Positions 1 through 64,000 of a stretch of DNA of 64,000 nt are shown here, one piece after another. A model generated the notes under the pieces. It saw only the letters and a program-made list of their open reading frames with translations, made no database searches and was not told the DNA's origin. Source of the stretch: Streptomyces sp. NBC_01439 (GTDB lineage: Bacteria; Actinomycetota; Actinomycetes; Streptomycetales; Streptomycetaceae). The stretch spans positions 7,067,501 to 7,131,500 of the forward strand of contig NZ_CP109487.1 in assembly GCF_036227605.1 (NCBI RefSeq), written 5' to 3'. Both the position numbers and the translations under genes were made by a program. How positions within the stretch are numbered: the first letter of the stretch is position 1; each line of letters opens with the position of its first letter.

Positions 1-1
1 C

Positions 2-286
2 AACGTGCTCTGCGACGCACTGCTCGTGGACACCATCTCCCGCTCGGACACGTACCCGTACGTGGACGTCCGCGAGGACGACGTGACCATGGGCCACGAG
101 GCCACCGTCTCCAAGGTCTCCGACGACCAGCTCTTCTACCTGATGCAGCGCGGCCTCACCGAGTTCGAGGCCATGGCCATGATCGTGCGCGGCTTCGTCG
201 AGCCGATCGCGAAGGAGCTGCCGATGGAGTACGCGCTGGAGCTCAACCGGCTGATCGAGCTGCAGATGGAGGGTTCGGTCGGCTAG
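2..286 (+). CDS. sufB: Fe-S cluster assembly protein SufB (C-terminal part, truncated by window edge)
   Basis: Only the last 94 codons are present; the gene begins upstream of the window. The product is the scaffold subunit of the cytoplasmic SufBCD complex that builds Fe-S clusters. The visible part carries the SufB/SufD C-terminal signature: a [14 protein letters not shown] segment followed by the helix around [16 protein letters not shown]. The paired SufD protein encoded next has the parallel DDEQLFYLQARGI stretch, as expected for related subunits. It is first in the run sufB-sufD-Rieske-sufC-sufS-sufU-sufT, with 71 bases separating it from sufD. Identity is secure from sequence plus context. 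Confidence 0.95.
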
Positions 287-357
287 TCCGGCCCCGCCCC
301 GCAGCACATTCACAGACGTAGACGTGTTCTTTTAAGAGAGCGAGCAAGACGACAGCC

Positions 358-1569
358 ATGGCTGAGGCTCAGAACGCCCCCAAGAACCTGACGGTTCAGG
401 GCGGTACCCCCGCGGCGGGCTCCACCACCGCCGGCGCGATCGCGGTGGCCGCCGAGTCCACCGTCGCCACCCGGATGAGTGCGCCCCCGTCCTTCGACGT
501 GGCCGACTTCCCGGTCCCGCACGGCCGCGAGGAGGAGTGGCGGTTCACCCCGCTCGCCCGCCTCAAGGGCCTGCACGACGGCACCGCTGTCGCGGACGGC
601 ACCATGAAGGCCCAGATCGACGCGCCCGAGGGCGTCACGGTGGAGTCCGTGGAGCGCGGCGACGAGCGGATCGGCAAGGCCGGCACCCCCGTCGACCGGG
701 TCGCGGCCCAGGCCTTCTCCTCCTTCGCCAAGGCCACGGTCGTCACCGTGCCCAAGGAGACCGTGCTCGCCGAGCCGATCCGGGTCGCCCTGCACGGCGA
801 GGGCGGCACGACCTTCGGGCACACCGTCTTCGACATCAAGCCGTTCGCCGAGGCGATCATCGTGATCGACCACACCGGTGACGGCGTGCGCGCCGCCAAC
901 GTCGACGTCCTCGTCGGCGACGGCGCCAAGGTGACCTTCGTGTCCGTCCAGGACTGGGACGACACCGCGGTCCACACCTCGCAGCACAACGCCCTGATCG
1001 GCCGCGACGCCAGCTTCAAGTCCGTGGTCATCACCTTCGGCGGCGACCTGGTCCGTCTGCACCCGCGCGTCACCTACGCGGGCCCCGGCGGCGAGAGCGA
1101 GATGCTCGGCCTGTACTTCACGGACGCCGGCCAGCACCAGGAGCACCGCCTCCTGGTGACGCACGACGCCCCGCACTGCAAGTCGAACGTGGTCTACAAG
1201 GGCGCGCTCCAGGGCCAGGACGCCCACGCCGTCTGGATCGGTGACGTGCTCATCGAGAAGACCGCCGAGGGCACCGACACCTACGAGATGAACCGCAACC
1301 TCGTCCTCACGGACGGCGCGCGGGTCGACTCGGTGCCGAACCTGGAGATCGAGACCGGCGAGATCGTCGGTGCCGGCCACGCCTCCGCGACCGGCCGCTT
1401 CGACGACGAGCAGCTCTTCTACCTGCAGGCCCGTGGCATCCCGGCCGACGAGGCCCGCCGTCTGGTCGTCCGCGGCTTCTTCGCGGAGCTCGTCCAGCAG
1501 ATCGGTGTCGACGACATCGAGGAGCGTCTGCTCGCCAAGATCGAGACCGAGCTCCAGGGTTCCGTCTGA
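358..1569 (+). CDS. sufD: Fe-S cluster assembly protein SufD
   Basis: 403 aa, the usual size for actinobacterial SufD. It partners SufB and the SufC ATPase in the cytoplasmic scaffold complex. The core is the SufBD beta-helix region (roughly residues 120-340, with the HTSQHNALIG and MLGLYFTDAGQHQEHRL stretches), and the C-terminus has the FDDEQLFYLQARGIPADEARRL helix shared with SufB. The N-terminal 40 residues are Ala/Thr-rich and probably disordered. The ATG at 358 lacks a strong Shine-Dalgarno, so translation may depend partly on readthrough from sufB. The stop overlaps the next start (TGATG), indicating coupling. Confidence 0.95.
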   Translation: MAEAQNAPKNLTVQGGTPAAGSTTAGAIAVAAESTVATRMSAPPSFDVADFPVPHGREEEWRFTPLARLKGLHDGTAVADGTMKAQIDAPEGVTVESVERGDERIGKAGTPVDRVAAQAFSSFAKATVVTVPKETVLAEPIRVALHGEGGTTFGHTVFDIKPFAEAIIVIDHTGDGVRAANVDVLVGDGAKVTFVSVQDWDDTAVHTSQHNALIGRDASFKSVVITFGGDLVRLHPRVTYAGPGGESEMLGLYFTDAGQHQEHRLLVTHDAPHCKSNVVYKGALQGQDAHAVWIGDVLIEKTAEGTDTYEMNRNLVLTDGARVDSVPNLEIETGEIVGAGHASATGRFDDEQLFYLQARGIPADEARRLVVRGFFAELVQQIGVDDIEERLLAKIETELQGSV

Positions 1570-1886
1570 TGAATTACGTCAAGGCCTGCGCGCTCAGCGA
1601 GCTGGAGGAGGACACCCCGAAGCGGGTGGAACTCGACGGCACGCCGGTCTCCATCGTCTCCACCGAGGGGGAGGTGTTCGCGATCAACGACATCTGCTCG
1701 CACGCGAACGTCTCGCTCTCGGAGGGCGAGGTCGAAGACTGCATGATCGAGTGCTGGCTGCACGGGTCGGCCTTCGACCTGCGCACCGGCAAGCCCTCGG
1801 GTCTGCCCGCGACGCGCCCCGTACCCGTATACCCCGTCAAGATCGAAGGGGACGACGTGCTCGTCTCCCTCACCCAGGAGTCCTGA
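1569..1886 (+). CDS. Rieske-type [2Fe-2S] ferredoxin of the SUF operon
   Basis: 105 aa soluble Rieske protein. Both cluster-binding boxes are intact: C-x-H in CSHANVSL and C-x2-H in CWLHGSAFD, the pattern of bacterial Rieske ferredoxins linked to non-haem oxygenases. There is no membrane anchor, so it should be cytoplasmic. Its start overlaps the sufD stop by one base, and sufC follows after 7 bases, so it is expressed with the SUF machinery. Its role there is not established; electron supply during cluster assembly is an inference from position. Actinobacterial SUF operons commonly carry such a gene. Confidence 0.92.
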   Translation: MNYVKACALSELEEDTPKRVELDGTPVSIVSTEGEVFAINDICSHANVSLSEGEVEDCMIECWLHGSAFDLRTGKPSGLPATRPVPVYPVKIEGDDVLVSLTQES

Positions 1887-1893
1887 GGTATCC

Positions 1894-2667
1894 ATGGCAA
1901 CGCTTGAAATCCACGACCTGCACGTCTCCGTCGAGACCGGCGACTCGGCGAGTGGCTCCCGCGAGATCCTCAAGGGCGTCGACCTCACCGTCAAGCAGGG
2001 TGAGACGCACGCCATCATGGGTCCGAACGGCTCCGGCAAGTCCACCCTGGCGTACTCGCTCGCCGGTCACCCGAAGTACACCATCACCGGTGGCACCGTG
2101 ACCCTCGACGGCGAGGACGTCCTCGAGATGTCCGTCGACGAGCGCGCCCGCGCCGGCCTCTTCCTCGCCATGCAGTACCCGGTCGAGGTCCCCGGCGTCT
2201 CGGTCTCCAACTTCCTGCGCACCTCCGCCACCGCCATCCGCGGTGAGGCCCCCAAGCTGCGCACCTGGGTGAAGGAGGTCAAGTCCGCGATGGAGCAGCT
2301 CCAGATGGACCCGGCCTTCGCCGAGCGCAACGTCAACGAGGGCTTCTCCGGCGGCGAGAAGAAGCGCCACGAGATCCTTCAGCTGGAGCTCCTCAAGCCG
2401 AAGATCGCGATCCTCGACGAGACCGACTCCGGCCTCGACGTCGACGCGCTGCGGATCGTCTCCGAGGGCGTCAACCGCGTCCGCGAGACCGGTGAGGTCG
2501 GCACCCTGCTGATCACCCACTACACGCGCATCCTGCGCTACATCAAGCCCGACTTCGTGCACGTGTTCGCGAACGGCCGCATCGCCGAGTCCGGTGGCGC
2601 CGAGCTCGCCGACCAGCTGGAGGCCGAGGGCTACGACAAGTACGTGAAGGGTGGCGCGACCGCGTGA
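1894..2667 (+). CDS. sufC: Fe-S assembly ATPase SufC
   Basis: 257 aa ABC-type ATPase that powers the SufBCD scaffold. Walker A is GPNGSGKS (residues 43-50), the signature is FSGGEKKRHEILQL, the Walker B region is IAILDETDSGLD, and a switch histidine follows in LLITHYTRIL. SufC typically carries KKR after the signature motif and DSGLD after Walker B; both are present. Its stop overlaps the sufS GTG start (GTGA), implying coupled translation in fixed stoichiometry. Length and motifs are complete. Confidence 0.97.
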   Translation: MATLEIHDLHVSVETGDSASGSREILKGVDLTVKQGETHAIMGPNGSGKSTLAYSLAGHPKYTITGGTVTLDGEDVLEMSVDERARAGLFLAMQYPVEVPGVSVSNFLRTSATAIRGEAPKLRTWVKEVKSAMEQLQMDPAFAERNVNEGFSGGEKKRHEILQLELLKPKIAILDETDSGLDVDALRIVSEGVNRVRETGEVGTLLITHYTRILRYIKPDFVHVFANGRIAESGGAELADQLEAEGYDKYVKGGATA

Positions 2668-3920
2668 CACAGCTGCCTGGCCTCCTCGACATCGAGGCGA
2701 TCCGCAAGGACTTCCCCCTGCTGGATCGTGTGGTCCACGACGGGAAGAAGATCGTTTACCTGGACAACGCGGCGACCTCGCAGAAGCCGCGCCAGGTGCT
2801 CGACGCGCTGAACGAGTACTACGAGCAGCACAACGCCAACGTCCACCGTGGCGTGCACGTGCTCGCCGAGGAGGCCACGGCGCTGTACGAGGGCGCCCGC
2901 GACAAGGTCGCCGCCTTCATCAACGCACCGAGCCGCGACGAGGTGATCTTCACCAAGAACGCCTCCGAGTCGCTCAACCTGGTCGCGAACATGCTCGGTT
3001 GGGCGGACGAGCCCTACCGGGTCGACCGCGAGACCGAGATCGCCATCACGGAGATGGAGCACCACTCCAACATCGTGCCGTGGCAGCTGCTGGCGCAGCG
3101 CACCGGCGCGAAGCTGAAGTGGTTCGGCCTCACCGACGACGGCCGGCTCGACCTGTCCAACATCGAAGAGGTCATCACGGAGAAGACGAAGATCGTCTCC
3201 TTCACGCTGGTCTCCAACATCATGGGCACGGTCAACCCGGTCGAGGCGATCGTCCGGCGCGCCCAGGACGTCGGCGCACTCGTACTGATCGACGCCTCCC
3301 AGGCCGCCCCGCACATGCCGCTGGACGTGCAGGCGCTCGGCGCCGACTTCGTGGCCTTCACCGGCCACAAGATGTGCGGCCCGACCGGCATCGGCGTCCT
3401 CTGGGGCCGCCAGGAGCTCCTGGAGGACCTGCCTCCGTTCCTCGGCGGCGGCGAGATGATCGAGACCGTGTCGATGCACGCCTCGACCTACGCCCCGGCA
3501 CCCCACAAGTTCGAGGCGGGTACGCCCCCGATCGCCCAGGCCGTCGGCCTCGGCGCGGCCGTGGACTACCTGACCGCGATCGGCATGGACAAGATCGCAG
3601 CGCACGAGCACGCGATCACCGAGTACGCGATCAAGCGCCTCGCAGAGGTGCCCGACCTGCGGATCATCGGCCCCACCACGGCCGAGGACCGCGGCGCCGC
3701 GATCTCCTTCGTCCTGGGTGACATCCACCCGCACGACGTCGGTCAGGTACTGGACGAGCAGGGCATCGCGGTCCGCGTGGGACACCACTGCGCGCGCCCC
3801 GTCTGCCTGCGCTACGGAATTCCTGCGACGACGCGAGCGTCTTTCTACCTGTACTCCTCTCCGGCCGATGTCGATGCGCTGATCGACGGGCTGGAGCACG
3901 TACGGAACTTCTTCGGCTGA
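2664..3920 (+). CDS. sufS: Cysteine desulfurase SufS
   Basis: 418 aa PLP-dependent, group II cysteine desulfurase that takes sulfur from L-cysteine and passes it to SufU. The PLP lysine is in FTGHKMCGP (about K236), the histidine that stacks on PLP is in EMEHHSNI, and the active-site cysteine is in GHHCARPVC (about C376), in the short loop typical of SufS. The GTG start overlaps the sufC stop. SufU follows after 22 bases, consistent with a SufS-SufU sulfur relay rather than SufE. All key residues are intact. Confidence 0.97.
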   Translation: MTQLPGLLDIEAIRKDFPLLDRVVHDGKKIVYLDNAATSQKPRQVLDALNEYYEQHNANVHRGVHVLAEEATALYEGARDKVAAFINAPSRDEVIFTKNASESLNLVANMLGWADEPYRVDRETEIAITEMEHHSNIVPWQLLAQRTGAKLKWFGLTDDGRLDLSNIEEVITEKTKIVSFTLVSNIMGTVNPVEAIVRRAQDVGALVLIDASQAAPHMPLDVQALGADFVAFTGHKMCGPTGIGVLWGRQELLEDLPPFLGGGEMIETVSMHASTYAPAPHKFEAGTPPIAQAVGLGAAVDYLTAIGMDKIAAHEHAITEYAIKRLAEVPDLRIIGPTTAEDRGAAISFVLGDIHPHDVGQVLDEQGIAVRVGHHCARPVCLRYGIPATTRASFYLYSSPADVDALIDGLEHVRNFFG

Positions 3921-3942
3921 CGGACGAGGCGACGAGGGCGCA

Positions 3943-4404
3943 GTGAAGCTGGATTCGATGTACCAGGAACTGATCCTGGACCACTACAAGCACCCGCACG
4001 GGCGCGGCCTGCGCGACGGCGACGCCGAGGTGCACCACGTCAACCCGACGTGCGGTGACGAGATCACGCTGCGCGTGAAGTACGACGGCGAGACGTTGAC
4101 CGACGTCTCCTACGAGGGCCAGGGCTGCTCCATCAGCCAGGCCAGCGCGTCCGTACTGAACGAGCTGCTCGTGGGCAAGGAACTGGCCGAGGCGCAGAAG
4201 ATCCAGGCAGTCTTCCTGGAGATGATGCAGTCCAAGGGCAAGATCGAGCCCGACGAGGCCATGGAGGAGGTGCTGGAGGACGCGGTCGCGTTCGTCGGCG
4301 TCTCGAAGTACCCGGCTCGTGTGAAGTGTGCTCTGCTGAGCTGGATGGCGTGGAAGGACGCGACGGCCCAGGCTCTGGGCGGCGCGGAGAGGGAGACGGC
4401 ATGA
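3943..4404 (+). CDS. sufU: SufU sulfur-relay protein
   Basis: 153 aa IscU-like protein that accepts persulfide sulfur from SufS. The three conserved cysteines are C37 (NPTCGDE), C62 (GQGCSISQAS) and C129 (RVKCALLSW). An insert between the second and third cysteines, as in zinc-dependent SufU rather than IscU, is visible. The start is GTG, placed just after a GAGGGCGCA stretch. The stop overlaps the ATG of the following SufT-like gene (ATGA). Role and identity are clear from context and motifs. Confidence 0.95.
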   Translation: MKLDSMYQELILDHYKHPHGRGLRDGDAEVHHVNPTCGDEITLRVKYDGETLTDVSYEGQGCSISQASASVLNELLVGKELAEAQKIQAVFLEMMQSKGKIEPDEAMEEVLEDAVAFVGVSKYPARVKCALLSWMAWKDATAQALGGAERETA

Positions 4405-4745
4405 CCGAGAACGCGACGCCCGAGGCGTCGATCAAGCCGGCCACCGAGGAGGAGGTCCGCGAGGCCCTCTACGACGTGGTCGACCCCGAGCTGGGCATCG
4501 ACGTCGTCAACCTGGGCCTGATCTACGGCATCCACATCGACGACGCGAACATCGCCACCCTCGACATGACCCTGACCTCGGCGGCCTGCCCGCTGACGGA
4601 CGTCATCGAGGACCAGGCGAAGTCGGCGACGGACGGCATCGTCAGCGAACTTCGCATCAACTGGGTCTGGATGCCGCCGTGGGGCCCGGACAAGATCACG
4701 GACGACGGCCGCGAGCAGCTCCGCGCGCTCGGCTTCAACGTCTGA
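4401..4745 (+). CDS. sufT: SufT-like metal-sulfur cluster assembly factor (DUF59/MIP18 family)
   Basis: 114 aa. The DUF59 fold is marked by the N-terminal VREALYDVVDPELGIDVVNLGLIYGI stretch (the DPE motif, residues about 26-28) and by the conserved cysteine in LTSAACPLTDV. Family members help mature Fe-S proteins; placement as the last gene of the SUF operon supports that. I chose the ATG at 4401, which overlaps the sufU stop; an in-frame upstream extension would lie inside sufU. A strong terminator begins 11 bases after the stop, closing the operon. Confidence 0.93.
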   Translation: MTENATPEASIKPATEEEVREALYDVVDPELGIDVVNLGLIYGIHIDDANIATLDMTLTSAACPLTDVIEDQAKSATDGIVSELRINWVWMPPWGPDKITDDGREQLRALGFNV

Positions 4746-4756
4746 GCCGTCGTGAA

Positions 4757-4797
4757 CGAGGAAGGGCCCCCGGCATCGTGCCGGGGGCCCTTCCTCG
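4757..4797 (+). terminator. Hairpin terminator of the SUF operon
   Basis: A perfect 19-bp inverted repeat (4757-4775 with 4779-4797) with a 3-base TCG loop, 11 bases after the sufT stop. No U-tract follows, which is usual for streptomycete terminators. It also lies just beyond the 3' end of the convergent membrane-protein gene, so it may stop transcription from both sides. Confidence 0.88.
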
Positions 4798-4834
4798 TGT
4801 GGTCCGGCCGGGACCGGAGGCTTCGTCCGGCTGC

Positions 4835-6043
4835 TCAGGTGTCCGCCTGACCGTTCGGCCGCGGGTCCGGATGGGCCGGGTGCGTGTCCGCGGGTGCGGG
4901 TCCGGGTGCCGGTGCGGGGGCGGCCGTGGGGACGGTGCCGGGGGTCTGCGCGGCGGCCTCGGCGAGGATGGCGGAGGCGAGGTCCTCACGCCGGATCCGC
5001 TGGTCCACGTAGAGCAGATCGTTGACCAGCTGGGTGTACCCGGTCTGGAACATCTGGCTCACGCCGCCGCCGACCAGCAGGCACGCGAAGCAGAACACGA
5101 GGCCGACGATCGTGCCTGCCGACGGGGTGGCTCCCTCGCCCCCCTCGACCATGAGCGGGAGCATCCCGAACATGCCGATGAGCTGGAAGGGCATCTGGAT
5201 CAGGTAGGCGACGCTCATCCCGATCATGCTGCCGACCAGGGAGATGCCGAAGATCCGCCACCACTGGCCCTTGACCAGTGCGGCCGAGCGGCGCAGCGCG
5301 ATGACCGGGCCGGCCTCCTCCATGACCGCCGCGGCGGGGGCGAGGCTGAGCCGGGTGCCGAGCCACACGGCCACCGGCAGGGCGAGCAGCATGAGCACGG
5401 GCAGGAGGAGCATCGCCCCGGGTGACGGGTCGCCGCCGGAGGTGGAGGCGATCATCACCGGGATCCACACCGCGAGGGCGGCGAGCACCGGGGCGCCGGC
5501 GATCAGCCCCGTGAGCGCCAGCGCGCCCAGGACGGCGGGCGTCCGCCGCAGGGCCGTGTCCCACATCGCGCGGAAGGTCGTGGGCCGGCCCCTGACCGCC
5601 TCGCGGAGGACCGCCGGGCACAGGGCGGTGAGCATCGCCATGCCCAGCAGCCCCACGGCGAGCAGCAGCACGAACAGCGTGACCGCCGCGACGAGGAACG
5701 GTGTGAGGTGCTCGGCCGACGGGGGCCGGCCGTAGGGCGGGTCGAGAACCGGCTCGATGTGGTCGTACACCGCGGCGACGGCGATGCCCGCCAGCAGGGC
5801 CATGGCCAGCAGGCAGATGCCCTGCACGGCCAGCATCACGCCGAGCAGCTGCTTCCAGTGGCGGCCGAGCGTGGCGAACGAGGCGCTCACGATGTCCCCG
5901 AGGCCCAGGGGCCGCAGGGGCATCACCCCGGGCTGCGGCGGGGGCGGCGGAGCCCATCCTCCCCACTGCGGCGTGCCACCCGGGCCTCCTGGCCATCTTG
6001 ACCCCGGTGCCCCCGTGGATCCCCACCCTGCGCTCTGCGTCAT
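4835..6043 (-). CDS. Polytopic membrane protein, glycerophosphoryl-diester-phosphodiesterase membrane-domain-like
   Basis: 402 aa. A Gly/Pro/Trp-rich cytoplasmic N-terminus (about residues 1-45, with a PPPPP run) precedes a LGDIVSASFATLGRHWKQLL segment and about six hydrophobic helices. A charged C-terminal tail ends in a Pro/Ala-rich stretch. The layout resembles actinobacterial membrane proteins named after the membrane domain of glycerophosphodiester phosphodiesterases; no catalytic domain is visible, so enzymatic activity should not be assumed. It is transcribed away from the SMR gene. Function unknown. Confidence 0.8.
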   Translation of the reverse strand: MTQSAGWGSTGAPGSRWPGGPGGTPQWGGWAPPPPPQPGVMPLRPLGLGDIVSASFATLGRHWKQLLGVMLAVQGICLLAMALLAGIAVAAVYDHIEPVLDPPYGRPPSAEHLTPFLVAAVTLFVLLLAVGLLGMAMLTALCPAVLREAVRGRPTTFRAMWDTALRRTPAVLGALALTGLIAGAPVLAALAVWIPVMIASTSGGDPSPGAMLLLPVLMLLALPVAVWLGTRLSLAPAAAVMEEAGPVIALRRSAALVKGQWWRIFGISLVGSMIGMSVAYLIQMPFQLIGMFGMLPLMVEGGEGATPSAGTIVGLVFCFACLLVGGGVSQMFQTGYTQLVNDLLYVDQRIRREDLASAILAEAAAQTPGTVPTAAPAPAPGPAPADTHPAHPDPRPNGQADT

Positions 6044-6130
6044 GCGTCCGCTCCGTCTGCTCGTTCCCCCATGGAACGCACACCGTATCCCAGCATGTCA
6101 GGGGCATGACGGGCCATATCCGGTTCGCTT

Positions 6131-6146
6131 GTGTACGCGCGTACGC
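6131..6146 (+). promoter_or_regulatory. Operator copy 1 of the SMR/TetR operon
   Basis: GTGTACGCGCGTACGC fits an inverted repeat GYGTAC-N4-GTACRC; the inner 12 bases are a perfect palindrome. A second copy lies exactly 22 bp downstream. Both precede a gene pair that encodes a TetR regulator, so they are probably its binding sites. Confidence 0.75.
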
Positions 6147-6152
6147 ATTGAT

Positions 6153-6168
6153 GTGTACAGTTGTACGC
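6153..6168 (+). promoter_or_regulatory. Operator copy 2, abutting the SMR start codon
   Basis: GTGTACAGTTGTACGC repeats the GYGTAC-N4-GTACRC pattern of the copy centred 22 bp upstream, two helical turns away. It ends at the base before the ATG at 6169, so no Shine-Dalgarno can fit. Either the mRNA is leaderless or the start codon lies further in. A TetR bound here would cover the transcription start. Confidence 0.75.
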
Positions 6169-6489
6169 ATGCCTTACGTCATGCTTGCCGCGGCCATTGC
6201 CGCAGAGGTCGCCGGAACCACCGCCATGAAGTACAGCGACGGCTTCACGAAGCTGTGGCCGTCGCTGGGCACACTGCTGGGCTATGCCATCGCCTTCACC
6301 CTGCTCGCGCAGACGCTGAAGTCGATGTCGGTCGGCACGGCGTACGCCATATGGGCGGGCGTCGGCACCGCCGCGATCGCCGCCATAGGCATGGTGTTCC
6401 TGGGGGAGGCGGCCACCGCCGCCAAGATCGCCGGCATCGCCCTGGTGATCGGCGGCGTGGTCCTGCTGAACCTCGGCGGGGCCCACTGA
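6169..6489 (+). CDS. Small multidrug resistance (SMR) family efflux protein
   Basis: 106 aa with four transmembrane helices, the standard SMR size. The membrane-embedded glutamate is in AAEVAGTTAMKYSDGF (E12 by this start), the residue SMR pumps use for proton/drug exchange. The later helices (TLLGYAIAFTLLAQTL, YAIWAGVGTAAIAAIGM, GIALVIGGVVLLNLGG) match the EmrE/SugE pattern. Substrate could be quaternary ammonium, guanidinium or a dye-like compound; sequence alone does not decide. The ATG at 6169 is preceded by an operator instead of a ribosome-binding site, suggesting leaderless translation. Its stop overlaps the TetR start (TGATG). Confidence 0.92.
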   Translation: MPYVMLAAAIAAEVAGTTAMKYSDGFTKLWPSLGTLLGYAIAFTLLAQTLKSMSVGTAYAIWAGVGTAAIAAIGMVFLGEAATAAKIAGIALVIGGVVLLNLGGAH

Positions 6490-7040
6490 TGAGCCCCGGT
6501 GTGCGGCGCTACGACCCGGACCGGCGGCAGCGGATCGTCGACGCGGCGCTGCGGGTGGTCGGAGATCGGGGCATCGCGGGGCTGACCCACCGCAGCGTCG
6601 CCGCGGAGGCCGACGTGCCGCTCGGGTCGACGACGTACCACTTCAAGACGCTGGACGACCTGCTGGTCGCCGCCCTGCGCCAGGCCAACGAGGGCTTCGC
6701 CCAGGCGGTGGCGCGCTCGGCCGCGCTGGCCGACCCCGACGCGGACCTCGCCGGGGTCCTGGCCCGCCTGCTCGGGGAGTTCCTGGCGGGGGACCGGGGC
6801 CGGGTCGAGCTGGAGTACGAGCTCTACCTCGCGGCCCTGCGCCGCCCGGCACTGCGACCAGTGGCGGCGCAGTGGTGCGAGGCGGTGTCTGCGGCGCTGA
6901 CCCCGCGGACCGATCCGGTGACCGCGCGGGCGCTGGTGGCGGCCATGGACGGGATCGGCTTGCAGGCCCTGCTGACGGGGGCCGCGTACGACGAGGAGTA
7001 CGCCCGCGAGGTCCTGGGGCGGGTGCTGCGGCCGTCGTAG
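6489..7040 (+). CDS. TetR-family regulator, probable autorepressor of the SMR operon
   Basis: 183 aa. The N-terminal helix-turn-helix is seen at about residues 13-55: RIVDAALRVVGDRGIAGLTHRSVAAEADVPLGSTTYHFKTLDDLLVAAL. The remainder is a ligand-binding helical domain. It is translationally coupled to the SMR gene, and the two GYGTAC-N4-GTACRC palindromes in front of the operon are natural autoregulatory sites, like QacR/SMR arrangements. A compound exported by the pump is the likely inducer; that is inference. No terminator of note was found before the convergent gene 72 bases on. Confidence 0.92.
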   Translation: MSPGVRRYDPDRRQRIVDAALRVVGDRGIAGLTHRSVAAEADVPLGSTTYHFKTLDDLLVAALRQANEGFAQAVARSAALADPDADLAGVLARLLGEFLAGDRGRVELEYELYLAALRRPALRPVAAQWCEAVSAALTPRTDPVTARALVAAMDGIGLQALLTGAAYDEEYAREVLGRVLRPS

Positions 7041-7111
7041 GCGCGCCGTTGCCGTTCGGCTCCTCCGAATGCCCGAGCTCGGCCCGGCTGTCCGGCCCCG
7101 GCCCGGCCCGT

Positions 7112-7987
7112 TCAGCCCGCGGAGCGTACCGCCGCGAGAGCGGTCTGCACGCTCGCCTCGATGTCCTGGATCGGGTAGATCACCTCGCGGACCGTGCGGT
7201 CGCGGTCGATGACGAGCGTCAGCCGCTTGATCCGGCTCGTGCCCGCCGCGCGGAACGTCGGAAGGCGCAGCGCGGCCGTCAGCGCCAGATCCGCGTCCGA
7301 CAGGAGCGGGAACCGCAGCCGCTCCTGCTCCGCGAACTCCCGCTGCTCGTCCGGGCGCTGGGTCGACACCCCGTGCACGGTGGCGCCGGCCGCGGTGAAT
7401 TCCGCGAGCTGGTCGCGGTAGGTGCACGACTCGAACGTGCAGCCCCGGGCACCCGGGATCCCGGCCCAGCCGGGCGGGTAGGACTCGGCGCGCGCGTACG
7501 CACCCGGGAAGCAGTACAGGACCGTGAACGGGGTGTCCGCCACCGGGTCGCTCAGCTCGCCGAAACGGTCCGGCAGCAGCAGCGGGGGCACCTGCGCGCC
7601 GCGCAGCGCGTGCACGCGTTCCGCCTCGCGCGAGGCCTCGTCGGTCGTCGCCGTCATCTCTCCCTCTCCCAGGACCCAGGTGTCTCCCCAGTCCTGGAGG
7701 GCCACCAGGACGGGCAGTAGCCCCCGCCCGCGCGGGGTCAGCCGGTACTCGTGCCGCACCGGGCGTTCCTGGTACGGCTCGCGCGACAGCACCCCGGCCT
7801 CGACGAGCAGTTTCAGCCGTTCCGCCAGCACCTTGCGGGACATCCCCAACTCGCGCTGGAGCTCGTCGAAGCGGTGCAGACCCCGCGCGGCGTCCCGCAC
7901 GATCAGCAGCGTCCACCAGTCGCCCACCACATCGAGGGCCTGGGCGATGGCGCAGTCCGCGTCGCCGAGGTGTGTGCGCTGGGCCAT
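7112..7987 (-). CDS. HxlR-family winged-helix regulator fused to a peroxiredoxin
   Basis: 291 aa two-domain protein. Residues about 8-110 are an HxlR DNA-binding domain (C12 in GDADCAIAQAL, then WWTLLIVRDAARGLHRFDELQRELGMSRKVLAERL and the beta-wing HEYRLTPRGR). Residues about 130-290 are a PrxQ/BCP-like peroxiredoxin with IPGARGCTFESCTYRD, giving a candidate peroxidatic C182 and resolving C187. This suggests a regulator that senses peroxide or thiol state through its own peroxidase centre; that is inference. It is divergent from an MFS gene across a 25-bp palindromic site, probably its operator. Confidence 0.88.
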   Translation of the reverse strand: MAQRTHLGDADCAIAQALDVVGDWWTLLIVRDAARGLHRFDELQRELGMSRKVLAERLKLLVEAGVLSREPYQERPVRHEYRLTPRGRGLLPVLVALQDWGDTWVLGEGEMTATTDEASREAERVHALRGAQVPPLLLPDRFGELSDPVADTPFTVLYCFPGAYARAESYPPGWAGIPGARGCTFESCTYRDQLAEFTAAGATVHGVSTQRPDEQREFAEQERLRFPLLSDADLALTAALRLPTFRAAGTSRIKRLTLVIDRDRTVREVIYPIQDIEASVQTALAAVRSAG

Positions 7988-8030
7988 GGGAACTCCTTCG
8001 TCCGTTGACCCAAGGCTGCCATGCTGACAT

Positions 8031-8055
8031 AGTCCGTTCCCAAAGGGAACTTACT
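8031..8055. promoter_or_regulatory. Palindromic operator between the HxlR-peroxiredoxin and MFS genes
   Basis: The core GTTCCCAAAGGGAAC (8036-8050) is a perfect inverted repeat with 3-base spacer, and flanking AGT/ACT extends the symmetry to 25 bp. It sits in the 91-bp divergent intergenic region, where one dimer could control both genes. Confidence 0.75.
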
Positions 8056-8078
8056 CATGGGATCAGGGGGACACAGGT

Positions 8079-9329
8079 GTGCTGCAGGGGTTCAAGGACA
8101 TACCGAGGGTCGTGTGGCTGCTGGCTGCGGGGGGCTTCGTCAACGCCGTCGTCAGCTTCACGTTCGTCTTCGTCTTCCTCTACCTGACCGGCCCGCGCGA
8201 ACTCGGCGCCGCCCAGGCGGGCCTCGTCACCGGAATCGCGGGCATCGGCCTGGTCGCCGGCAATTTCACCGGCGGCTGGTACGGCGACCGCTTCGGCCAC
8301 CGCCGGGTGCTCCTCGCCGCATCCGCCCTCGGGGGTTTGGTGCTCGTGGCCCTCCCCCTGCTCCCGCTGCCGCTCCTCTACGCGGCCCTGCCCGTGGCCC
8401 AGTACGCCTCCGGCGTGGTCCGGGCCGCCAACTCCGCGCTCGTCGCGGTCACCGTCCCGGAGGGAGCCCGCCGCCAGGCCTTCGCCCTCGTGCGCTGCGC
8501 CTCCAACGGCGGATTCACCCTCGGGCCGCCGCTGGGTGCCCTGATCGCCACCGGCCTCTCCTACGACTGGCTCTTCGTCGGCGACGGCGTCGGCACGCTC
8601 GTCTTCGCCCTCTGGACCGCGCGGGTCGTCCCGGCCCGCGGCGCTCCCCGCTCACTCGCCGCGGCCCAGGACGGGGGTCCGGGCCGCGGCGAACGGGGCC
8701 TGTGGCACGAACTGCGCGCCCGCCCCACCGTGCTGGTGCTGCTCGGCGCGATCCTGGTGACCGACGTCGTCTACCGCCAGCAGTACTCCACCTTCGCCGT
8801 CTTCCTCGGCGAGCACGGCCTGGACGCCCGCGCCTTCGGGCTCGTCATCGCCCTGAACGGAGGGGTGATCCTGCTGCTGGAACTGCCCGCCGCCGTCGCC
8901 CTGCGCGAGCGGCCGGCCCTGCCCGTCATCGGCACCGGCATGCTGCTCGTCGGGGCCGCCTACGCGGCGCTGCTGTTCGGGGCCGGGGTCGCGAGCGCCG
9001 TGGCGATGATGGTCCTGCTGAGCCTCGGGGAGATCCTCTACAAGACCACCGCCACCGCCCACATGGCCGACCAGGCACCCGAGCACGCCATCGGGCGGTT
9101 CCAGAGCCTGTACGCGGGCGTCTCGGTCAGCGGGGTCGTCCTCGGCCCACCGCTCGGCGGAGCCCTGTACTCGGCGGCGCCATGGCTGCTGTGGCCGCTC
9201 TGCGCGGTGCTGGCGGCAGGGGCGGGCGCGGCGCTGCTGGGGGCGCACGCCCGCCAGGCCCGGCACGCGGCGCGACCCGCACGACCGGCACATGAGACCG
9301 GTTCGCAACCGAAGGCCGTCGCCGGTTAG
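8079..9329 (+). CDS. MFS transporter
   Basis: 416 aa with about 12 hydrophobic helices in two halves. The loop 2-3 signature is recognisable in GGWYGDRFGHRRVLL (about residues 66-80), the DHA-type major facilitator motif, so drug or metabolite efflux is likely. GTG start at 8079 follows an AGGGGG Shine-Dalgarno. A central loop rich in charged and Gly residues (AAQDGGPGRGERG) separates the halves. It is divergent from the HxlR-peroxiredoxin gene and probably its target. Substrate unknown. Confidence 0.88.
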   Translation: MLQGFKDIPRVVWLLAAGGFVNAVVSFTFVFVFLYLTGPRELGAAQAGLVTGIAGIGLVAGNFTGGWYGDRFGHRRVLLAASALGGLVLVALPLLPLPLLYAALPVAQYASGVVRAANSALVAVTVPEGARRQAFALVRCASNGGFTLGPPLGALIATGLSYDWLFVGDGVGTLVFALWTARVVPARGAPRSLAAAQDGGPGRGERGLWHELRARPTVLVLLGAILVTDVVYRQQYSTFAVFLGEHGLDARAFGLVIALNGGVILLLELPAAVALRERPALPVIGTGMLLVGAAYAALLFGAGVASAVAMMVLLSLGEILYKTTATAHMADQAPEHAIGRFQSLYAGVSVSGVVLGPPLGGALYSAAPWLLWPLCAVLAAGAGAALLGAHARQARHAARPARPAHETGSQPKAVAG

Positions 9330-9338
9330 GTTTCGGAT

Positions 9339-10319
9339 ATGACTGCTACGCGTACCACCGGCGCCGTCGCCGCCGGACTTGCCACCCTCACCGCCGACGG
9401 CACCGTCCTCGACACCTGGTTCCCCGCCCCCGAGCTGGTCGCCGAGCCCGGCCCGGCCGGCACCGAGCGCCTCACCGCCGACCAGGCCGTGGAGCTGCTG
9501 GGCGCCGCCGCGGCCAAGGCGATCCGCACGGACGCGGTCCGTGGCGTCGAGGTCGTAGCCGTCCGCACGGTCATCTCCTCCCTGGAGGACAAGCCGCTGG
9601 ACGCGCACGACGCGTACCTGCGCCTGCACCTGCTCAGCCACCGCCTGGTCAAGCCGCACGGCCAGAACCTCGACGGCGTCTTCGGGCTGCTGGCCAACGT
9701 CGCCTGGACCTCGCTGGGCCCGGTCGCGATCGACCAGGTCGAGACCGTCCGCCTCAACGCGCGCGCCGAGGGCCTGCACCTCCAGGTCACCTCGATCGAC
9801 AAGTTCCCGCGGATGACGGACTACGTCGCCCCCAAGGGCGTGCGCATCGCCGACGCGGACCGCGTCCGCCTCGGCGCGCACCTCGCCGAGGGCACCACCG
9901 TCATGCACGAGGGCTTCGTCAACTTCAACGCCGGTACCCTCGGCACCTCCATGGTCGAGGGCCGCATCTCCGCGGGAGTGGTGGTCGGCGACGGCTCCGA
10001 CATCGGCGGCGGCGCCTCCACCATGGGCACCCTCTCGGGCGGCGGCAAGCAGATCATCTCGATCGGCGAGCGCACCCTGATCGGCGCCGAGGCGGGCGTG
10101 GGCATCGCGCTGGGCGACGAGTGCGTCGTGGAGGCCGGCCTCTACGTGACCGCGGGCACCCGCGTGACCCTGCCGGACGGCCAGATCGTCAAGGCCCTGG
10201 AGCTCTCCGGCGCCAACAACATCCTCTTCCGCCGCAACTCGGTGACCGGCGCCGTCGAGGCCCGCCCGTACAAGGCGGCCTGGGGCGGCCTGAACGAGGT
10301 CCTGCACAGCCACAACTGA
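9339..10319 (+). CDS. dapD: 2,3,4,5-tetrahydropyridine-2,6-dicarboxylate N-succinyltransferase
   Basis: 326 aa, actinobacterial DapD type. It succinylates tetrahydrodipicolinate in the diaminopimelate/lysine pathway. The C-terminal half is a left-handed beta-helix built of hexapeptide repeats ([69 protein letters not shown]). It begins 9 bases after the MFS stop, but that probably reflects gene crowding. A strong hairpin follows the stop. Identity is secure; the product is cytoplasmic and likely essential for DAP supply. Confidence 0.95.
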
Positions 10320-10340
10320 CGCCCTGCCACGGTGTCACGT

Positions 10341-10380
10341 CGAAGAGCGCCCTTCCACGGTTCGGGGAGGGCGCTCTTCG
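10341..10380 (+). terminator. Hairpin terminator after dapD
   Basis: CGAAGAGCGCCCT (10341-10353) pairs perfectly with AGGGCGCTCTTCG (10368-10380); three more pairs including one G-T extend the stem inward to an 8-base loop. It begins 21 bases after the dapD stop. Confidence 0.85.
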
Positions 10381-10547
10381 CGTTCTGCGGGCCACGAGTC
10401 GGGTCGCCGGCAGCCGGCCGCCGGCACGTCGTCAGGGGCCGAGGCCCTCGACGACCTCGGGTACGCGCCGCACCGCCGTGGAAGCCCACCGCACGCGGAC
10501 CGGCGCCAACTCTGCCACCGCCGCGCCCAGCCCGTTCCCGCGGGCGC

Positions 10548-10799
10548 TCAGGGCAGGGAGATCGTGCGGACCAGGCCCGCAAAGGCCTGCTTCTCCGCCT
10601 CGGTCAGCTCCACCGACTCCATCGGGTGCGCGGCGGAGCCGCGCTGGGTCGGGATCATCGGCAGGCCCCCGGCGGCGGGACCCGAGCGGGGGAAACTGCT
10701 GTTCTCCCGCATGTGGCGGAGGCCGGTGAACCAGACGATCGCGCCCATGAGCAGGACGGCGAGGCCGATTTCCTGAGCGAGGGGGATGGAGGGCAACAC
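10548..10799 (-). CDS. Small membrane protein of unknown function
   Basis: 83 aa. I start it at the GTG at 10799 because a GGAGG sits 6 bases upstream; longer in-frame extensions lack such a site. One transmembrane helix (about residues 8-26, AQEIGLAVLLMGAIVWFTGL) is followed by a positively charged turn (RHMREN) and a soluble tail of about 55 residues ending in LTEAEKQAFAGLVRTISLP. I do not recognise a family. The 200 bases around the stop up to 10380 hold no other gene. Confidence 0.65.
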   Translation of the reverse strand: MLPSIPLAQEIGLAVLLMGAIVWFTGLRHMRENSSFPRSGPAAGGLPMIPTQRGSAAHPMESVELTEAEKQAFAGLVRTISLP

Positions 10800-10945
10800 G
10801 AGGATCCTCCGGGAGTGCGTTCGGTACGGGCCGGTAACAAGATCGTGCGTGGAAATACTCAACCACCACAACCGGCCGATTCGGTACGGATGTGTCGAGC
10901 GTCACGCCAGGGTCGAAAGTCCCTAGCTTGTCCGGGAAGGCGCGG

Positions 10946-11428
10946 TTACGGCTCCAGGTGCAGCTTGAAGCCCTCGTGGCTGCGTGCGAAGCCCAGTCGC
11001 TCGTAGAACCGGTGCGCGGCCGTCCGACGCTTGTTGCTGGTCAGCTGGACCAGGCCGCAGCCGCGCCCGCGGGCCCGCTCGACGGCGAGCCGTACCAGTT
11101 CGGCGCCGAGTCCCGCGCCCCGCCGGTCCGCGCGGATCCGTACCGCTTCCACCAGTGCCCGTTCCTGCCCGTCCTGGCCCAGGCCCGGGACGTAGGTGAG
11201 CTGGAGGCAGCCGAGGACGACCTCGCCCGCCTCGCGCGCTCCGTCCGCCCCGTCCGCCCCGTCCGTGAGGACCAGCATCTCGTTGCGCGGGTCCGCCCCT
11301 ATCGCGGCGAAGGCCCGCTCGTGCGCCTCGCCGATCACGATCTGGGCCGGGTCGAGGACCGAGTCCTCGTCGGCGAGCAGGGCGAGTACGGCGGGCAGGT
11401 CCTGGCGGGTGGCCTCACGGAAGATCAT
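10946..11428 (-). CDS. GNAT-family N-acetyltransferase
   Basis: 160 aa. The acetyl-CoA-binding motif A is RIRADRRGAGLGAELVRLAVERARGRGC (about residues 97-124, with the R-x-x-G-x-G/A loop), and motif B is HRFYERLGF near the end. A short GADGADGA micro-repeat (about residues 57-64) lies in a loop and is probably replication slippage. Substrate cannot be told from sequence. It is transcribed convergently to no neighbour and stands alone between the small membrane-protein gene and the nuclease gene, all on the minus strand. Confidence 0.88.
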   Translation of the reverse strand: MIFREATRQDLPAVLALLADEDSVLDPAQIVIGEAHERAFAAIGADPRNEMLVLTDGADGADGAREAGEVVLGCLQLTYVPGLGQDGQERALVEAVRIRADRRGAGLGAELVRLAVERARGRGCGLVQLTSNKRRTAAHRFYERLGFARSHEGFKLHLEP

Positions 11429-11497
11429 GGCGGGATTGTGGCAGGGGGCCCGGCCGGGACAGCGGCCGGACCCCCTACGCCTGCGGACCCCGAAGGG

Positions 11498-13339
11498 TTA
11501 CGGGCGGAAGCGCAGCACCTGCGGGTCGTGGTCGCTGTTCTGCGCCGCGAACTCCGCGTTGATGTGCACGCTGTCGTACGTGAACTTCTTGATCGCCGGG
11601 CTGGTCAGGATCTGGTCCAGCACCTGCGCGTTGCCCTGGTAGACGTACGAGTAGCGCTCGGCCTTCGGCAGCGACTTGATCGCCGGGTACAGCGCCCCGC
11701 CGTCCGCCAGCGCGTCCGTCGTCGCCGAGAACTCGAAGTCGTTGATGTCGCCGAGGACGAGGACGTTGGCGTTCTTGTCCTCCGCGAGGATCTGCTTCAC
11801 GAAACCGTTCACGGCCTGCGCCTGGAGCAGTCGCTTGGTCTCCGAGGAACGGACCGGCGGCTGGTGGTGCGAGGTCAGGCCCTCGTCGCCGCCCTTGGAG
11901 CCGAAGTGGTTGGCGATCACGAAGACCGTCTTGCCGCGGAAGACGAACTCGCCCGCCAGCGGCTTGCGGCTGTCCGCCCACGCCGGGTTGGCCGGGTCGA
12001 CGCGGCCGGGGGAGTGGGTCAGGGCGGCCTTGCCGTTCACCTTGGTCACGCCGGTCGCGGTCACCGCGTCACCCGGGGCGCGCTCGGTGAAGGAGACCCG
12101 CGCCGGGTTGAAGAGGAACACCTGCCGGATGTTGCCGCCGGGCTCGCCGCCGTCCTTCTTGTCCTCCGGGTTGACGGTCCGCCACTGGTAGGCCGGGCCG
12201 CCGGCGGCCGAGATCGCCGAGGTGAACTTGGTGAGGGTCTGCTCGGCCGAGACGGTGCCGTCGTTCTTGGCGCCGTTGTCGTCCTGGATCTCCTCCAGGG
12301 CGAGGACGTCGGGGGAAGCCAGGTTCTCCACGACCGCCTTCGCCAGCGCGTCGAACTTCTCCTGGGGGTCGGTCGGGTCGAGGTTCTCGACGTTGTACGT
12401 GGCCACCGCGAGCTCCTGCTCGGCCTGCGGCTTGGTCTTCTCGGGGGCGAGGGTGCCCGCCTTGACGGTACCGAGGGTGCGGGCCACCAGCGTGTAGCCG
12501 CCGAACTGGTTGAAGTCCAGCGGGCCTTCGGTGGTGCCGGTCAGCCGGTCGCCGACATTGGCCACCGGGAAGGGCTGCTGCGCGATGGGCGCGAGCTGCT
12601 GGATCTGCAGGCGGCCGGTGTTCTGGGACTCGTAGGAGCCGTAGATGGTGCCGCCGCGCTTGGCGGTGTTCTCCCAGCCCTTCACCGTGACCCACAGCTC
12701 CGAGTACGGGTCGGTGGCGCCGACCACGCGGGAGGTGCCGATCTTGACGTTCATGCCCTCCAGCGACTCGTAGTGGTCGAGTGCGTAGCGCGAGGGCTCC
12801 AGGGTCAGGCCGTTGATGCTGCCGGCGGCGGCCGGGTCGCCGGCCGGGGCGTACTCGGCGGGCACCGAGTACTCGTTGATCGCGGTGGCCTCGGGCAGCG
12901 CGTTGCCGGAGGAGACCACGGTCACCGTCGGCTTGGAGATCTGGGTCACCGACTGGTTGCCGGAGTTCACGCCGCCGGGGACGTACTCGCCGACGGTGCC
13001 GGAGACCTTGACCGCGTCGCCCGCGGCGACGGTCGGGACGGCGTTGGTGAAGACGAAGACGCCCTCGCTGGTGGCGTCGTTGTCATCGGCGTTCGGGTCC
13101 TGGATCCAGAAGCCGCGCGAGCCGTACGCGCGCACGCCCGTCACGATGCCCTCGACGTCCGTGACCTGCTTGCCGTTGAGCGGGGATATCCGGGTGGTGC
13201 CCTGAATGTCGTGGATGCGTATCGGATCGGCGGACACGGCGCCTTCGGCCGCGTCGGCGGAGCCCGCGAGCAGGCCGGTGGCCAGTGCGGTGGCGACGAG
13301 GGCCGCGACGGCGGCGGAACGGGGATGCGAGGAGCGCAT
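11498..13339 (-). CDS. Secreted endonuclease/exonuclease/phosphatase-family nuclease (ExeM/NucH-like)
   Basis: 613 aa from the ATG at 13339, which has a GGAG about 9 bases upstream. A Sec-type signal peptide is visible (RSSHPRSAAVAALVATALATGLLAGSADA). An OB-fold-like domain (about residues 35-270, ISPLNGKQVTDVEGIVTGVRAYGSRGFWIQD) precedes the catalytic EEP domain (about 300-613) with ATYNVENLDP, LALEEIQDDNGA, VIANHFGSKGGDEG, VLVLGDINDFEFS and SDHDPQVLRF. Those residues are the Mg-binding and catalytic set. It should degrade extracellular DNA, perhaps for phosphate scavenging. An upstream in-frame extension to 13435 is unlikely since it would precede the signal peptide. Confidence 0.9.
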   Translation of the reverse strand: MRSSHPRSAAVAALVATALATGLLAGSADAAEGAVSADPIRIHDIQGTTRISPLNGKQVTDVEGIVTGVRAYGSRGFWIQDPNADDNDATSEGVFVFTNAVPTVAAGDAVKVSGTVGEYVPGGVNSGNQSVTQISKPTVTVVSSGNALPEATAINEYSVPAEYAPAGDPAAAGSINGLTLEPSRYALDHYESLEGMNVKIGTSRVVGATDPYSELWVTVKGWENTAKRGGTIYGSYESQNTGRLQIQQLAPIAQQPFPVANVGDRLTGTTEGPLDFNQFGGYTLVARTLGTVKAGTLAPEKTKPQAEQELAVATYNVENLDPTDPQEKFDALAKAVVENLASPDVLALEEIQDDNGAKNDGTVSAEQTLTKFTSAISAAGGPAYQWRTVNPEDKKDGGEPGGNIRQVFLFNPARVSFTERAPGDAVTATGVTKVNGKAALTHSPGRVDPANPAWADSRKPLAGEFVFRGKTVFVIANHFGSKGGDEGLTSHHQPPVRSSETKRLLQAQAVNGFVKQILAEDKNANVLVLGDINDFEFSATTDALADGGALYPAIKSLPKAERYSYVYQGNAQVLDQILTSPAIKKFTYDSVHINAEFAAQNSDHDPQVLRFRP

Positions 13340-13794
13340 GGGCGGGAACTCCGGTGTGGGAGAGGGAAATGGTGGGGGGTGCGGCAGTGAGATCTGCGGG
13401 AGGCATGCCGCTCCCTGTACATCTACGCGCGTCAATTTCCTGTGTGGCCAGCAAAGTTGTCAAGCCCTCCAGGGAAGACGACAGCTGACTGTGGGATGAA
13501 CCAAAGGGGATGGCCCGCCGGACGCGCCCGAAATGCGTCTAGGCTGGAGCGCCGTACGAAGGCCACGCCTGTCATCTGCGCCACATCCGCGTGCCCGCAC
13601 TGCCCCGTCATGTCGGCCATGTCAGCGAAATCCGGGCGCACATGACGGTCCGACCGGCAGCGCGGCCCGTGTCACCAACGCCACACTCCGCCGTACCCCG
13701 TCCCACCCCGTTTCGCCCCGAGTCCCACCCCGTTTCATCCCGAGTCCCACGCCGTCTCACCCCGCCCCACCGCGTCCGCGAGGAGAACCGCCCC
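13340..13794. other. 455-bp divergent intergenic region with repeats
   Basis: It separates the minus-strand nuclease gene from the plus-strand gene at 13795. I see no convincing gene here. It holds a 9-bp perfect inverted repeat, CCGTCATGT (13605-13613) with ACATGACGG (13640-13648), a possible operator. A degenerate run of CCCACCCCGTTTC-like units (about 13690-13765) lies before the downstream gene's AGGAG. Open frames entering it from either side have poor codon bias. Confidence 0.5.
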
Positions 13795-15273
13795 ATGTCC
13801 GCTGACTCGCACCCCACGCTGCCGCCCGTACGGCTGCACTCCGATGCGGAGCTGGCCCGCGACGCCCTCGGCGCCCCGCTGTTCGCGCGCGCCGTACGGC
13901 TCGCCCGCTGGGCCGGACCCGACACCCGCATCGGCGTCGGCGGAGAGCTCGCCACCGACCAGCTGCCCGGGGCCGCCGCAGTGCTCGGCCTCGACGCCGC
14001 CGACGCGGACTCCGTCGGGTACGCGAGCCAGGCCTGGCGGGTGGCCGTGGACACCGGTCTGGTCGACGTGACCGAGCCGGAGGACGGCGGCGGGGAGGGC
14101 GACGAGGAGCGCTTCGGCACGGCCGCGCCGGGTGAGGACCTCGCGCTGGTGACGAGCGGTGCGCCCGGCGACGTACTCGACCTCTGGCTGGCGGCGCTGG
14201 ACACGGTGCTCGCCGACGCGGCGGTGCCCGACCTGGACGACCTGGTCGACGCGCTGGACGCGGGCGGCGAGATCGACTTCGACCGGCTGGACTGGAACCC
14301 GGGGCGCGAGGCGGACCTCCTCGACGAGGTCCTCGCCAACCTCTACCTGCTCACCGTTACCGAGGAGAGGGCCGCGGACGAGCCGGTTCCGCTGCCGGTG
14401 CTCGCCGCGTCGATGGTCGTGCCCGACGGCATGGGCGAGCCCACCGACGCCGTACTGGAACAGGTCTCGGACGCGATGATGCGCCTCGACGACCAGTTCC
14501 GGCAGTTGGAGCCGATCGGGCTGGTGGAGTTCCGGCCCGTCGACGAGGCGCTCATGGCGGAGGTCGACGGACCGCTGGAGCCGGCGACCGCGAGCGCCGT
14601 GGACGACGAGGAGGTCTCCCGCTACGGGATGGTCCGCCTGACCCCCCTCGGCCTGTACGGGATCCGGGCCCGGATGCTGGAGGCCGGGGTCGATGCCCCC
14701 GCCGTCGGCGAACTGGCCGAGAAGGGCGCCGACGCACTCCTCGACGCGGTCTCCGCCTACTCCGAGAACGCCGCCCAGGCCGAGATCGAGCACTGGCTGG
14801 CCGGCCGGGAACTGCCCGCCGCGGCCGCCGAGCTGCTGGCCGCCGCCCGCGGGGACGACGAGGGCGGCCCGCTGCGCCGGCTCCGGTGCCAGCAGGCACT
14901 GGCCCCCGCCGGAGCGGAGGCCGAGCCCGCGTTCCGCTCGGTGCTGGACGACCCGGAGCTCGGCGGACTCGCCCGGGTCTGGCTGGCGGAGCGCGGGGTG
15001 AGCGACGTACCGGCGCCGGACCCGGAGATGGTGTTCTGGCTCACCGTGGACACGATCGCGGCGCAGCTCGCCGCCGACGGGGAGACGGAGGAGTTGCCGC
15101 TCCTGATGGCGGGTCTGACCGCTCATCACGCGGGCTTCTTCGAGGAGGTGTGGCGGGTGGAACACCCGGCGACGGCGTACGTCCTGGAGGCGATGGGCCG
15201 GCTGCACCCGGACAAGAAGTCGGCCAAGGAAGCCCGCAAGGCCGCCTTCAAGGCCCGCTCCCGTCCGTCCTGA
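13795..15273 (+). CDS. Actinobacterial protein of unknown function, paralogue of the gene at 45871
   Basis: 492 aa, acidic, no signal peptide or membrane segment. The ATG at 13795 has AGGAG 9 bases upstream. It aligns along its length with the product at 45871-47292: both have (A/V)RL(A/T)RWA near the N-terminus, WLAxR...AELLxAARGxD in the middle, then WLAE, W-x-VDT, and HP-x-T-x2-VL...HPD...AK-x2-R-x-AAF at the end. No catalytic motif is evident; the helical C-terminal half may be repeat-like. Cytoplasmic. A patch of CGGGTCGTCGGGTTCC-like repeats follows the stop. Confidence 0.8.
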   Translation: MSADSHPTLPPVRLHSDAELARDALGAPLFARAVRLARWAGPDTRIGVGGELATDQLPGAAAVLGLDAADADSVGYASQAWRVAVDTGLVDVTEPEDGGGEGDEERFGTAAPGEDLALVTSGAPGDVLDLWLAALDTVLADAAVPDLDDLVDALDAGGEIDFDRLDWNPGREADLLDEVLANLYLLTVTEERAADEPVPLPVLAASMVVPDGMGEPTDAVLEQVSDAMMRLDDQFRQLEPIGLVEFRPVDEALMAEVDGPLEPATASAVDDEEVSRYGMVRLTPLGLYGIRARMLEAGVDAPAVGELAEKGADALLDAVSAYSENAAQAEIEHWLAGRELPAAAAELLAAARGDDEGGPLRRLRCQQALAPAGAEAEPAFRSVLDDPELGGLARVWLAERGVSDVPAPDPEMVFWLTVDTIAAQLAADGETEELPLLMAGLTAHHAGFFEEVWRVEHPATAYVLEAMGRLHPDKKSAKEARKAAFKARSRPS

Positions 15274-15275
15274 TC

Positions 15276-15350
15276 GCCGGGTGCCCGGGTCGTCGGGTTC
15301 CCGGGTTCCCGGGTCGTCGGGTTCCCGCGTGGTCGGGTCCCCGGGTCGTC
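15276..15350 (+). repeat. Short degenerate tandem repeats
   Basis: Several imperfect copies of CCCGGGTCGTCGGGTTCC follow the stop of the upstream gene, before the 3' end of the convergent SUKH gene. The run is self-complementary enough to fold and may serve as a bidirectional terminator; otherwise it looks like slippage. Confidence 0.6.
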
Positions 15351-15403
15351 GCCGTCGGATCCGGCCGGGCCCGCACCGCCCGGCACGGTCCGGCAGGGAC
15401 GAC

Positions 15404-15985
15404 TCAGACCGTCGTGTGCCAGCCGCCGCCCGCAACGCCCCAGCCGGTGAGTTCGGGCTGGACCGGGGGGAGCGCCCAGGGATCCAGGGTTCCGTCGCAG
15501 AGCTCCGCCAGGAACTGGACCATTCCGGCCTCGTAGTGCCACCAGGCGCTGTTGTGCGAGCTGATGGTGACGGGCCAACGGTCCGGATCGTCCCCGAGCA
15601 CGCTCCAGAAGAAGTCGTCGCCTTCCTTCGAGTCCCCCCAGAGCATCAGGACCGTCGAGGCGAGCTCGGCGGGACGCAGCTCGGGTCCCTCTCCTTCGAG
15701 CTCCCTGGCCCACGCCGTGGCGCGGGCGCTTTCCGTCCCGGGCAAAGGGGAGGAAAGACCCAGGAAGTCGCCCAGTTCAAAGGCCGGATACCACTCGGCG
15801 AGCGCCTTGAAGTCGGACGGCAGAGCCGTTCCGATCCTCTCCTCGACCGTGTGCCAGTCGAAAACCGCCCGTTCCCTCCGACGGAGCTCCACCAACCCGG
15901 GAACGGCGCGCTCCAGGGCGGCGATCGCCTCGTCGGGGTCAAGGATCCTGCGTACCGGCTTCTGCATTCCTATGAGTTCTTCCAC
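15404..15985 (-). CDS. SMI1/KNR4 (SUKH) family protein
   Basis: 193 aa. The SUKH fold is indicated by the WHTVEERIGTALPSDFKALAEWYPAFELGDFLGLSSP region (about residues 43-80), the conserved start of the family, and by later aromatic-rich strands (GDDFFWSVLGDDPDRWPVTIS and WWHYEAGMVQFLAELCDG). In bacteria this superfamily supplies many immunity proteins of polymorphic toxins, but no toxin gene is next to it. The GTG at 15985 and the ATG at 15967 are both possible starts; neither has a good ribosome-binding site. GC at third positions is lower than in neighbours, which fits horizontal acquisition. Confidence 0.85.
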   Translation of the reverse strand: MEELIGMQKPVRRILDPDEAIAALERAVPGLVELRRRERAVFDWHTVEERIGTALPSDFKALAEWYPAFELGDFLGLSSPLPGTESARATAWARELEGEGPELRPAELASTVLMLWGDSKEGDDFFWSVLGDDPDRWPVTISSHNSAWWHYEAGMVQFLAELCDGTLDPWALPPVQPELTGWGVAGGGWHTTV

Positions 15986-16146
15986 GTGCGCAGCCTGGCA
16001 GAACCAGGGCCCCTGACCGCAGACCGGGGCGGGCGCCCGGGAGGATGCCCGGGAGGATGCCCGGGGGGTGGTGACAATGCGCCGTTCCTGGGGCCGGAGT
16101 TGGCCATTCCGGGGCTGGGCAAGGGGTCGGTTCCTCTTGGTGGGTA

Positions 16147-16168
16147 GTTCAGCCGCCGTTCACGTGCG
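16147..16168 (+). promoter_or_regulatory. Candidate PHO box (PhoP site) upstream of phoX
   Basis: Two direct-repeat units, GTTCAGCCGCC and GTTCACGTGCG, lie in exact 11-bp register 65 bases before the start codon. The GTTCA(C) half-site with 11-bp spacing is the streptomycete PhoP pattern. The downstream gene encodes a PhoX-type phosphatase, a standard PhoP target. Confidence 0.65.
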
Positions 16169-16232
16169 GGCGAGAGCGTGTGCGCCGACGACCGCACGAC
16201 AGGCGCACCACCTCCCCACCCCAGGAGCCCCG

Positions 16233-17672
16233 ATGCCGCTCAGCCGTAGAGACTTCACCGCTCGTACCGTCATCGCCGGAGCGGGAGTCGCGCTCACCGG
16301 GACGGTCGGCGCCCTCGCCACCGCCCCGGGGGCGCTCGCCGCCGAGGACGGCACCGGACGCGACGAGCAGGGACGGCCCTGCGAGCCCGGCTACGGCCCG
16401 CTCGTCCCCGACCCGGCCGGACTGCTGGCCCTGCCCGCAGGGTTCACGTACCGCGTCATCACGCACAGCGGGGTCACCGAGCTGGACTCCGGTGAGACCA
16501 CCCCGTCCAACCACGACGGGACCGCCGCCTTCGAGGGCCACCGCGGGGTCACCCTCCTCGTCAACAACCACGAGCTCAAGGGCAAGCGGGAGAACTGGGC
16601 CCGCCCGGTCCCGCTCACCGAGGGCCTCGTCTACGATCCGGCCGCGGCCGGCGGGTGCACGGTCGTGGAGGTCCGGCGCGGCGGCGAGGTCGCCGAATGG
16701 GTGGGCATCGCCGGTACGTCGACCAACTGTGCGGGCGGTGCCACCCCCTGGGGCACCTGGCTGACCTGTGAGGAGAACTCGGACCTGGCCGGCAAGAACG
16801 GCATGACGAAGGACCACGGCTACGTCTTCGAGGTCGACCCGCACGACCGGCGCGCCAACCGTGACCCGCGGCCGGTCAAGGCCTTCGGGCGCTACGACCA
16901 CGAGGCCGTGGTCATCGACCCGCGCCAGGGCCACGCCTACCTCACCGAGGACGCCTCCGGCCCCAACGGGCTGCTCTACCGCTGGACCCCGCCCCGCGGC
17001 TTCCACCACGGGCGCGGCAAGCTCCGTACGCTCGCGGCCGACGCAGGCGTGCTCCAGGCCGCCAAGTGCATCGACAGTTCCGGCCGGTTCGTCGACGACT
17101 TCTCGCGCGCCACGAAGATCGGCACCGTGTACGGGGTCGACTGGGTGGACGTCCCCGACCGCGATGCCCGGACCGTACCGGTGCGCAAGCAGTTCGCGGA
17201 CGGTGTGGTGACGCGCGGGCGCAAGCTGGAGGGCATGTGGTGGGCGGACGGCGGCGCGTACTTCGTCTCGTCCTACGCCCGTGAGGAGAGCCCGGGCGCG
17301 GCCCACGACGGTCAGGTCTGGTTCTACGACCCCAAGCGGCGCACGGTCCGGCTCACCGTCCTCATCGGGATCAACGCCGACCCGTCGGTCGACGGCGGCT
17401 ACGACGGCCCCGACAACATCACCGTGTCCCCGTACGGCGGCCTGATCATCGCGGAGGACGGCTCGGGGCTGCAGCACCTGTTCGGCGCGACGGCCTCGGG
17501 ACGCACCTACCCGCTGGCGCGCAACGAGCTGAACAACGGGTCGGCCGAGGCGCCGGAGTACTCCGAATTCACCGGTGTCTGCTTCTCCCCGGACGGGCGC
17601 ACGCTGTACGCCAACATCCAGGACCCGGGCATCATGCTGGCCATTACCGGGCCGTGGCGGCGCGGGCACTGA
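16233..17672 (+). CDS. phoX: PhoX-family alkaline phosphatase (DUF839), Tat-exported
   Basis: 479 aa from the ATG at 16233, which has CAGGAG 6 bases upstream. A twin-arginine signal is present (PLSRRDFTARTVIAGAGVALTGTVGALA, SRRDF motif at residues 4-8). The mature part reads as a DUF839/PhoX beta-propeller: TTPSNHDGTAAFEG, LVNNHEL, GTWLTCEEN, GRYDHEAVV, YLTEDASGP, GLLYRWTP, PDNITVSPYGGLIIAEDGSG and FTGVCFSPDGRTLYANIQDPG. Such proteins are calcium/iron-dependent phosphatases at the cell surface. It is preceded by a candidate PHO box, so induction by phosphate starvation is expected. Confidence 0.9.
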   Translation: MPLSRRDFTARTVIAGAGVALTGTVGALATAPGALAAEDGTGRDEQGRPCEPGYGPLVPDPAGLLALPAGFTYRVITHSGVTELDSGETTPSNHDGTAAFEGHRGVTLLVNNHELKGKRENWARPVPLTEGLVYDPAAAGGCTVVEVRRGGEVAEWVGIAGTSTNCAGGATPWGTWLTCEENSDLAGKNGMTKDHGYVFEVDPHDRRANRDPRPVKAFGRYDHEAVVIDPRQGHAYLTEDASGPNGLLYRWTPPRGFHHGRGKLRTLAADAGVLQAAKCIDSSGRFVDDFSRATKIGTVYGVDWVDVPDRDARTVPVRKQFADGVVTRGRKLEGMWWADGGAYFVSSYAREESPGAAHDGQVWFYDPKRRTVRLTVLIGINADPSVDGGYDGPDNITVSPYGGLIIAEDGSGLQHLFGATASGRTYPLARNELNNGSAEAPEYSEFTGVCFSPDGRTLYANIQDPGIMLAITGPWRRGH

Positions 17673-17719
17673 CGTAGACGTCGGCGTCTACGTCGGCGGC
17701 GCGAGGGCGCACGTGGCGC

Positions 17720-17896
17720 CTACAGGGCCGGGGAAATCTCAGCGCGCGAGGCCTCGGCCCACTCGGCGAGCAGGAACTCGTACGCCTCCGAGGGCCACTC
17801 GCCGTCCACCTGGGTCTCGACGAGGCGCCGGATCGCCTCGTTCGCCTCGGCGGCGGACGGGCGGGCGGGCCCCGCGGGATTGAGTGACTCGTGCAT
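17720..17896 (-). CDS. Small hypothetical protein
   Basis: 58 aa starting at the ATG at 17896, no strong Shine-Dalgarno. Sequence is soluble and helical: SAAEANEAIRRLVETQVDGEWPSEAYEFLLAEWAEASRAEI. No family recognised, and no metal or catalytic motif. Good GC-biased codon use in this frame and a position convergent to phoX (47 bases between stops) favour a real gene. A longer reading to 17950 would add residues with poor bias. Confidence 0.55.
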   Translation of the reverse strand: MHESLNPAGPARPSAAEANEAIRRLVETQVDGEWPSEAYEFLLAEWAEASRAEISPAL

Positions 17897-17998
17897 GGTT
17901 TCAAGGCTACGGGCGGGCACTGACAGCCACCTACGGATTACGCGTGGCATCCATCACCCGGAACGCGTACCGGTGGCCGCACGTGCCCGCCCACCTGC

Positions 17999-19255
17999 TC
18001 AGAGTGCCTGTGCGGCGGGCTTGACCATGCCGCGCACTGTGCGCGACTTCACAAAGTCGCCCATGGCGGTCATCTCCCACTCGCCGGAGAACTGCTTGAT
18101 CAGCTTGGCCATCATCACGCCGGTCTGGGGTTCGGCGCTCGTCAGGTCGAAGCGCACCAGCTCTTCGCCGCTCGCCGCGTCGATGAGACGGCAGTAGGCC
18201 TTGGCCACCTCGGTGAACTTCTGGCCGGAGAAGGAATTGACCGTGAACACCAGACCGGTGGCGTCGGCGGGGATCCGGCCGAGGTCCACGACGATCACCT
18301 CGTCGTCGCCCGCGCCCTCACCGGTGAGGTTGTCACCGGAGTGCTTGACGGCACCGCCGAGGATGGACAGCTTGCCGAAGTAGCAGCTGTCGATGTGGTT
18401 GCGCTGGGGGCCGTACACGATGACGGAGGCGTCGAGGTCGATGTCCTTGCCGCGGAAGGCCGGCTCCCAGCCCAGCCCCATCTTGACCTGGGAGAGCAGC
18501 GGGCGGCCGCCCTTGACGAGGGAAACGGTCTGGTTCTTCTGGAGGCTGACCCGCCCTTTGTCGAGGTTGATCTTCCCGGAGCCGGGCGCGGCCGCCGCGG
18601 GTGCGGGAGGGGCCACGGGGGCGGCCGGGGCGGGAGCCGCGGGCGTGGTGGCGCCGCCGAGCCAGGGGGAGGCCGGGTAGGAGACCGGCGGGGCCGGGGG
18701 CGCGGGGGGCGCGGGCGGCGCGGGCGGGGTCACGGCCTGGGGCGCCGCGGGCTCCTCGTCCACGGAGACCCCGAAGTCGGTGGCGATGCCCGCGAGGCCG
18801 TTGGCGTACCCCTGGCCGACCGCGCGCACCTTCCACACGCCGCCGCGCTGGTAGACCTCGACCACGACGAGCGCGGTTTCGGTGCCCAGCCGCGGCGGGG
18901 TGAAGGAGGCAATCACCGCGCCGCCGTCGGCGTTGCGCACGGTGCCGGTGGGTTCGATGCCCTGGAAGGACTGCCCGGCGGCGTCGGGGCTGGCGGTGAC
19001 CACGATCCGCTCGATGCCCGGGGGCAGCGCGGCCGTGTCCACGGTGATCGAGTCCGGTGCCGCACCCCCGCCGGACCGGTAGCTGACACCGGGACCGGAG
19101 GGCTGGTTGAAGAAGATGAAGTCGGCGTCGGAGCGCACCTTGCCGTCCGCCGTCAGGAGCAGGGCCGATACGTCGAGCCGTACCGGCGCAGCCACGTCGA
19201 CCGTCACGCGGACGGCGTTGAGCGGCAGGTTGGATCCAGGGGTCATAGCGGTCAT
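17999..19255 (-). CDS. Tandem TerD-domain protein
   Basis: 418 aa with two TerD domains. The first (about residues 1-165) ends TALVVVEVYQRGGVWKVRAVGQGYANGLAGIATDFGV, the classic TerD C-terminal pattern. A Pro/Ala-rich linker with APPAPPAPPAPP follows (about 168-225). The second (about 230-418) contains DIDLDASVIVYG, KHSGDNLTGEGAGDDEVIVVDLGRIP and FDLTSAEPQTGVMMAKLIKQFSGEWEMTAMGDF, including the acidic Ca-binding loops. TerD proteins belong to a Ca-linked stress and tellurite resistance system. It stands alone here. The two ATGs at 19255 and 19246 are equally plausible starts. Confidence 0.92.
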   Translation of the reverse strand: MTAMTPGSNLPLNAVRVTVDVAAPVRLDVSALLLTADGKVRSDADFIFFNQPSGPGVSYRSGGGAAPDSITVDTAALPPGIERIVVTASPDAAGQSFQGIEPTGTVRNADGGAVIASFTPPRLGTETALVVVEVYQRGGVWKVRAVGQGYANGLAGIATDFGVSVDEEPAAPQAVTPPAPPAPPAPPAPPVSYPASPWLGGATTPAAPAPAAPVAPPAPAAAAPGSGKINLDKGRVSLQKNQTVSLVKGGRPLLSQVKMGLGWEPAFRGKDIDLDASVIVYGPQRNHIDSCYFGKLSILGGAVKHSGDNLTGEGAGDDEVIVVDLGRIPADATGLVFTVNSFSGQKFTEVAKAYCRLIDAASGEELVRFDLTSAEPQTGVMMAKLIKQFSGEWEMTAMGDFVKSRTVRGMVKPAAQAL

Positions 19256-19486
19256 GCCCGGAGAACGACCGGAGGTGCTTTGCCGTTCCCTTACCCTCGC
19301 GGGATATTTCGGGACGCTTCAGTCCTGATTGCGCGGGTGGCTGCGCGCGACGCGCTCCTTGCCGAACTTGTCGGGCGGTCGGGCGGTCGGGTGTTCCGGC
19401 GGTCCCGGCGATCCGGCGGCGGTCCGGTGTTCCGGCGGGTCGTGGGGCATGCCGCCCGCCGGCATACCGGACCGCCCGGTGCCCGC

Positions 19487-21010
19487 TCAGCCCCCGGTGA
19501 CCTGACGCGGCAGCCCCAGCGGGTTGGACTCGCGCAGCTCCGCCGGAAGGAGGGCGTCCGGCACGGACTGGTAGGCCACCGGCCGCAGCCAGCGCTCGAT
19601 CGCGGTCCCGCCCACCGAAGTGGAGTGCGAGGTGGCCGCCGGGTAGGGGCCGCCGTGGTGCTGGGCCGGTGCCACCGCGACCCCGGTCGGCCAGCCGTTG
19701 ACCACGATCCGCCCCGCCAGCCCGGTGACCTGCCCGATCAGTTCGGCGGCCGGGCCGGGCGCGCCCTCGGTCTCGGCGGCCGACAGCTGGAGGGTGGCGC
19801 TCAGGTTCCCGCCGAGGAGCCCCAGGACCGCGCCCGCCTCGGCCTGGTCGGCGTACCGCACGACGACGGTGACCGGACCGAAGCACTCCTCCAGCAGGAC
19901 GTCGTAGGCGCCGCCCTCCAGGAGGTGTCCGGCCGGTACGGTCAGGTAGCCCGCCCCGACGGTGTGCTCGCCGCCGGACCCCGGGGTCACGGGCGCGTCG
20001 ACGCCGGGCAGCGCGGCCCGCTCGCGCACCCCGGCGACGAAGTTCTCCCGCATCCGGTGGTCGAGCAGCACCCCGGGCTCGGTCTCCCCGAGCGCCTTGG
20101 TGAGCTCGCCGGTGACCCGGTCGCCGTCCGCGCCCTCGGGGACCAGCACCAGGCCGGGCTTCACGCAGAACTGGCCGACGCCGAGGGTGACCGAGCCCGC
20201 GAGCCCGGCGCCGATCTCCTCGGCGCGTTCGGCGGCCGCGGCCGGCGTGACCACGACCGGGTTGAGGGAGCCCAGTTCACCGTGGAAGGGGATGGGTACG
20301 GGCCGGGCGGCCGCCGCGTCGAACAGGGCCCGCCCGCCCCGGATGGAACCGGTGAATCCGGCGGCCGCCACCAGCGGGTGGCGGATCAGTTCCAGACCGG
20401 CGTCGAACCCGTGGACCACGCTCACCACCTCGGCCGGGAGCCCGGTCAGGGCCGCGGCCCGGCGCAGCAGCGAGGCGCACAGCTCGGAGGTGGCGGGGTG
20501 GTCGGGGTGAGCCTTGACGACCACCGGGCAGCCGGCGGCCAGCGCGCTCGCGGTGTCCCCGCCGGGGACGGAGAAGGCGAGCGGGAAGTTGGAGGCGGCG
20601 TAGACCGCGACCACGCCCAGCGGGACCTTGTAGCGGCGCAGTTCGGGGCGCGGCGGGCTGAGGGAGGGGGCGGCGCGGTCGATCCGGATGTCGAGGTAGG
20701 CCCCGGCGTCCACGGCGTCGGCGAAGGCGCGCAGTTGGCCGGTGGTGCGGGCCAGTTCACCGGTGAGCCGGCCCGGACCGAGCGCGGTCTCGGCGTCGGC
20801 GGCCTCGATCACGTGGGCGGCGGCCTCGTCCAGCAGCGCGGCGGCGGCGCGCAGGAAGGCGGCGCGCACGGTGGGGTCGGCGAGCGGGCCGCGGGCGGCG
20901 TGGGCGGCCCGTACGGCTTCGTCCACCTCGCCGGGTGTGGCCTCCACCGCAACCTGTTCGCGCTGCTTCCCGGTGCGGGGGTCCACACTCCAGACTGGTG
21001 TCGTTGTCAT
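19487..21010 (-). CDS. Aldehyde dehydrogenase (NADP+), alpha-ketoglutarate-semialdehyde type
   Basis: 507 aa. Catalytic residues are in place: N141 (AASNFPLAFS), E245 (PFHGELGSLNP) and C282 (GVGQFCVKPGL). FHGELGSxNP and GQFCxKPG are typical of the 2,5-dioxopentanoate (alpha-ketoglutaric semialdehyde) dehydrogenase group that ends oxidative hexarate or pentose degradation. The start at 21010 lies behind a 16-bp palindrome at 21031, and the divergent gene encodes an IclR regulator, so local control is likely. No sugar dehydratase or transporter gene adjoins it, so the physiological substrate is open. Confidence 0.88.
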   Translation of the reverse strand: MTTTPVWSVDPRTGKQREQVAVEATPGEVDEAVRAAHAARGPLADPTVRAAFLRAAAALLDEAAAHVIEAADAETALGPGRLTGELARTTGQLRAFADAVDAGAYLDIRIDRAAPSLSPPRPELRRYKVPLGVVAVYAASNFPLAFSVPGGDTASALAAGCPVVVKAHPDHPATSELCASLLRRAAALTGLPAEVVSVVHGFDAGLELIRHPLVAAAGFTGSIRGGRALFDAAAARPVPIPFHGELGSLNPVVVTPAAAAERAEEIGAGLAGSVTLGVGQFCVKPGLVLVPEGADGDRVTGELTKALGETEPGVLLDHRMRENFVAGVRERAALPGVDAPVTPGSGGEHTVGAGYLTVPAGHLLEGGAYDVLLEECFGPVTVVVRYADQAEAGAVLGLLGGNLSATLQLSAAETEGAPGPAAELIGQVTGLAGRIVVNGWPTGVAVAPAQHHGGPYPAATSHSTSVGGTAIERWLRPVAYQSVPDALLPAELRESNPLGLPRQVTGG

Positions 21011-21030
21011 GGCCCACTGCCTCCTGGATC

Positions 21031-21046
21031 GTTCAGTATTCTGAAC
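21031..21046. promoter_or_regulatory. Palindromic operator between aldehyde dehydrogenase and IclR genes
   Basis: GTTCAGTATTCTGAAC has perfect 6-bp arms around TATT. It lies 20 bases before the dehydrogenase start and 91 bases before the IclR start. The size, A/T centre and position fit an IclR-family binding site. Confidence 0.75.
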
Positions 21047-21137
21047 GCGGTTCCGGTGGATGAATGATCACATCTGCTGTGGACTCTATTTCCGCGTCCT
21101 CGGCGTGACAAGAGGCGATCAGAGGGGAAGCAGGCGT

Positions 21138-21920
21138 ATGACGACGACCGAGTCGGGGATCCCCGCCCAGGCGGCGCCGGTCAAATCGGCGGTGCGGACC
21201 GTCCTGCTGCTGGAGCACTTCGCGGCGCGGCCGGGGCTGCACAGCCTGGCCGACATCCAGAACGACCTCTCCCTGCCGAAGTCCAGCCTCTACATGCTGC
21301 TGCGTACGCTGGTGAACCTGGGGTGGGTGGAGACGGACGCGACGGGCACCCGGTACGGCATCGGCGTACGGGCCCTGCTGGTCGGCAGTTCGTACATCGA
21401 CGGCGACGAGGTGGTCGCCGCGGCCCGGCCCACCCTGGACCGGCTCTCCGACGACACGACGGAGACCATTCACCTGGCCAGGCTGGACGGGACGAGCGTG
21501 GTCTACCTCGCCACCCGGCAGTCCCAGCACTACCTGCGGCCCTTCACCCGGGTCGGGCGGCGGCTGCCCGTGCACTCGACGGCACTCGGCAAGGCGCTGC
21601 TCGCCACGCACTCGGACGCGGAGGTACGGGCGCTGCTGCCGCGGCGGCTGGAGGCGGTCACCGAGCACACCATCACCGACCGGGAGCAGCTCATCGAGGA
21701 GTTGGCGCTGGTGCGGGAGCAGGGGTACGCGCTGGACCGGGAGGAGAACACGCTCGGGCTGCGCTGCTTCGGGGTGGCCGTGCCGTACCGGACGCCGGCG
21801 CGGGACGCGGTGAGCTGCTCGGTGCCGGTGGCCCGGTTGACGGGGGAGCACGAGCAGGTCATCAAGGCGGCGCTGTTCGAGGCGCGGGACCGACTGTCGG
21901 TGGTCACGCGCCGGATGTGA
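21138..21920 (+). CDS. IclR-family transcriptional regulator
   Basis: 260 aa. The N-terminal winged helix is at about residues 14-75 (AVRTVLLLEHFAARPGLHSLADIQNDLSLPKSSLYMLLRTLVNLGWVE). The IclR effector domain follows, with RVGRRLPVHSTALGKALLATHSD (residues about 140-165) and the C-terminal ENTLGLRCFGVAVP segment. GGGGAAG lies upstream of the ATG at 21138. It is divergent from the aldehyde dehydrogenase gene and probably represses it via the palindrome at 21031. The effector may be a sugar acid; that is inferred from the dehydrogenase group. Confidence 0.92.
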   Translation: MTTTESGIPAQAAPVKSAVRTVLLLEHFAARPGLHSLADIQNDLSLPKSSLYMLLRTLVNLGWVETDATGTRYGIGVRALLVGSSYIDGDEVVAAARPTLDRLSDDTTETIHLARLDGTSVVYLATRQSQHYLRPFTRVGRRLPVHSTALGKALLATHSDAEVRALLPRRLEAVTEHTITDREQLIEELALVREQGYALDREENTLGLRCFGVAVPYRTPARDAVSCSVPVARLTGEHEQVIKAALFEARDRLSVVTRRM

Positions 21921-21921
21921 C

Positions 21922-21956
21922 GGTGCGTGGTGCGTGGTGCGTGGTGCGTGGTACGG
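21922..21956 (+). repeat. 7-bp tandem repeat
   Basis: Four perfect GGTGCGT units and a degenerate fifth directly follow the IclR stop codon. Short-unit arrays of this type arise by slippage and could vary in number between strains. Confidence 0.85.
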
Positions 21957-22009
21957 CGCGTGCGGGAGTGCGCGCGGGAGTGCGTGCGGTGCCGCGGGGA
22001 CGGCTGTTT

Positions 22010-22029
22010 CCTCCCCCACGTGGGGGAGG
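22010..22029. promoter_or_regulatory. Perfect 20-bp palindrome upstream of the membrane protein/two-component operon
   Basis: CCTCCCCCACGTGGGGGAGG is a perfect 20-base palindrome without spacer, 54 bases before the ATG at 22084. A partly repeated half (GAGGGGGAGG) follows at about 22043. It could bind a dimeric regulator or act as the IclR gene terminator; the missing loop favours a protein site. Confidence 0.5.
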
Positions 22030-22083
22030 CGGTTCCCCATTGAGGGGGAGGTGGCGGGCCGCCGCGCACGGGACCGTTGGGGC

Positions 22084-23133
22084 ATGACCACACGAGACGC
22101 TCAAGCGAAGAACGCACCGCAGTCCTCCGCCCCGACACCCTCCCCCGGGGCCGCCCCCACCCCCACCCCCACCCCCACCCCCGCCCCCGCCCCCGGCCCC
22201 GTGCCCGGGGCCTGGAGGCACGTCCTCGCGGCGGTGGCCCTGGTGGCCACGGCGCCGTATCTGGTGCTCAAGGCCGCCTGGCTGTCCGGCAGCCGGATCG
22301 GGATACCGGACGGCAGCGTGCTGCTGGAGGCCGGCCCGTTCCTCACGGTGGCCAATGCCGTCACGCTGGCCATGGACGCGTGCGTGATCCTGCTCGTCCT
22401 GGTGCTCACCAGACCCTGGGGGCTGAGAACGCCCGCCTGGATGCTGACCGTTCCGGTGTTCACCGCCACGGGCCTGCTGACCCCGATACTCCTCGGATTT
22501 CCGGGCCAACTGCTCGTACGGGCACTGGGCTTCGGGGACGGCCCGGAGGTGGTGGCCGCGCGGGAGCCCTTCCTGGACTCCTGGGTCTTCGTCGTCGTGT
22601 ACACGGGATTCACCATCCAAGGACTCGCCCTGGCCGCGCTGTTCGTCCCCTATGCGCGTCGGCGCTGGGGCCGGCGGTGGCAGGGCGTGGTGGGAGAGCG
22701 GCTGCCGTCGCCCACGGGGGTGGTGGCGGCAGCCGCGGCCTCGGGCGCCCTGGTGCTGACCGCGTTGTTCCTCTACTGGGCCTTCGGTGGCACCGCCGGG
22801 TTGAGCGCAGAGCGGGCCGAGTCGTATTCGGCGGAGAGCGCCGTTGGGTCCGTGGCCCACGCGATCTGCGCGCTCGCCGCGGGAGCGGGAGCACTGCTCC
22901 TGGCCCGTGGCGGGGCGCTCCGGGCACGGTGGCCGCTCGGGCTCACCTGGGTCGGTGCCGCCGCGACCCTGGCGTGGGGGGCCTGGATGCTGAACGCTTC
23001 GCTGGGGCCGCAGCTGGGCCACGGTGAAGGACCGTCCACCGCCGTGCAGTTGATCTACGCTGGCCAGATGGTCACGGGAATGCTCGCCACCGCCGTTCTC
23101 ACCCGGTTCCTCATATCCCGACGCGAGAGCTGA
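22084..23133 (+). CDS. Polytopic membrane protein cotranscribed with a two-component system
   Basis: 349 aa. The N-terminus is a Pro/Thr/Ala-rich tail including a PTPTPTPTPAPAPGP run (about residues 24-40). About eight hydrophobic segments follow (for example WRHVLAAVALVATAPYLVLKAAWL and VTGMLATAVLTRFLI). No catalytic motif is evident and I do not recognise the family. The stop overlaps the histidine kinase start (TGATG), so it may sense or export the signal for that system. The DNA for the Pro-rich tail is a (CCCCCA)-like repeat and could slip. Confidence 0.75.
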   Translation: MTTRDAQAKNAPQSSAPTPSPGAAPTPTPTPTPAPAPGPVPGAWRHVLAAVALVATAPYLVLKAAWLSGSRIGIPDGSVLLEAGPFLTVANAVTLAMDACVILLVLVLTRPWGLRTPAWMLTVPVFTATGLLTPILLGFPGQLLVRALGFGDGPEVVAAREPFLDSWVFVVVYTGFTIQGLALAALFVPYARRRWGRRWQGVVGERLPSPTGVVAAAAASGALVLTALFLYWAFGGTAGLSAERAESYSAESAVGSVAHAICALAAGAGALLLARGGALRARWPLGLTWVGAAATLAWGAWMLNASLGPQLGHGEGPSTAVQLIYAGQMVTGMLATAVLTRFLISRRES

Positions 23134-24422
23134 TGCGCGTCGGCCCGGGCCGGCTGCTGGGGGCGCGGGCCCGGCTGCGGTGGGTCCACCAGATCCTCGG
23201 CGGCGCCCTGCTGATGCCGTACTTCCTCTTGGCCTCGGTGGGAGTCGGCTCGGCGGCCGGCGGAACCAACGCCCTCTCCTCTCTGCCCCTGTCCCTCGCC
23301 GCCTACGCGGCGGCCCTGCCCATGGCCGCCGCCACCGGGATCTACGGGCTGGTCCGGCCGCTGTCGGTGACCGCCGTCCGGGCCATGTGCGGGGTGCCGG
23401 GGGAGCGGCTCGCCGAAGGGCCGGCGCGGTCCTGGGCCGCGCGGGGTCGGGCATCGGCCTGGTGGACCCTGCACCTGGGGGTCGGAGCGCTGGTCAGCGG
23501 GATGACCCTGGCGGTGCCGCCCATGGCGCTGGTGCTGATCGTGCTGCCGTTCGTGAGCGGCCTGCGCGAAGTCCGGCTGGGCTTCGGGTGGTTCAACACG
23601 GGCGTCGAGACGTACATGGCCCCCCTGCTCGGGATCGGCCTGCTGGCCGGGCTCACCCTGTGTGCGGTCGGGGCCGGGGAGCTGCTGGCCAGGGTGGCGC
23701 CCGTACTGCTGGGGCCCACGGCGGCGGACCGGTTGGCCGCGGCCGAGGAGCGGGCCGCCGATCTGGTCCTGCGCAACCGGCTGGCCCGGGAGCTGCACGA
23801 CGCGGTCGGTCACGCCCTGAGCGCCGTCACCCTCCAGGCCGCCGCCGCCCGGCGGATGCTGGAGCGCGACCCCGACTTCGTACGGGAGGCGCTGGCCGCG
23901 ATCGAGGACACCACGCGGCGGACGGTGGGCGAGCTCGACGCCGTACTGGGCCTGCTGCGGGACGGGAACCCGGACCGGGCGGACGCCGCACCCGCGCCCA
24001 CCCTCGCCGCCGACCTGGACGGACTACTGGCCCGCACCCGGGTCGCCGGCACCACTGTCACCGCGCACCAGGACCCCGGACCCGCCGGGGACTGGACCGC
24101 CCTCCCGGCGATCGCCTCCCGCGAGGCGTACCGGATCGTCCAGGAGGGACTCACCAACGCCCTGCGGCACGGCGCGGGCCCGGTGGATCTGAGGATCCGT
24201 ATCCAGGCCGGCCCGGACCCCGCACACCGTGAACTGGAGATCACCATGACCAATCCACCGGCGGCACCCGCCGAGGACCGGGAGGCCCGCACCACCGGGG
24301 GCCGCGGACTGCGCGGCGCCGCGGAACGGGCCGCTCTGCTCGGCGGCAGCGTCGAGGCAGGCCCGCACGGGGACCGGTGGCGCCTGCGGGCCGTCCTCCC
24401 GTTCGCCGGGGAAGCCCGATGA
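23133..24422 (+). CDS. Sensor histidine kinase, NarL/HisKA_3 type
   Basis: 429 aa. An N-terminal membrane domain with about five helices (residues 20-185) is followed by a HisKA_3 dimerisation box, RNRLARELHDAVGHALSAVTLQA, with phosphoacceptor H222. The HATPase region has REAYRIVQEGLTNALRHG (N box) and GGRGLRGAAERAALLGG (G box). The stop overlaps the response-regulator start (ATGA). The signal is unknown; the coupled upstream membrane protein may take part. Length and motifs are complete. Confidence 0.93.
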   Translation: MRVGPGRLLGARARLRWVHQILGGALLMPYFLLASVGVGSAAGGTNALSSLPLSLAAYAAALPMAAATGIYGLVRPLSVTAVRAMCGVPGERLAEGPARSWAARGRASAWWTLHLGVGALVSGMTLAVPPMALVLIVLPFVSGLREVRLGFGWFNTGVETYMAPLLGIGLLAGLTLCAVGAGELLARVAPVLLGPTAADRLAAAEERAADLVLRNRLARELHDAVGHALSAVTLQAAAARRMLERDPDFVREALAAIEDTTRRTVGELDAVLGLLRDGNPDRADAAPAPTLAADLDGLLARTRVAGTTVTAHQDPGPAGDWTALPAIASREAYRIVQEGLTNALRHGAGPVDLRIRIQAGPDPAHRELEITMTNPPAAPAEDREARTTGGRGLRGAAERAALLGGSVEAGPHGDRWRLRAVLPFAGEAR

Positions 24423-25156
24423 CCGTGCCCGTGCCCGTGCCCGTGCCTGCCCCTGCCCCCGTGCCTGCCCCTGCCCCCGTGTCCGCTCCCGCGCCTCGGC
24501 CGTCGCTGCGCATCGTGCTCTGCGACGACGAGCGGATGGTCCGCACCGCGCTGCGGGTGATCCTGGAGGCCGAAGCCGACCTGGAGGTCGTCGGTGAGGC
24601 GGCCACCGGGGCCGAGGCGGTTCCGCTGGTCCGCTCACTGGCCCCCGACGTGGTGCTCATGGACGTGCGGATGCCCGAGATCGACGGCATCCGGGCCACC
24701 GAACAGATCCTCGCCACCATGGCCGAGCCGCCCCGGATCGTGGTCGTCACCACCTTCGAGAACGACGCCTACGTCTACGACGCGCTGCGCGCCGGAGCCG
24801 CCGGCTTCCTCCTCAAACGGGCCGACCCGGACGAGCTGATCGGCGCGGTCCGACTCGTCGCCCGCGGTGACTCGCTGCTCTTCCCGGCCGCCGTACGCTC
24901 CCTGGCCGCCGCCCACGCGGCCGGCGTCCCGACCGCCGGCGCGCCCTGGGTGGCCCGACTCACCGAGCGCGAGGCCGACGTCCTGCGCCTGATGGCCACC
25001 GGACTGTCCAACCACGAGATGAGCGAGCGCCTCGGCGTCGGACCGCAGACCATCAAGACCCATGTCGGGTCGGTCCTCACCAAGACCGGCTCCCGCGACC
25101 GCACCCAGGCGGTCATCGCGGCCTACGAGGGAGGTTTCATCATGAAGAAACACTGA
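24419..25156 (+). CDS. NarL/LuxR-type response regulator with Val/Pro/Ala-repeat N-terminus
   Basis: 245 aa. Residues 1-28 are an extension of VP and AP dipeptides, encoded by GTGCCC/GCCCCT-type repeats. The receiver starts at LRIVLCDDERMVRTALR with acidic pocket D36/D37, phosphoacceptor D82 (LMDVRMPEIDG), then T/S and K (LLKRADPDEL). The C-terminal LuxR helix-turn-helix is LTEREADVLRLMATGLSNHEMSERLGVGPQTIKTHVGSVLTKTG. The ATG at 24419 overlaps the kinase stop. An internal start could remove the extension, but no Shine-Dalgarno marks one. Confidence 0.92.
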   Translation: MTVPVPVPVPAPAPVPAPAPVSAPAPRPSLRIVLCDDERMVRTALRVILEAEADLEVVGEAATGAEAVPLVRSLAPDVVLMDVRMPEIDGIRATEQILATMAEPPRIVVVTTFENDAYVYDALRAGAAGFLLKRADPDELIGAVRLVARGDSLLFPAAVRSLAAAHAAGVPTAGAPWVARLTEREADVLRLMATGLSNHEMSERLGVGPQTIKTHVGSVLTKTGSRDRTQAVIAAYEGGFIMKKH

Positions 25157-25218
25157 GAACCCCGCCACAATCGGGGCAGAGCGGAACGGCTGGGACCGCC
25201 GGGACGTCCTTCTGGGGG

Positions 25219-26667
25219 ATGAACAAGACGATCAGGCGTGCGTCGGTCTTCTGTCTGCTCCTGGTGCTGGCCCTGCTGGTCCGCGTCACCTGGGTGCAGG
25301 CATACCAAGGCCAGGCCCTCGCAGACGACAAGCACAACCGCCGGAATCTCATCGGGCAGTACGAGAACCCGCTGGGGAACATCATCGTGGGTGGGGAGGC
25401 GATCACCGGCTCGGTGAAGACGGGCGGCAAGGACTTCGGCTACAAGCGGACGTACGTCGACGGTCCCCTCTACGCCCCCATCACGGGCTACAGCTCCCAG
25501 GCCTACGGCAGCACCATGCTGGAGGGCATCTACAGGAACGTCCTCAACGGCTCCGACAGCCGACTGAAGACGGTCATGGACATGCTCACCAATAAGCGGG
25601 CTTCCCCCGGCAACGTCCTGACCACCATCGACAAGGACGTCCAGAAGGCCACCTATGACGCGCTCCAGGGCAAGCAGGGCGCGGCCGTGGCCCTGGACCC
25701 CGGAACCGGCGAGATCCTCGCCGTGGTGAACAATCCCTCCTTCGACCCGGGCACCATCGCCGGCGCCAACGACGAGAAGGCCTGGACGGAGCTCTCCGCG
25801 GACAAGGGCAAGGCCATGGAGAACGTGGCGCTGCGCAAGCCCCAGGCACCCGGCTCCACCTTCAAGCTGGTCACCCTCGCCGCGGCGATCGAGAACGGCC
25901 TCGTCACCGACATCGACCGGCAGACCGGCATCGCCGACCCGTACACGATTCCCGGCACCCGTACCCCGCTGCCCAGCGAGGCGGGCTCCGCGGCCTGCAA
26001 CAACGTCTCGGTGCGCACCGCCCTGAGGCTGTCCTGCAACAACGTCTTCGCCGAGCTCGCTTCCAAGCTGGGCCAGGACAAGATGCGGGCGACGGCCGAG
26101 AAGCTCGGATTCAACGTGCAGATCGACACGCCGGTGCGCACCAACCCGCCCAGCAAGTACCCGTCGAAGAAGATGTCGATCGACCAGGTCGCGCAGACGG
26201 GTATCGGCCAGTTCGACGTGCAGGCCACCCCGCTCCAGATGGCGATGGTGACCGCCGCGATCGAGAACGGCGGCAAGCTCGTCGCCCCGCACGTCGTATC
26301 CGAGGTCACCGACGCGGGCGGCAACGTGCTGGAGAGCTTCAAGGACGCGAAGTCCCAGCGGGTCATGGGGGAGAAGACCGCCTCGATGATCCGCGACGCC
26401 ATGCGCACGGTCGCCACCGAAGGCGGCGGCAAGCCGGCCCAGGTGTCCGGCGCCGAGGTGGGCGGCAAGACCGGTACCGCCCAGCGCGGTGTCAACAACA
26501 GCCTCGCTCCGCTGGCCTGGTTCACCTCGTACGGCAAGTCGAACGGCAAGCAGATCGCGGTGGCCGTGGTGATCGAGAACTCCGACACCGACCGTTCCGA
26601 GATCGGCGGCGGGAAGCTGGCCGCGCCCATCGCCCAGAAGATGATGGAGGCGTGGCTGAAGAAGTAG
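25219..26667 (+). CDS. Class B penicillin-binding protein (transpeptidase)
   Basis: 482 aa. One N-terminal membrane anchor (residues 8-28) precedes a small dimerisation domain and the transpeptidase domain. All three active-site motifs are present: STFK at 213-216, SCN at 272-274 and KTG at 417-419. Layout and length match PbpA-type elongation/sporulation transpeptidases of Streptomyces, which cross-link peptidoglycan outside the membrane. Here it is alone, without an ftsW/rodA partner or Ser/Thr kinase gene, 62 bases after the response regulator. A good hairpin terminator follows. Confidence 0.93.
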   Translation: MNKTIRRASVFCLLLVLALLVRVTWVQAYQGQALADDKHNRRNLIGQYENPLGNIIVGGEAITGSVKTGGKDFGYKRTYVDGPLYAPITGYSSQAYGSTMLEGIYRNVLNGSDSRLKTVMDMLTNKRASPGNVLTTIDKDVQKATYDALQGKQGAAVALDPGTGEILAVVNNPSFDPGTIAGANDEKAWTELSADKGKAMENVALRKPQAPGSTFKLVTLAAAIENGLVTDIDRQTGIADPYTIPGTRTPLPSEAGSAACNNVSVRTALRLSCNNVFAELASKLGQDKMRATAEKLGFNVQIDTPVRTNPPSKYPSKKMSIDQVAQTGIGQFDVQATPLQMAMVTAAIENGGKLVAPHVVSEVTDAGGNVLESFKDAKSQRVMGEKTASMIRDAMRTVATEGGGKPAQVSGAEVGGKTGTAQRGVNNSLAPLAWFTSYGKSNGKQIAVAVVIENSDTDRSEIGGGKLAAPIAQKMMEAWLKK

Positions 26668-26689
26668 CCGCGGAGGCCGCGCGGACGGA

Positions 26690-26718
26690 GCGCCGGGAAC
26701 CGTCGGGGTTCCCGGCGC
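26690..26718 (+). terminator. Hairpin terminator after the penicillin-binding protein gene
   Basis: GCGCCGGGAACC (26690-26701) pairs perfectly with GGTTCCCGGCGC (26707-26718) around a 5-base loop, 22 bases after the stop. The stem ends 12 bases before the next start codon. Confidence 0.85.
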
Positions 26719-26730
26719 GTTCCCCCTCCC

Positions 26731-27231
26731 ATGATCAGAGCCGCGCACCCCGACGACCTCCCTGCGATCGCCGCCCTGCACACCCGGGCCCGCGCCACCT
26801 ACTACCAGGGCCACATCCCCGAGCAGGCCTACCTGGGCGACGCCGAGCTCCAGCGGACCCGCGAGGGCTGGTCGCGGGCCATCGCCCGGGACGCGGCCGA
26901 GGGCGAGGTGCTCTGCGCCGAGCAGGACGGCGAGCTCACCGGGGTCGCCGCGTTCCGCACGCAGGACGGCGAGACCACCCTCACCCAGCTCCACGTCGAC
27001 CCCGTCCACTGGCGCCGCGGCACCGGGGCCGCCCTGCACGCCGCCTGCCTGGACGCCTGGCGGCGGGCCGGAATCCGCCGGGTCCGCCTGGAGGTCTACG
27101 AACACAACCTCCGCGCCCAGGCCTTCTACGCCACCCAGGGGTGGCTCGCGGATCCCTCGGCCCCGCGCTCGGGCACCCACCGCACCCTCTGGCTCCAGGT
27201 GGGCCGGGCATCTGCCCCGTCCGGGGAATGA
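26731..27231 (+). CDS. GNAT-family N-acetyltransferase
   Basis: 166 aa. Motif A is LHVDPVHWRRGTGAALHAACLDAWRRAG (about residues 88-116) and motif B is EHNLRAQAFYATQGW. The N-terminal IRAAHPDDLPAIAALHTRARATYYQGHIP is typical of the Rim-like GNATs. The ATG at 26731 lacks a Shine-Dalgarno and sits just past the terminator stem, so translation may be leaderless. An 8-bp GCCCCGTC/GACGGGGC hairpin at 27214-27239 overlaps the stop codon and may be its terminator. Substrate unknown. Confidence 0.85.
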   Translation: MIRAAHPDDLPAIAALHTRARATYYQGHIPEQAYLGDAELQRTREGWSRAIARDAAEGEVLCAEQDGELTGVAAFRTQDGETTLTQLHVDPVHWRRGTGAALHAACLDAWRRAGIRRVRLEVYEHNLRAQAFYATQGWLADPSAPRSGTHRTLWLQVGRASAPSGE

Positions 27232-27294
27232 GACGGGGCGGCGAATGGTTGAACCGCAAACCGTTTCCCCCTGAACCCGGAGAGAAGAAGGATC

Positions 27295-28002
27295 ATGCGC
27301 GTCGAAATCTGGAGCGACATCGCTTGTCCCTGGTGCTACATCGGAAAGGCCCGTTTCGCCAAGGGCCTCGCCGAGTTCGCGCACCGCGACGAGGTGGAGG
27401 TCGTCTTCCGGTCCTTCGAACTCGACCCGGGCGGGGCGAAGGGCGTCACCACTCCCGTCGTGGAGATGCTCGCCAAGAAGTACGGCCGCACCCTCGACGA
27501 GGCGCGCGGCATGGAGGAGCACGTCGCCGCCAGCGCCCGCGCGGAGGGGCTCACCTACCGGACCGAGGGTCGCGACCACGGCAACACCTTCGACATCCAC
27601 CGGCTGCTCCACCTGGCCGCCGCCCGCGGCCGGCAGGAGCAGCTGCTCGACCTCGCCTACCGGGCCAACTTCGGCGAGGAGCGCTCCGTCTTCGACCCCG
27701 AAGTTCTGATCGAGCTCGCCGTCGAGGCCGGACTCGACGGGGCCGAGGCCCGCGCCGTCCTCGCCGACGACTCCGCCTACGCCGACGCGGTCCGGGCCGA
27801 CGAGCGCGAAGCCGCCGAGCTGGGAGCGAACGCCGTGCCGTTCTTCGTCCTCGACCGCCGCTACGGGATCTCCGGCGGACAGCCGGCAGAGGTGTTCACC
27901 CGGGCCCTGGAGCAGGCGTGGGCCGGGCGCGAGGCCCTGGAACCGGCCCCCGCCGCCGAGGCCTGCGAGCCCGACGGCGCGTGCGCGGTCCCCCAGGCAT
28001 AA
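27295..28002 (+). CDS. DsbA-family oxidoreductase, FrnE type
   Basis: 235 aa thioredoxin-fold protein with an inserted helical domain. The redox site is CPWC at residues 11-14 (SDIACPWCYIGKARF) and the cis-proline loop is GANAVPFFVLDRRYGISGGQPAEVF, the FrnE-family C-terminal pattern. There is no signal peptide, so it is cytoplasmic, unlike periplasmic DsbA. FrnE proteins act as disulfide isomerases in oxidative stress or in polyketide tailoring; no biosynthetic genes adjoin. The start has an AGAAGGA ahead of it. The C-terminal tail ends with CEPDGACAV, holding two extra cysteines. Confidence 0.9.
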   Translation: MRVEIWSDIACPWCYIGKARFAKGLAEFAHRDEVEVVFRSFELDPGGAKGVTTPVVEMLAKKYGRTLDEARGMEEHVAASARAEGLTYRTEGRDHGNTFDIHRLLHLAAARGRQEQLLDLAYRANFGEERSVFDPEVLIELAVEAGLDGAEARAVLADDSAYADAVRADEREAAELGANAVPFFVLDRRYGISGGQPAEVFTRALEQAWAGREALEPAPAAEACEPDGACAVPQA

Positions 28003-28020
28003 GGACCGCTCGGGGAGAGC

Positions 28021-28056
28021 CGGGGGCCTCAGGGGTCTCGGGGGCCTCAGGGGTCT
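28021..28056 (+). repeat. Two 18-bp tandem repeat units
   Basis: CGGGGGCCTCAGGGGTCT occurs twice in direct tandem, 42 bases before the next gene's ATG. No clear function; it may affect spacing in that promoter region. Confidence 0.85.
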
Positions 28057-28098
28057 CGGCGATGGACTGTGGGCGTGGTCTGGCGCACAGTTGAAGGC

Positions 28099-29160
28099 AT
28101 GGATCTTCTGCTCGCCGAAGCGACCCGTGCCGAGTTCGCCCACTCCACCACCTACCTCAACACCGCCAATTGCGGGGTCGTCCCGCGTTCCGCCGTCGCA
28201 GCCGTACGGGAGCTGGCCGAGGCGGCGGGGGCCGGGCTCCCCACCGGCTTCGGCGACTTCGACCGCGTGAACGGGGCCCGGGCGGCCTTCGCCCGCCTGG
28301 TCGGGGTGGACACCGACCGGGTGTCCACCGGCTCGGCCGTCTCCACCCACGTCGGCCTCGTCGCCGCCTCGCTCCCGCCGGGCGCCGAAGTGCTTTGTCC
28401 CGAGGGCGAGTTCTCCTCAGTGATCAACCCCTTCGTGGCGCGCGGCGACCTCAAGGTGCGCTTCGCCCCGCTCGAAGCCGTCGCCGAGGCCGTGGGCCCC
28501 GGTACCGCTCTGGTCTCGCTGAGCGTCGTGCAGTCCGCGGACGGCCGCAAGGCCGACCTGGCGGCGGTGCGCGCCGCGGCGACCGCGCACGGGGCCCGGA
28601 TGCTCGTGGACGCGACCCAGGCGGTCGGCTGGCTCCCCTTCGACGCCTCGCCGTACGAGTACACGGTCGCCGGCGGCTTCAAATGGCTGCTCGGCGTGCG
28701 CGGAGCCTCGTACCTGACGGTGTCGCCGCAGGCCCAGCACACGCTGACCCCGCTGCACGCCGGATGGGTTCCGGCGGTGGCCGAAGGGGGCGCCACCTAC
28801 GGGCCGATGGCGGAACTCGCCCACGGAGCGCGGCGGTTCGACGAGTCCCCGGCCTTCCTCGCCTACCACGCGTCCGAGCCGGCGCTGGCCCTGCTGGAGC
28901 GGATCGGCATCGAGGCCGTCCACGCCCACGACACCGCCCTGGCCGCCCGCTACCGGGCCGGGCTCGCGCGCCTGGGCCACGAACCCGTCCCCGGGGACTC
29001 CGCCATCGTCTCCGTACCGGGCCTCGCCGACCGGCAGCCCGTCCTGGAGGCGGCCGGCATCGTCACATCGGCGCGCGCGGGCCTCCTGCGGGCCTCGTTC
29101 CACCTCTACAACACGGAGGCGGACGTGGACCGGCTGCTGGACGCCCTCTCCGCCTCCTGA
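28099..29160 (+). CDS. Class V aminotransferase-like PLP enzyme
   Basis: 353 aa. The fold-type I pattern is clear: TYLNTANCGVVPRS at the start, STGSAVSTHVGL, VDATQAVGWLPFD (the PLP-nitrogen aspartate) and the PLP lysine in VAGGFKWLLGVRGASYL. The C-terminal RASFHLYNTEADVDRLLDAL matches isopenicillin N epimerase/kynureninase-like members. I take the ATG at 28099 behind GAAGG; a GTG 30 bases earlier is less likely. Substrate is unknown. It and the following amidohydrolase are 30 bases apart on one strand. Confidence 0.85.
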   Translation: MDLLLAEATRAEFAHSTTYLNTANCGVVPRSAVAAVRELAEAAGAGLPTGFGDFDRVNGARAAFARLVGVDTDRVSTGSAVSTHVGLVAASLPPGAEVLCPEGEFSSVINPFVARGDLKVRFAPLEAVAEAVGPGTALVSLSVVQSADGRKADLAAVRAAATAHGARMLVDATQAVGWLPFDASPYEYTVAGGFKWLLGVRGASYLTVSPQAQHTLTPLHAGWVPAVAEGGATYGPMAELAHGARRFDESPAFLAYHASEPALALLERIGIEAVHAHDTALAARYRAGLARLGHEPVPGDSAIVSVPGLADRQPVLEAAGIVTSARAGLLRASFHLYNTEADVDRLLDALSAS

Positions 29161-29190
29161 AGCGGCGGGGCCCGTGCGTACAGTGCCGCC

Positions 29191-30321
29191 ATGAGCGATG
29201 TGAGCGGTGTGAGCCAGGCAGGCGATGTGCGCGACGGGCGCGATGTGCTGCACGTCAAGGGGCGGGTGCTGATCGGGCCCGACGAGGTGCGCGACGAGCT
29301 GTGGGTGGTCGGCGGGCGGATCTCCTACGAGCGCCCGCCCGGCGCCCGCGAGATCACCACGGTGACCGGCTGGGCCCTACCCGGACTGGTCGACGCGCAC
29401 TGCCACGTGGGCCTGGACGCCCACGGCCCGGTCGACGCCGAGACCGCCGAGCGCCAGGCCCTCACCGACCGCGACGCCGGCACCCTCCTCATCCGGGACG
29501 CCGGTTCGCCCTCCGACACCCGCTGGATCGACGACCGCGAGGACCTGCCGAAGATCATCCGGGCCGGGCGGCACATCGCGCGCACCCGCCGCTACATCCG
29601 CAACTACGCCCACGAGATCGAACCCGCCGACCTCGTCGATTACGTCGGCCGCGAGGCGCTGCGCGGTGACGGCTGGGTCAAGCTCGTAGGAGACTGGATC
29701 GAACGCGAGGCCGGGGACCTCACGGCCTGCTGGCCGCGCGCCGAGGTCGAGGCGGCCATTGCCGAGGCGCATCGGCTCGGCGCCCGCGTCACCGCGCACT
29801 GCTTCGCCGGGGACTCGCTGCGCGACCTGGTCGAGGCGGGCATCGACTGCATCGAACACGCCACCGGCCTCACCGAGGACACCATCCCGCTGTTCGCGGA
29901 CCGCGGGGTCGCGATCGTCCCGACGCTCGTGAACATCGCGACCTTCCCGAAGCTGGCGGCGGGCGGCGATGCGAAGTTCCCCCGCTGGTCGGCGCACATG
30001 CTGCGGCTCCACGAACGGCGCTACGACACCGTCCGCTCCGCCTACGACGCGGGCATCGACGTCTTCGTCGGCACCGACGCGGGAGGCTCCCTGCCGCACG
30101 GCCTGGTCGCGGCGGAGGTCGCGGAACTGGTCAAAGCCGGTATCCCGCCGATCGACGCCCTCTCCGCGACGACCTGGGCGGCCCGCGAGTGGCTCGGCAG
30201 GCCGGGGCTGACCGAGGGGGCGCCCGCCGACCTCGTGGTGTACGCCGCCGACCCGCGGGCCGACGTACGCGTGCTCGCGCAGCCGCTGCGGGTCGTCGTG
30301 AACGGCAGGGTCCGGGCCTGA
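29191..30321 (+). CDS. Amidohydrolase-superfamily protein
   Basis: 376 aa. Metal ligands in order: HCH in GLVDAHCHVGLD (about residues 68-70), a possible carboxylated lysine in DGWVKLVGDWIE, HC in RVTAHCFAGDS, H in DCIEHATGL and D in FVGTDAGGSLPHG. A small beta-sandwich formed by both ends surrounds the barrel (VLHVKGRVLIGPDEV and DLVVYAADPRADVRVLAQPLRVVVNGRV). This arrangement fits imidazolonepropionase/prolidase-like hydrolases of C-N bonds. Substrate unknown; it may act with the preceding PLP enzyme. Confidence 0.87.
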   Translation: MSDVSGVSQAGDVRDGRDVLHVKGRVLIGPDEVRDELWVVGGRISYERPPGAREITTVTGWALPGLVDAHCHVGLDAHGPVDAETAERQALTDRDAGTLLIRDAGSPSDTRWIDDREDLPKIIRAGRHIARTRRYIRNYAHEIEPADLVDYVGREALRGDGWVKLVGDWIEREAGDLTACWPRAEVEAAIAEAHRLGARVTAHCFAGDSLRDLVEAGIDCIEHATGLTEDTIPLFADRGVAIVPTLVNIATFPKLAAGGDAKFPRWSAHMLRLHERRYDTVRSAYDAGIDVFVGTDAGGSLPHGLVAAEVAELVKAGIPPIDALSATTWAAREWLGRPGLTEGAPADLVVYAADPRADVRVLAQPLRVVVNGRVRA

Positions 30322-30605
30322 GCCCCGCGTTGGCGCCCGGTTGACGCCGCGTGACATCGGGGACCCATCGGTCGTTGAAAGAGACCGCACGGGGCGAGCC
30401 TCCGTGAAAGGAGGGAACTCGCGTTCTTCATGGGGCGCGACGATTCGAATATGCTCCCGGAAACCACCCTTTGGGGTGAACTCGCATCAGGTTGACCCTC
30501 GTTCACCCACAGTGCGTAAAGATTCCGGAGTCGAGTCCGTCGGCGCCCGCGATGTCCCCCATCGGCGGCGCGACGGCACCCAACTCCCCGGGGGGTTCCA
30601 CCACT
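30322..30605. other. Intergenic region with inverted repeats before the LAETG protein gene
   Basis: 284 bases without a convincing gene. A bulged hairpin, GCGAG-CTCC with GGAG-CTCGC (30394-30422), could end transcription of the amidohydrolase. An 8-bp inverted repeat GGGTGAAC (30474-30481) with GTTCACCC (30501-30508) brackets a TTGACC that might be a -35 box. A PHO box is not supported because GTTGACC and GTTCACC are 10, not 11, bases apart. Confidence 0.45.
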
Positions 30606-31556
30606 GTGAACAGCCATACCTTCCGCAGGCCCGCGGCCGTCCTCCTCGCCACGGGAGCGATGGCCCTGCTCGCCGCTCCGCCCGCCTTCGCCACGGGAGG
30701 CGGCGCGGCCGGGGGAGAGGGCAAGGCCGGCGCCGTCGTCCTGCGCGCCGCACTGGACGTGGGCCTGCTCAACACGACCGTGCACGTCCCGCTGAAGACG
30801 ACCCTGAACGAGGTCAGCGCCCCGGCGACGGCCGAGAAGACCGCGTTGACCGTCACCGTGGACGGGGCCGAGGGGAACAATCCGGTCAGCGTGCTGCGCG
30901 CTGACGTGGCCACCTCCAAGGCCACCGCCGACAAGACCCGGGCCGAGGCGGAGGCGAACCTCGCCAAGGCCTCCGTCCACGTGCCCGGACTGCCGTTGCT
31001 CTCCCTCATCGAGGTGGAGAAGGTCACTTCCAAGGCCGTCTGCGAGGCGGGCAAGAAGCCGGTGGCCAGTGCGAACGCCCTCGGGAAGGTGACCGCGCTC
31101 GGCAAGAAGGTCACGCTGTCGGCGGGCGGCCCCACCAAGATCGAGGTCCCCGGAGTGGGTCAGATCGACCTGGAGCTGTCCGGTACGGAGACCACCTCCA
31201 CCACGGCCGCCGCGGCCGCGCTCCGCCTGAAGGTGGCGATCAACCCGCTGAACTTGAACGTGGCGAAGGTCGACGGTGAGATCGTGCTCGCCGAGGCGCA
31301 CTGCGAGTCCCCGACGGGCGCGGCGCCGGCGTCGAACCCGCCCGCGAACCCGGACATCAAGCCCCAGGCGGCGACGGGGACGGGCTCCGGTTCCGCCGTG
31401 TCCGGCGGCACCGCCGGCAATTCCGGCACCACCGGTGCCAACCTCGCCGAGACCGGCGGCGGTTCACTGACTCCCTACGTCGCCGGCGGGGCCCTGACCC
31501 TGCTCGCCATCGGTGGGGGCGCGCTCCTGATCACCCGGCGGGGCAGGGCCTCGTAG
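30606..31556 (+). CDS. SCO1860-like LAETG-anchored cell-surface protein
   Basis: 316 aa. A signal peptide is visible (RRPAAVLLATGAMALLAAPPAFA). The C-terminus has the sorting signal LAETGGG followed by a hydrophobic helix (TPYVAGGALTLLAIGGGALLI) and a TRRGRAS tail, the LAxTG form used by class E sortases in streptomycetes. The mature part is a beta-rich Ala/Thr/Val domain with two cysteines (KAVCEAGKK and AEAHCESP) likely to form a disulfide, then a Pro/Gly/Thr-rich spacer. The start is a GTG at 30606 with a weak ribosome site. It fits a family found near the streptomycete cobalamin locus. Confidence 0.87.
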   Translation: MNSHTFRRPAAVLLATGAMALLAAPPAFATGGGAAGGEGKAGAVVLRAALDVGLLNTTVHVPLKTTLNEVSAPATAEKTALTVTVDGAEGNNPVSVLRADVATSKATADKTRAEAEANLAKASVHVPGLPLLSLIEVEKVTSKAVCEAGKKPVASANALGKVTALGKKVTLSAGGPTKIEVPGVGQIDLELSGTETTSTTAAAAALRLKVAINPLNLNVAKVDGEIVLAEAHCESPTGAAPASNPPANPDIKPQAATGTGSGSAVSGGTAGNSGTTGANLAETGGGSLTPYVAGGALTLLAIGGGALLITRRGRAS

Positions 31557-31771
31557 GGCGGCCGGGAGCCCCGGGCCGCCGCCCGGCGCGCCCGCCCCGA
31601 GGAGCGCACGGAGGGGAGCGCTCAACGGGTGACGGGCGAGGACGGGCGGCGTGCCCGGCGACGCACGGGCCTGCGGGTACCGGTGGCCTGCGGGCCCCGG
31701 TGGCCGCGGGCTCGACGGCCGGCTCGGCGCGCGATGCGCTCGGCGCGCGACACGTTCGGCGCGTGGCGTGC

Positions 31772-32998
31772 TCAGCGGGCGGCGTGCTCCAGGCCCTGTC
31801 CACCCGCGCCACGTGACATCACGGCCTCGGTGACCTGCCGGTCGATCCGCTCGTACTCGCTCCGCTTCGCGGCCGGGAGCGAGGTGTCCGAGGCCGCGCA
31901 GGAGGCGCAGACGACGCGGAACGGCGGCCCCATGTCCGAGTACTGCGTGAGGTATTCGGCCTTCACCACCTCCCAGCGGCCCGGATGGCCCGCTGCCGGG
32001 GAGAAGGTGAAGCGGGGGATCGAGGACTGGTTGCCGCGCAGTTTGTCGGCCGGTACGAAGCTGGCGACCTGGTCGCCCATCCCGAAGACCACCCAGGTGC
32101 CGTTGATCTTCTCGTAGGGCTGCGGCACGTGGTTGTGCGTGCCGATGATCAGATCGATGTCGGGGAGTCCGTCGGCCGAGCGGGCGGCGGTCAGCGCCTG
32201 CGCCAGTGCCTTCTGCTGGTCATCGGGCGCTGTCTGCCACTCGGTGCCCCAGTGGACGCTGAGCACCACCACGTTCGCGCCCCCCGCCCGAGCGGCCCGG
32301 GCGTCGGCGATGATCCGGTCCTCGTCGATCAGATTGACGGCCCACGGCTTGCCCGGGGGAAGCGGGATGCCGTTCGTGCCGTACGTGTAGGAGAGCTGGG
32401 CGACCTTCGCCCCGCCCGCCGCGAGCAGCGCCGGGGCCTTGGCCTCCTCCGCGCTGCGGGCCGAGCCGACGTGCGGGATGCCGACCCGGTCGAGGTGGTC
32501 CAGAGTGCGGGCGAGGCCCTCGTAGCCGTCGTCCAGGGTGTGGTTCGAGGCGGTGGAACAGCTGTCGTACCCGGCGTCCCCCAGGGCGTCCGCCAACTGG
32601 TGCGGGGCCTTGAAGGTGGGATAGCCGGTGTAGGGGCCGCCCGGGCGGCCGTACGGTATCTCGTGGTGGCATATCGCCAGGTCGGCGGCGGAGACCAGGG
32701 GTTTGACCCCGGCGAGTATCTTCCGGAAGTCGTACTCTCCGGCCTTGCCCGCGTCCTGCGCCGACCGTTGGACGATCGACGGGTACGGGATGATGTCGCC
32801 GGTCGCCACCAGCGTGAACGGCTTGCCGGCGGCGGCGCCGGCGGGCGCGTCCGTCTTGTCCCGGCCCGGCTCGCCCTGGAACCGCTGCCCGGTGGCGGGC
32901 CCCCCGCCGTTGTTCAACAGCTGCGGTACGGCGTAGATCCCGCCGCCCACGACCGCCAGCACGGCCAGAGCCGTGCCCATCTTCGCGGATGAATTCAT
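31772..32998 (-). CDS. CapA-family (PgsA-like) metallophosphoesterase-fold protein
   Basis: 408 aa. An N-terminal hydrophobic segment (residues 6-26, TALAVLAVVGGGIYAVPQLL) acts as membrane anchor or uncleaved signal. The CapA domain has LVATGDIIPYPSIVQ, ADLAICHHEIPYG, SNHTLDDGYEGLARTLDHL, VVLSVHWGTEWQ and LIIGTHNHVPQPYEKINGTWVVFGMGDQ, the order of metal-site residues in CapA/PgsA. Other members take part in poly-gamma-glutamate or capsule synthesis, but the partner genes pgsBC are absent, so role is open. GGTAGGG lies upstream of the ATG. The C-terminal tail has a CASCAAS pair. Confidence 0.85.
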   Translation of the reverse strand: MNSSAKMGTALAVLAVVGGGIYAVPQLLNNGGGPATGQRFQGEPGRDKTDAPAGAAAGKPFTLVATGDIIPYPSIVQRSAQDAGKAGEYDFRKILAGVKPLVSAADLAICHHEIPYGRPGGPYTGYPTFKAPHQLADALGDAGYDSCSTASNHTLDDGYEGLARTLDHLDRVGIPHVGSARSAEEAKAPALLAAGGAKVAQLSYTYGTNGIPLPPGKPWAVNLIDEDRIIADARAARAGGANVVVLSVHWGTEWQTAPDDQQKALAQALTAARSADGLPDIDLIIGTHNHVPQPYEKINGTWVVFGMGDQVASFVPADKLRGNQSSIPRFTFSPAAGHPGRWEVVKAEYLTQYSDMGPPFRVVCASCAASDTSLPAAKRSEYERIDRQVTEAVMSRGAGGQGLEHAAR

Positions 32999-33172
32999 TC
33001 CCTACCCCCGGTGTCATGCACTGATGCGGGGATCCTCACTCGGCCCCGCCCCCGAGGCCAGCGTACGGAGCCGTACGGGTGACTGCACCGTCGGCGCTCC
33101 GTAAGGACCGCAGGTCGGACGGGTGTCGTGGAGGTCGGAACGGCCGGTTCGCGCTCAGCGCGCGCTCAGCTG

Positions 33173-33216
33173 GCGCTCGGTCCGCGCTCGGTCCGCGCTC
33201 GGTCCGCGCTCGGCTC
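33173..33216 (+). repeat. 11-bp tandem repeat
   Basis: Three GCGCTCGGTCC units and a fourth variant lie just past the 3' end of the minus-strand CobE/CobC-fusion gene, whose stop is at 33221. They probably arose by slippage and form no obvious hairpin. Confidence 0.85.
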
Positions 33217-33220
33217 AAGC

Positions 33221-34672
33221 TCAGCGCGCGGCCAGTGCGAGGGCGTGGTCCAGTGCTTGGAGCAGCCGGCCCGTCGTCGCCCGGTCGCGCACCGCCAGTC
33301 GGAGCCAGGAGTGGTCCAGCCCCGGGAAGGTGTCCCCGCGGCGGACGGCGAAGCCGAGGGCGCGCAGCCGGGTGCGGACCTCGGCCCCGCCGGCCACCCG
33401 GATCAGGACGAACGGCCCCTCCGCCACCCCGACGGCCGTCACCTCGTCGAACTCCGCGAGCCCGGCCAGCAGGTGCGCCCGGTCCACCGCGATCCGCCGG
33501 GCCGCCTCCTCCGCCTCGGCGAGCGCCGCCGGAGCCACACAGGCCTCGGCCGCCACCAGCGCCGGGGTCGACACCGGCCACAACGGCTGCGCGGCCGCCA
33601 GCTTCGCGATCACCTCGGGCTCGGCCAGCACGTAGCCGATCCGCAGCCCCGCCAGCCCCCACGTCTTGGTCAGGCTCCGCAGCACCACCAGCCCGGGCAG
33701 GTCCATCCGTCCGGCCAGGGCCTCCCGCTCGCCCGGGACCGCGTCCATGAACGCCTCGTCCACGACCAGGATCCGGCCCGGCCGGGCCAGCGCGGAGAGG
33801 CTTCCCGCGGGGTGCAGCACGGACGTCGGGTTGGTCGGATTGCCGATCACCACCAGGTCCGCGTCCTCCGGCACGGCCGCCGGGTCCAGCCGGAAGCCGT
33901 CCGACGCCCGCAGCACCACGCGCTCGACCTGGTGCCCCGCGTCCCGCAGGGCCGCTTCCGGCTCGGTGAACTGCGGATGCACCACGACCGGCCGTTCGGC
34001 TCCCAGGGCCCGGGCGATCAGTACGAAGGCCTCCGCGGCCCCGGCCGTCAACAGCACCCGTTCGACCGGCAGCTCGTGCCGGGCCGCCACCGCCGCGCGG
34101 GCGCGCCGCCCGTCGGGATATGCGGCGAGGTCCCCGAGCGAGGCGGCGATCCGCTGCTTGAGCCAGTCCGGCGGGGTGTCCGCACGTACGTTGACCGCCA
34201 GGTCCACCAGCGCGGAGCCCGCGTCGATCACCTCGGCGTCCCCGTGGTGGCGCAGGTCGTGCGCGGCGGCCGTGGCCACGGCGCAGGTCGCCGAAACCGA
34301 CCGCCGCTTGGGCACGAGGAGTTCCCCGCCGCCCGCGAGGGCCGCGGCCTCCGCCACCGAGGGGGTTCCGGTGGCGGTGCGCGCCGCCTCCGAGGGGTGC
34401 GGCACGGCGATGGCGGCCAGCTGGTCGGCGGGGTAGCTCACCAAGGGCACGCCGAATCGTTCCGCCGCGCCCGTGATCCCGGCCTCGCCCGCCTTGGACT
34501 CCACCGTGGCCAGCGCCGTCACCGCCCCCACGGTCAGCCCGGCCCCGCGCAGCGTCTCCTCGACCAGGGCGCAGACCTCCGCGACGGAAACCCCCGCGCG
34601 TCCGCCGACACCGACCACCACCTGCGTCGCGTACTCGCCCACCGGGGGCCATCCCTCCGTAGTCACCGTCAC
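33221..34672 (-). CDS. cobC: Cobalamin biosynthesis fusion: CobE/CbiG C-terminal domain plus CobC-like aminotransferase
   Basis: 483 aa. Residues about 15-120 match the CobE/CbiG C-terminal domain (QVVVGVGGRAGVSVAEVCALVEETL, ATVESKAGEAGITGAAERFGVPLV, VPKRRSVSATCAVA). Residues about 140-483 are a fold-type I PLP enzyme like CobC/Rv2231c and CobD threonine-phosphate decarboxylases (LLTAGAAEAFVLIARAL, VVIGNPTNPTSVL, ILVVDEAFMDAVPGE and the PLP lysine in LRSLTKTWGLAGLRIGY). It should help make the aminopropanol side chain, with the CobE part acting in ring contraction or binding. The GTG start at 34672 has no good ribosome site. It is divergent from a ZIP transporter gene. Confidence 0.85.
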   Translation of the reverse strand: MTVTTEGWPPVGEYATQVVVGVGGRAGVSVAEVCALVEETLRGAGLTVGAVTALATVESKAGEAGITGAAERFGVPLVSYPADQLAAIAVPHPSEAARTATGTPSVAEAAALAGGGELLVPKRRSVSATCAVATAAAHDLRHHGDAEVIDAGSALVDLAVNVRADTPPDWLKQRIAASLGDLAAYPDGRRARAAVAARHELPVERVLLTAGAAEAFVLIARALGAERPVVVHPQFTEPEAALRDAGHQVERVVLRASDGFRLDPAAVPEDADLVVIGNPTNPTSVLHPAGSLSALARPGRILVVDEAFMDAVPGEREALAGRMDLPGLVVLRSLTKTWGLAGLRIGYVLAEPEVIAKLAAAQPLWPVSTPALVAAEACVAPAALAEAEEAARRIAVDRAHLLAGLAEFDEVTAVGVAEGPFVLIRVAGGAEVRTRLRALGFAVRRGDTFPGLDHSWLRLAVRDRATTGRLLQALDHALALAAR

Positions 34673-34789
34673 CGGCCCATCACCGGCCCGTCACCGGCAC
34701 ATGCCCGGCCGGTCGGCCGTCAACACTCCGCCACCCGCCACTCGCGCGCGGACGTGCGCTCGGGGCGAGGAGTCTGTATTCAGGGGCGC

Positions 34790-35515
34790 ATGGCCGTGAT
34801 CGTGGCGTTGGGCGCGTTCCTGATGACCCTGGCGGGCGGATGGGCGGCGCAGCGCGTCACCGACCGCCGCCACCTCGTGCTGGGCCTGGCCGGCGGGCTG
34901 ATGCTCGGCGTCGTGGGCCTCGACCTGCTCCCGGAGGCCCTCCACGCGGCGGGCGAGGAGGTGTTCGGCGTCCCGCTCGCCCTGCTGCTCTTCGTGGCCG
35001 GATTCCTGATCGCGCACGTCGTGGAACGGCTGCTGGCGGTTCGCCAGGCCGCGCACGGCGCCGAGGACGGCGCCCGCGTCCCCCAGGTCGGGCTCACCGC
35101 GGCCGCGGCCATGGTCGGCCACAGCCTCGCCGACGGGGTGGCCCTGGGTGCGGCCTTCCAGGTCGGCGGGGGGATGGGCGTGGCCGTGGCGCTGGCCGTC
35201 ATCACCCACGACTTCGCCGACGGGTTCAACACGTACACGCTCACCAGCCTCTACGGGAACGACCGCCGCAAGGCCCTGATGATGCTCTTCGCGGACGCCG
35301 TCGCCCCGGTCGTGGGCGCGGCGTCCACCTTGCTGTTCACCCTTCCGGAGGAACCCCTCGGCGCGTACCTCGGCTTCTTCGGAGGAGTCCTGCTGTACCT
35401 CGCGTCCGCCGAGATCCTGCCCGAAGCGCACCACAAGCACCCCGCCCTGTCCACGCTGATGTGCACGGTGGGCGGGGTGGCCGGGATCTGGCTGGTGGTG
35501 GGCATCGCGGACTGA
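34790..35515 (+). CDS. ZIP-family metal transporter
   Basis: 241 aa with about eight transmembrane helices. The ZIP signature histidines are in TAAAAMVGHSLADGVALGAAF (helix 4, HS...D...G) and AVITHDFADGFNTYTL (helix 5). The usual histidine-rich loop is short (RQAAHGAED). A late EILPEAHHKHP loop may bind metal. AGGGG stands before the ATG at 34790. It is embedded, on the opposite strand, in the B12 gene cluster, so cobalt or zinc import for that pathway is possible; the family normally carries zinc or iron. Confidence 0.88.
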   Translation: MAVIVALGAFLMTLAGGWAAQRVTDRRHLVLGLAGGLMLGVVGLDLLPEALHAAGEEVFGVPLALLLFVAGFLIAHVVERLLAVRQAAHGAEDGARVPQVGLTAAAAMVGHSLADGVALGAAFQVGGGMGVAVALAVITHDFADGFNTYTLTSLYGNDRRKALMMLFADAVAPVVGAASTLLFTLPEEPLGAYLGFFGGVLLYLASAEILPEAHHKHPALSTLMCTVGGVAGIWLVVGIAD

Positions 35516-35535
35516 GCGCCGGCCGGGGACGGAGG

Positions 35536-36978
35536 TCACGACCGTGCTGCCGCGGCTTCCGTGAAACGGCGCGCGACGGACGGCTCCGCCGCCCAGTGCG
35601 TGTGCAGGTAGCTGGCGTGCACACCCTGCTGCACGAAGCCCTCGACCCGGCGCTCCGGGTGGGTGAACCCCCAGGCCGGGGCCGTTCCGGCGCCCGGCTC
35701 GATCACCGTCCGGTGGAACTCGTGCCCGCGCAGCCGGGTCCCGGCCCGCGCGAGCGCGCTGTCGGACACCGCCACCGCCTCGCGGTAGCCGAGGGTGAGG
35801 CGCTCCGACATCCGCGCATCGGCGTCGAGCACCCCGCACATGGGCTTCCCGTCCAGCGACCGGCCGAGGTACAGCAGCCCGGCGCACTCGGCGGCGATCG
35901 GGCCGCCGGCCGCGGCGAAGGCGGCGACGGCCGCCCGCAGCGGTTCGTTGGCGGACAGCTCGGGCGCGTACACCTCCGGGAATCCGCCGCCGATCACCAG
36001 GCCGGTGGTGCCGGGCGGGAGCGCCTCGTCCCGGAGCGGGTCGAAGGTGACGACCTCCGCTCCGGCGGCGGTGAGCAGCTCCGTGTGCTCGGCGTAGGAG
36101 AAGGTGAAAGCGGCGCCGCCGGCGACGGCGACGACCGGTGCGGCGCCGCTGCCCGGGGCTCCGTCGAGGTCCGCGGGGGCGGCGCCGTTGCCGGCGGCGC
36201 AGCCCCCGGACTCCCGCGCCTCGATCGCCGGCGGGGCTTGACGGGGCGACCACGGCTCGCAGTGCAGCGGTGGGGCCGTGCGGGCCAGGGCCATCAGGGC
36301 GTCCAGGTCGCAGCCCGCGCGGACCTGCGCGGCCAGCGCCGCCACCGAGGCCAGCGCGTCGGTGTGCCGCTCGGCCACCGGGACCAGACCCAGGTGGCGC
36401 GAGGGAGTGGCCACCTGCGGAGCCCGCCGCAGGACACCGAGGACCGGCATCCCTGCCTCCTCCAGGGCCTCCCGCAGCATCACCTCGTGCCGGTCGGAGC
36501 CGACCTTGTTCAAGATCACGCCCCCCAGCCGCACCTGCGGGTCGAAGGACGCGAAGCCGTGCACCAGCGCCGCCACCGAACGCGACTGCGAGGAGGCGTC
36601 GACCACCAGCACCACCGGCGCCCGCAGCAACTTCGCGACCTGCGCCGTGGACGCCAGTTCGCCCCGCCCCGCGGCGCCGTCGTAGAGCCCCATGACGCCT
36701 TCGACGACGGCCAGGTCACACCCGACCGCCCCGTGTGCGAACAGCGGAGCGACCAGCTCCGGCCCGCACATGAAGGCGTCGAGGTTGCGCCCCGGCCGGC
36801 CGGTGGCCAGCGCGTGGTAGCCGGGGTCGATGTAGTCGGGCCCGGCCTTGTGCGGGGACACGGCGAGGCCGCGCTCCGAAAAGGCCGCCATCAGGCCCGT
36901 GGCCACGGTGGTCTTGCCGCTGCCCGAGGAGGGAGCGGCTATGACCAGCCGGGGCACGTTGAACGGGTACGAAGTCAC
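35536..36978 (-). CDS. cobB: (Hydrogeno)cobyrinic acid a,c-diamide synthase CobB, with an in-frame repeat in the linker
   Basis: 480 aa (GTG at 36978 overlapping the cobO stop; a GTG three bases earlier is also possible). It amidates side chains a and c of (hydrogeno)cobyrinic acid with glutamine and ATP. The N-terminal domain has the P-loop APSSGSGKTTVATGL and HKAGPDYIDP. The glutamine amidotransferase domain starts near residue 286 (VAVAGGAAFTFSYAEH) and has LVIGGGFPEVY, IAAECAGLLYL (catalytic Cys) and HEFHRTVIEP. Between the domains, residues about 246-281 are encoded by a repeat that also occurs intergenically at 39732-39794. Function should be kept, since the insert lies in the linker. 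Confidence 0.92.
   Translation of the reverse strand: MTSYPFNVPRLVIAAPSSGSGKTTVATGLMAAFSERGLAVSPHKAGPDYIDPGYHALATGRPGRNLDAFMCGPELVAPLFAHGAVGCDLAVVEGVMGLYDGAAGRGELASTAQVAKLLRAPVVLVVDASSQSRSVAALVHGFASFDPQVRLGGVILNKVGSDRHEVMLREALEEAGMPVLGVLRRAPQVATPSRHLGLVPVAERHTDALASVAALAAQVRAGCDLDALMALARTAPPLHCEPWSPRQAPPAIEARESGGCAAGNGAAPADLDGAPGSGAAPVVAVAGGAAFTFSYAEHTELLTAAGAEVVTFDPLRDEALPPGTTGLVIGGGFPEVYAPELSANEPLRAAVAAFAAAGGPIAAECAGLLYLGRSLDGKPMCGVLDADARMSERLTLGYREAVAVSDSALARAGTRLRGHEFHRTVIEPGAGTAPAWGFTHPERRVEGFVQQGVHASYLHTHWAAEPSVARRFTEAAAARS
36137..36241 (-). repeat. Repeat element inside cobB, in frame
   Basis: Two adjacent, diverged copies of the element found at 39732-39794: 36137-36163 starts with GTGCGGCGCCGCTGCC, and 36178-36241 ends with CGCGCCTCGATCGCCGGCGG followed by GGCTTGA. 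It is read without stop codons in the cobB frame and makes up the interdomain linker. Confidence 0.85.
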
Positions 36979-37574
36979 CACTCGATGCCCTTCTGGCCCT
37001 TCTGTCCCGTGTCCATCGGGTGCTTGACCTTGGTCATCTCGGTGACGAGGTCCGCGAACTCCACCAGCTTCTCCGGCGCGTTGCGGCCCGTGATCACCAC
37101 GTGCTGCGTGCCGGGACGGCCCCGCAGCACCTCGATGACCTCGTCGACGTCGATCCAGCCCCAGTGCATCGGGTAGGCGAACTCGTCGAGCACGTACAGC
37201 TTGTGCGTCTCGGCGGCCAGATCGCGCTTGACCTGCTCCCAGCCCTCCTTGGCCGCCTGCTCGTTGTCGAGCTGCGCGTCCCGCTGGACCCAGGACCAGC
37301 CCTCGCCCATCTTGTGCCAGACGACGGAGCCGCCCTCGCCGGAGGCGCCGAGCACCTTCAGCGCGTTCTCCTCGCCGACCTTCCACTTCGCCGACTTGAC
37401 GAACTGGAACACCCCGATCGGCCAGCCCTGGTTCCAGGCGCGCAGCGCCAGCCCGAAGGCCGCCGTGGACTTGCCCTTGCCGGGGCCGGTGTGGACGAAG
37501 ACCAGCGGACGGTTGCGGCGCTGGCGCGTCGTGAGCCCGTCGTCCGGAACGACGGACGGCTGTCCCTGAGGCAT
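36975..37574 (-). CDS. cobO: Cob(I)yrinic acid a,c-diamide adenosyltransferase
   Basis: 199 aa, CobO/BtuR family. The P-loop is FVHTGPGKGKSTAAFGLALRA (residues about 27-46), and the family regions GWPIGVFQFVKSAKW, DEFAYPMHWGWID and HVVITGRNAPEKLVEFADLVTEM are all present. It attaches the adenosyl ligand to the reduced corrinoid. Its start overlaps the chelatase-gene stop (TAATG) and its stop overlaps the cobB GTG, so the three genes are translationally coupled. Cytoplasmic; length standard. Confidence 0.96.
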   Translation of the reverse strand: MPQGQPSVVPDDGLTTRQRRNRPLVFVHTGPGKGKSTAAFGLALRAWNQGWPIGVFQFVKSAKWKVGEENALKVLGASGEGGSVVWHKMGEGWSWVQRDAQLDNEQAAKEGWEQVKRDLAAETHKLYVLDEFAYPMHWGWIDVDEVIEVLRGRPGTQHVVITGRNAPEKLVEFADLVTEMTKVKHPMDTGQKGQKGIEW

Positions 37575-39694
37575 TACGCGGCCCTCCTGTTGCTGCTGTG
37601 GGGTGAAGCGGTGGACGTCACCGCGGTACGTACGTTCTTCACGAGCCCGGCCAGCGAGTCGGCCCGCAGCCCGTCGAGCGTGACGGCGGGCCCGCCGAGG
37701 TCGCGGGCCAGTACGCCGGCCAGTCCCAGCCGGACCGGCCCGGACTCGCAGTCCACGACCACCGAGGCGACGCCCCCGGCCTGCAGCAGCCGCGCGCTGT
37801 GCCCCGCGAGCTCCCGCGGGCTGCTGTCCGTACGGCCCCCGGCGTTCCCGGCCGAGGTGGCCCGCCCGTCGGTGACGACCACGAGCAGCGGCCGGCGCGA
37901 GGGATCCCGCAGCCGCTCGATCCGCAGCACCTCGTGGGCCTTCAGCAGCCCGGCCGCCAGCGGGGTGCGGCCGCCCGTCGGCAGCTGCTCCAGCCGGGCC
38001 GCAGCCGCGTCCACCGAGGAGGTCGGCGGCAGGGCCAGGTCGGCCGTGGACCCCCGGAAGGTGATCAGACCGACCTTGTCCCGGCGCTGGTAGGCGTCCA
38101 GGAGCAGGGACAACACGGCGCCCTTGACCGCGCTCATGCGCTGCCGGGCGGCCATGGAGCCGGAGGCGTCGACGACGAAGAGGACGAGGTTGCCCTCGCG
38201 CCCCTCCCGCGCGGCCTGGCGCAGATCGTCCTTGCGGATCACGAGGCCGCGCCCGTCGCGCCCGCGCGCCTTCTGGTGCGGGGCGGCGGCCTGGATGGTG
38301 GCGGTCAGGTGCAGTTTCGTCAGGTGTCCGCGCGGGCGCTGGGCGCCGGTGGTACGGCCGTGGGAGGTACGGGCGCGGGAACGGCGGCCCGACGCGCCCT
38401 CGCCGAGGCCGGGCACGCTGAGCATCTTGGTCCGGAACGGCTCGGCGGCACCTACCGCGGCCTGCTCGGGCCCGGTGCCCTCCTGGGCGGCGGGCTGCGG
38501 GGCCTCCGGGGCTTCCGCCGGCGCCTCGCCGCTTTCGGGGGTCTCGGGGGCCTCGACCGAGGGACCCGGGTCCTGGGGTCCGCCGTCCTGCGGGGGCGTG
38601 CCGCCCGGGCCGCCGTCGGGTCCGCCGTCCCCGGGCCCGTCGTCGTCGGGGCCCTCGGGCTCCGGCTCGGGCTCCGGCTCCTCGTCGGGGAACCCGTCCA
38701 GGATCCGGTCGAGCAGGTCCTCGTCCAGTCCCGGCGCGTCGAACGGGTTGCGGCGGCGCCGGTGGGGGAGCGCCAGCAGGGCGGCCTGCCGGACGTCCTC
38801 CTTGCGCACGTCGGTCCGCCCGGCCCAGGCGGCCAGCGCGGTCGCGGTCCGGGCCATCACGATGTCGGCACGCATCCCGTCGACCTCGAACCCGGCGCAG
38901 GTCGCCGCGATCTGCAGGAGCGCGGTGTCGCCGAGCGAGACCTTCGGGAGCAGCGCCCGCGCGGCCACCACCCGGGCGCGGACCTCGTGCTCCTCCCCGG
39001 CCCAGCGGTTCGCGAAGCCCGCCGGGTCGTCCTCGTAGGCGAGCCGGCGCCGGACCACCTCGACGCGCTGGGCGGGCTCGCGGGAGGCGGCCACCTCGAC
39101 GGTGAGTCCGAACCGGTCGAGGAGCTGCGGCCGCAGCTCGCCCTCCTCCGGGTTCATCGTGCCGACGAGCAGGAAGCGGGCGGCGTGCCGGACGGAGACG
39201 CCCTCGCGCTCCACGTACGAGGCGCCCATCGCGGCGGCGTCCAGCAGCACGTCCACCAAGTGGTCGTGGAGGAGGTTCACTTCGTCGACGTAGAGGATCC
39301 CGCGATGCGCGTCGGCCAGCAGGCCGGGCTCGAAGGCCTTCACCCCCTCGGCGAGGGCGCGTTCGATGTCCAGAGCACCGACCAGCCGGTCTTCGGAGGC
39401 GCCGACGGGCAGCTCCACCATGCGCGCGGGCCGCAGGGCGCCGGGCCCGGACTCGTGCGGGCCGTCCGGGCACGACGGGTCGGGCGCGGCCGGCGCGCAG
39501 GAGAACCGGCAGCCGGGAACGACGTCGACCTGCGGCAGCAGCGCCGACAGCGCGCGCACGGCGGTGGACTTGGCGGTCCCCTTCTCGCCGCGCACGAGCA
39601 CCCCGCCGACCGCCGGGCTCACGGCGTTGAGGAGCAGGGCCAGGCGCAGGTCGCCCTGGCCCACCACCGCCGTGAAGGGGAAGGGGATGCTCAT
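37574..39694 (-). CDS. Fused ChlI/ChlD-type magnesium- or cobalt-chelatase subunit (AAA+ and VWA domains)
   Basis: 706 aa. The N-terminal AAA+ domain (about residues 1-340) has VRGEKGTAKSTAVRAL (Walker A), GILYVDEVNLLHDHLVDVLLDAAA (Walker B) and LLVGTMNPEEGELRPQLLDRFGL. A Pro/Glu/Gly-rich acidic linker (about 340-440) precedes a VWA domain with the MIDAS motif DASGSMAARQRMSAVKGAVLSLL (about 520), then TGGRTPLAAGL and VTDGRATS. Position next to cobO and cobB suggests cobaltochelatase support with CobN, although cobN itself is not in this window. A BchI/BchD role in chlorophyll is excluded by context. Confidence 0.92.
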   Translation of the reverse strand: MSIPFPFTAVVGQGDLRLALLLNAVSPAVGGVLVRGEKGTAKSTAVRALSALLPQVDVVPGCRFSCAPAAPDPSCPDGPHESGPGALRPARMVELPVGASEDRLVGALDIERALAEGVKAFEPGLLADAHRGILYVDEVNLLHDHLVDVLLDAAAMGASYVEREGVSVRHAARFLLVGTMNPEEGELRPQLLDRFGLTVEVAASREPAQRVEVVRRRLAYEDDPAGFANRWAGEEHEVRARVVAARALLPKVSLGDTALLQIAATCAGFEVDGMRADIVMARTATALAAWAGRTDVRKEDVRQAALLALPHRRRRNPFDAPGLDEDLLDRILDGFPDEEPEPEPEPEGPDDDGPGDGGPDGGPGGTPPQDGGPQDPGPSVEAPETPESGEAPAEAPEAPQPAAQEGTGPEQAAVGAAEPFRTKMLSVPGLGEGASGRRSRARTSHGRTTGAQRPRGHLTKLHLTATIQAAAPHQKARGRDGRGLVIRKDDLRQAAREGREGNLVLFVVDASGSMAARQRMSAVKGAVLSLLLDAYQRRDKVGLITFRGSTADLALPPTSSVDAAAARLEQLPTGGRTPLAAGLLKAHEVLRIERLRDPSRRPLLVVVTDGRATSAGNAGGRTDSSPRELAGHSARLLQAGGVASVVVDCESGPVRLGLAGVLARDLGGPAVTLDGLRADSLAGLVKNVRTAVTSTASPHSSNRRAA

Positions 39695-39731
39695 GTGTTG
39701 CTCACTCCTTGGAAGGTGAGGACCGTTGCCG

Positions 39732-39794
39732 GGTGCGGCGCCGCTGCCGGGGCTCCGCCCCGGACCCCGCGCCTCAATCGCCGGCGGGGCTTGA
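39732..39794. repeat. Intergenic repeat element related to the cobB insert
   Basis: 63-bp GC-rich element between cobQ and the chelatase gene, containing GGGGCTCCGCCCCGGACCCC and CGCGCCTCAATCGCCGGCGG. It can fold into a strong hairpin. Similar sequences are, to my knowledge, scattered between genes of many streptomycetes; a related copy lies within cobB here. The rest of the 208-bp gap holds no gene. Confidence 0.75.
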
Positions 39795-39902
39795 TTCGGC
39801 TGGTGCCGTGCGCCCGGTGCGGTGGGAATGCGCGGGTCTGGGCGGAGCCCCGTTCCGGGAAGGGACGGGGCGGGGGAGAGCCCCGCAGGGCCCGGGCGCC
39901 CG

Positions 39903-41423
39903 TCACGGCGCGCCCGGCGGGAGGAAGGGGAGTCCTGCCGGGGCGCCGCCCTCGATCAGCCGAAGCAGCGCAACGGTGTCCGCGTGCTGCTCGATCAGGT
40001 CGCCCAGCAGGTCCAGCTGCTCCTCCCGCAGCGCGGCGAACGAGGTGTCCGGCGCCGGGACGAAACGGCGGCCGGCGGCCGCGGCCACCTCCCGCAGGAA
40101 CGCCCGGCGGAAGCCGTCCGACTCCAGCGAGCCGTGCCAGTGGGTGCCCCACACCGACCCGACCCGGCAGCCGTCCAGGAAGGCCTCGCCGCCCAGCACC
40201 TCGGCCACGCCGTGGTGGATCTCGTAGCCCGCGACCTCCTCGCCCAGCGCCGAGCCCACGGGGCGGGCCAGGGTCTTCTCCCGCTCGAAGCGGACCCGTA
40301 CGGGGAGCAGGCCGAGGCCGTCGACCTCGCCCGCCTTCGATTCGACCTCGTCCGAGATCCGCTCGCCCAGCGCCTGGAACCCGCCGCAGATGCCCAGCAC
40401 CGGCCGCCCCTCGGCGGCCCGCCGCAGCAGCGCGTCCGCGAGCCCGCGCTCGCGCAGCCACTGGAGGGCCTTCACCGTGCCCCGGGTGCCGGGTACGACG
40501 ACCAGGTCCGCGTCGGCCAGTTCCTCGGCCCGGTCCACGAACCGCACGACGACCCCCGGCTCCGCCGCGAGCGCGTCGACGTCCGTGAAGTTCGACATCA
40601 GCGGCACCGCGCACACGGCGACCCGCAGCACGTCCTCGCCCACCGGGGGCGCGACCACGGACTCGCGCACCGCTCCGCGCAGGGAGACCCGCAGGCCGTC
40701 CTCCTCGTCGATGCCCAGGCCGTGCTGGAACGGCAGCACCCCGTACGTGGCCCGGCCCGTCAGGCCGCGGAGCATCTCCATGCCGGGCTCCAGCAGCGAC
40801 ACGTCGCCGCGGAACTTGTTGACCACGTAGCCGGCGATCAAGGACTGGTCCTCGGGGGAGAGCAGCGCCGTCGTCCCGAAGAAGGACGCGAAGACGCCGC
40901 CGCGGTCGATGTCCCCGACCACGACCACCGGGAACCGCGCGGCCCGCGCGATCCCCATGTTCACGATGTCGGTCCGGCGCAGGTTGATCTCGGCCGGGCT
41001 TCCCGCCCCCTCGCAGATCACGGCGTCATACGTGCCCCGCAACTGCTCCAGGCAGTCCGTGACGATGCCGAGCAGCTGCTCCTGGCGCCCGCCGTGGTAG
41101 CCGCGGGCGCTCATCTCGCCCACCGGCTTGCCCAGCAGCACCACTTGACTGCTGCGGTCGCTGCCCGGCTTGAGCAGCACCGGGTTCATCAGTGCCGTCG
41201 GCTCCACGCGGGCCGCCTGGGCCTGCATCGCCTGGGCGCGCCCGATCTCGGCGCCCTCCAGCGTCACGAAGGAGTTCAGCGACATGTTCTGCGCCTTGAA
41301 GGGCGCGACCTTCACGCCCTGTCTGGCCAGCCAGCGGCAGATGCCCGCCGTGACCACGCTCTTGCCCGCGTCCGACGTGGTGCCCGCGACCAGCAGACCG
41401 CCGCCGCGCTTCGCGCCGCTCAT
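39903..41423 (-). CDS. cobQ: Cobyric acid synthase CobQ/CbiP
   Basis: 506 aa. It amidates four side chains of adenosylcobyrinic acid a,c-diamide with glutamine. The P-loop-like [23 protein letters not shown] and [15 protein letters not shown] regions start the protein; [15 protein letters not shown] and [15 protein letters not shown] follow. The glutamine amidotransferase domain has [29 protein letters not shown] (catalytic Cys) and [12 protein letters not shown], with [18 protein letters not shown] near the end. The ATG at 41423 overlaps the cobD stop (ATGA). The transcript is probably led by the cobalamin riboswitch. Confidence 0.95.
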
Positions 41424-42376
41424 GCGCGTCCCCCTCGTACTCGTGTCACGAGCAGCCGGGCGGCCACGCAGGCGCCGAGGGCCAGCCAGGTCACCTGCCG
41501 CGACAGCCGTACCGCACGCTCGATGTCCGCGACCTCCACCGGCCGCCCCGCCCCGCCGTTCAGTACGGCCCGGTGCTCGACCCGGCCGCCGTACGCGAGG
41601 GTGCCGCCCAGTCTGACGCCCAGCGCCCCGGCGAAGGAGGCCTCGACGGGTCCAGCGTTCGGGCTCGGGTGCGCGGCGGCGTCCGCGCGCCAGGCCCGTA
41701 CGGCGCCCCGCCGGTCGGGGCCGGCCAGTACGGCGGCGACCGCCGTCAGCCGGGCTCCCGGCCAGCCGGCCAGGTCGTCGAGCCGGGCGGAGGCCCAGCC
41801 GTAGCGCAGGTAGCGGGGGGACTTGTGGCCGACCATCGCGTCCAGGGTGTTCACGGCGCGGAAGGCCAGCAGTCCGGGGACTCCGGCGACGGCGCCCCAC
41901 ACGAGGGCGCCGACCACCGCGTCGGAGGTGTTCTCGGCGACGGACTCCACGACGGCGCGGGCCATCTGCTGCCCGTCCAGGGCCTGCGGGTCGCGTCCGC
42001 ACAGGTGGGGCAGCCGCTCCCGGGCCACCTCGGCGTCCCCGGCGGCGAGCGCGCCGCCGATGGCGCGGGCCTCCCGGCCCAGGGAGGTGCCGCCCACGAC
42101 GGCCCAGGTGGCGGCGGCGGTCAGGGCGATACGGGCGGCCGCGGGCCGGGAGCGCACGGCTCGGGCGCCCAGCACTCCGACGGCGGCCGCGCCCCCGGCG
42201 CACACCAGGGTGTGCAGGAGGCCCCGGGCGCGGTCGTCGCGCCACAGGGAGCGTTCGACGGCGGTGGCGGCCCGTCCGAAGGCGGCCACGGGGTGCCCTC
42301 GGCGCGGATCCCCGAGGATCCGGTCGCCGATCAGGCCCGCCGTGGCGCCGTACGCAAAGACGCGATCGGCACGCAT
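41420..42376 (-). CDS. cobD: Adenosylcobinamide-phosphate synthase CobD/CbiB
   Basis: 318 aa membrane protein that joins the aminopropanol (phosphate) arm to adenosylcobyric acid. The start at 42376 gives the family N-terminus [29 protein letters not shown]. Later motifs are [48 protein letters not shown] and [27 protein letters not shown], both diagnostic. About four membrane helices are visible. A cobalamin riboswitch lies directly upstream, so expression should fall when B12 is abundant. cobQ is coupled downstream. Confidence 0.95.
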
Positions 42377-42414
42377 GGTGGCAGGTATGTCCTCACTCAG
42401 GGTCCGCGCCCTGG

Positions 42415-42564
42415 TTCGACGTGTCCGGCGGCGAGAGTTCCTGGCTCCCGGGACGCACGCACGGCGTGCGGTTCCGGTGACAGTGGCGGGACCGCGCCGG
42501 ATTCGCACCGGACTTCCTCTCCATGCCGCCGTATTGGCTCCGGCAGTCCACCACGCACGTCGAA
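42415..42564 (-). ncRNA. Cobalamin (B12) riboswitch
   Basis: Read on the minus strand, a perfect 9-bp outer stem, TTCGACGTG with CACGTCGAA (42556-42564 and 42415-42423), encloses the conserved core: GGAAGTCCGGTGCGAATCCG, then CGGTCCCGCCACTGT, and the B12 box GGAGCCAGGAACTC (about 42433-42447). It ends 38 bases before the cobD ATG. No terminator hairpin with U-tract is visible between aptamer and gene, so control is probably translational. Confidence 0.93.
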
Positions 42565-42614
42565 GGCCCGTCAACTCGCCGTTGACCTGCGGCGCGGCAG
42601 GGGCACGGGATGCG

Positions 42615-42647
42615 AAAAGCTCCCTCCGGGACAAACCCGGAGGGAGC
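42615..42647 (-). terminator. Rho-independent terminator of the pit operon
   Basis: On the minus strand GCTCCCTCCGGG pairs perfectly with CCCGGAGGGAGC across a 5-base loop and is followed by TTTT (42615-42618 as AAAA on the plus strand). It follows the small membrane-protein gene and separates the pit unit from the riboswitch. Confidence 0.92.
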
Positions 42648-42678
42648 CTTCACGCCCGGTCGGCCGCGGGGCGGCGGA

Positions 42679-42900
42679 TCAGGCGACGATCAGGTAGATC
42701 CCGTAGCCCACGGCCGCCGCGATGACGGCGAAGCAGGCGTACGCGCCGCTGCGGGCGAGGGTGGCGGTGCCGCCCTGCTCGGTGGCGGTCTCGTGCTTGG
42801 ACAGGCCCACCAGGCCCAGGGTGAAGAGGGTCACGAGGGCGACGGTGGCGAAGAGGCTGACCCCGAAGACGGAGCCGAGCGCTTCCCAGTCGATCTTCAT
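42679..42900 (-). CDS. Small membrane protein downstream of pit
   Basis: 73 aa with two transmembrane helices (about residues 12-33, VFGVSLFATVALVTLFTLGLVGL, and 50-72, GAYACFAVIAAAVGYGIYLIV) separated by a KHETATEQGG loop. It lies 42 bases after pit, on the same strand, before a terminator, so it is probably cotranscribed with the phosphate transporter. No family beyond that association is recognised; an accessory or structural role with Pit is a guess. Confidence 0.8.
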   Translation of the reverse strand: MKIDWEALGSVFGVSLFATVALVTLFTLGLVGLSKHETATEQGGTATLARSGAYACFAVIAAAVGYGIYLIVA

Positions 42901-42942
42901 ACTGCCGCTTTCTGAATGTCCGGGTCTGTGTCTCTGTCTCGG

Positions 42943-44235
<1,293 letters not shown>

Positions 44236-44282
44236 TTACCCAGGCTTCTGTTTGACGTCAGTGGCTCGGCGACCGTAGGCAA

Positions 44283-44304
44283 CCTGAGTGAACAGAAGAT
44301 GAAC
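44283..44304 (-). promoter_or_regulatory. Candidate PHO box upstream of pit
   Basis: On the minus strand GTTCATCTTCT (44294-44304) is followed directly by GTTCACTCAGG (44283-44293), two GTTCA units in exact 11-bp register. This matches the streptomycete PhoP direct-repeat unit better than the phoX site does, and lies before a phosphate transporter gene. Confidence 0.75.
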
Positions 44305-44521
44305 TGACTTGGGCGGAGCGGTGTACTGGCCCGGGGTGCGATCGGGCCATTCGTCCTGATTCTTACAGTGATAGCACCATTAATGCACGTCAAAGCCGGG
44401 TGAATGAACCCCTCCGCAGAGGGTTCGCCGTGCGCGCGACCCCGCTCCCCGGGCCTCGAATGAGACCTAGATCACCCCCTCCGCGCGCGTCCCTGTACCC
44501 GTCGCGGAAGGATCCGCTCCG

Positions 44522-45688
44522 GTGGCCCGCCCGAGGCCCCGACCCGACACTGGAGCAGTGCGTACCGCGACAGCGACGGCTGCGGCCGTCACGACGACCC
44601 TCCTCGGTGCGGGCGCGGCCGCCGTCGCCGTCGCCCGGCACGCCGCCGACGCGACCCTGCGGCCCGAACCGGGGCGCCCGCTCCCCGGCGGGCCGAAGCT
44701 CAGCGTCCACTCCACCGCTGACGGTCGGATCACACTGACCCGCTCGCTCGCCTCCCTGCGCCCCGGCACGTACGGCCTGGTCGCACCCGGCGTGCACGCC
44801 GTCGTCGGGCCCGTGGTCCCGGACGCCGACCCCGGCCCCGACGCCGTCGTGCGGCAGCTCGTCTCCGTCACCCACGGCACCCTCGACCCCGGCACCCGGG
44901 TCTCCCTCACCCCCCAGGTGTACGTCGGCAACCCGCGCACCGCCCTCGGGCTCGACCACGCCGACGTGGACGTCCCCGGGGAGCTCGGCGCCCTGCCCGC
45001 CTGGTTCGTGCCCGCCGCCCGGGACACCTGGGTGATCGCCGTGCACGGGCTCGGCAGCAGCCGGGAGCACCCGATGGTGGTCATGCCCTTCCTCAACCGC
45101 CACCAGCTCCCCGTCCTGGACCTCGGCTACCGGGGCGACCTGGGCGCCCCCTCCTCCCCGGACGGTCTCGGCCACCTCGGCGAATCGGAATGGCGCGACC
45201 TGGATGCCGCCATCCGCTACGCCCTGCGCTACGGAGCCCGCCGCGTGGTCCTGTACGGCTGGTCCACCGGCGCCACCATGGCCCTGCACGCCTTCGAGCG
45301 CTCGCCGCTCGCCCACCGGATCTCCGGGCTGGTCCTGGACTCCCCGGTACTCGACTGGCACACCACCCTGCGCGGGCTCGCCGCGGCGCGCGGCGTCCCC
45401 GGCGTGGTGCTGCCGCTGGCCGTCCGGGCCGCCGAAGGCCTCACGGGCCTGCGTGCCGACCGCCGGCCCGCGGGCGCCGACCCCGGCGCGCTGCGCGTCC
45501 CCGTACTGATCTTCCACGGCCCGGACGACGCGCTCGCCCCCTGGGGGCCCTCGCGCAGGCTCGCCGCGGCCCGCCCGGACCTCGTCGCGCTGCACACCGT
45601 GAGCGCGGCCGGGCACGGCGCGATGTGGAACGCCGACCCGGCCGGCTACGAGGAGGCCCTGCGCCGCTTCCTCACCCCCCTCATGTGA
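44522..45688 (+). CDS. Alpha/beta hydrolase, membrane-anchored or secreted
   Basis: 388 aa. A hydrophobic N-terminal segment (about residues 14-40, VRTATATAAAVTTTLLGAGAAAVAVA) suggests a signal anchor. The hydrolase core has VIAVHGLGSSREHP (oxyanion loop), the nucleophile elbow YGWSTGATMALHAF (G-W-S-T-G), VLDSPVLDW, VLIFHGPDDALAPWGPSRRLA (acid) and SAAGHGAMWNADP (His). GTG at 44522 follows GGAAGGA at 9 bases. The family includes acyl esterases and peptidase-like hydrolases; substrate unknown. A separate region of repeats begins after its stop. Confidence 0.85.
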   Translation: MARPRPRPDTGAVRTATATAAAVTTTLLGAGAAAVAVARHAADATLRPEPGRPLPGGPKLSVHSTADGRITLTRSLASLRPGTYGLVAPGVHAVVGPVVPDADPGPDAVVRQLVSVTHGTLDPGTRVSLTPQVYVGNPRTALGLDHADVDVPGELGALPAWFVPAARDTWVIAVHGLGSSREHPMVVMPFLNRHQLPVLDLGYRGDLGAPSSPDGLGHLGESEWRDLDAAIRYALRYGARRVVLYGWSTGATMALHAFERSPLAHRISGLVLDSPVLDWHTTLRGLAAARGVPGVVLPLAVRAAEGLTGLRADRRPAGADPGALRVPVLIFHGPDDALAPWGPSRRLAAARPDLVALHTVSAAGHGAMWNADPAGYEEALRRFLTPLM

Positions 45689-45870
45689 AGGGCCCGTGCA
45701 CGATCGGCCGCGCGAAGTGCCGTACGAAGGGCCGGGTGAGGGGCGGTCATGTGAAGGCCCTGTGACGGACAGGGCCCCGCGGGCGGCTTGTCCCGGTCTG
45801 CACTGCGGTGAACGGCGGCAACCAAGGGTTCCGTTTGGGCTTTCGGCCAGTGACGGGCGAGACTGCTTCC

Positions 45871-47292
45871 GTGACGTCCCGAAAGCCTGATGAGCAGTTG
45901 GCTCGCGACTCCAGACTCCGACTCGTCTCGCCGCGTTCCGTCGCCGCGGCCCGCAAGGCGGTGACCGACCGACGCACCCGGCCCGCGCCCAGGCCCCCGG
46001 CGGGTACGCCCGCCACGGCCGACCTCGCGAACCGGGCCCGGGCCTCGCTCGCCGACGCCGTGCGCCTGACCCGCTGGGCCGAGCGCAACCTCGGGGCCGG
46101 AGACGGCGGCCGGCCCGCTCCCACGGGCGCCCTGCCCGCCGCCGACGTCGAACGCGCCGCTGCGGAACTGGGGCTGACGCACGGCCAGATCCAGGTCGGC
46201 TGGGACCGCGCACGGCTCGCCGGACTGGTCGAGGTGCACGGCGGCCACGCCCGGCCCGGCTGGCGGCTGCGCGCCTGGGACCGCGACGACACCGCCGTAC
46301 TGCGCGGCTGGGTCGCCCTCTTCGACGCCTGGTCGCTGGTCCATCCCGCACCCGCCGACATCGCCCCCTCGGCCGTCGCCGAGGTCGTCGAGGCGATGCC
46401 CCAACTCCTCTCCCTGCTGCAGCTGTCCGCCGGCCCGGTGACCGTCCCGGACCTGCTCGACCTGCTCGGGCAGCGCGTCACCGAACTGCGCGACGAGCGG
46501 TGCGAGATCCCGTACGAGGTCGAGCCCGCGGTGGCGCTGACGTCCGCCGGCTCCGCCGAGGCCCGGCCCGTCCCGCTCGCCCGGCTGCTGCGCTGGGCGC
46601 TCGGCGGCCTCGCCGCCGTGGACGCCGTCACCCTCGGCCCCGCCCGGGCCGCGCTCACCCCGCTCGGCAGCTGGGCCGTCTGGGTCAAGCTGGAGCAGAT
46701 CTGCGTCGCGGCGCAGAGCCCCGCCGGGAACATCGAGCAGTCCGCCGCCGCCATGCTGCACGGCTGCGCGCGGCTCACCCCCGGCCCGGCCCGCGCCGAG
46801 TACCGGGCCTGGCTCGCCGCCCGGCCCGTCGGCCACGCCGTGGCCGAGCTGCTGCAGGCCGCCCGGGGCGAGGACGCCCTGTTGCGCGGCCTCGCCTTCG
46901 AGGCGCTGCGCGTGGTCGGCGCCCCCGCCGAACCCGAGGTGCGCGCCACCGTGCGCGAGCCCGCCCTGCGCCCCTACGCCCTGCTCTGGCTCGCCGAGCA
47001 CGACGGGATCGACCCCGACGAGGCGCAGGACGTCCTCACCGCCGAGGAGTCGACCTGGCTCTGGGTGGACACCGCCGCCGCCATCGCCGACCACGGCGAG
47101 GCCGAGCTGCTGGCGCGCCACCTCGACTCCGCCGTCCGGACCACCGTCCCCCGGCTGCTGGACGAGGTCCGTGCGGTCGGCCATCCGCGCACGGTGCAGG
47201 TGCTGGTCGCGCTCGCCGCGGCCCACCCCGACCCGACGCTGGCCAAGGCGGTCCGCCGGGCCGCCTTCCAGGTCCACACCGGCGGCGAGTGA
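45871..47292 (+). CDS. Actinobacterial protein of unknown function, paralogue of the gene at 13795
   Basis: 473 aa from the GTG at 45871; a GTG at 45808 is possible, but codon bias before 45871 is poor. No membrane segment or signal. It shares blocks with the product at 13795: AVRLTRWA near the start; YRAWLAARPVGHAVAELLQAARGED; LLWLAEHDGIDPDE; STWLWVDT; and GHPRTVQVLVALAAAHPDPTLAKAVRRAAFQ at the end. No catalytic or metal motif is seen. The stop codon is the first copy of a 15-bp tandem repeat. It could be a helical adaptor; that is a guess. Confidence 0.75.
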   Translation: MTSRKPDEQLARDSRLRLVSPRSVAAARKAVTDRRTRPAPRPPAGTPATADLANRARASLADAVRLTRWAERNLGAGDGGRPAPTGALPAADVERAAAELGLTHGQIQVGWDRARLAGLVEVHGGHARPGWRLRAWDRDDTAVLRGWVALFDAWSLVHPAPADIAPSAVAEVVEAMPQLLSLLQLSAGPVTVPDLLDLLGQRVTELRDERCEIPYEVEPAVALTSAGSAEARPVPLARLLRWALGGLAAVDAVTLGPARAALTPLGSWAVWVKLEQICVAAQSPAGNIEQSAAAMLHGCARLTPGPARAEYRAWLAARPVGHAVAELLQAARGEDALLRGLAFEALRVVGAPAEPEVRATVREPALRPYALLWLAEHDGIDPDEAQDVLTAEESTWLWVDTAAAIADHGEAELLARHLDSAVRTTVPRLLDEVRAVGHPRTVQVLVALAAAHPDPTLAKAVRRAAFQVHTGGE

Positions 47293-47329
47293 CTCCGTAG
47301 CGAGTGACCCCGTAGCGAGTGACTCCGTA
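47285..47329 (+). repeat. 15-bp tandem repeat carrying the stop codon
   Basis: Three head-to-tail units of GCGAGTGACTCCGTA (the middle one with a single change). The first includes the TGA of the gene at 45871; since the unit is 15 bases, each copy has TGA in the same frame. Copy-number change would leave the protein intact. Confidence 0.9.
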
Positions 47330-47364
47330 GGAGAACGAGGGCGGGGACGGGCGTGCCGGCGGGG

Positions 47365-47760
47365 TCAGACCTGCGGCGCGTACGTCCCGAAGCTCCAGAC
47401 GTTGCCCTCGGCGTCGCGGGCCATGTAGTCGCGGGAGCCGTAGTCCTGGTCGGTGGGCTCCATCACGATCTCCGCGCCGTGCTCCACCGCCCGCCGGTGG
47501 TGGGCGTCCACGTCGTCGACCACGACGTAGACCCCTGAGGGGCCGGCGCCCTCCATGGCCTTGTCGAAGACCCCGCCCCTGCCCGAACTGCCCAGCATCA
47601 CCATGCCGTTGCCGTACGCCAGCTCGGCGTGCGTCACGGAGCCGTCCTCACCCTCGTAGACGGCGACCTGGCTGAAGCCGAAGGCCTCGGTCAACAGCCT
47701 GATGGCCGCCTTCGCGTCGCGGTAGACCAGGGTGGGACAGATGGACGGAACGCCTGCCAT
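47365..47760 (-). CDS. VOC-superfamily (glyoxalase-like) protein
   Basis: 131 aa. A pair of beta-alpha-beta-beta-beta modules is seen: SICPTLVYRDAKAAIRLLTEAFGFSQVAVYEGEDGSVTHAELAYGNGMVML and SGVYVVVDDVDAHHRRAVEHGAEIVMEPTDQDYGSRDYMARDAEGNVWSFGTY. That last segment (GSRDYxxxDxEGNxWSFGTY) is typical of PhnB/glyoxalase-like members. The ATG at 47760 has GGGAG 8 bases ahead; a GTG at 47769 is less likely. Substrate unknown, no operon. Confidence 0.88.
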   Translation of the reverse strand: MAGVPSICPTLVYRDAKAAIRLLTEAFGFSQVAVYEGEDGSVTHAELAYGNGMVMLGSSGRGGVFDKAMEGAGPSGVYVVVDDVDAHHRRAVEHGAEIVMEPTDQDYGSRDYMARDAEGNVWSFGTYAPQV

Positions 47761-47823
47761 GACGATCACTCCCTCTCGTGACGGTGACCCGCGTCACACC
47801 AGCATGGCAGGCGTCACCGACAG

Positions 47824-48726
47824 TCAGCGGAAGGTGTTGCACTGGGCCATGTCGCCCGTCCGGTAGCCCTGGTAGAACCACTGCTGCCGCTGCTCGGCCG
47901 AGCCGTGGGTCCAGGACTCCGGGGACACCCGGCCCTGGAACTTCTCCTGGATCCGGTCGTCGCCGACCGCGGCCGCCGCGTCCAGCCCGTCCCTGATGTC
48001 CGCCTCGGTCAGGGTCTTGAGCAGCGGCCGCCCGGTGGAGGCGTCCGCGACGTTCGTCGCGTTGTGCGCCCACACCCCGGCGTAGCAGTCGGCCTGCAGC
48101 TCGACCTTGACCGCGTTGCTGTTCGGCCCCTGCCGTCCGTCCTGGGCCCGCTGGAGGGTTCCGGTCAGGTTCTGGACGTGGTGCCCGTACTCGTGCGCGA
48201 CGACGTAGGCCTGGGCGAAGGGGCCGCCGGTCGCGCCGAACTTCGTCCGCAGCTCGTTGAAGAAGCCCAGGTCCAGATAGACCTTCCGGTCAGCAGGACA
48301 GTAGAAGGGGCCCACCGCCGAGCTGGCGGTCCCGCACGCGGTGTTCACCCGGTTCTCGAAGAACACGGTCGTCGCCGGGCTGTACTGGCCGCCGCGCCTC
48401 GCGAACTCCTGCCTCCAGAAGGCCTGGGTGCTCCGGGTGACCGCCAGCAGCCGGCAGTCCTCGCGCGTGTTCGCGTCCCGACCCGTCTTGCATGCCTGCT
48501 GCACCTCGGTGAGCGACGAGGAGACCGGCGCCGGCTCCTGTTCCTGCTCCCCGGAGGAGAGCCCCAGCTGCTCCGGCCCCACCCCGAAGATCAGCCCGAT
48601 GACCAGCGCGATGAGACCGACGATGCCGCCGCCGACGGTGGCCTTCCCGCCCGGGATGCGGCCGCCGCCGCCGCGCCTGTCCTCGACTTCGGAGCTGTCG
48701 AGTCTGGCGTCGTCGTCGAACTGCAT
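47824..48726 (-). CDS. Neutral zinc metallopeptidase, YpfJ family
   Basis: 300 aa. A short acidic cytoplasmic N-terminus with a Gly-rich patch is followed by one membrane helix (about residues 32-50), then an extracytoplasmic domain. The zinc site is HEYGH at 178-182 in AYVVAHEYGHHVQNLTG, with the third ligand probably E in KVELQADCYAGVWAH. Six cysteines outside (for example ACKTGR, EDCRLL, TACGTA, FYCPAD) may form disulfides. The C-terminus (WFYQGYRTGDMAQCNTF) is standard for the family. Physiological substrate unknown. Confidence 0.92.
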   Translation of the reverse strand: MQFDDDARLDSSEVEDRRGGGGRIPGGKATVGGGIVGLIALVIGLIFGVGPEQLGLSSGEQEQEPAPVSSSLTEVQQACKTGRDANTREDCRLLAVTRSTQAFWRQEFARRGGQYSPATTVFFENRVNTACGTASSAVGPFYCPADRKVYLDLGFFNELRTKFGATGGPFAQAYVVAHEYGHHVQNLTGTLQRAQDGRQGPNSNAVKVELQADCYAGVWAHNATNVADASTGRPLLKTLTEADIRDGLDAAAAVGDDRIQEKFQGRVSPESWTHGSAEQRQQWFYQGYRTGDMAQCNTFR

Positions 48727-48916
48727 CCCGTACCGCCCTCCACGCGTCGAACAGGTGCGGTCGCGTCTCCGCCCATGCGGCGAGTATCAACCCAATCATC
48801 CCGATCTGCGCCTCGGCCGCTCCGCGGGGCCACTGGGCCGGACGGGGGACACGGGGAGCGGCCCCCGCAGGCCCGACGACCCGGCCCGCGCCCGGAAACC
48901 AGTTGCACACCCCCGG

Positions 48917-48922
48917 TAGAAT
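48917..48922 (+). promoter_or_regulatory. Putative -10 box for a leaderless upstream ORF and the ABC-F gene
   Basis: TAGAAT is one mismatch from the TATAAT consensus. Transcription would start about 7 bases later, at or next to the ATG at 48930. A good -35 at 17 bases is not evident (GGAAAC at 48894-48899 is a possibility). Confidence 0.5.
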
Positions 48923-48929
48923 GTCTCTC

Positions 48930-48953
48930 ATGGCAAATCTCCTCGCGGATTAG
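48930..48953 (+). CDS. Seven-codon upstream ORF (MANLLAD) before the ABC-F gene
   Basis: ATG GCA AAT CTC CTC GCG GAT TAG encodes MANLLAD and ends 61 bases before the ABC-F start. An in-frame ATG three codons earlier would give MSLMANLLAD. The TAGAAT box puts the predicted transcript start at this ATG, so translation would be leaderless. ABC-F antibiotic-resistance genes are often controlled by such leader peptides; whether this ORF acts so is inference. A short CGAAGCTTCG palindrome (48960-48969) follows the stop. Confidence 0.5.
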   Translation: MANLLAD

Positions 48954-49014
48954 CGGCGTCGAAGCTTCGCGTCCTGCCCCCCTTCCGCCGTCCACACCGC
49001 CCTGGAGTATTTCC

Positions 49015-50613
49015 GTGATCACCGCCACCGGCCTTGAGCTGCGCGCCGGCGCCCGCGTCCTCATCGAGTCCGCCTCCTTCCGCGTCGCCAAGGGCGACCG
49101 CATCGGCCTCGTCGGCCGCAACGGAGCCGGCAAGACCACCCTCACCAAGTGCCTCGCGGGCGAGGGCCAGCCCGCCGCCGGCTCGATCGCCCGCTCGGGC
49201 GAGGTCGGCTACCTCCCGCAGGACCCGCGCACCGGAGACCTCGACGTGCTGGCCCGCGACCGGATCCTGTCCGCGCGCGGCCTCGACGTGCTGATCAAGA
49301 AGATGCGCGCCAACGAGGAGCGCATCGCCACCGGCACCGGCGGCACCCGCGACAAGGCGATGAAGCAGTACGAGCGCCAGGAGACGGAGTTCCTGACCAA
49401 GGGCGGGTACGCCGCCGAGGCGGAGGCCGCGACCATCTCGGCCGCCCTGGGCCTGCCCGACCGGGTGCTCGGTCAGCCCCTGCACACCCTCTCCGGTGGT
49501 CAGCGCCGCCGCGTCGAGCTCGCCCGGATCCTCTTCTCGGACGCCGACACCCTGCTCCTTGACGAGCCCACCAACCACCTCGACGCCGACTCGATCGTCT
49601 GGCTGCGTGACTACCTGAAGACCTACCGCGGTGGCTTCATCGTCATCTCCCACGACGTCGACCTCGTCGAGACCGTCGTCAACAAGGTCTTCTACCTGGA
49701 CGCCAACCGCTCCCAGATCGACGTCTACAACATGGGCTGGAAGCTCTACCAGCAGCAGCGCGAGGCCGACGAAAAGCGCCGCAAGCGCGAGCGCCAGAAC
49801 GCCGAGAAGAAGGCCGCGGCCCTGAACTCGCAGGCCGACAAGATGCGCGCCAAGGCCACCAAGACCGTCGCCGCGCAGAACATGGCCAAGCGGGCCGACC
49901 GACTGCTCGCCGGCCTGGAGGCCGTCCGCGTCAACGACAAGGTCGCCAAGCTCCGCTTCCCGGACCCGGCGCCCTGCGGCAAGACCCCGCTGACCGCCGA
50001 GGGCCTCTCGAAGTCGTACGGCTCCCTGGAGATCTTCACCGACGTCGACCTGGCCATCGACAAGGGCTCCCGCGTCGTCATCCTCGGCCTCAACGGCGCC
50101 GGCAAGACCACCTTGCTGCGCCTGCTCTCGGGCACCGAGAAGCCGGACACCGGCACCGTCGTCCCCGGCCACGGCCTCAAGCTCGGCTATTACGCCCAGG
50201 AGCACGAGACCCTGGACCCGGAGCGCACGGTCCTGGAGAACATGCGCTCCTCCGCCCCCGACCTGGACCTGGTCGCGGTGCGCAAGACCCTCGGCTCCTT
50301 CCTCTTCTCCGGGGACGACGTGGACAAGCCCGCCGGGGTGCTCTCCGGTGGCGAGAAGACCCGGCTGGCCCTGGCCACGCTGGTCGTCTCCTCGGCGAAC
50401 GTGCTGCTCCTCGACGAGCCCACGAACAACCTCGACCCGGCCAGCCGCGAGGAGATCCTGGGCGCGCTGCGCACGTACAAGGGCGCGGTCATCCTCGTCA
50501 CCCACGACGAGGGCGCCGTCGAGGCGCTGGAGCCGGAGCGGATCATCCTGCTCCCGGACGGCGTCGAGGACCTGTGGGGACCGGACTACCGGGACCTGGT
50601 GGCCCTCGCCTGA
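49015..50613 (+). CDS. ABC-F family ATPase
   Basis: 532 aa soluble protein with two ABC domains and no membrane helices. Domain 1: GLVGRNGAGKTTLTKCL, LSGGQRRRVELARIL and LLLDEPTNHLD. Domain 2: ILGLNGAGKTTLLRLL, LSGGEKTRLALATLV and LLLDEPTNNLD. The inter-domain linker (about 225-300) is a charged helical pair with KRRKRERQNAEKKAA, the arm that enters the ribosomal E site in this family. Role is probably translational quality control or ribosome protection. GTG at 49015 follows GGAG at 7 bases. A seven-codon leader ORF lies 61 bases upstream, and a strong terminator follows. Confidence 0.93.
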   Translation: MITATGLELRAGARVLIESASFRVAKGDRIGLVGRNGAGKTTLTKCLAGEGQPAAGSIARSGEVGYLPQDPRTGDLDVLARDRILSARGLDVLIKKMRANEERIATGTGGTRDKAMKQYERQETEFLTKGGYAAEAEAATISAALGLPDRVLGQPLHTLSGGQRRRVELARILFSDADTLLLDEPTNHLDADSIVWLRDYLKTYRGGFIVISHDVDLVETVVNKVFYLDANRSQIDVYNMGWKLYQQQREADEKRRKRERQNAEKKAAALNSQADKMRAKATKTVAAQNMAKRADRLLAGLEAVRVNDKVAKLRFPDPAPCGKTPLTAEGLSKSYGSLEIFTDVDLAIDKGSRVVILGLNGAGKTTLLRLLSGTEKPDTGTVVPGHGLKLGYYAQEHETLDPERTVLENMRSSAPDLDLVAVRKTLGSFLFSGDDVDKPAGVLSGGEKTRLALATLVVSSANVLLLDEPTNNLDPASREEILGALRTYKGAVILVTHDEGAVEALEPERIILLPDGVEDLWGPDYRDLVALA

Positions 50614-50977
50614 TCTGGTTCCGGTTACGGTTCCGGTTCTGATCCAGTTCCTTATGGATCATTCGGCTCACGGGTGATCCATCATCTGAGTGAGACGGTC
50701 TCGTACCGTTGCGCGTCGCATCACGGCCCCGGTCGCACTCCTCAAGGAGTGCGACCGGGGCCGTTCGTTTTCCGGTTCCGCGTCCCTGACCTGGCGATTC
50801 TCGGCGGGGGCAGCAGAGTGTGACGGAAGTCATGCAGCGGAAGAGGAGATTCCGTTCTGCTCGGGCGTCCACCGGTCGGGAAATGCCGTCGTACCGACCT
50901 TGCTGAATGGGTGGCCAGGAAGCGTGGGAGGGGTGATCATGAGAAGTCCAGAGCGCACTTCCCATGAGGAGGCACGG
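50614..50977. other. 364-bp intergenic region between ABC-F and HTH genes
   Basis: It holds the ABC-F terminator (50723-50764) and, before it, an 8-bp inverted repeat ATGGATCA (50654-50661) with TGATCCAT (50675-50682) next to two GGTTCCGGTT repeats. I see no gene in the remaining 213 bases up to the HTH start; that stretch probably carries the HTH promoter, since the frame is open but codon bias is poor. Confidence 0.5.
50723..50764 (+). terminator. Strong terminator after the ABC-F gene
   Basis: A perfect 20-bp inverted repeat (50723-50742 with 50745-50764) around a 2-base centre, followed by TCGTTTT. This is the strongest terminator in the window and the only plus-strand one with a T-rich tail. 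Confidence 0.92.
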
Positions 50978-51199
50978 GTGGCCGAGACTCTGAAGAAGGG
51001 CAGCCGGGTAACCGGCGCCGCGCGCGACAAGCTCGCGGCAGACCTGAAGAAGAAGTACGACTCCGGTGCGAGTATCCGGGCGCTGGCCGAAGAGACCGGC
51101 CGGTCCTACGGATTCGTCCATCGGATGCTCAGTGAGTCCGGGGTGTCGCTGCGTGGTCGCGGAGGCGCGACGCGTGGCAAGAAGGCCGCTACGGCCTGA
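50978..51199 (+). CDS. Small helix-turn-helix protein conserved in streptomycetes
   Basis: 73 aa. GTG at 50978 has GAGGAGG 5 bases upstream, which decides the start over the in-frame ATG at 50940. The core AARDKLAADLKKKYDSGASIRALAEETGRSYGFVHRMLSESGVSLRGRGG reads as a resolvase-type helix-turn-helix (recognition helix about residues 41-53). The basic tail GATRGKKAATA fits DNA binding. I recall near-identical short proteins throughout Streptomyces; their role is not known to me. It is monocistronic, before the enoyl-CoA hydratase gene. Confidence 0.88.
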   Translation: MAETLKKGSRVTGAARDKLAADLKKKYDSGASIRALAEETGRSYGFVHRMLSESGVSLRGRGGATRGKKAATA

Positions 51200-51303
51200 C
51201 CCCGGTCCCATCGGTTCCAACGTTCCAACGGCTTCAAGGTCCATCATGATCCGACGGTTCCTTCGGTGACCCCCGGTCGGCGTCCGGTCGACCGGGTGGT
51301 TAC

Positions 51304-51342
51304 TGTGCAGTCACTTAGGCCGAGCTTGCGGCCGACTGCACA
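51304..51342 (+). promoter_or_regulatory. Two-part hairpin immediately before the enoyl-CoA hydratase ribosome-binding site
   Basis: TGTGCAGTC (51304-51312) pairs perfectly with GACTGCACA (51334-51342), and inside them GGCCG (51318-51322) pairs with CGGCC (51329-51333). The GGAGG Shine-Dalgarno begins two bases later. It may be an operator or a 5' UTR structure. Confidence 0.55.
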
Positions 51343-51357
51343 CCGGAGGCACGAGAG

Positions 51358-52137
51358 ATGGCTCTGCTCGACAAGGACGGCGTACGACTTACCGTCGACG
51401 ACACGGTCGCCACGGTGACACTGACCAATCCGGCCAAGCGAAATGCCCAATCCCCCGCGCTCTGGCGGGCTTTGGCCGAGGCCGGGAGGTTGTTGCCGGG
51501 CACCGTCCGGATCGTCGTGCTGCGCGGTGAGGGCAAGTCCTTCTCCGCAGGGCTCGACCGGCAGGCGTTCACCCCCGAAGGTTTCGAGGGCGAGCCGTCC
51601 TTCCTCGATCTGGCACGCGGTTCGGACGAACTGCTCGACTCCACGATCGCCGAGTACCAGGAGGCGTTCACCTGGTGGAGGCGTAACGACATCATCTCCG
51701 TCGCCGCCGTGCAGGGGCACGCGATCGGCGCCGGCTTCCAGCTCGCGCTCGCGTGCGACCTGCGCGTGGTCGCGGACGACGTGCAGTTCGCTATGCGCGA
51801 GACCAGCCTGGGCCTGGTCCCCGACCTGGCCGGTACCCAGCCCCTGACCTCCCTGGTCGGCTACGCCCGCGCGCTGGAGATCTGCGCGACGGGTCGCTTC
51901 GTGCACGCGGAGGAGGCGGAGCGCGTCGGCCTCGCCAACCTCGTCGTCCCCGCGGACGAGCTCGACGCCGCCGTCCAGGACCTCACCACCGCCCTGCTGG
52001 CCCCGCCGCGGGACGCCGTGATCGAGACGAAGACGCTGCTGCGCTCCGCCCAGGCCCGCCCCTACGACGAGCAGCGCGCCGCCGAGCGTGCGGCCCAGGC
52101 CCGCCGCCTGCGCGACCTGGCCGGTCTCTCCGACTGA
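51358..52137 (+). CDS. Enoyl-CoA hydratase/isomerase family protein
   Basis: 259 aa crotonase-fold enzyme. The CoA-binding and oxyanion-hole regions are KSFSAGLDRQAF (about residues 62-70) and AVQGHAIGAGFQLALACDLRVVADD (about 118-142). A catalytic-type glutamate lies in MRETSLGLVPDLAGTQPL (E149 region), but the second glutamate of canonical hydratases is replaced by D/Q positions, so it may be an isomerase or hydrolase instead. GGAGG precedes the ATG at 51358. A hairpin lies directly before that site. Not in an operon with fatty-acid genes; exact substrate unknown. Confidence 0.87.
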   Translation: MALLDKDGVRLTVDDTVATVTLTNPAKRNAQSPALWRALAEAGRLLPGTVRIVVLRGEGKSFSAGLDRQAFTPEGFEGEPSFLDLARGSDELLDSTIAEYQEAFTWWRRNDIISVAAVQGHAIGAGFQLALACDLRVVADDVQFAMRETSLGLVPDLAGTQPLTSLVGYARALEICATGRFVHAEEAERVGLANLVVPADELDAAVQDLTTALLAPPRDAVIETKTLLRSAQARPYDEQRAAERAAQARRLRDLAGLSD

Positions 52138-52263
52138 GGGCCGCTGCAACGCCGGAGCCCCGGGGATGGTCGGCCAGCCGACCGGCGTAGTCCCGGGGCG
52201 CTCGCGCGCCCGGGCGCCTAACGTGGAGCGGAGTGAGTCCACCACGCACGGAAGGGACACGCG

Positions 52264-52695
52264 ATGACCGAATCCGCATCAGGGGGCTTCGGCAAGGAGC
52301 CCGGCGACCGGGGACGCACGAGCATCGCCGACGGGGTGGTCGAGAAGATCGCCGGGCTGGCCGCCCGCGAGGTCGTCGGCGTGCACGCCATGGGCAGCGG
52401 CAGCGGCCTCTCCCGTACCTTCGGCGCCGTCCGCGACCGGGTGCCCGGCGGCGGCAAGGCCTCGGTCAGCCGCGGGGTCAAGGCGGAGGTCGGCGAGACC
52501 CAGACGGCCCTCGACCTGGAGATCGTCGTGGACTACGGCGTCTCGATCCGCGACGTGGCGCGCGCGGTCCGGGAGAACGTCATCTCGGCGGTCGAGCGGA
52601 TGACCGGCCTGGAGGTCGTCGAGGTCAACATCGCGGTGAGCGACGTCAAGCTGCCCGATGAGCCCGACGAGGAGCCGGAATCCCGTCTCCAGTAG
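52264..52695 (+). CDS. Asp23/Gls24-family envelope stress protein
   Basis: 143 aa. The Asp23 domain is RTSIADGVVEKIAGLAAREVVGVHAMGSG (about residues 19-46) followed by GETQTALDLEIVVDYGVSIRDVARAVRENVISAVERMTGLEVVEVNIAVSDVKLPDE (about 78-135). In Firmicutes Asp23 forms a membrane-associated layer held by AmaP and is tied to alkaline or cell-wall stress. Here it opens a five-gene cluster ending in an AmaP gene. It is soluble, acidic and lacks signals. The next gene starts 15 bases after the stop. Confidence 0.93.
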   Translation: MTESASGGFGKEPGDRGRTSIADGVVEKIAGLAAREVVGVHAMGSGSGLSRTFGAVRDRVPGGGKASVSRGVKAEVGETQTALDLEIVVDYGVSIRDVARAVRENVISAVERMTGLEVVEVNIAVSDVKLPDEPDEEPESRLQ

Positions 52696-52710
52696 CCGAG
52701 AGGAGCCCGC

Positions 52711-52896
52711 ATGAGCATGGCGATCGCCGGACTCTTCGCCGGCATGGCCCTGGCGTTCGCCGGCTATTTCGGCGGTTTCGGGGCCTTCATCCTGGTGGCC
52801 GCCCTCGGCGCCATCGGTTTCGTTGCCGGGCGGTTCCTCGACGGGGACCTGGAACCGGGTGACCTGTTCCGCCGCCGTGACGACCGGCGCGGGTGA
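52711..52896 (+). CDS. Small membrane protein of the Asp23 cluster (DUF2273-like)
   Basis: 61 aa with two close hydrophobic helices (residues about 4-22, AIAGLFAGMALAFAGYFGG, and 25-42, AFILVAALGAIGFVAGRFL) and a charged tail ending DLFRRRDDRRG. GAGGAG lies ahead of the ATG. Position directly behind an Asp23 gene matches the DUF2273-type small membrane proteins of Gls24 operons. The GRFLDGDLEPG segment after the second helix is the family-like pattern. Probably a membrane partner of the Asp23 proteins. Confidence 0.85.
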   Translation: MSMAIAGLFAGMALAFAGYFGGFGAFILVAALGAIGFVAGRFLDGDLEPGDLFRRRDDRRG

Positions 52897-52903
52897 GGCG
52901 CCG

Positions 52904-53269
52904 ATGAGCAGCCCGCCGCGCCCCGCGCCGCCCCGGGTGGCCGCCGCCGAGCGCGGTGCCACCCGCATCGCCGACCGGGTCGTCGCGAAGATCGCCGCCC
53001 AGGCCGCCCGGGAGGCGCTCGCCACGGCCCCCGGCACACCCCCGCACGCCACCGTCACCGTGCACCACGACATCGCCCGGGTCCGGGTCAGCCTGGAGCT
53101 GGACTACCCCTCCGACCTGGCCGCCCAGTGCGCGGCCGTACGCCGTCAGGTGGCCCTCCGGGTCGAGGAGTGCGCGTCGATGTCGGTGCCCGAGGTGGAC
53201 ATCGACATCGAGCACCTGCACTCCGGCCGCTCCCGGACCGCCTCCGGGCGGGACCGGCGGCTGCGGTGA
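52904..53269 (+). CDS. Second Asp23/Gls24-like protein
   Basis: 121 aa from the ATG at 52904, 7 bases after the preceding stop. It is a compact version of the first Asp23 protein: ERGATRIADRVVAKIAAQAAREAL, then TVTVHHDIARVRVSLELDYPSDLAAQCAAVRRQVALRVEECASMSVPEVDIDIEHLHS. The glycine-rich middle segment of the canonical protein is missing. Its stop overlaps the DUF6286 gene start (GTGA). A heteromeric Asp23 layer is possible, since two family members are coexpressed. Confidence 0.88.
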   Translation: MSSPPRPAPPRVAAAERGATRIADRVVAKIAAQAAREALATAPGTPPHATVTVHHDIARVRVSLELDYPSDLAAQCAAVRRQVALRVEECASMSVPEVDIDIEHLHSGRSRTASGRDRRLR

Positions 53270-53826
53270 CGGCCCGCGGCTCCGGCTCCGGCCGGGCCCA
53301 CCGGTTCCGCTCCGCCCGGCGGGTGCCCGCCGCGCTCACCGCCCTGGTCGTGCTCGCGGTGGCGGTCCTGTTCCTGTACGACCTGGCCGCCGTACGGTCC
53401 GGCCGGCCCGGGATGAGCTGGCGCCGCGACCTCGCCGACCAGCTCGCCGTGCACACCCCCGCGGACCTGGCGGTGCAGCTGATCGCAGCAGGCCTGGTCC
53501 TGGTCGGGCTGCTGCTCCTGCTGCTGGCACTGGCCCCCGGGCTGCGCGGGATCCTGCCGATGCGGACCCCGGACGAGCAGTCGGGCGTCCGGGCCGGGCT
53601 GGGCCGCAAGGCCGCCGCCCAGATCCTGCGGGACCGGGCCATGGAGGTGTCCGGAGTCCGGTCCGTCCGGGTCAAGGTGCGCCGGTCCCGCGTCGGGGTG
53701 CGGGCCACCTCGCACTTCCGCGAGCTGGACGACGTACGGGCCGACCTCGACGCGGTGCTCGCCGTCGGCATCCAGGAACTGGGCCTCGCGCGCCCGCCGC
53801 AGCCGCGGGTACGGGTCAGGAGGTGA
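53266..53826 (+). CDS. DUF6286-like two-helix membrane protein
   Basis: 186 aa, GTG start overlapping the previous stop. Two transmembrane helices (about residues 20-40, AALTALVVLAVAVLFLYDLAAV, and 64-90, LAVQLIAAGLVLVGLLLLLLALAPGL) flank a short outside loop with PGMSWRRDLADQL. A soluble C-terminal domain follows (about 100-186, KAAAQILRDRAMEVSGVRSVRVKVRRSRVGVRATSHFRELDDVRADLDAVL), shaped like the small alpha/beta domains of AmaP. The Streptomyces family name I recall is DUF6286. Part of the Asp23 cluster. Confidence 0.85.
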   Translation: MTARGSGSGRAHRFRSARRVPAALTALVVLAVAVLFLYDLAAVRSGRPGMSWRRDLADQLAVHTPADLAVQLIAAGLVLVGLLLLLLALAPGLRGILPMRTPDEQSGVRAGLGRKAAAQILRDRAMEVSGVRSVRVKVRRSRVGVRATSHFRELDDVRADLDAVLAVGIQELGLARPPQPRVRVRR

Positions 53827-53830
53827 GGCC

Positions 53831-54388
53831 ATGCTCGGAACGGTGAACCGGATCCTGCTGGCGGTGGCCGGAGCGGTCCTGGTGGCTGCCGGGACCGTGG
53901 TGCTGACGGGCTCGTGGCCGCTGCACGGTCGCGACGCGCCGCTGCTGAGCGAGCAGACCAGGAACCGGTACTGGCACGCCGAAGGCTGGTGGTGGTGGGC
54001 GGTGATCGCCGCTCTCGCGGTGGGCGTCCTGCTGGCGCTGTGGTGGCTGCTGTCCCAGCTCAGGCGCCCGCGACTGCAGGCGATGGTGGTGGACACCGGG
54101 GACGGGGCCTTCGCCATGCTGCGCGGGCGCGCGCTCGAGGAGGCGGTGGCCGCGGAGGCCGGCGCCCTGGAGGGGGTCGCCGGCTGCAGGGTCGCCCTGC
54201 GCGGGCGGCGCGGGTCGCCGGCGCTGCGGGTCGCGCTGGAACTGGAACCCCACGCGGTCCCCGCCGACGCCCTGGCCGCCGTGGCCGGCCCGGTCCTGAC
54301 CCACGCCCGGACCTCGGCGGGCCTCCCGGAACTCCCCGCGGAAGCCCGCCTCAAGGTCACGTCCCACCGGGCCCAGCGCGTGATGTAG
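53831..54388 (+). CDS. amaP: Alkaline shock response membrane anchor protein AmaP
   Basis: 185 aa. Two transmembrane helices (about residues 4-26, TVNRILLAVAGAVLVAAGTVVLTG, and 53-76, WWWWAVIAALAVGVLLALWWLLSQL) flank a short loop. The C-terminal domain (about 84-185, VVDTGDGAFAMLRGRALEEAVAAEAGALEGVAGCRVALRGRRGSPALRVALELEPHAVP) matches AmaP. In Staphylococcus AmaP anchors Asp23 to the membrane. It is last in the cluster, 4 bases after the DUF6286-like gene. The two membrane proteins share this domain layout and may pair. Confidence 0.9.
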   Translation: MLGTVNRILLAVAGAVLVAAGTVVLTGSWPLHGRDAPLLSEQTRNRYWHAEGWWWWAVIAALAVGVLLALWWLLSQLRRPRLQAMVVDTGDGAFAMLRGRALEEAVAAEAGALEGVAGCRVALRGRRGSPALRVALELEPHAVPADALAAVAGPVLTHARTSAGLPELPAEARLKVTSHRAQRVM

Positions 54389-54424
54389 CGGACGTCCTGC
54401 CGATCGTGCGGGGCTCCCGGCGGG

Positions 54425-55180
54425 TCAGAAGCCGTGCCGGGAGCCGCCGTCGACCGGGAGCATGACCCCCGTCAAGTACGACGCCGCCGGGGAGAGCAGG
54501 AAGGCAGCCGTGCGGCCGAACTCCTCCGGGGCGCCGTACCGGCGCAGCGGGATGCGCGACTCGTGCCCCGCCCGCGCGGCCTCCGCATCGCCGGACAGGG
54601 CGTCGAGCTCGCGGACGCGGTCGGTGTCGATGCGGGCCGGAAGCAGGCCGACCACCCGGATCCCGCGCGGGCCGAGCTCCAGCGAGAGGGACTTCGCGAA
54701 GCCGGCGAGGCCCGGACGCAGGCCGTTGGAGATGGTCAGGCCGGGGATCGGCTCGTGGACCGAGCCCGACAGGACGAAGCCGATGACCCCGCCCTCGCCC
54801 AGCTCGGCGGCGGCCGCCCGGGCGAGGCGGACCGCGCCCAGGAAGACCGCATCGAAGGCCGCCGCCCACTGCGCGTCGGTGTTGTCCGCCGCGAAGCCCG
54901 GCGCCGGGCCGCCCACGCTGATGAGGATGCCGTCGAGGCGGCCGAAGCGCTCCCGCGCGGTGGCGACGAGCCGCGCGGCCGCTTCCGGGTCGGAATTGTC
55001 GGCCGCCACACCGGCCGCGTTCGGGCCGAGCTCGGCGGCGGCGTCGGCCGCCCGCTTCTCGTCCCGGCCCGTCAGGAGCACCTTCGCACCGTCGGCGGCC
55101 AGTTCCCGGGCCGAGGCGAGGCCGAGGCCGCGCGTGGCCCCGGTGACGATGTAGACACGGTCTTTCAGTCCAAGATCCAT
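54425..55180 (-). CDS. SDR-family oxidoreductase lacking the usual catalytic tyrosine
   Basis: 251 aa. The NAD(P)-binding motif TGATRGLG is at residues 13-20, followed by ISVGGPAPG in the NNAG position and LSGSVHEP with a serine (138/140). Where the YxxxK motif should lie, the sequence reads TISNGLRPGLAGFAKSLSLELGPRGIRV: tyrosine is replaced by S151/N152 and lysine by R155. Such variants form a known divergent SDR group of unclear chemistry. The C-terminus (ASYLTGVMLPVDGGSRHGF) is standard. Monocistronic, convergent to the AmaP cluster (36 bases between stops). Confidence 0.85.
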   Translation of the reverse strand: MDLGLKDRVYIVTGATRGLGLASARELAADGAKVLLTGRDEKRAADAAAELGPNAAGVAADNSDPEAAARLVATARERFGRLDGILISVGGPAPGFAADNTDAQWAAAFDAVFLGAVRLARAAAAELGEGGVIGFVLSGSVHEPIPGLTISNGLRPGLAGFAKSLSLELGPRGIRVVGLLPARIDTDRVRELDALSGDAEAARAGHESRIPLRRYGAPEEFGRTAAFLLSPAASYLTGVMLPVDGGSRHGF

Positions 55181-55189
55181 GCCGACACG

Positions 55190-55981
55190 CTACGCCGTCG
55201 CCGGCTCCCGCCGAGAGGCTTCGGTCCGGGCGGCCTCTTCCTCGCGCTCGCGCTTCTCCCGCCGTACGAGGACCACCCAGCCCACCGGAACCGCGCCGGC
55301 GAACAGCCACCACTGGATGGCGTACGCCATGTGGGGGCCGATCGAGTCGTGGTCGGGGTCGGCGATGGTCTCCGGGGTGCCCTCCGCCGGGACCGGATCG
55401 GTGAGCTCCAGGTAGCCGCCGAGGACCGTCCGGCCCAGGTACTCCGCCTGCTGTGCGCTGTTGATCAGCATCACCTGGCGGTCCGGCAGGCCCTTGCGGT
55501 CCTTGATGCCGCTCCCGCCGCTGGTCTCGTCGGCCTTCAGCCGGCCGGTGACCGTGACCTCGCCCGTGGGCGCGGCCGGCACCGGCGGGTAGGCGCGCGG
55601 GTCGTCGCCGCCCGGCACCCAGCCCCGGTTGACCAGGACCACCCGGCCGTCGGAGAGGACCAGCGGGGTCAGGACGTGGAAGCCGACCTTGTCGTCGCGG
55701 TCGGTGCGCATCCGGACGACGACCTCGTGCGCGGAGTCGTACGTGCCGGTCGCGGTGACCGCGCGCCAGAAGTCCGCGCGGGGGACCCGGTGTCCGGGAG
55801 AGGTGAGCTCGGTCACGGGGGCCGGCTTCGCCCGCAGGTTCGCCTCGATCAGCTGGTTCTGCGCGACCCGGTGCTCATGGCGGTGGTACTGCCAGAACCC
55901 CAGCTCGATCATCGCGGGGATGAGGGCGAGGGCCATCAGGGTGAGGAACACCCACTGCCGGGTCAGCACAAAGCGGTACAC
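55190..55981 (-). CDS. SURF1-family cytochrome oxidase biogenesis protein
   Basis: 263 aa starting at the GTG at 55981, which gives the typical N-terminus YRFVLTRQWVFLTLMALALIPAMIELGFWQYHRHEHR. A longer reading to 56041 has no ribosome site. A second membrane helix lies near the C-terminus (HMAYAIQWWLFAGAVPVGWVVLVRREKR). The loop between has the SURF1 motifs VLVNRGWVPGG and GRLKADE. The family helps heme insertion into aa3 oxidase. It ends 9 bases before the SDR start on the same strand; the two may be cotranscribed. Confidence 0.9.
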   Translation of the reverse strand: MYRFVLTRQWVFLTLMALALIPAMIELGFWQYHRHEHRVAQNQLIEANLRAKPAPVTELTSPGHRVPRADFWRAVTATGTYDSAHEVVVRMRTDRDDKVGFHVLTPLVLSDGRVVLVNRGWVPGGDDPRAYPPVPAAPTGEVTVTGRLKADETSGGSGIKDRKGLPDRQVMLINSAQQAEYLGRTVLGGYLELTDPVPAEGTPETIADPDHDSIGPHMAYAIQWWLFAGAVPVGWVVLVRREKREREEEAARTEASRREPATA

Positions 55982-56146
55982 GCCCACGACGGTACCCGCA
56001 GCGCGGAGGACCCCGGCGGCCGGGTGGCCGTCCGGGGTCATGGCGTACGGAACGGGACGTCGGGACGGGGTGCCGGGACGCGGTGCCGGGAACGGCTGCG
56101 GGGACCGCCCGACCGCTCGTCGGGACGGGGCCGCGGCGCGGGGGAG

Positions 56147-56380
56147 TCAGACGCGGTCGACGATGCCCACCTTCCCCTCCGCCCGCGCGCAGTGCGCCCC
56201 GCAGAACCACTGGCCCGCGACCTCGACGCCCTGGCCGATGATCGATACCCGGCAGTGCTCACAGACGGGCGCCATGCGGTGGATGGCGCAGGAGAAGCAG
56301 TCGAAGACGTGCACGGCGCCCTGCGCGTGCACCTCGAAGGACATGCCGTAATCGTTTCCGCAGACCTCACAACGTGCCAT
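56147..56380 (-). CDS. Small zinc-ribbon protein
   Basis: 77 aa. It is cysteine-rich: C4-C7 (RCEVCGN), C28-C31 with H34 (FDCFSCAIH), C40-C43 (PVCEHCR) and C60-H63-C64 (WFCGAHC). That is enough for two or more zinc sites. No membrane segment. The start at 56380 is preceded by no clear Shine-Dalgarno; an upstream extension to 56416 is possible. Streptomyces has similar short proteins of unknown role. It may serve as a metal-binding or adaptor protein. Confidence 0.78.
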   Translation of the reverse strand: MARCEVCGNDYGMSFEVHAQGAVHVFDCFSCAIHRMAPVCEHCRVSIIGQGVEVAGQWFCGAHCARAEGKVGIVDRV

Positions 56381-56476
56381 GGGCCGAATGCTGCGCACGG
56401 GGAAGGAGCGGAACAAGATCCGGCGGGGTGAGTCGCCGCGCCTGCACCCGCCCGGCGCAACGGCCCGCCCTCCGGC

Positions 56477-57448
56477 TCAGGACTCGGCCGGGGCCACGTC
56501 CCGCAGCAGCTGGGTGAAGGCCGCCTCGTCGACGACCGGCGTGCCGAAGCCCTTCGCCTTGACCGTCTTGGAGGTCGCCGAATCGGGGTCGTTGGTCACC
56601 AGCAGGCTGGTGAGCCGCGACACGCTCGTCGCGATGTGCAGGCCCGCCTCGACCGCACGGTCCTCCAGCAGCTCCCGCTCCACCGAGGTGTCACCGGAGA
56701 AGGCGATCCGCATGCCCTGCTTCAGCGGCTTGCCGTCCTCGAAGCGCCCCGGATTGGGGTGCGGACACGGCGGCCGCTTGCGCGAGGGCCGCCAGCTGCC
56801 GCCCCGGTACGAGGCCTGGTACCCGATCCTCGGGGTGACGGCGGAATCCGACCACTCCGTCAGCGGCCGGCATTCCAGCAGCGGCAGCCGCACGCCGCCC
56901 TGCGCGGCCGCGTGCAGCGAGGGGCGGAACGCCTCCGCGAGCACCCGGGCGTCGTCGAGCGCGTGGTGGGCGCGCTGCTGGACCACGCCGAAGTGCGCGG
57001 CGAGCGACTCCAGCTTGTGGTTGGGCAGCGGCAGGTCCAGTTCCTTCGACAGGGCGATGGTGCACAGCCGCTGACGGACCGGTGCGGTCACCGCGGCCCG
57101 CGCGTACTCCCGGGCGATCATCTGCCAGTCGAAGATGGCGTTGTGCGCGACCAGTACCCGGTCCGCGAGCCGGTCGGAGAACTCCTCGGCGATGTCCTCG
57201 AAGAGCGGGGCGTCGGCGAGCATCGCGCTCGTCAGCCCGTGGATCCACACCGGTCCCGGGTCCCGCCGCGGATTGACCAGCGTGTACCAGTGGTCCTCCA
57301 CGTTGCCCCGGGCGTCGAGCCGGTAGACGGCGGCGGAGACTATCCGGTCGTCGCGCGCGAGCCCGGTGGTCTCCACGTCGACGACCGCGTACCCCTGTGG
57401 GTACGCGGTCGGCCACATCGTGTCTGCGGTCGTACGGTCGTCGAGCAT
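56477..57448 (-). CDS. DEDDh 3'-5' exonuclease with C-terminal BRCT domain
   Basis: 323 aa. The DnaQ-like exonuclease domain has ExoI YAVVDVETTGLARDD (D, E), ExoII VLVAHNAIFDWQMI (D) and ExoIII QRAHHALDDARVLAEAF (H, D), all five DEDDh residues. A linker with a CPHPNPGRF basic patch leads to a BRCT domain (about residues 240-323, GMRIAFSGDTSVERELLEDRAVEAGLHIATSVSRLTSLLVTNDPDSATSKTVKAKGFGTPVVDEAAFTQLL). This pairing suggests DNA repair or proofreading recruited to protein or DNA ends. ATG at 57448 is preferred to a GTG at 57454; no strong ribosome site for either. Confidence 0.92.
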   Translation of the reverse strand: MLDDRTTADTMWPTAYPQGYAVVDVETTGLARDDRIVSAAVYRLDARGNVEDHWYTLVNPRRDPGPVWIHGLTSAMLADAPLFEDIAEEFSDRLADRVLVAHNAIFDWQMIAREYARAAVTAPVRQRLCTIALSKELDLPLPNHKLESLAAHFGVVQQRAHHALDDARVLAEAFRPSLHAAAQGGVRLPLLECRPLTEWSDSAVTPRIGYQASYRGGSWRPSRKRPPCPHPNPGRFEDGKPLKQGMRIAFSGDTSVERELLEDRAVEAGLHIATSVSRLTSLLVTNDPDSATSKTVKAKGFGTPVVDEAAFTQLLRDVAPAES

Positions 57449-57507
57449 GGTCACAGAGGATATCGGCCCCGACTGACACCCGTGGCCGCAGCGGCGCTTC
57501 CCGGCCG

Positions 57508-60096
57508 TCAGCCCAGGGCGGCGACCAGGTCGCCCGCCGCTAGCTGTTCGAGGCCGCAGCCGTCAACCGGCCCCGGCAGCAGCCGGTATGCGCAGCCGCT
57601 CGCGCCGGCGGGCGCGACCTCGCCGTCCACCAGCGCGAGGAACACCGACCGGCCCGAAGCCGTGGCGCCCGCGAGGGCGTCGACCTCCGTGGAGGCCAGC
57701 ACGTCGTCCGGATCGCGCAGGCCGACCACCCGGGCGGCGAAGGCCGCGGCGTCCTCGCCGGAGTCCCGGCGGTAGGTCCACAGTTCGTCGGGGTCGCTCG
57801 GCCGGGGCGTACGGCGCAGCACGGCCACCTCGCGGCAGCGCGCGGCCGCGTGCCAGCCGGCCAGCTCCCACAGGGTGGTGCGGCCGGTCGAGAAGTACTG
57901 GAACAGGTCGCGGCCGATCCGGGCCAGGTCCTCCTGGTGCGCCCACACGCTGTGGTAGCCCTCGTCGTCCGGCAGGTGGACGTCGGTCCACAGGAAGCCG
58001 CGCCGCTCCAGGTCGACGAGGAGCGGCACGTGGATCCGGGAGTTGCCGACCAGGTCGTAGCGCTGGCGCACGGTCCGCGGATCGTAGCGGGCGGTGCGGC
58101 CGGCCCAGCCGGGCAGGGCCATGAACCCGGCGAAGGCATCGGGCAACAGCTCGAAGGGGATGTTGTTGTAGCTGAAGACGACCGGCATGGCGAAGCGCAC
58201 ACCGGAGTCGGCCAGGGCGTCCAGGTCGATGTCCACGTACTCGCTCGCCCCGTGCGGCGCCGGCGCCGAGACGAGGTCGCCGGAGTGGACGACGGCCCGG
58301 GCGCCGTACACGAGGTTCGTGAAGTCGCACAGGCCCGCGTAGTTCCAGTCGGCGTCGAACAGCACCACCGACAGGTCCAGGTCCACGCGCTTGCGCGCCG
58401 GCTCCATCCAGTGCAGGAACATGCGCAGCACCTCGCCGTCCGGCAGTGCCTGGAAGCTGCCCTTGGGGACGGTGACCAGGGCTTTGGCCGCCGCCCGCTC
58501 GGCGGAGGGGACGTGGAGGTGGGCGAGGCGGGAGTCGAGGACCGCCACGTCGTACGGGTCGGCCGCGGCCAGCCGGCGCAGCACCTCGCCCTCGAACAGC
58601 TCGCACACCGAACGGGTCACCGCTTCGGTCAGCGGGGCCCGGTCGTCCGACACGGTGAAGGAGTGCGCGACCTGTCCGCGGGGGAAGAACACCCGCCGCG
58701 TTCCGGGGAGGTGGCGGATCCGCAGCCGGCCGAGCGCGGACAACATCGGCCCGGGCCCGACCTTCGGCAGCCGCCGTGCCAGTACCTCGGCGACCTGTGG
58801 CGGCAGCGTGTCGGCCGCGTACAGCCGCAGCAGGTGGTCCAGGCGGCGGACGAGCTCACCGGGCCGTTCGGCCAGTACGGCCAGGGCCCGGTCCGGATCC
58901 CCGCCGCGCAGGGCCTCCTCGGCGCGCCCCAGCCAGGTGGCCGCCCGGACCCGCGGGCCGTCGATCCGTACCGCGTGCGGGTACGCGGCCGCGGTGGCGA
59001 GCAGCGCGGCGCCGAGGGCGGTGCCGGTGGTGTCGGTGCCCCGGAGCACGGCGAAGGCGAGCGCGGCGCGCGGGTGGCGGGCGTACTGCTCGAACGGGTG
59101 CAGGATCTCGGCGGCCCGCTTCCACAGGTCCGCGTGGCGCAGGACGTCCTCGACGAGGAGCGCGGGATCGAGGCGGTCCAGGACGGCCAGCAGGTCGCGC
59201 CGCAGCGGGCGCGGCAGGGAGCGCAGGCGCGGGGGTTCCAGGAGGTCGGCCTCGCCGCCGGACCACACGGCGAGCAGCCGCAGCACGTCGGTGGCGGTGG
59301 TGAGCCGCTCGGGCAGCAGGGCCCGTACGGTCTCCCGCGTACGGCGTTCGCGCAGCAAGGTGCCCAGCACCAGGGCCTTGGTCTCCCGCACCGGTACGTC
59401 GTCCGGGAGCCAGTCGAGCCCGGCCGGCACGTGGGCGAGGAGCACCCGGGTCTCCTCCTTGTCCTGCGGGGAGAGCGGGGTGCGGCGGGCGAGCAGCTTC
59501 CCGAGGGCGGTGACGGAGTCGGCCGCGCGGTCGGTGCCGAAGGACAGCAGCCGCAGCGGGCCGCCTCCGGAAGGGACCTCCCCCGGGTGCGGGGACGGCC
59601 GGATGAAGGGATCGGCGGCGTCGAGACGGCGGTGGCAGATCGGGCAGCCGGTGTAGTCGGCGCCGTCCCAGCAGGTCCGACAGACCAGGTGGGCGCAGGG
59701 GGCGACGGGGTGGACGCCGCCGACGGTCCCGCACAACACGCACGGCTGGTCCGGCCACTGCAGGAGCAGGGTCAGGACGCGGTCGATCCACAACGCGTGG
59801 GTGTCGTCGGGCACCGAGGCCGGGAACGAGCGGAACAGCGGCATGTGGGTGCGGTCCGCTCCCAGCAGGATGTCGATGTCCCGGATCAACTGCGCGCCCG
59901 CGGCGGCGAGTCCGGTGGGTCCGAGCCAGGCGAGCGCCGAACGCAGCGGGACCGTCAGGGCGTAGCCCCGGTCGAGCAGTTCGGCCTCCAGGGCCGTCAG
60001 GCCCTCGGACGTCGACGGGTCGCCCGGGCGCGGCCCGGCCTGGTCGACGTAGACGGTGTGCAGACGGCGCAACAGGACGGTCGACAGTTCGGGCAA
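57508..60096 (-). CDS. RING-finger protein with TerD-like C-terminal region (MXAN_6230/SCO0854-like)
   Basis: 862 aa from a TTG at 60096, which has GGAGGA 9 bases upstream. Residues 119-154 are a complete C3HC4 RING: C119-x2-C122, C134, H136, C139-x2-C142, C151-x2-C154. Residues about 160-560 are mostly helical, Leu/Arg/Ala-rich. Residues about 571-705 resemble a TerD domain: VDLDLSVVLFD, VVHSGDLVSAP...SEYVDIDLDAL, VRFAMPVVFSYNN, RQRYDL and IHVPLLVDLERRGFLWTD. No membrane helix. I recall a family named MXAN_6230/SCO0854 RING proteins; function unknown. A ubiquitin-like pathway cannot be claimed because no E1/E2 or ubiquitin-like gene adjoins. Confidence 0.85.
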   Translation of the reverse strand: MPELSTVLLRRLHTVYVDQAGPRPGDPSTSEGLTALEAELLDRGYALTVPLRSALAWLGPTGLAAAGAQLIRDIDILLGADRTHMPLFRSFPASVPDDTHALWIDRVLTLLLQWPDQPCVLCGTVGGVHPVAPCAHLVCRTCWDGADYTGCPICHRRLDAADPFIRPSPHPGEVPSGGGPLRLLSFGTDRAADSVTALGKLLARRTPLSPQDKEETRVLLAHVPAGLDWLPDDVPVRETKALVLGTLLRERRTRETVRALLPERLTTATDVLRLLAVWSGGEADLLEPPRLRSLPRPLRRDLLAVLDRLDPALLVEDVLRHADLWKRAAEILHPFEQYARHPRAALAFAVLRGTDTTGTALGAALLATAAAYPHAVRIDGPRVRAATWLGRAEEALRGGDPDRALAVLAERPGELVRRLDHLLRLYAADTLPPQVAEVLARRLPKVGPGPMLSALGRLRIRHLPGTRRVFFPRGQVAHSFTVSDDRAPLTEAVTRSVCELFEGEVLRRLAAADPYDVAVLDSRLAHLHVPSAERAAAKALVTVPKGSFQALPDGEVLRMFLHWMEPARKRVDLDLSVVLFDADWNYAGLCDFTNLVYGARAVVHSGDLVSAPAPHGASEYVDIDLDALADSGVRFAMPVVFSYNNIPFELLPDAFAGFMALPGWAGRTARYDPRTVRQRYDLVGNSRIHVPLLVDLERRGFLWTDVHLPDDEGYHSVWAHQEDLARIGRDLFQYFSTGRTTLWELAGWHAAARCREVAVLRRTPRPSDPDELWTYRRDSGEDAAAFAARVVGLRDPDDVLASTEVDALAGATASGRSVFLALVDGEVAPAGASGCAYRLLPGPVDGCGLEQLAAGDLVAALG

Positions 60097-60250
60097 AAGG
60101 GGGAGTCCTCCGGAACCGGAAAGAAGAGGGTGGGCGGGGACGGAGAGGGGACGCGCTACGGGTCGTCGTAGGAAGGTGAGAAGGAAGCACGTCGCGGAGC
60201 CGCCCCCGCGCCGCAGATACAACCACGGGCCCGGGAGCGCGCCAAGCGAT

Positions 60251-60898
60251 TTATCGCGGCGGGGCCGCGTCGGCCGCCGGGTGCGGTGCGAGCAGGGCGT
60301 GCACCAGGGCCCGTACGGACAGCAGGAACAGTCGGTCCGGGTCCGCCGGGCGGGCCAGGGCGCGGGCGAGGGCCGGGTCGTGGGGGGCCGCGGCCGGGTC
60401 CCAGAGCTCGCTCTCGGCCGGGGACTGCGCGGGGGCGCGTTCGCGGTTGCGTTCGACGAGCAGGTACCCGACCACCTGGAACTGCACGGCGCGGACCGCG
60501 TCCGCCGCCCGGGCGCCGCGCAGCCCGGCGGCGTGCACCTCGTGGACGAGTGCCTGCTGGGCGGGCAGGAACATCCGCTCGGTGAGCCCGCGCTCGTGGA
60601 CCATCGCGATCAGGTGCGGCCGGGTCCGCAGTTCGCGGCGCAGGATCCGGGCCACCGCCAGGATCCGGTCGGCGGGGGTGCGGCCGGTGGGCCGGATCGC
60701 GCCCATCTCCTCCACGGTCCGCTGGACGAGGGCGTCGAGCAGCGATTCGCGGTTGCCGACGTGCCAGTAGATGGACGTCACGGCGGTGCCCAGTTCGGCG
60801 GCGAGCCCCCGCATGGTGAGCGCGGCCGGACCGTGCTGCATGACCAGGGAGGCGGCGGCGTCCAGCACCTCGTCACGGGTGAGCGTGGTTCTGGCCAC
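60251..60898 (-). CDS. TetR-family regulator of the divergent catabolic cluster
   Basis: 215 aa from the GTG at 60898 (ARTTLTRDEVLDAAASLVMQHGPAALTMRGLAAELGTAVTSIYWHVGNRESLLDALV). TTG/GTG codons up to 60913 are alternatives. The helix-turn-helix is at about residues 5-50; the C-terminal part resembles the TetR_C ligand domain. It is divergent from an acetoacetate decarboxylase-like, SDR and amidohydrolase operon. A TGTAAC-TGT-GTTACA palindrome before that operon is a likely target. The ligand may be a substrate of that pathway. Confidence 0.88.
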   Translation of the reverse strand: MARTTLTRDEVLDAAASLVMQHGPAALTMRGLAAELGTAVTSIYWHVGNRESLLDALVQRTVEEMGAIRPTGRTPADRILAVARILRRELRTRPHLIAMVHERGLTERMFLPAQQALVHEVHAAGLRGARAADAVRAVQFQVVGYLLVERNRERAPAQSPAESELWDPAAAPHDPALARALARPADPDRLFLLSVRALVHALLAPHPAADAAPPR

Positions 60899-60970
60899 GG
60901 CGTCCACCACCAATCTGTTGGACCGTCAATTCTGGTGCGTGCAGGGGGCTTTACCCTTCATCGGCAGCGG

Positions 60971-60985
60971 TGTAACTGTGTTACA
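60971..60985. promoter_or_regulatory. Palindrome between the TetR gene and the catabolic operon
   Basis: TGTAACTGTGTTACA has perfect 6-bp arms around a 3-base centre, 38 bases before the first operon gene. It is the best inverted repeat in the 124-bp divergent region and a likely TetR operator. Confidence 0.65.
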
Positions 60986-61022
60986 GAATCGACTCCCCCC
61001 GAGCCGAGGGATGGTGCGAGAC

Positions 61023-61820
61023 ATGGCACGCGTACGGTACGGAGCGCGGACCGAGGCCGAGATCGCGGCGTCGCGCGAGAAGAGTTCGAAGCTCCCCGAC
61101 ATCTGGTCCACCGGCGTCGTAGCCGTCTGGGAGAGCGACCCCGACGTGGTCGCGGCGGTCCTGCCGCCGCCGCTCAAACCGGTCGACCGACCCTTGGTGC
61201 GGGCCAACATCAGCAAGGTCGACCTGCCCGGCTACCCGCTCGGCGCCGGCTCGGTGGCCGTCGCCGCCCAGCACGGCGGGGTCGAGGGCTGGTACCCCCT
61301 GGTCATGCCGATGACCCTGGAGCGGGCCCTGACCGGCGGCCGCGAGGTCTTCGGCGAGCCGAAGAAGCTCGGCGAGGTCACCGTGGAGCGCGACGGCCTC
61401 GTCGTACGGGCCGCACTCGCCCGGCACGGGATCGCCTTCGTCGAGGTGCGCGGGGCCGTGGACCGCGCGCTGCCGCTGCCCGAGCCCACCCAGAAGATCG
61501 ACTTCTACTTCAAGTTCCTGCCCGCCGTCGACGGTTCCGGCTTCGACGTGGACCCGGTGCTCGTGCACTGCACGCGCAACGAGAAGGTCCGCAAACTGGA
61601 GCACGTCACCGGGGACGTCGTGCTGCGCGAGTCGATGTTCGACCCGGTCGCCGACCTTCCCGTCCGCCGGATCGTGGAGATCACCATCGGCGAGAAGACC
61701 ACCGACCAGAAGGGCCGCGTCGTCGAACGGGTCAGCGCCCAGGCCCTGCTCCCGTACGTCCACCAGCGCTACGACGACCCCATGCAGATCCTCGACGGAC
61801 CGCCCGAAGGGAGCCTGTGA
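61023..61820 (+). CDS. Acetoacetate decarboxylase-family protein
   Basis: 265 aa. The Schiff-base lysine region GGREVFGEPKKLGEVTVERDG is present (K114/K115), as in acetoacetate decarboxylase. Other conserved parts are PVDRPLVRANISKVDLPGYPLGAGSVAVAAQHGGVEGWYPLVMPMTLERAL and QKIDFYFKFLP. An additional role (aldolase-dehydratase or other lysine-dependent lyase) is common in this superfamily, so the substrate is open. The ATG at 61023 is chosen over one 12 bases earlier. The SDR gene follows after one base. It is the first gene of the cluster regulated by the divergent TetR. Confidence 0.87.
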   Translation: MARVRYGARTEAEIAASREKSSKLPDIWSTGVVAVWESDPDVVAAVLPPPLKPVDRPLVRANISKVDLPGYPLGAGSVAVAAQHGGVEGWYPLVMPMTLERALTGGREVFGEPKKLGEVTVERDGLVVRAALARHGIAFVEVRGAVDRALPLPEPTQKIDFYFKFLPAVDGSGFDVDPVLVHCTRNEKVRKLEHVTGDVVLRESMFDPVADLPVRRIVEITIGEKTTDQKGRVVERVSAQALLPYVHQRYDDPMQILDGPPEGSL

Positions 61821-61821
61821 G

Positions 61822-62706
61822 ATGCGGCTCGAACCGGGACAGGTGGCCGTCGTCACCGGCGCGGCCAGTGGCATCGGCCTCGCCATGGCCCGCCGCTTCG
61901 CCACCGAGGGACTGAAGGTGGTCCTCGCCGACGTCGAGGAGGCCGCCCTGCACAAGGCCGCCGACGAACTCGTCGCGGACGGGGCACAGGTCCTCGCCAG
62001 GGTGGTCGACGTCAGCGACCGCGACTCCGTGATCGCGCTGGCCGACGCCGCCTACGAGACCTTCGGCGCCGTGCACGTGCTCTGCAACAACGCGGGCGTC
62101 GGCTCCGGCGCCGAGGGCCGGATGTGGGAGCACGAGCCCAACGACTGGAAGTGGGCCTTCTCCGTCAACGTGTGGGGGGTCTTCCACGGCATCCAGGCCT
62201 TCGTCCCCCGCATGATCGCCGCCGGCGGCCCCGGCCACGTCGTCAACACCTCCTCCGGCGACGGCGGCATCGCCCCGCTGCCCACCGCGTCCGTGTACGC
62301 CGTCACCAAGGCGGCCGTGGTCACCATGACCGAGTCGCTCTACGCCCACCTCAAGGCGGAGGGCGCCGCCGTCGGGGCCTCCGTCCTCTTCCCCGGACCG
62401 CACATGCTGCGCACCGGGCTGTGGGAGTCACACCGCAACCGGCCCGAGCGCTACGCGAAGGAACGCCCGCGCAAGGCTCCGTACCGCAACCTCGACCAGT
62501 ACGAGGCGGCGATGCGCGAGGCCGGCCACGAGGTGCGGTTCACCCCGGTCGAGGAGGTTGCCGAGCACGTCGTCGACGGCATCCGCGCCGACCGCTTCTG
62601 GATGCTCCCGCCCGGCGAGCACAGCGACCGGCAGATCCGCGCCCGGTCGCAGTCGATGCTCGACCGGACCAACCCCGGCTACCTGGAAAGCTTCATCCTC
62701 GACTGA
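61822..62706 (+). CDS. SDR-family dehydrogenase/reductase
   Basis: 294 aa. Cofactor motif TGAASGIGLAMARRFA (residues about 12-27), NNAGVGSG in the NNAG position, serine in NTSSGDGG and the catalytic YAVTK. All classical residues are intact, in contrast with the SDR at 54425. The C-terminal part is longer than in FabG (TPVEEVAEHVVDGIRADRFWMLPPGEHSDRQIRARSQSMLDRTNPGYLESFILD), a pattern seen in catabolic SDRs. It lies between the decarboxylase-like and amidohydrolase genes and probably acts on the same compound. Confidence 0.9.
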   Translation: MRLEPGQVAVVTGAASGIGLAMARRFATEGLKVVLADVEEAALHKAADELVADGAQVLARVVDVSDRDSVIALADAAYETFGAVHVLCNNAGVGSGAEGRMWEHEPNDWKWAFSVNVWGVFHGIQAFVPRMIAAGGPGHVVNTSSGDGGIAPLPTASVYAVTKAAVVTMTESLYAHLKAEGAAVGASVLFPGPHMLRTGLWESHRNRPERYAKERPRKAPYRNLDQYEAAMREAGHEVRFTPVEEVAEHVVDGIRADRFWMLPPGEHSDRQIRARSQSMLDRTNPGYLESFILD

Positions 62707-62715
62707 GGGGCGTCT

Positions 62716-64000
62716 GTGGTGAGTACGAACGAAGACCGGCCCGGAAACCCGACCGAAGGCCGGACCGAAGACCCGTACCTGATCATCTCCTCCGACTGCC
62801 ACGCCGGCCTGCCCACCGAGCAGTACCGGCCCTACCTGGACTCCCGCTTCCACCCCCAGTTCGACGAGTTCCTCGGCGAACGCGACGCCCGCCGGGCGGA
62901 GGCCACCCGCCTCGGCGTCCGCAACGAGGCCTTCGCCGAGAAGTGGTTCCACGACCACGAGGAAGGCCTCAAGGGCGGCTGGGACACCGGGCAGCGGCTC
63001 AAGGAACTCGACGGCGACGGCGTGGCCGCCGAAGTCGTCTTCCCCGACGCGGACGCCGTCGACAGCCAGACCGCAGCCCCCTTCGGCGTCGGCCTCGGCC
63101 TCTCCGGCGACCAGGACCCCGAGCTCGGCATGGCGGGCGCGCAGGCGCACAACCGCTGGCTCGCGGAGTTCGTCGGGCAGCACCCCGAGCGGCACTGCGG
63201 GGTCGCCCTGCTCCCCATCACGGGCGAACCGGAGAAGGTCGTCGCCGAGATCCACCGGGCCAAGGAGTCCGGGCTGGGCGCGCTGATGATCCCCGCGATG
63301 TGGGTGGACAAGGCGCCGTACCACGACCGCCGCTACGACCCCGTCTGGGCCGCGGCCGCCGAGACCCGGATGCCGATCGTCACCCACTCCGGTTCCTCGC
63401 CGCGCCACGAGTACGGCGACCACCTGGGCATCTTCGTCTCCGAGGTCACCTGGTGGCCCGCCCGACCGCTGTGGTTCCTGCTCTGGTCGGGGGTCTTCGA
63501 ACGCCACCCCGGCCTGAAGTTCGGCGTCGCCGAGGCGGGCTGCTGGTGGCTGCCCAACCAGCTGTGGTTCATGGACCGGCTCTACCTCGGCGCGCACGGC
63601 GGCAAGAAGCTCTCGCCGTTCGAGGAGCTGAAGCGGCCGCCCAGCGAGTACCTGGACCGTCAGGTGTTCATCTGCGCGACGAACACCAAGCGCCGGGAGC
63701 TCGCGCAGCGGTACGAGATCGGTGTGGACAACATCCTGTGGGGCTCGGACTTCCCGCACCCCGAGGGCACCTGGCCGAACACCCGGGCCTGGCTGAAGAA
63801 CACCTTCCACGACATTCCGGTCGTCGAGGCCCGCCGGATGCTCGGGCTCGCGGCGGCCGAGGTCTTCGGCTTCGACACCGCGGAGCTGGCCCCGATCGCC
63901 CGCCGGATCGGCCCCACCCCGGCGGAACTGGGCCAGTCCCCGGACCAGGCGGCGGTGGAGGCCTCCTGGGCCCGCTCCCGCGAGGTGGGCCGCCACTGGC
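62716..64000 (+). CDS. Amidohydrolase_2 (ACMSD-like) family protein, truncated by window edge
   Basis: At least 428 codons; the gene continues past the window. The start is one of two adjacent GTGs (62716 or 62719), 9 bases after the SDR stop. Metal-site residues of the amidohydrolase 2 group are present: D-x-H in LIISSDCHAGLPTEQY, H in PIVTHSGSSPRHEYGDH, and D in ILWGSDFPHPEGTWPNT. Family members decarboxylate or hydrolyse aromatic and related compounds (ACMSD, LigW, gamma-resorcylate decarboxylase). With the upstream genes it suggests degradation of an aromatic or polyketide-like acid; substrate unknown. Confidence 0.9.
   Translation, partial: MVSTNEDRPGNPTEGRTEDPYLIISSDCHAGLPTEQYRPYLDSRFHPQFDEFLGERDARRAEATRLGVRNEAFAEKWFHDHEEGLKGGWDTGQRLKELDGDGVAAEVVFPDADAVDSQTAAPFGVGLGLSGDQDPELGMAGAQAHNRWLAEFVGQHPERHCGVALLPITGEPEKVVAEIHRAKESGLGALMIPAMWVDKAPYHDRRYDPVWAAAAETRMPIVTHSGSSPRHEYGDHLGIFVSEVTWWPARPLWFLLWSGVFERHPGLKFGVAEAGCWWLPNQLWFMDRLYLGAHGGKKLSPFEELKRPPSEYLDRQVFICATNTKRRELAQRYEIGVDNILWGSDFPHPEGTWPNTRAWLKNTFHDIPVVEARRMLGLAAAEVFGFDTAELAPIARRIGPTPAELGQSPDQAAVEASWARSREVGRHW

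Follow-up and report, generated by a model that had tools for sequence, protein, structure and literature searches.

Which function might be served by a bacterial protein that unites a RING finger with a TerD domain in a single chain? The question is raised by an 862-residue protein of Streptomyces sp. NBC_01439, encoded in the window—the whole stretch of 64,000 nucleotides analyzed here—whose features are listed in Table 1. The initial annotation had described it as a RING joined to TerD, with a TerD fold in the predicted structure and conserved RING ligands among homologues as checks, and had taken it for a part of a Ter stress system based on a RING. The union of both domains has been borne out, the fold is present in the prediction, and the ligands are conserved in the close rows aligned; a role in a Ter system is not supported, as discussed below. 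A predicted Ro60-like ring, a zinc domain that most aligned relatives lack or retain only in half, and a RING-less paralogue go beyond that annotation.

Table 1 Features of the MXAN_6230/SCO0854 family gene and its surroundings; positions refer to the window.
Feature	Position	Strand	Basis
862-aa protein, MXAN_6230/SCO0854 family	57508..60096	-	NF041916, 1115.2 bits over residues 5-858, cut-off 600
Likely ribosome binding site GGAGGA ahead of TTG start	60097..60115	-	sequence
N-terminal helical domain, residues 1-112	59761..60096	-	AlphaFold2 model
RING finger C3HC4, residues 119-154	59635..59742	-	PF14447 E 3.5e-20; ligand census
Ro60/TROVE-like helical ring, residues about 184-512	58561..59547	-	predicted
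Strongly conserved helix end W..R..E.LH, residues 325-333	59098..59124	-	invariant or near-invariant in alignments A1, A2
TerD domain, residues 549-728	57913..58452	-	predicted fold; profile support
Putative Ca site, D572 and D574 of DLDLS	58375..58383	-	invariant in alignments A1, A2
HSGD motif, residues 604-607	58276..58287	-	invariant in A1; in A2 S605, G606, D607 invariant, H604 nearly
GA-E--D motif, residues 616-622, putative Ca site	58231..58251	-	in A2 G616, E619 invariant; A617, D622 nearly
C-terminal alpha/beta part, residues 729-862	57511..57912	-	model; alignment; alignments to Ro60 stop at 860-862
RNase_T 3'-5' exonuclease with BRCT, downstream, 53 bp past stop	56477..57454	-	PF00929 E 1.1e-24; PF00533 E 5e-5

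The protein passes the curated cut-off of NF041916 (RING_SCO0854) as a full-length member, yet this family name covers the RING only and comprises neither TerD nor the Ro60-like ring. Six relatives that were scanned—RING-less or with half a RING—score under the cut-off. At E ≤ 0.001, 775 homologues are found, the best 120 of which are listed, and the proteins of the family span roughly 690–910 residues. The C-terminal alpha/beta part includes an extension that is missing from short relatives in the alignment. A RING-less paralogue of the same architecture (723 residues) is encoded in the window's own genome (G000:C1:9070132-9072054; L031:8061-10232), and its copy in another genome of the genus (L035:7699-10003) looks frameshifted, the reading continuing in a second overlapping frame.

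The RING ligands are established: all eight C3HC4 zinc ligands are present in RING order and spacing, as given by the PF14447 match and the alignment, and all eight are kept in 38 of 38 close aligned rows (37 of the 120 homologues listed, plus the window protein itself). PF14447 was not found in two short homologues of this list, P0106 and P0109. Under the cross-brace assignment, which we take to apply here, site 1 consists of C119, C122, C139, and C142, and site 2 of C134, H136, C151, and C154. In a larger, redundant alignment of 312 rows, 40 carry both sites, 60 carry site 2 only, 210 carry none, and two near-identical rows carry a single cysteine; the RING is missing or halved in 272 rows. 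Full-RING rows belong to Streptomycetaceae as far as they are named. Half-RING rows retain site 2 as C134, H/C136, C151, and C154 and are found in Variovorax, Deinococcus, Vibrio, Hymenobacter, Segatella, and Aureispira, and site 1, alone or in part, occurs in none of the 312 rows. As site 1 is never seen without site 2, the pattern is the one predicted by a cross-brace RING, and these all-or-none ligands would fit the binding of two zinc ions.

On a quick, unrooted tree of 86 rows—RING columns excluded, SH-aLRT without bootstrap, Myxococcota not included—the full RING forms a single clade (SH-aLRT 96), which the Deinococcus half-RING adjoins, and the three zinc states require five changes. 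The simplest reading of these sequences is that the second zinc site might have been gained once in Streptomycetaceae and the domain lost several times. Since the tree is unrooted and contains no Myxococcota, the direction of change is not proven, and a single origin of the full RING in Streptomycetaceae may change with Myxococcota members, none of which is in the sample. The zinc-site pattern itself is established: a domain with no, one, or two sites is an optional part of this protein family.

Besides the RING, TerD is the only part of the protein with significant profile support, and with its fold present in the predicted structure as well, it is established on both grounds. It shares with TerD of PF02342 the fold and the conserved acidic motifs (DLDLS, HSGD, and GA-E--D, invariant or nearly so in alignments A1 and A2). 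TerD binds calcium through such acidic residues. In contrast to PF02342 proteins, the TerD of this protein goes unrecognized by that profile—in a direct scan, the window protein did not reach the gathering score and gave no match at E ≤ 10—and is embedded in a chain of roughly 690–910 residues, with no ter genes beside the window gene. For TerD, binding of nucleotide derivatives has also been proposed (PMC7159879). The window's genome holds 13 TerD matches, two of which fall within the window at 17999-19255, where a protein with two TerD-like halves is encoded.

Most of the protein is predicted to be made up of a closed ring of helical repeats, and the likeness of this predicted fold to Ro60 is established. 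In structure comparisons with two models, Ro60 comes next after TerD, with alignments that extend past the TerD domain on both sides; a fold missing from the VIA-align lists is not thereby excluded. From the aligned ranges, TerD would appear to stand in place of most of the von Willebrand factor A (vWA) domain of Ro60. The family thus resembles Ro60/Rsr (TROVE plus vWA) in the predicted fold of the ring and the C-terminal part, but differs from it in the TerD that probably replaces most of the vWA domain, in the optional N-terminal zinc domain, and in the absence of detectable sequence-profile similarity. Neither a PF05731 scan nor hhalign detected TROVE likeness in the family, and the vWA_Ro60 profile PF25045 matched neither the window protein (E ≤ 10) nor P0320 (E ≤ 1). 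TROVE ancestry by sequence was rejected, as comparisons of TROVE alignments (8 and 88 rows) with family alignments (22, 110, and 301 rows) never exceeded decoys; hence, a likeness of fold only is claimed. Some weak TROVE alignments match the structural ranges—the helix before the first vWA strand and a ring helix ending in His—without being significant. Within the ring, a Pfam match to DUF7673 at residues 274–329 (window 59110-59277) is weak, with 21.7 bits against a cut-off of 27.

Among the most conserved stretches of the ring is W-x-R-x-x-E-x-L-H at residues 325–333. It might correspond to the Ro60 helix with His187 at its end, a parallel that is suggestive only, and to equate H333 with H187 is a guess. 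The Ro60 mutant H187S is described as lacking mouse Y3 RNA binding (PMC11277228).

The family is sparsely distributed. In Actinomycetota, 3 of 296 genomes exceed the family cut-off, all of the window's genus and the window's genome among them, and 6 of 296 have any match at E ≤ 1e-10. At E ≤ 1e-15, matches are found in 4 of 398 Pseudomonadota genomes and in 2 of 399 genomes of the Variovorax order, the Variovorax seed being included in both counts. Relatives are also carried on plasmids of ten genera (30 records) and by 11 phage records. Phage relatives have already been clustered in the PHROG family phrog_33734, whose entry mentions neither a function nor a RING nor a likeness to Ro60; it matches residues 383–727 of the window protein (E 2.6e-38) and also P0320 (E 2.6e-82). 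For the analysis of neighboring genes, the best 80 of 494 genome-contig loci and 79 viral-contig loci were kept.

Around the viral relatives, tRNA genes are abundant. They lie within 9 kb of the family gene in 45 of 62 nonredundant viral loci (342 tRNAs in 974 kb), versus 1 of 40 thymidylate synthase loci (2 tRNAs in 606 kb; p 1.6e-13), a control drawn from the same viral collection and not matched within genomes. When only contigs of 100 kb or more are counted, the figures are 27 of 36 for the family and 0 of 13 for thymidylate synthase. Viral TROVE genes share this habit: a tRNA is found within 2.5 kb at 34 of 62 family loci, 23 of 72 nonredundant TROVE loci (L163–L242), and 0 of 40 thyA loci. 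The tRNA density around the viral relatives is flat to 8 kb (0.36, 0.32, 0.35, and 0.31 per kb); hence, tRNA-rich islands are claimed, not adjacency, and as such these islands are established. In a set of 64 viral loci that includes four named phages, five have a CCA/poly(A) polymerase-like gene close by. RtcB or RlaP is encoded near the family gene in three of the four phage records examined of the 11. In phage Weasels2, five tRNA genes precede the relative and RtcB follows 3.2 kb after it; in RcXuper, tRNA genes flank the relative on both sides with RlaP 0.5 kb after it; and in XacN1, RlaP lies 1.4 kb before it. Phage LpeD has a PemK mRNA interferase gene near its relative and no repair gene annotated in the stretch.

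The bacterial neighborhoods are more varied. The four genes flanking the window gene encode a TetR regulator, the RNase_T exonuclease with BRCT, SURF1, and an acetoacetate decarboxylase-like protein. The RNase_T-BRCT gene also lies downstream of the family gene in two further Streptomyces loci (L036 and L037), and another RNase_T gene lies downstream of a distant Segatella relative (L043); no background was estimated for these occurrences. This exonuclease may be a partner of the Streptomyces protein. Genes for RtcB and a TROVE protein are present elsewhere in the window's genome. Of 62 bacterial loci, three have RtcB within 9 kb, and at L104, one of these three, TROVE and RlaP are encoded as well. 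Only 4 of 62 have tRNA genes nearby, and most bacterial loci show no repair gene within 9 kb by the probes used. At that Paenibacillus locus, a cluster of WYL regulator, TROVE, RlaP, and RtcB genes (L104:13024-19389) lies 2–7 kb from the TerD/Ro60-like gene. WYL-domain regulators were also seen near Bacteroidota relatives (L042:13782-14783 and L043:1954-2859), the former locus additionally encoding a Mov34/MPN protein 5.7 kb away from the relative. Conserved neighbors in Bacillota were considered and rejected: no gene cluster occurs more than nine times within two genes of the family gene in the best 80 of 494 loci—one of which is the Variovorax query locus, the rest being mostly Paenibacillus and relatives—and the family gene looks like an orphan gene in the Bacillota loci.

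In one Variovorax strain, a sigma-54/RtcR context is established. The relative and rtcR are divergently oriented, and the three small genes that separate them (L038:8655-9759; one DUF6283) are maybe an rtcR-linked module. A sigma-54 site without mismatch to the consensus used lies at L038:9901-9917 on the strand of the relative; about 0.003 such perfect sites are expected in 22 kb at equal base use. If two mismatches are allowed, L038 shows no excess of the pattern (2 found, 2.7 expected), only the perfect match being unexpected. Streptomyces is not known to have sigma-54. As a rule, RtcR stands opposite an rtcBA operon, and in Salmonella such an operon also contains rsr, the orthologue of Ro60 (PMC7790460). 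Like the Rtc operons (rsr-yrlBA-rtcBA with RtcR), the Variovorax locus has the rtc layout, but rtcBA is not annotated in the 22 kb around the relative. Among 177 loci, rtcR occurs at two, both of Variovorax WDL1, and RtcR as a general partner was rejected as restricted to one lineage. A weaker RtcR match in L325, covering 257 residues of the probe, probably reflects the general sigma-54 activator part.

Which reading do these data favor? A component of the Ter system for tellurite, phage, and colicin stress, as the initial annotation had it, might be expected from RING and TerD in one chain and from the many TerD matches in the genome. Beside a Deinococcus half-RING relative, a TerB-family gene was noticed incidentally at a distance of 1.8 kb (L040:13382-13801), the sole ter gene seen beside the relatives examined. 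However, a scan of the four flanking genes revealed no ter gene, the nearest further TerD gene within the window lies at a distance of 38 kb, a TerD probe found no match near the family gene in 177 loci (TerB, TerC, and TelA lay outside this systematic search), PADLOC gave no match for three members, and most aligned rows lack a complete RING. With no ter neighbors among the genes scanned, such a role is very unlikely. Still more improbable is a RING E3 ligase acting with an E2 and a ubiquitin-like modifier. The complete C3HC4 set is shared with Prok-RING_4 (PF14447) and with the Cbl E3 ligases, whose RINGs are the nearest in the PDB (best E 0.0014). Active RING E3s usually carry Arg or Lys, the linchpin, after the last cysteine; here, 38 of 38 full-RING rows show His at this position instead of a basic linchpin. 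Many relatives have site 2 only, and UQ_con and Prok-E2_B—the two E2 families searched, with a silent UQ_con control—were not found in the window's genome. The His at the linchpin position and the lack of an E2 in these two families make the ligase role unlikely.

A more serious contender, if still a rather unlikely one, is the reading as a stress sensor of the TerD family, for calcium or metal, that sits on a helical scaffold; the Ro60 likeness would then be convergent and the phage tRNA neighborhood a matter of accessory-gene islands. It draws on the profile support for TerD outside the RING, on database names of RING-less relatives (TerD family or cytoplasmic protein), on neighbors that differ among bacteria, on the failed TROVE profile comparison, and on the flat tRNA density. 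Against it speak the second rank of Ro60 in both models with alignments beyond TerD, the recurrence of neighbors with RNA roles (RtcB, RlaP, CCA/poly(A) polymerase, and RtcR), and the tRNA habit common to viral TROVE loci. On balance, we consider the protein to be probably a Ro60-like RNA quality-control protein: with a predicted Ro60-like core and tRNA and RNA-repair neighbors of its relatives, it may handle damaged RNA rather than resist tellurite. A variant of this explanation, not opposed to it, holds that the phage proteins mainly guard phage or host tRNAs against anticodon-nuclease defence and that the bacterial ones are defence or repair components. The phage tRNA islands with RtcB or RlaP and the eleven phage records are in its favor, the mostly repair-free bacterial loci count against it, and it seems somewhat unlikely.

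For a Ro60-like quality-control protein, we infer RNA binding, tRNA as the substrate, calcium gating, and a partner. The closed helical ring would hold structured or damaged RNA, as Ro60/Rsr does, most probably tRNA or tRNA fragments. TerD, which occupies the C-terminal region that holds the vWA domain in Ro60, might steady the ring or let a metal or nucleotide ligand gate the access; calcium or another ligand would then act with TerD on ring stability or access. The N-terminal zinc domain could be an add-on that recruits a partner. Several phyla would have it as a half-RING with one zinc, Streptomycetaceae as a complete two-zinc RING, and elsewhere it would have been lost; in Streptomyces the partner is maybe the exonuclease encoded next door. 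Tentatively, and with somewhat less confidence, the family might represent a large, hitherto unrecognized Ro60-type branch in bacteria and large phages with TerD for most of the vWA domain, which deals with damaged or phage-borne tRNAs alongside RtcB, RlaP, and RtcR, and whose half-RING was completed once, in Streptomycetaceae.

Already on record in databases are the name of the family, its RING, the TerD label given to RING-less relatives, and the PHROG entry for the phage relatives. For the combination of RING, TerD, and a Ro60-like ring, for the zinc-site series, and for the tRNA-island habit, no earlier description was found in the literature searched, most subscription papers lying outside its scope. 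Likewise, the mostly open-access literature searched yielded no description of RING and TerD, or TROVE and TerD, in one protein. Outside this scope are Burroughs 2011, Anantharaman 2012, and Burroughs and Aravind 2016, which reportedly treat prokaryotic RINGs, Ter systems, and RNA repair, respectively. Neither union was met in the available parts of PMC7159879, PMC3710099, PMC11090510, PMC7824862, PMC11277228, PMC7790460, and PMC9650030.

For TerD proteins, which are common, a place as a module within a Ro60-like ring for damaged tRNA would, if borne out, provide a molecular setting and make the open question of their molecular role directly testable by RNA pull-down. Ro60 biology would gain a new architecture and large phages a tRNA-associated factor. 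Moreover, none, one, or two zinc sites within one family provide a natural series on how RING fingers arise or decay.
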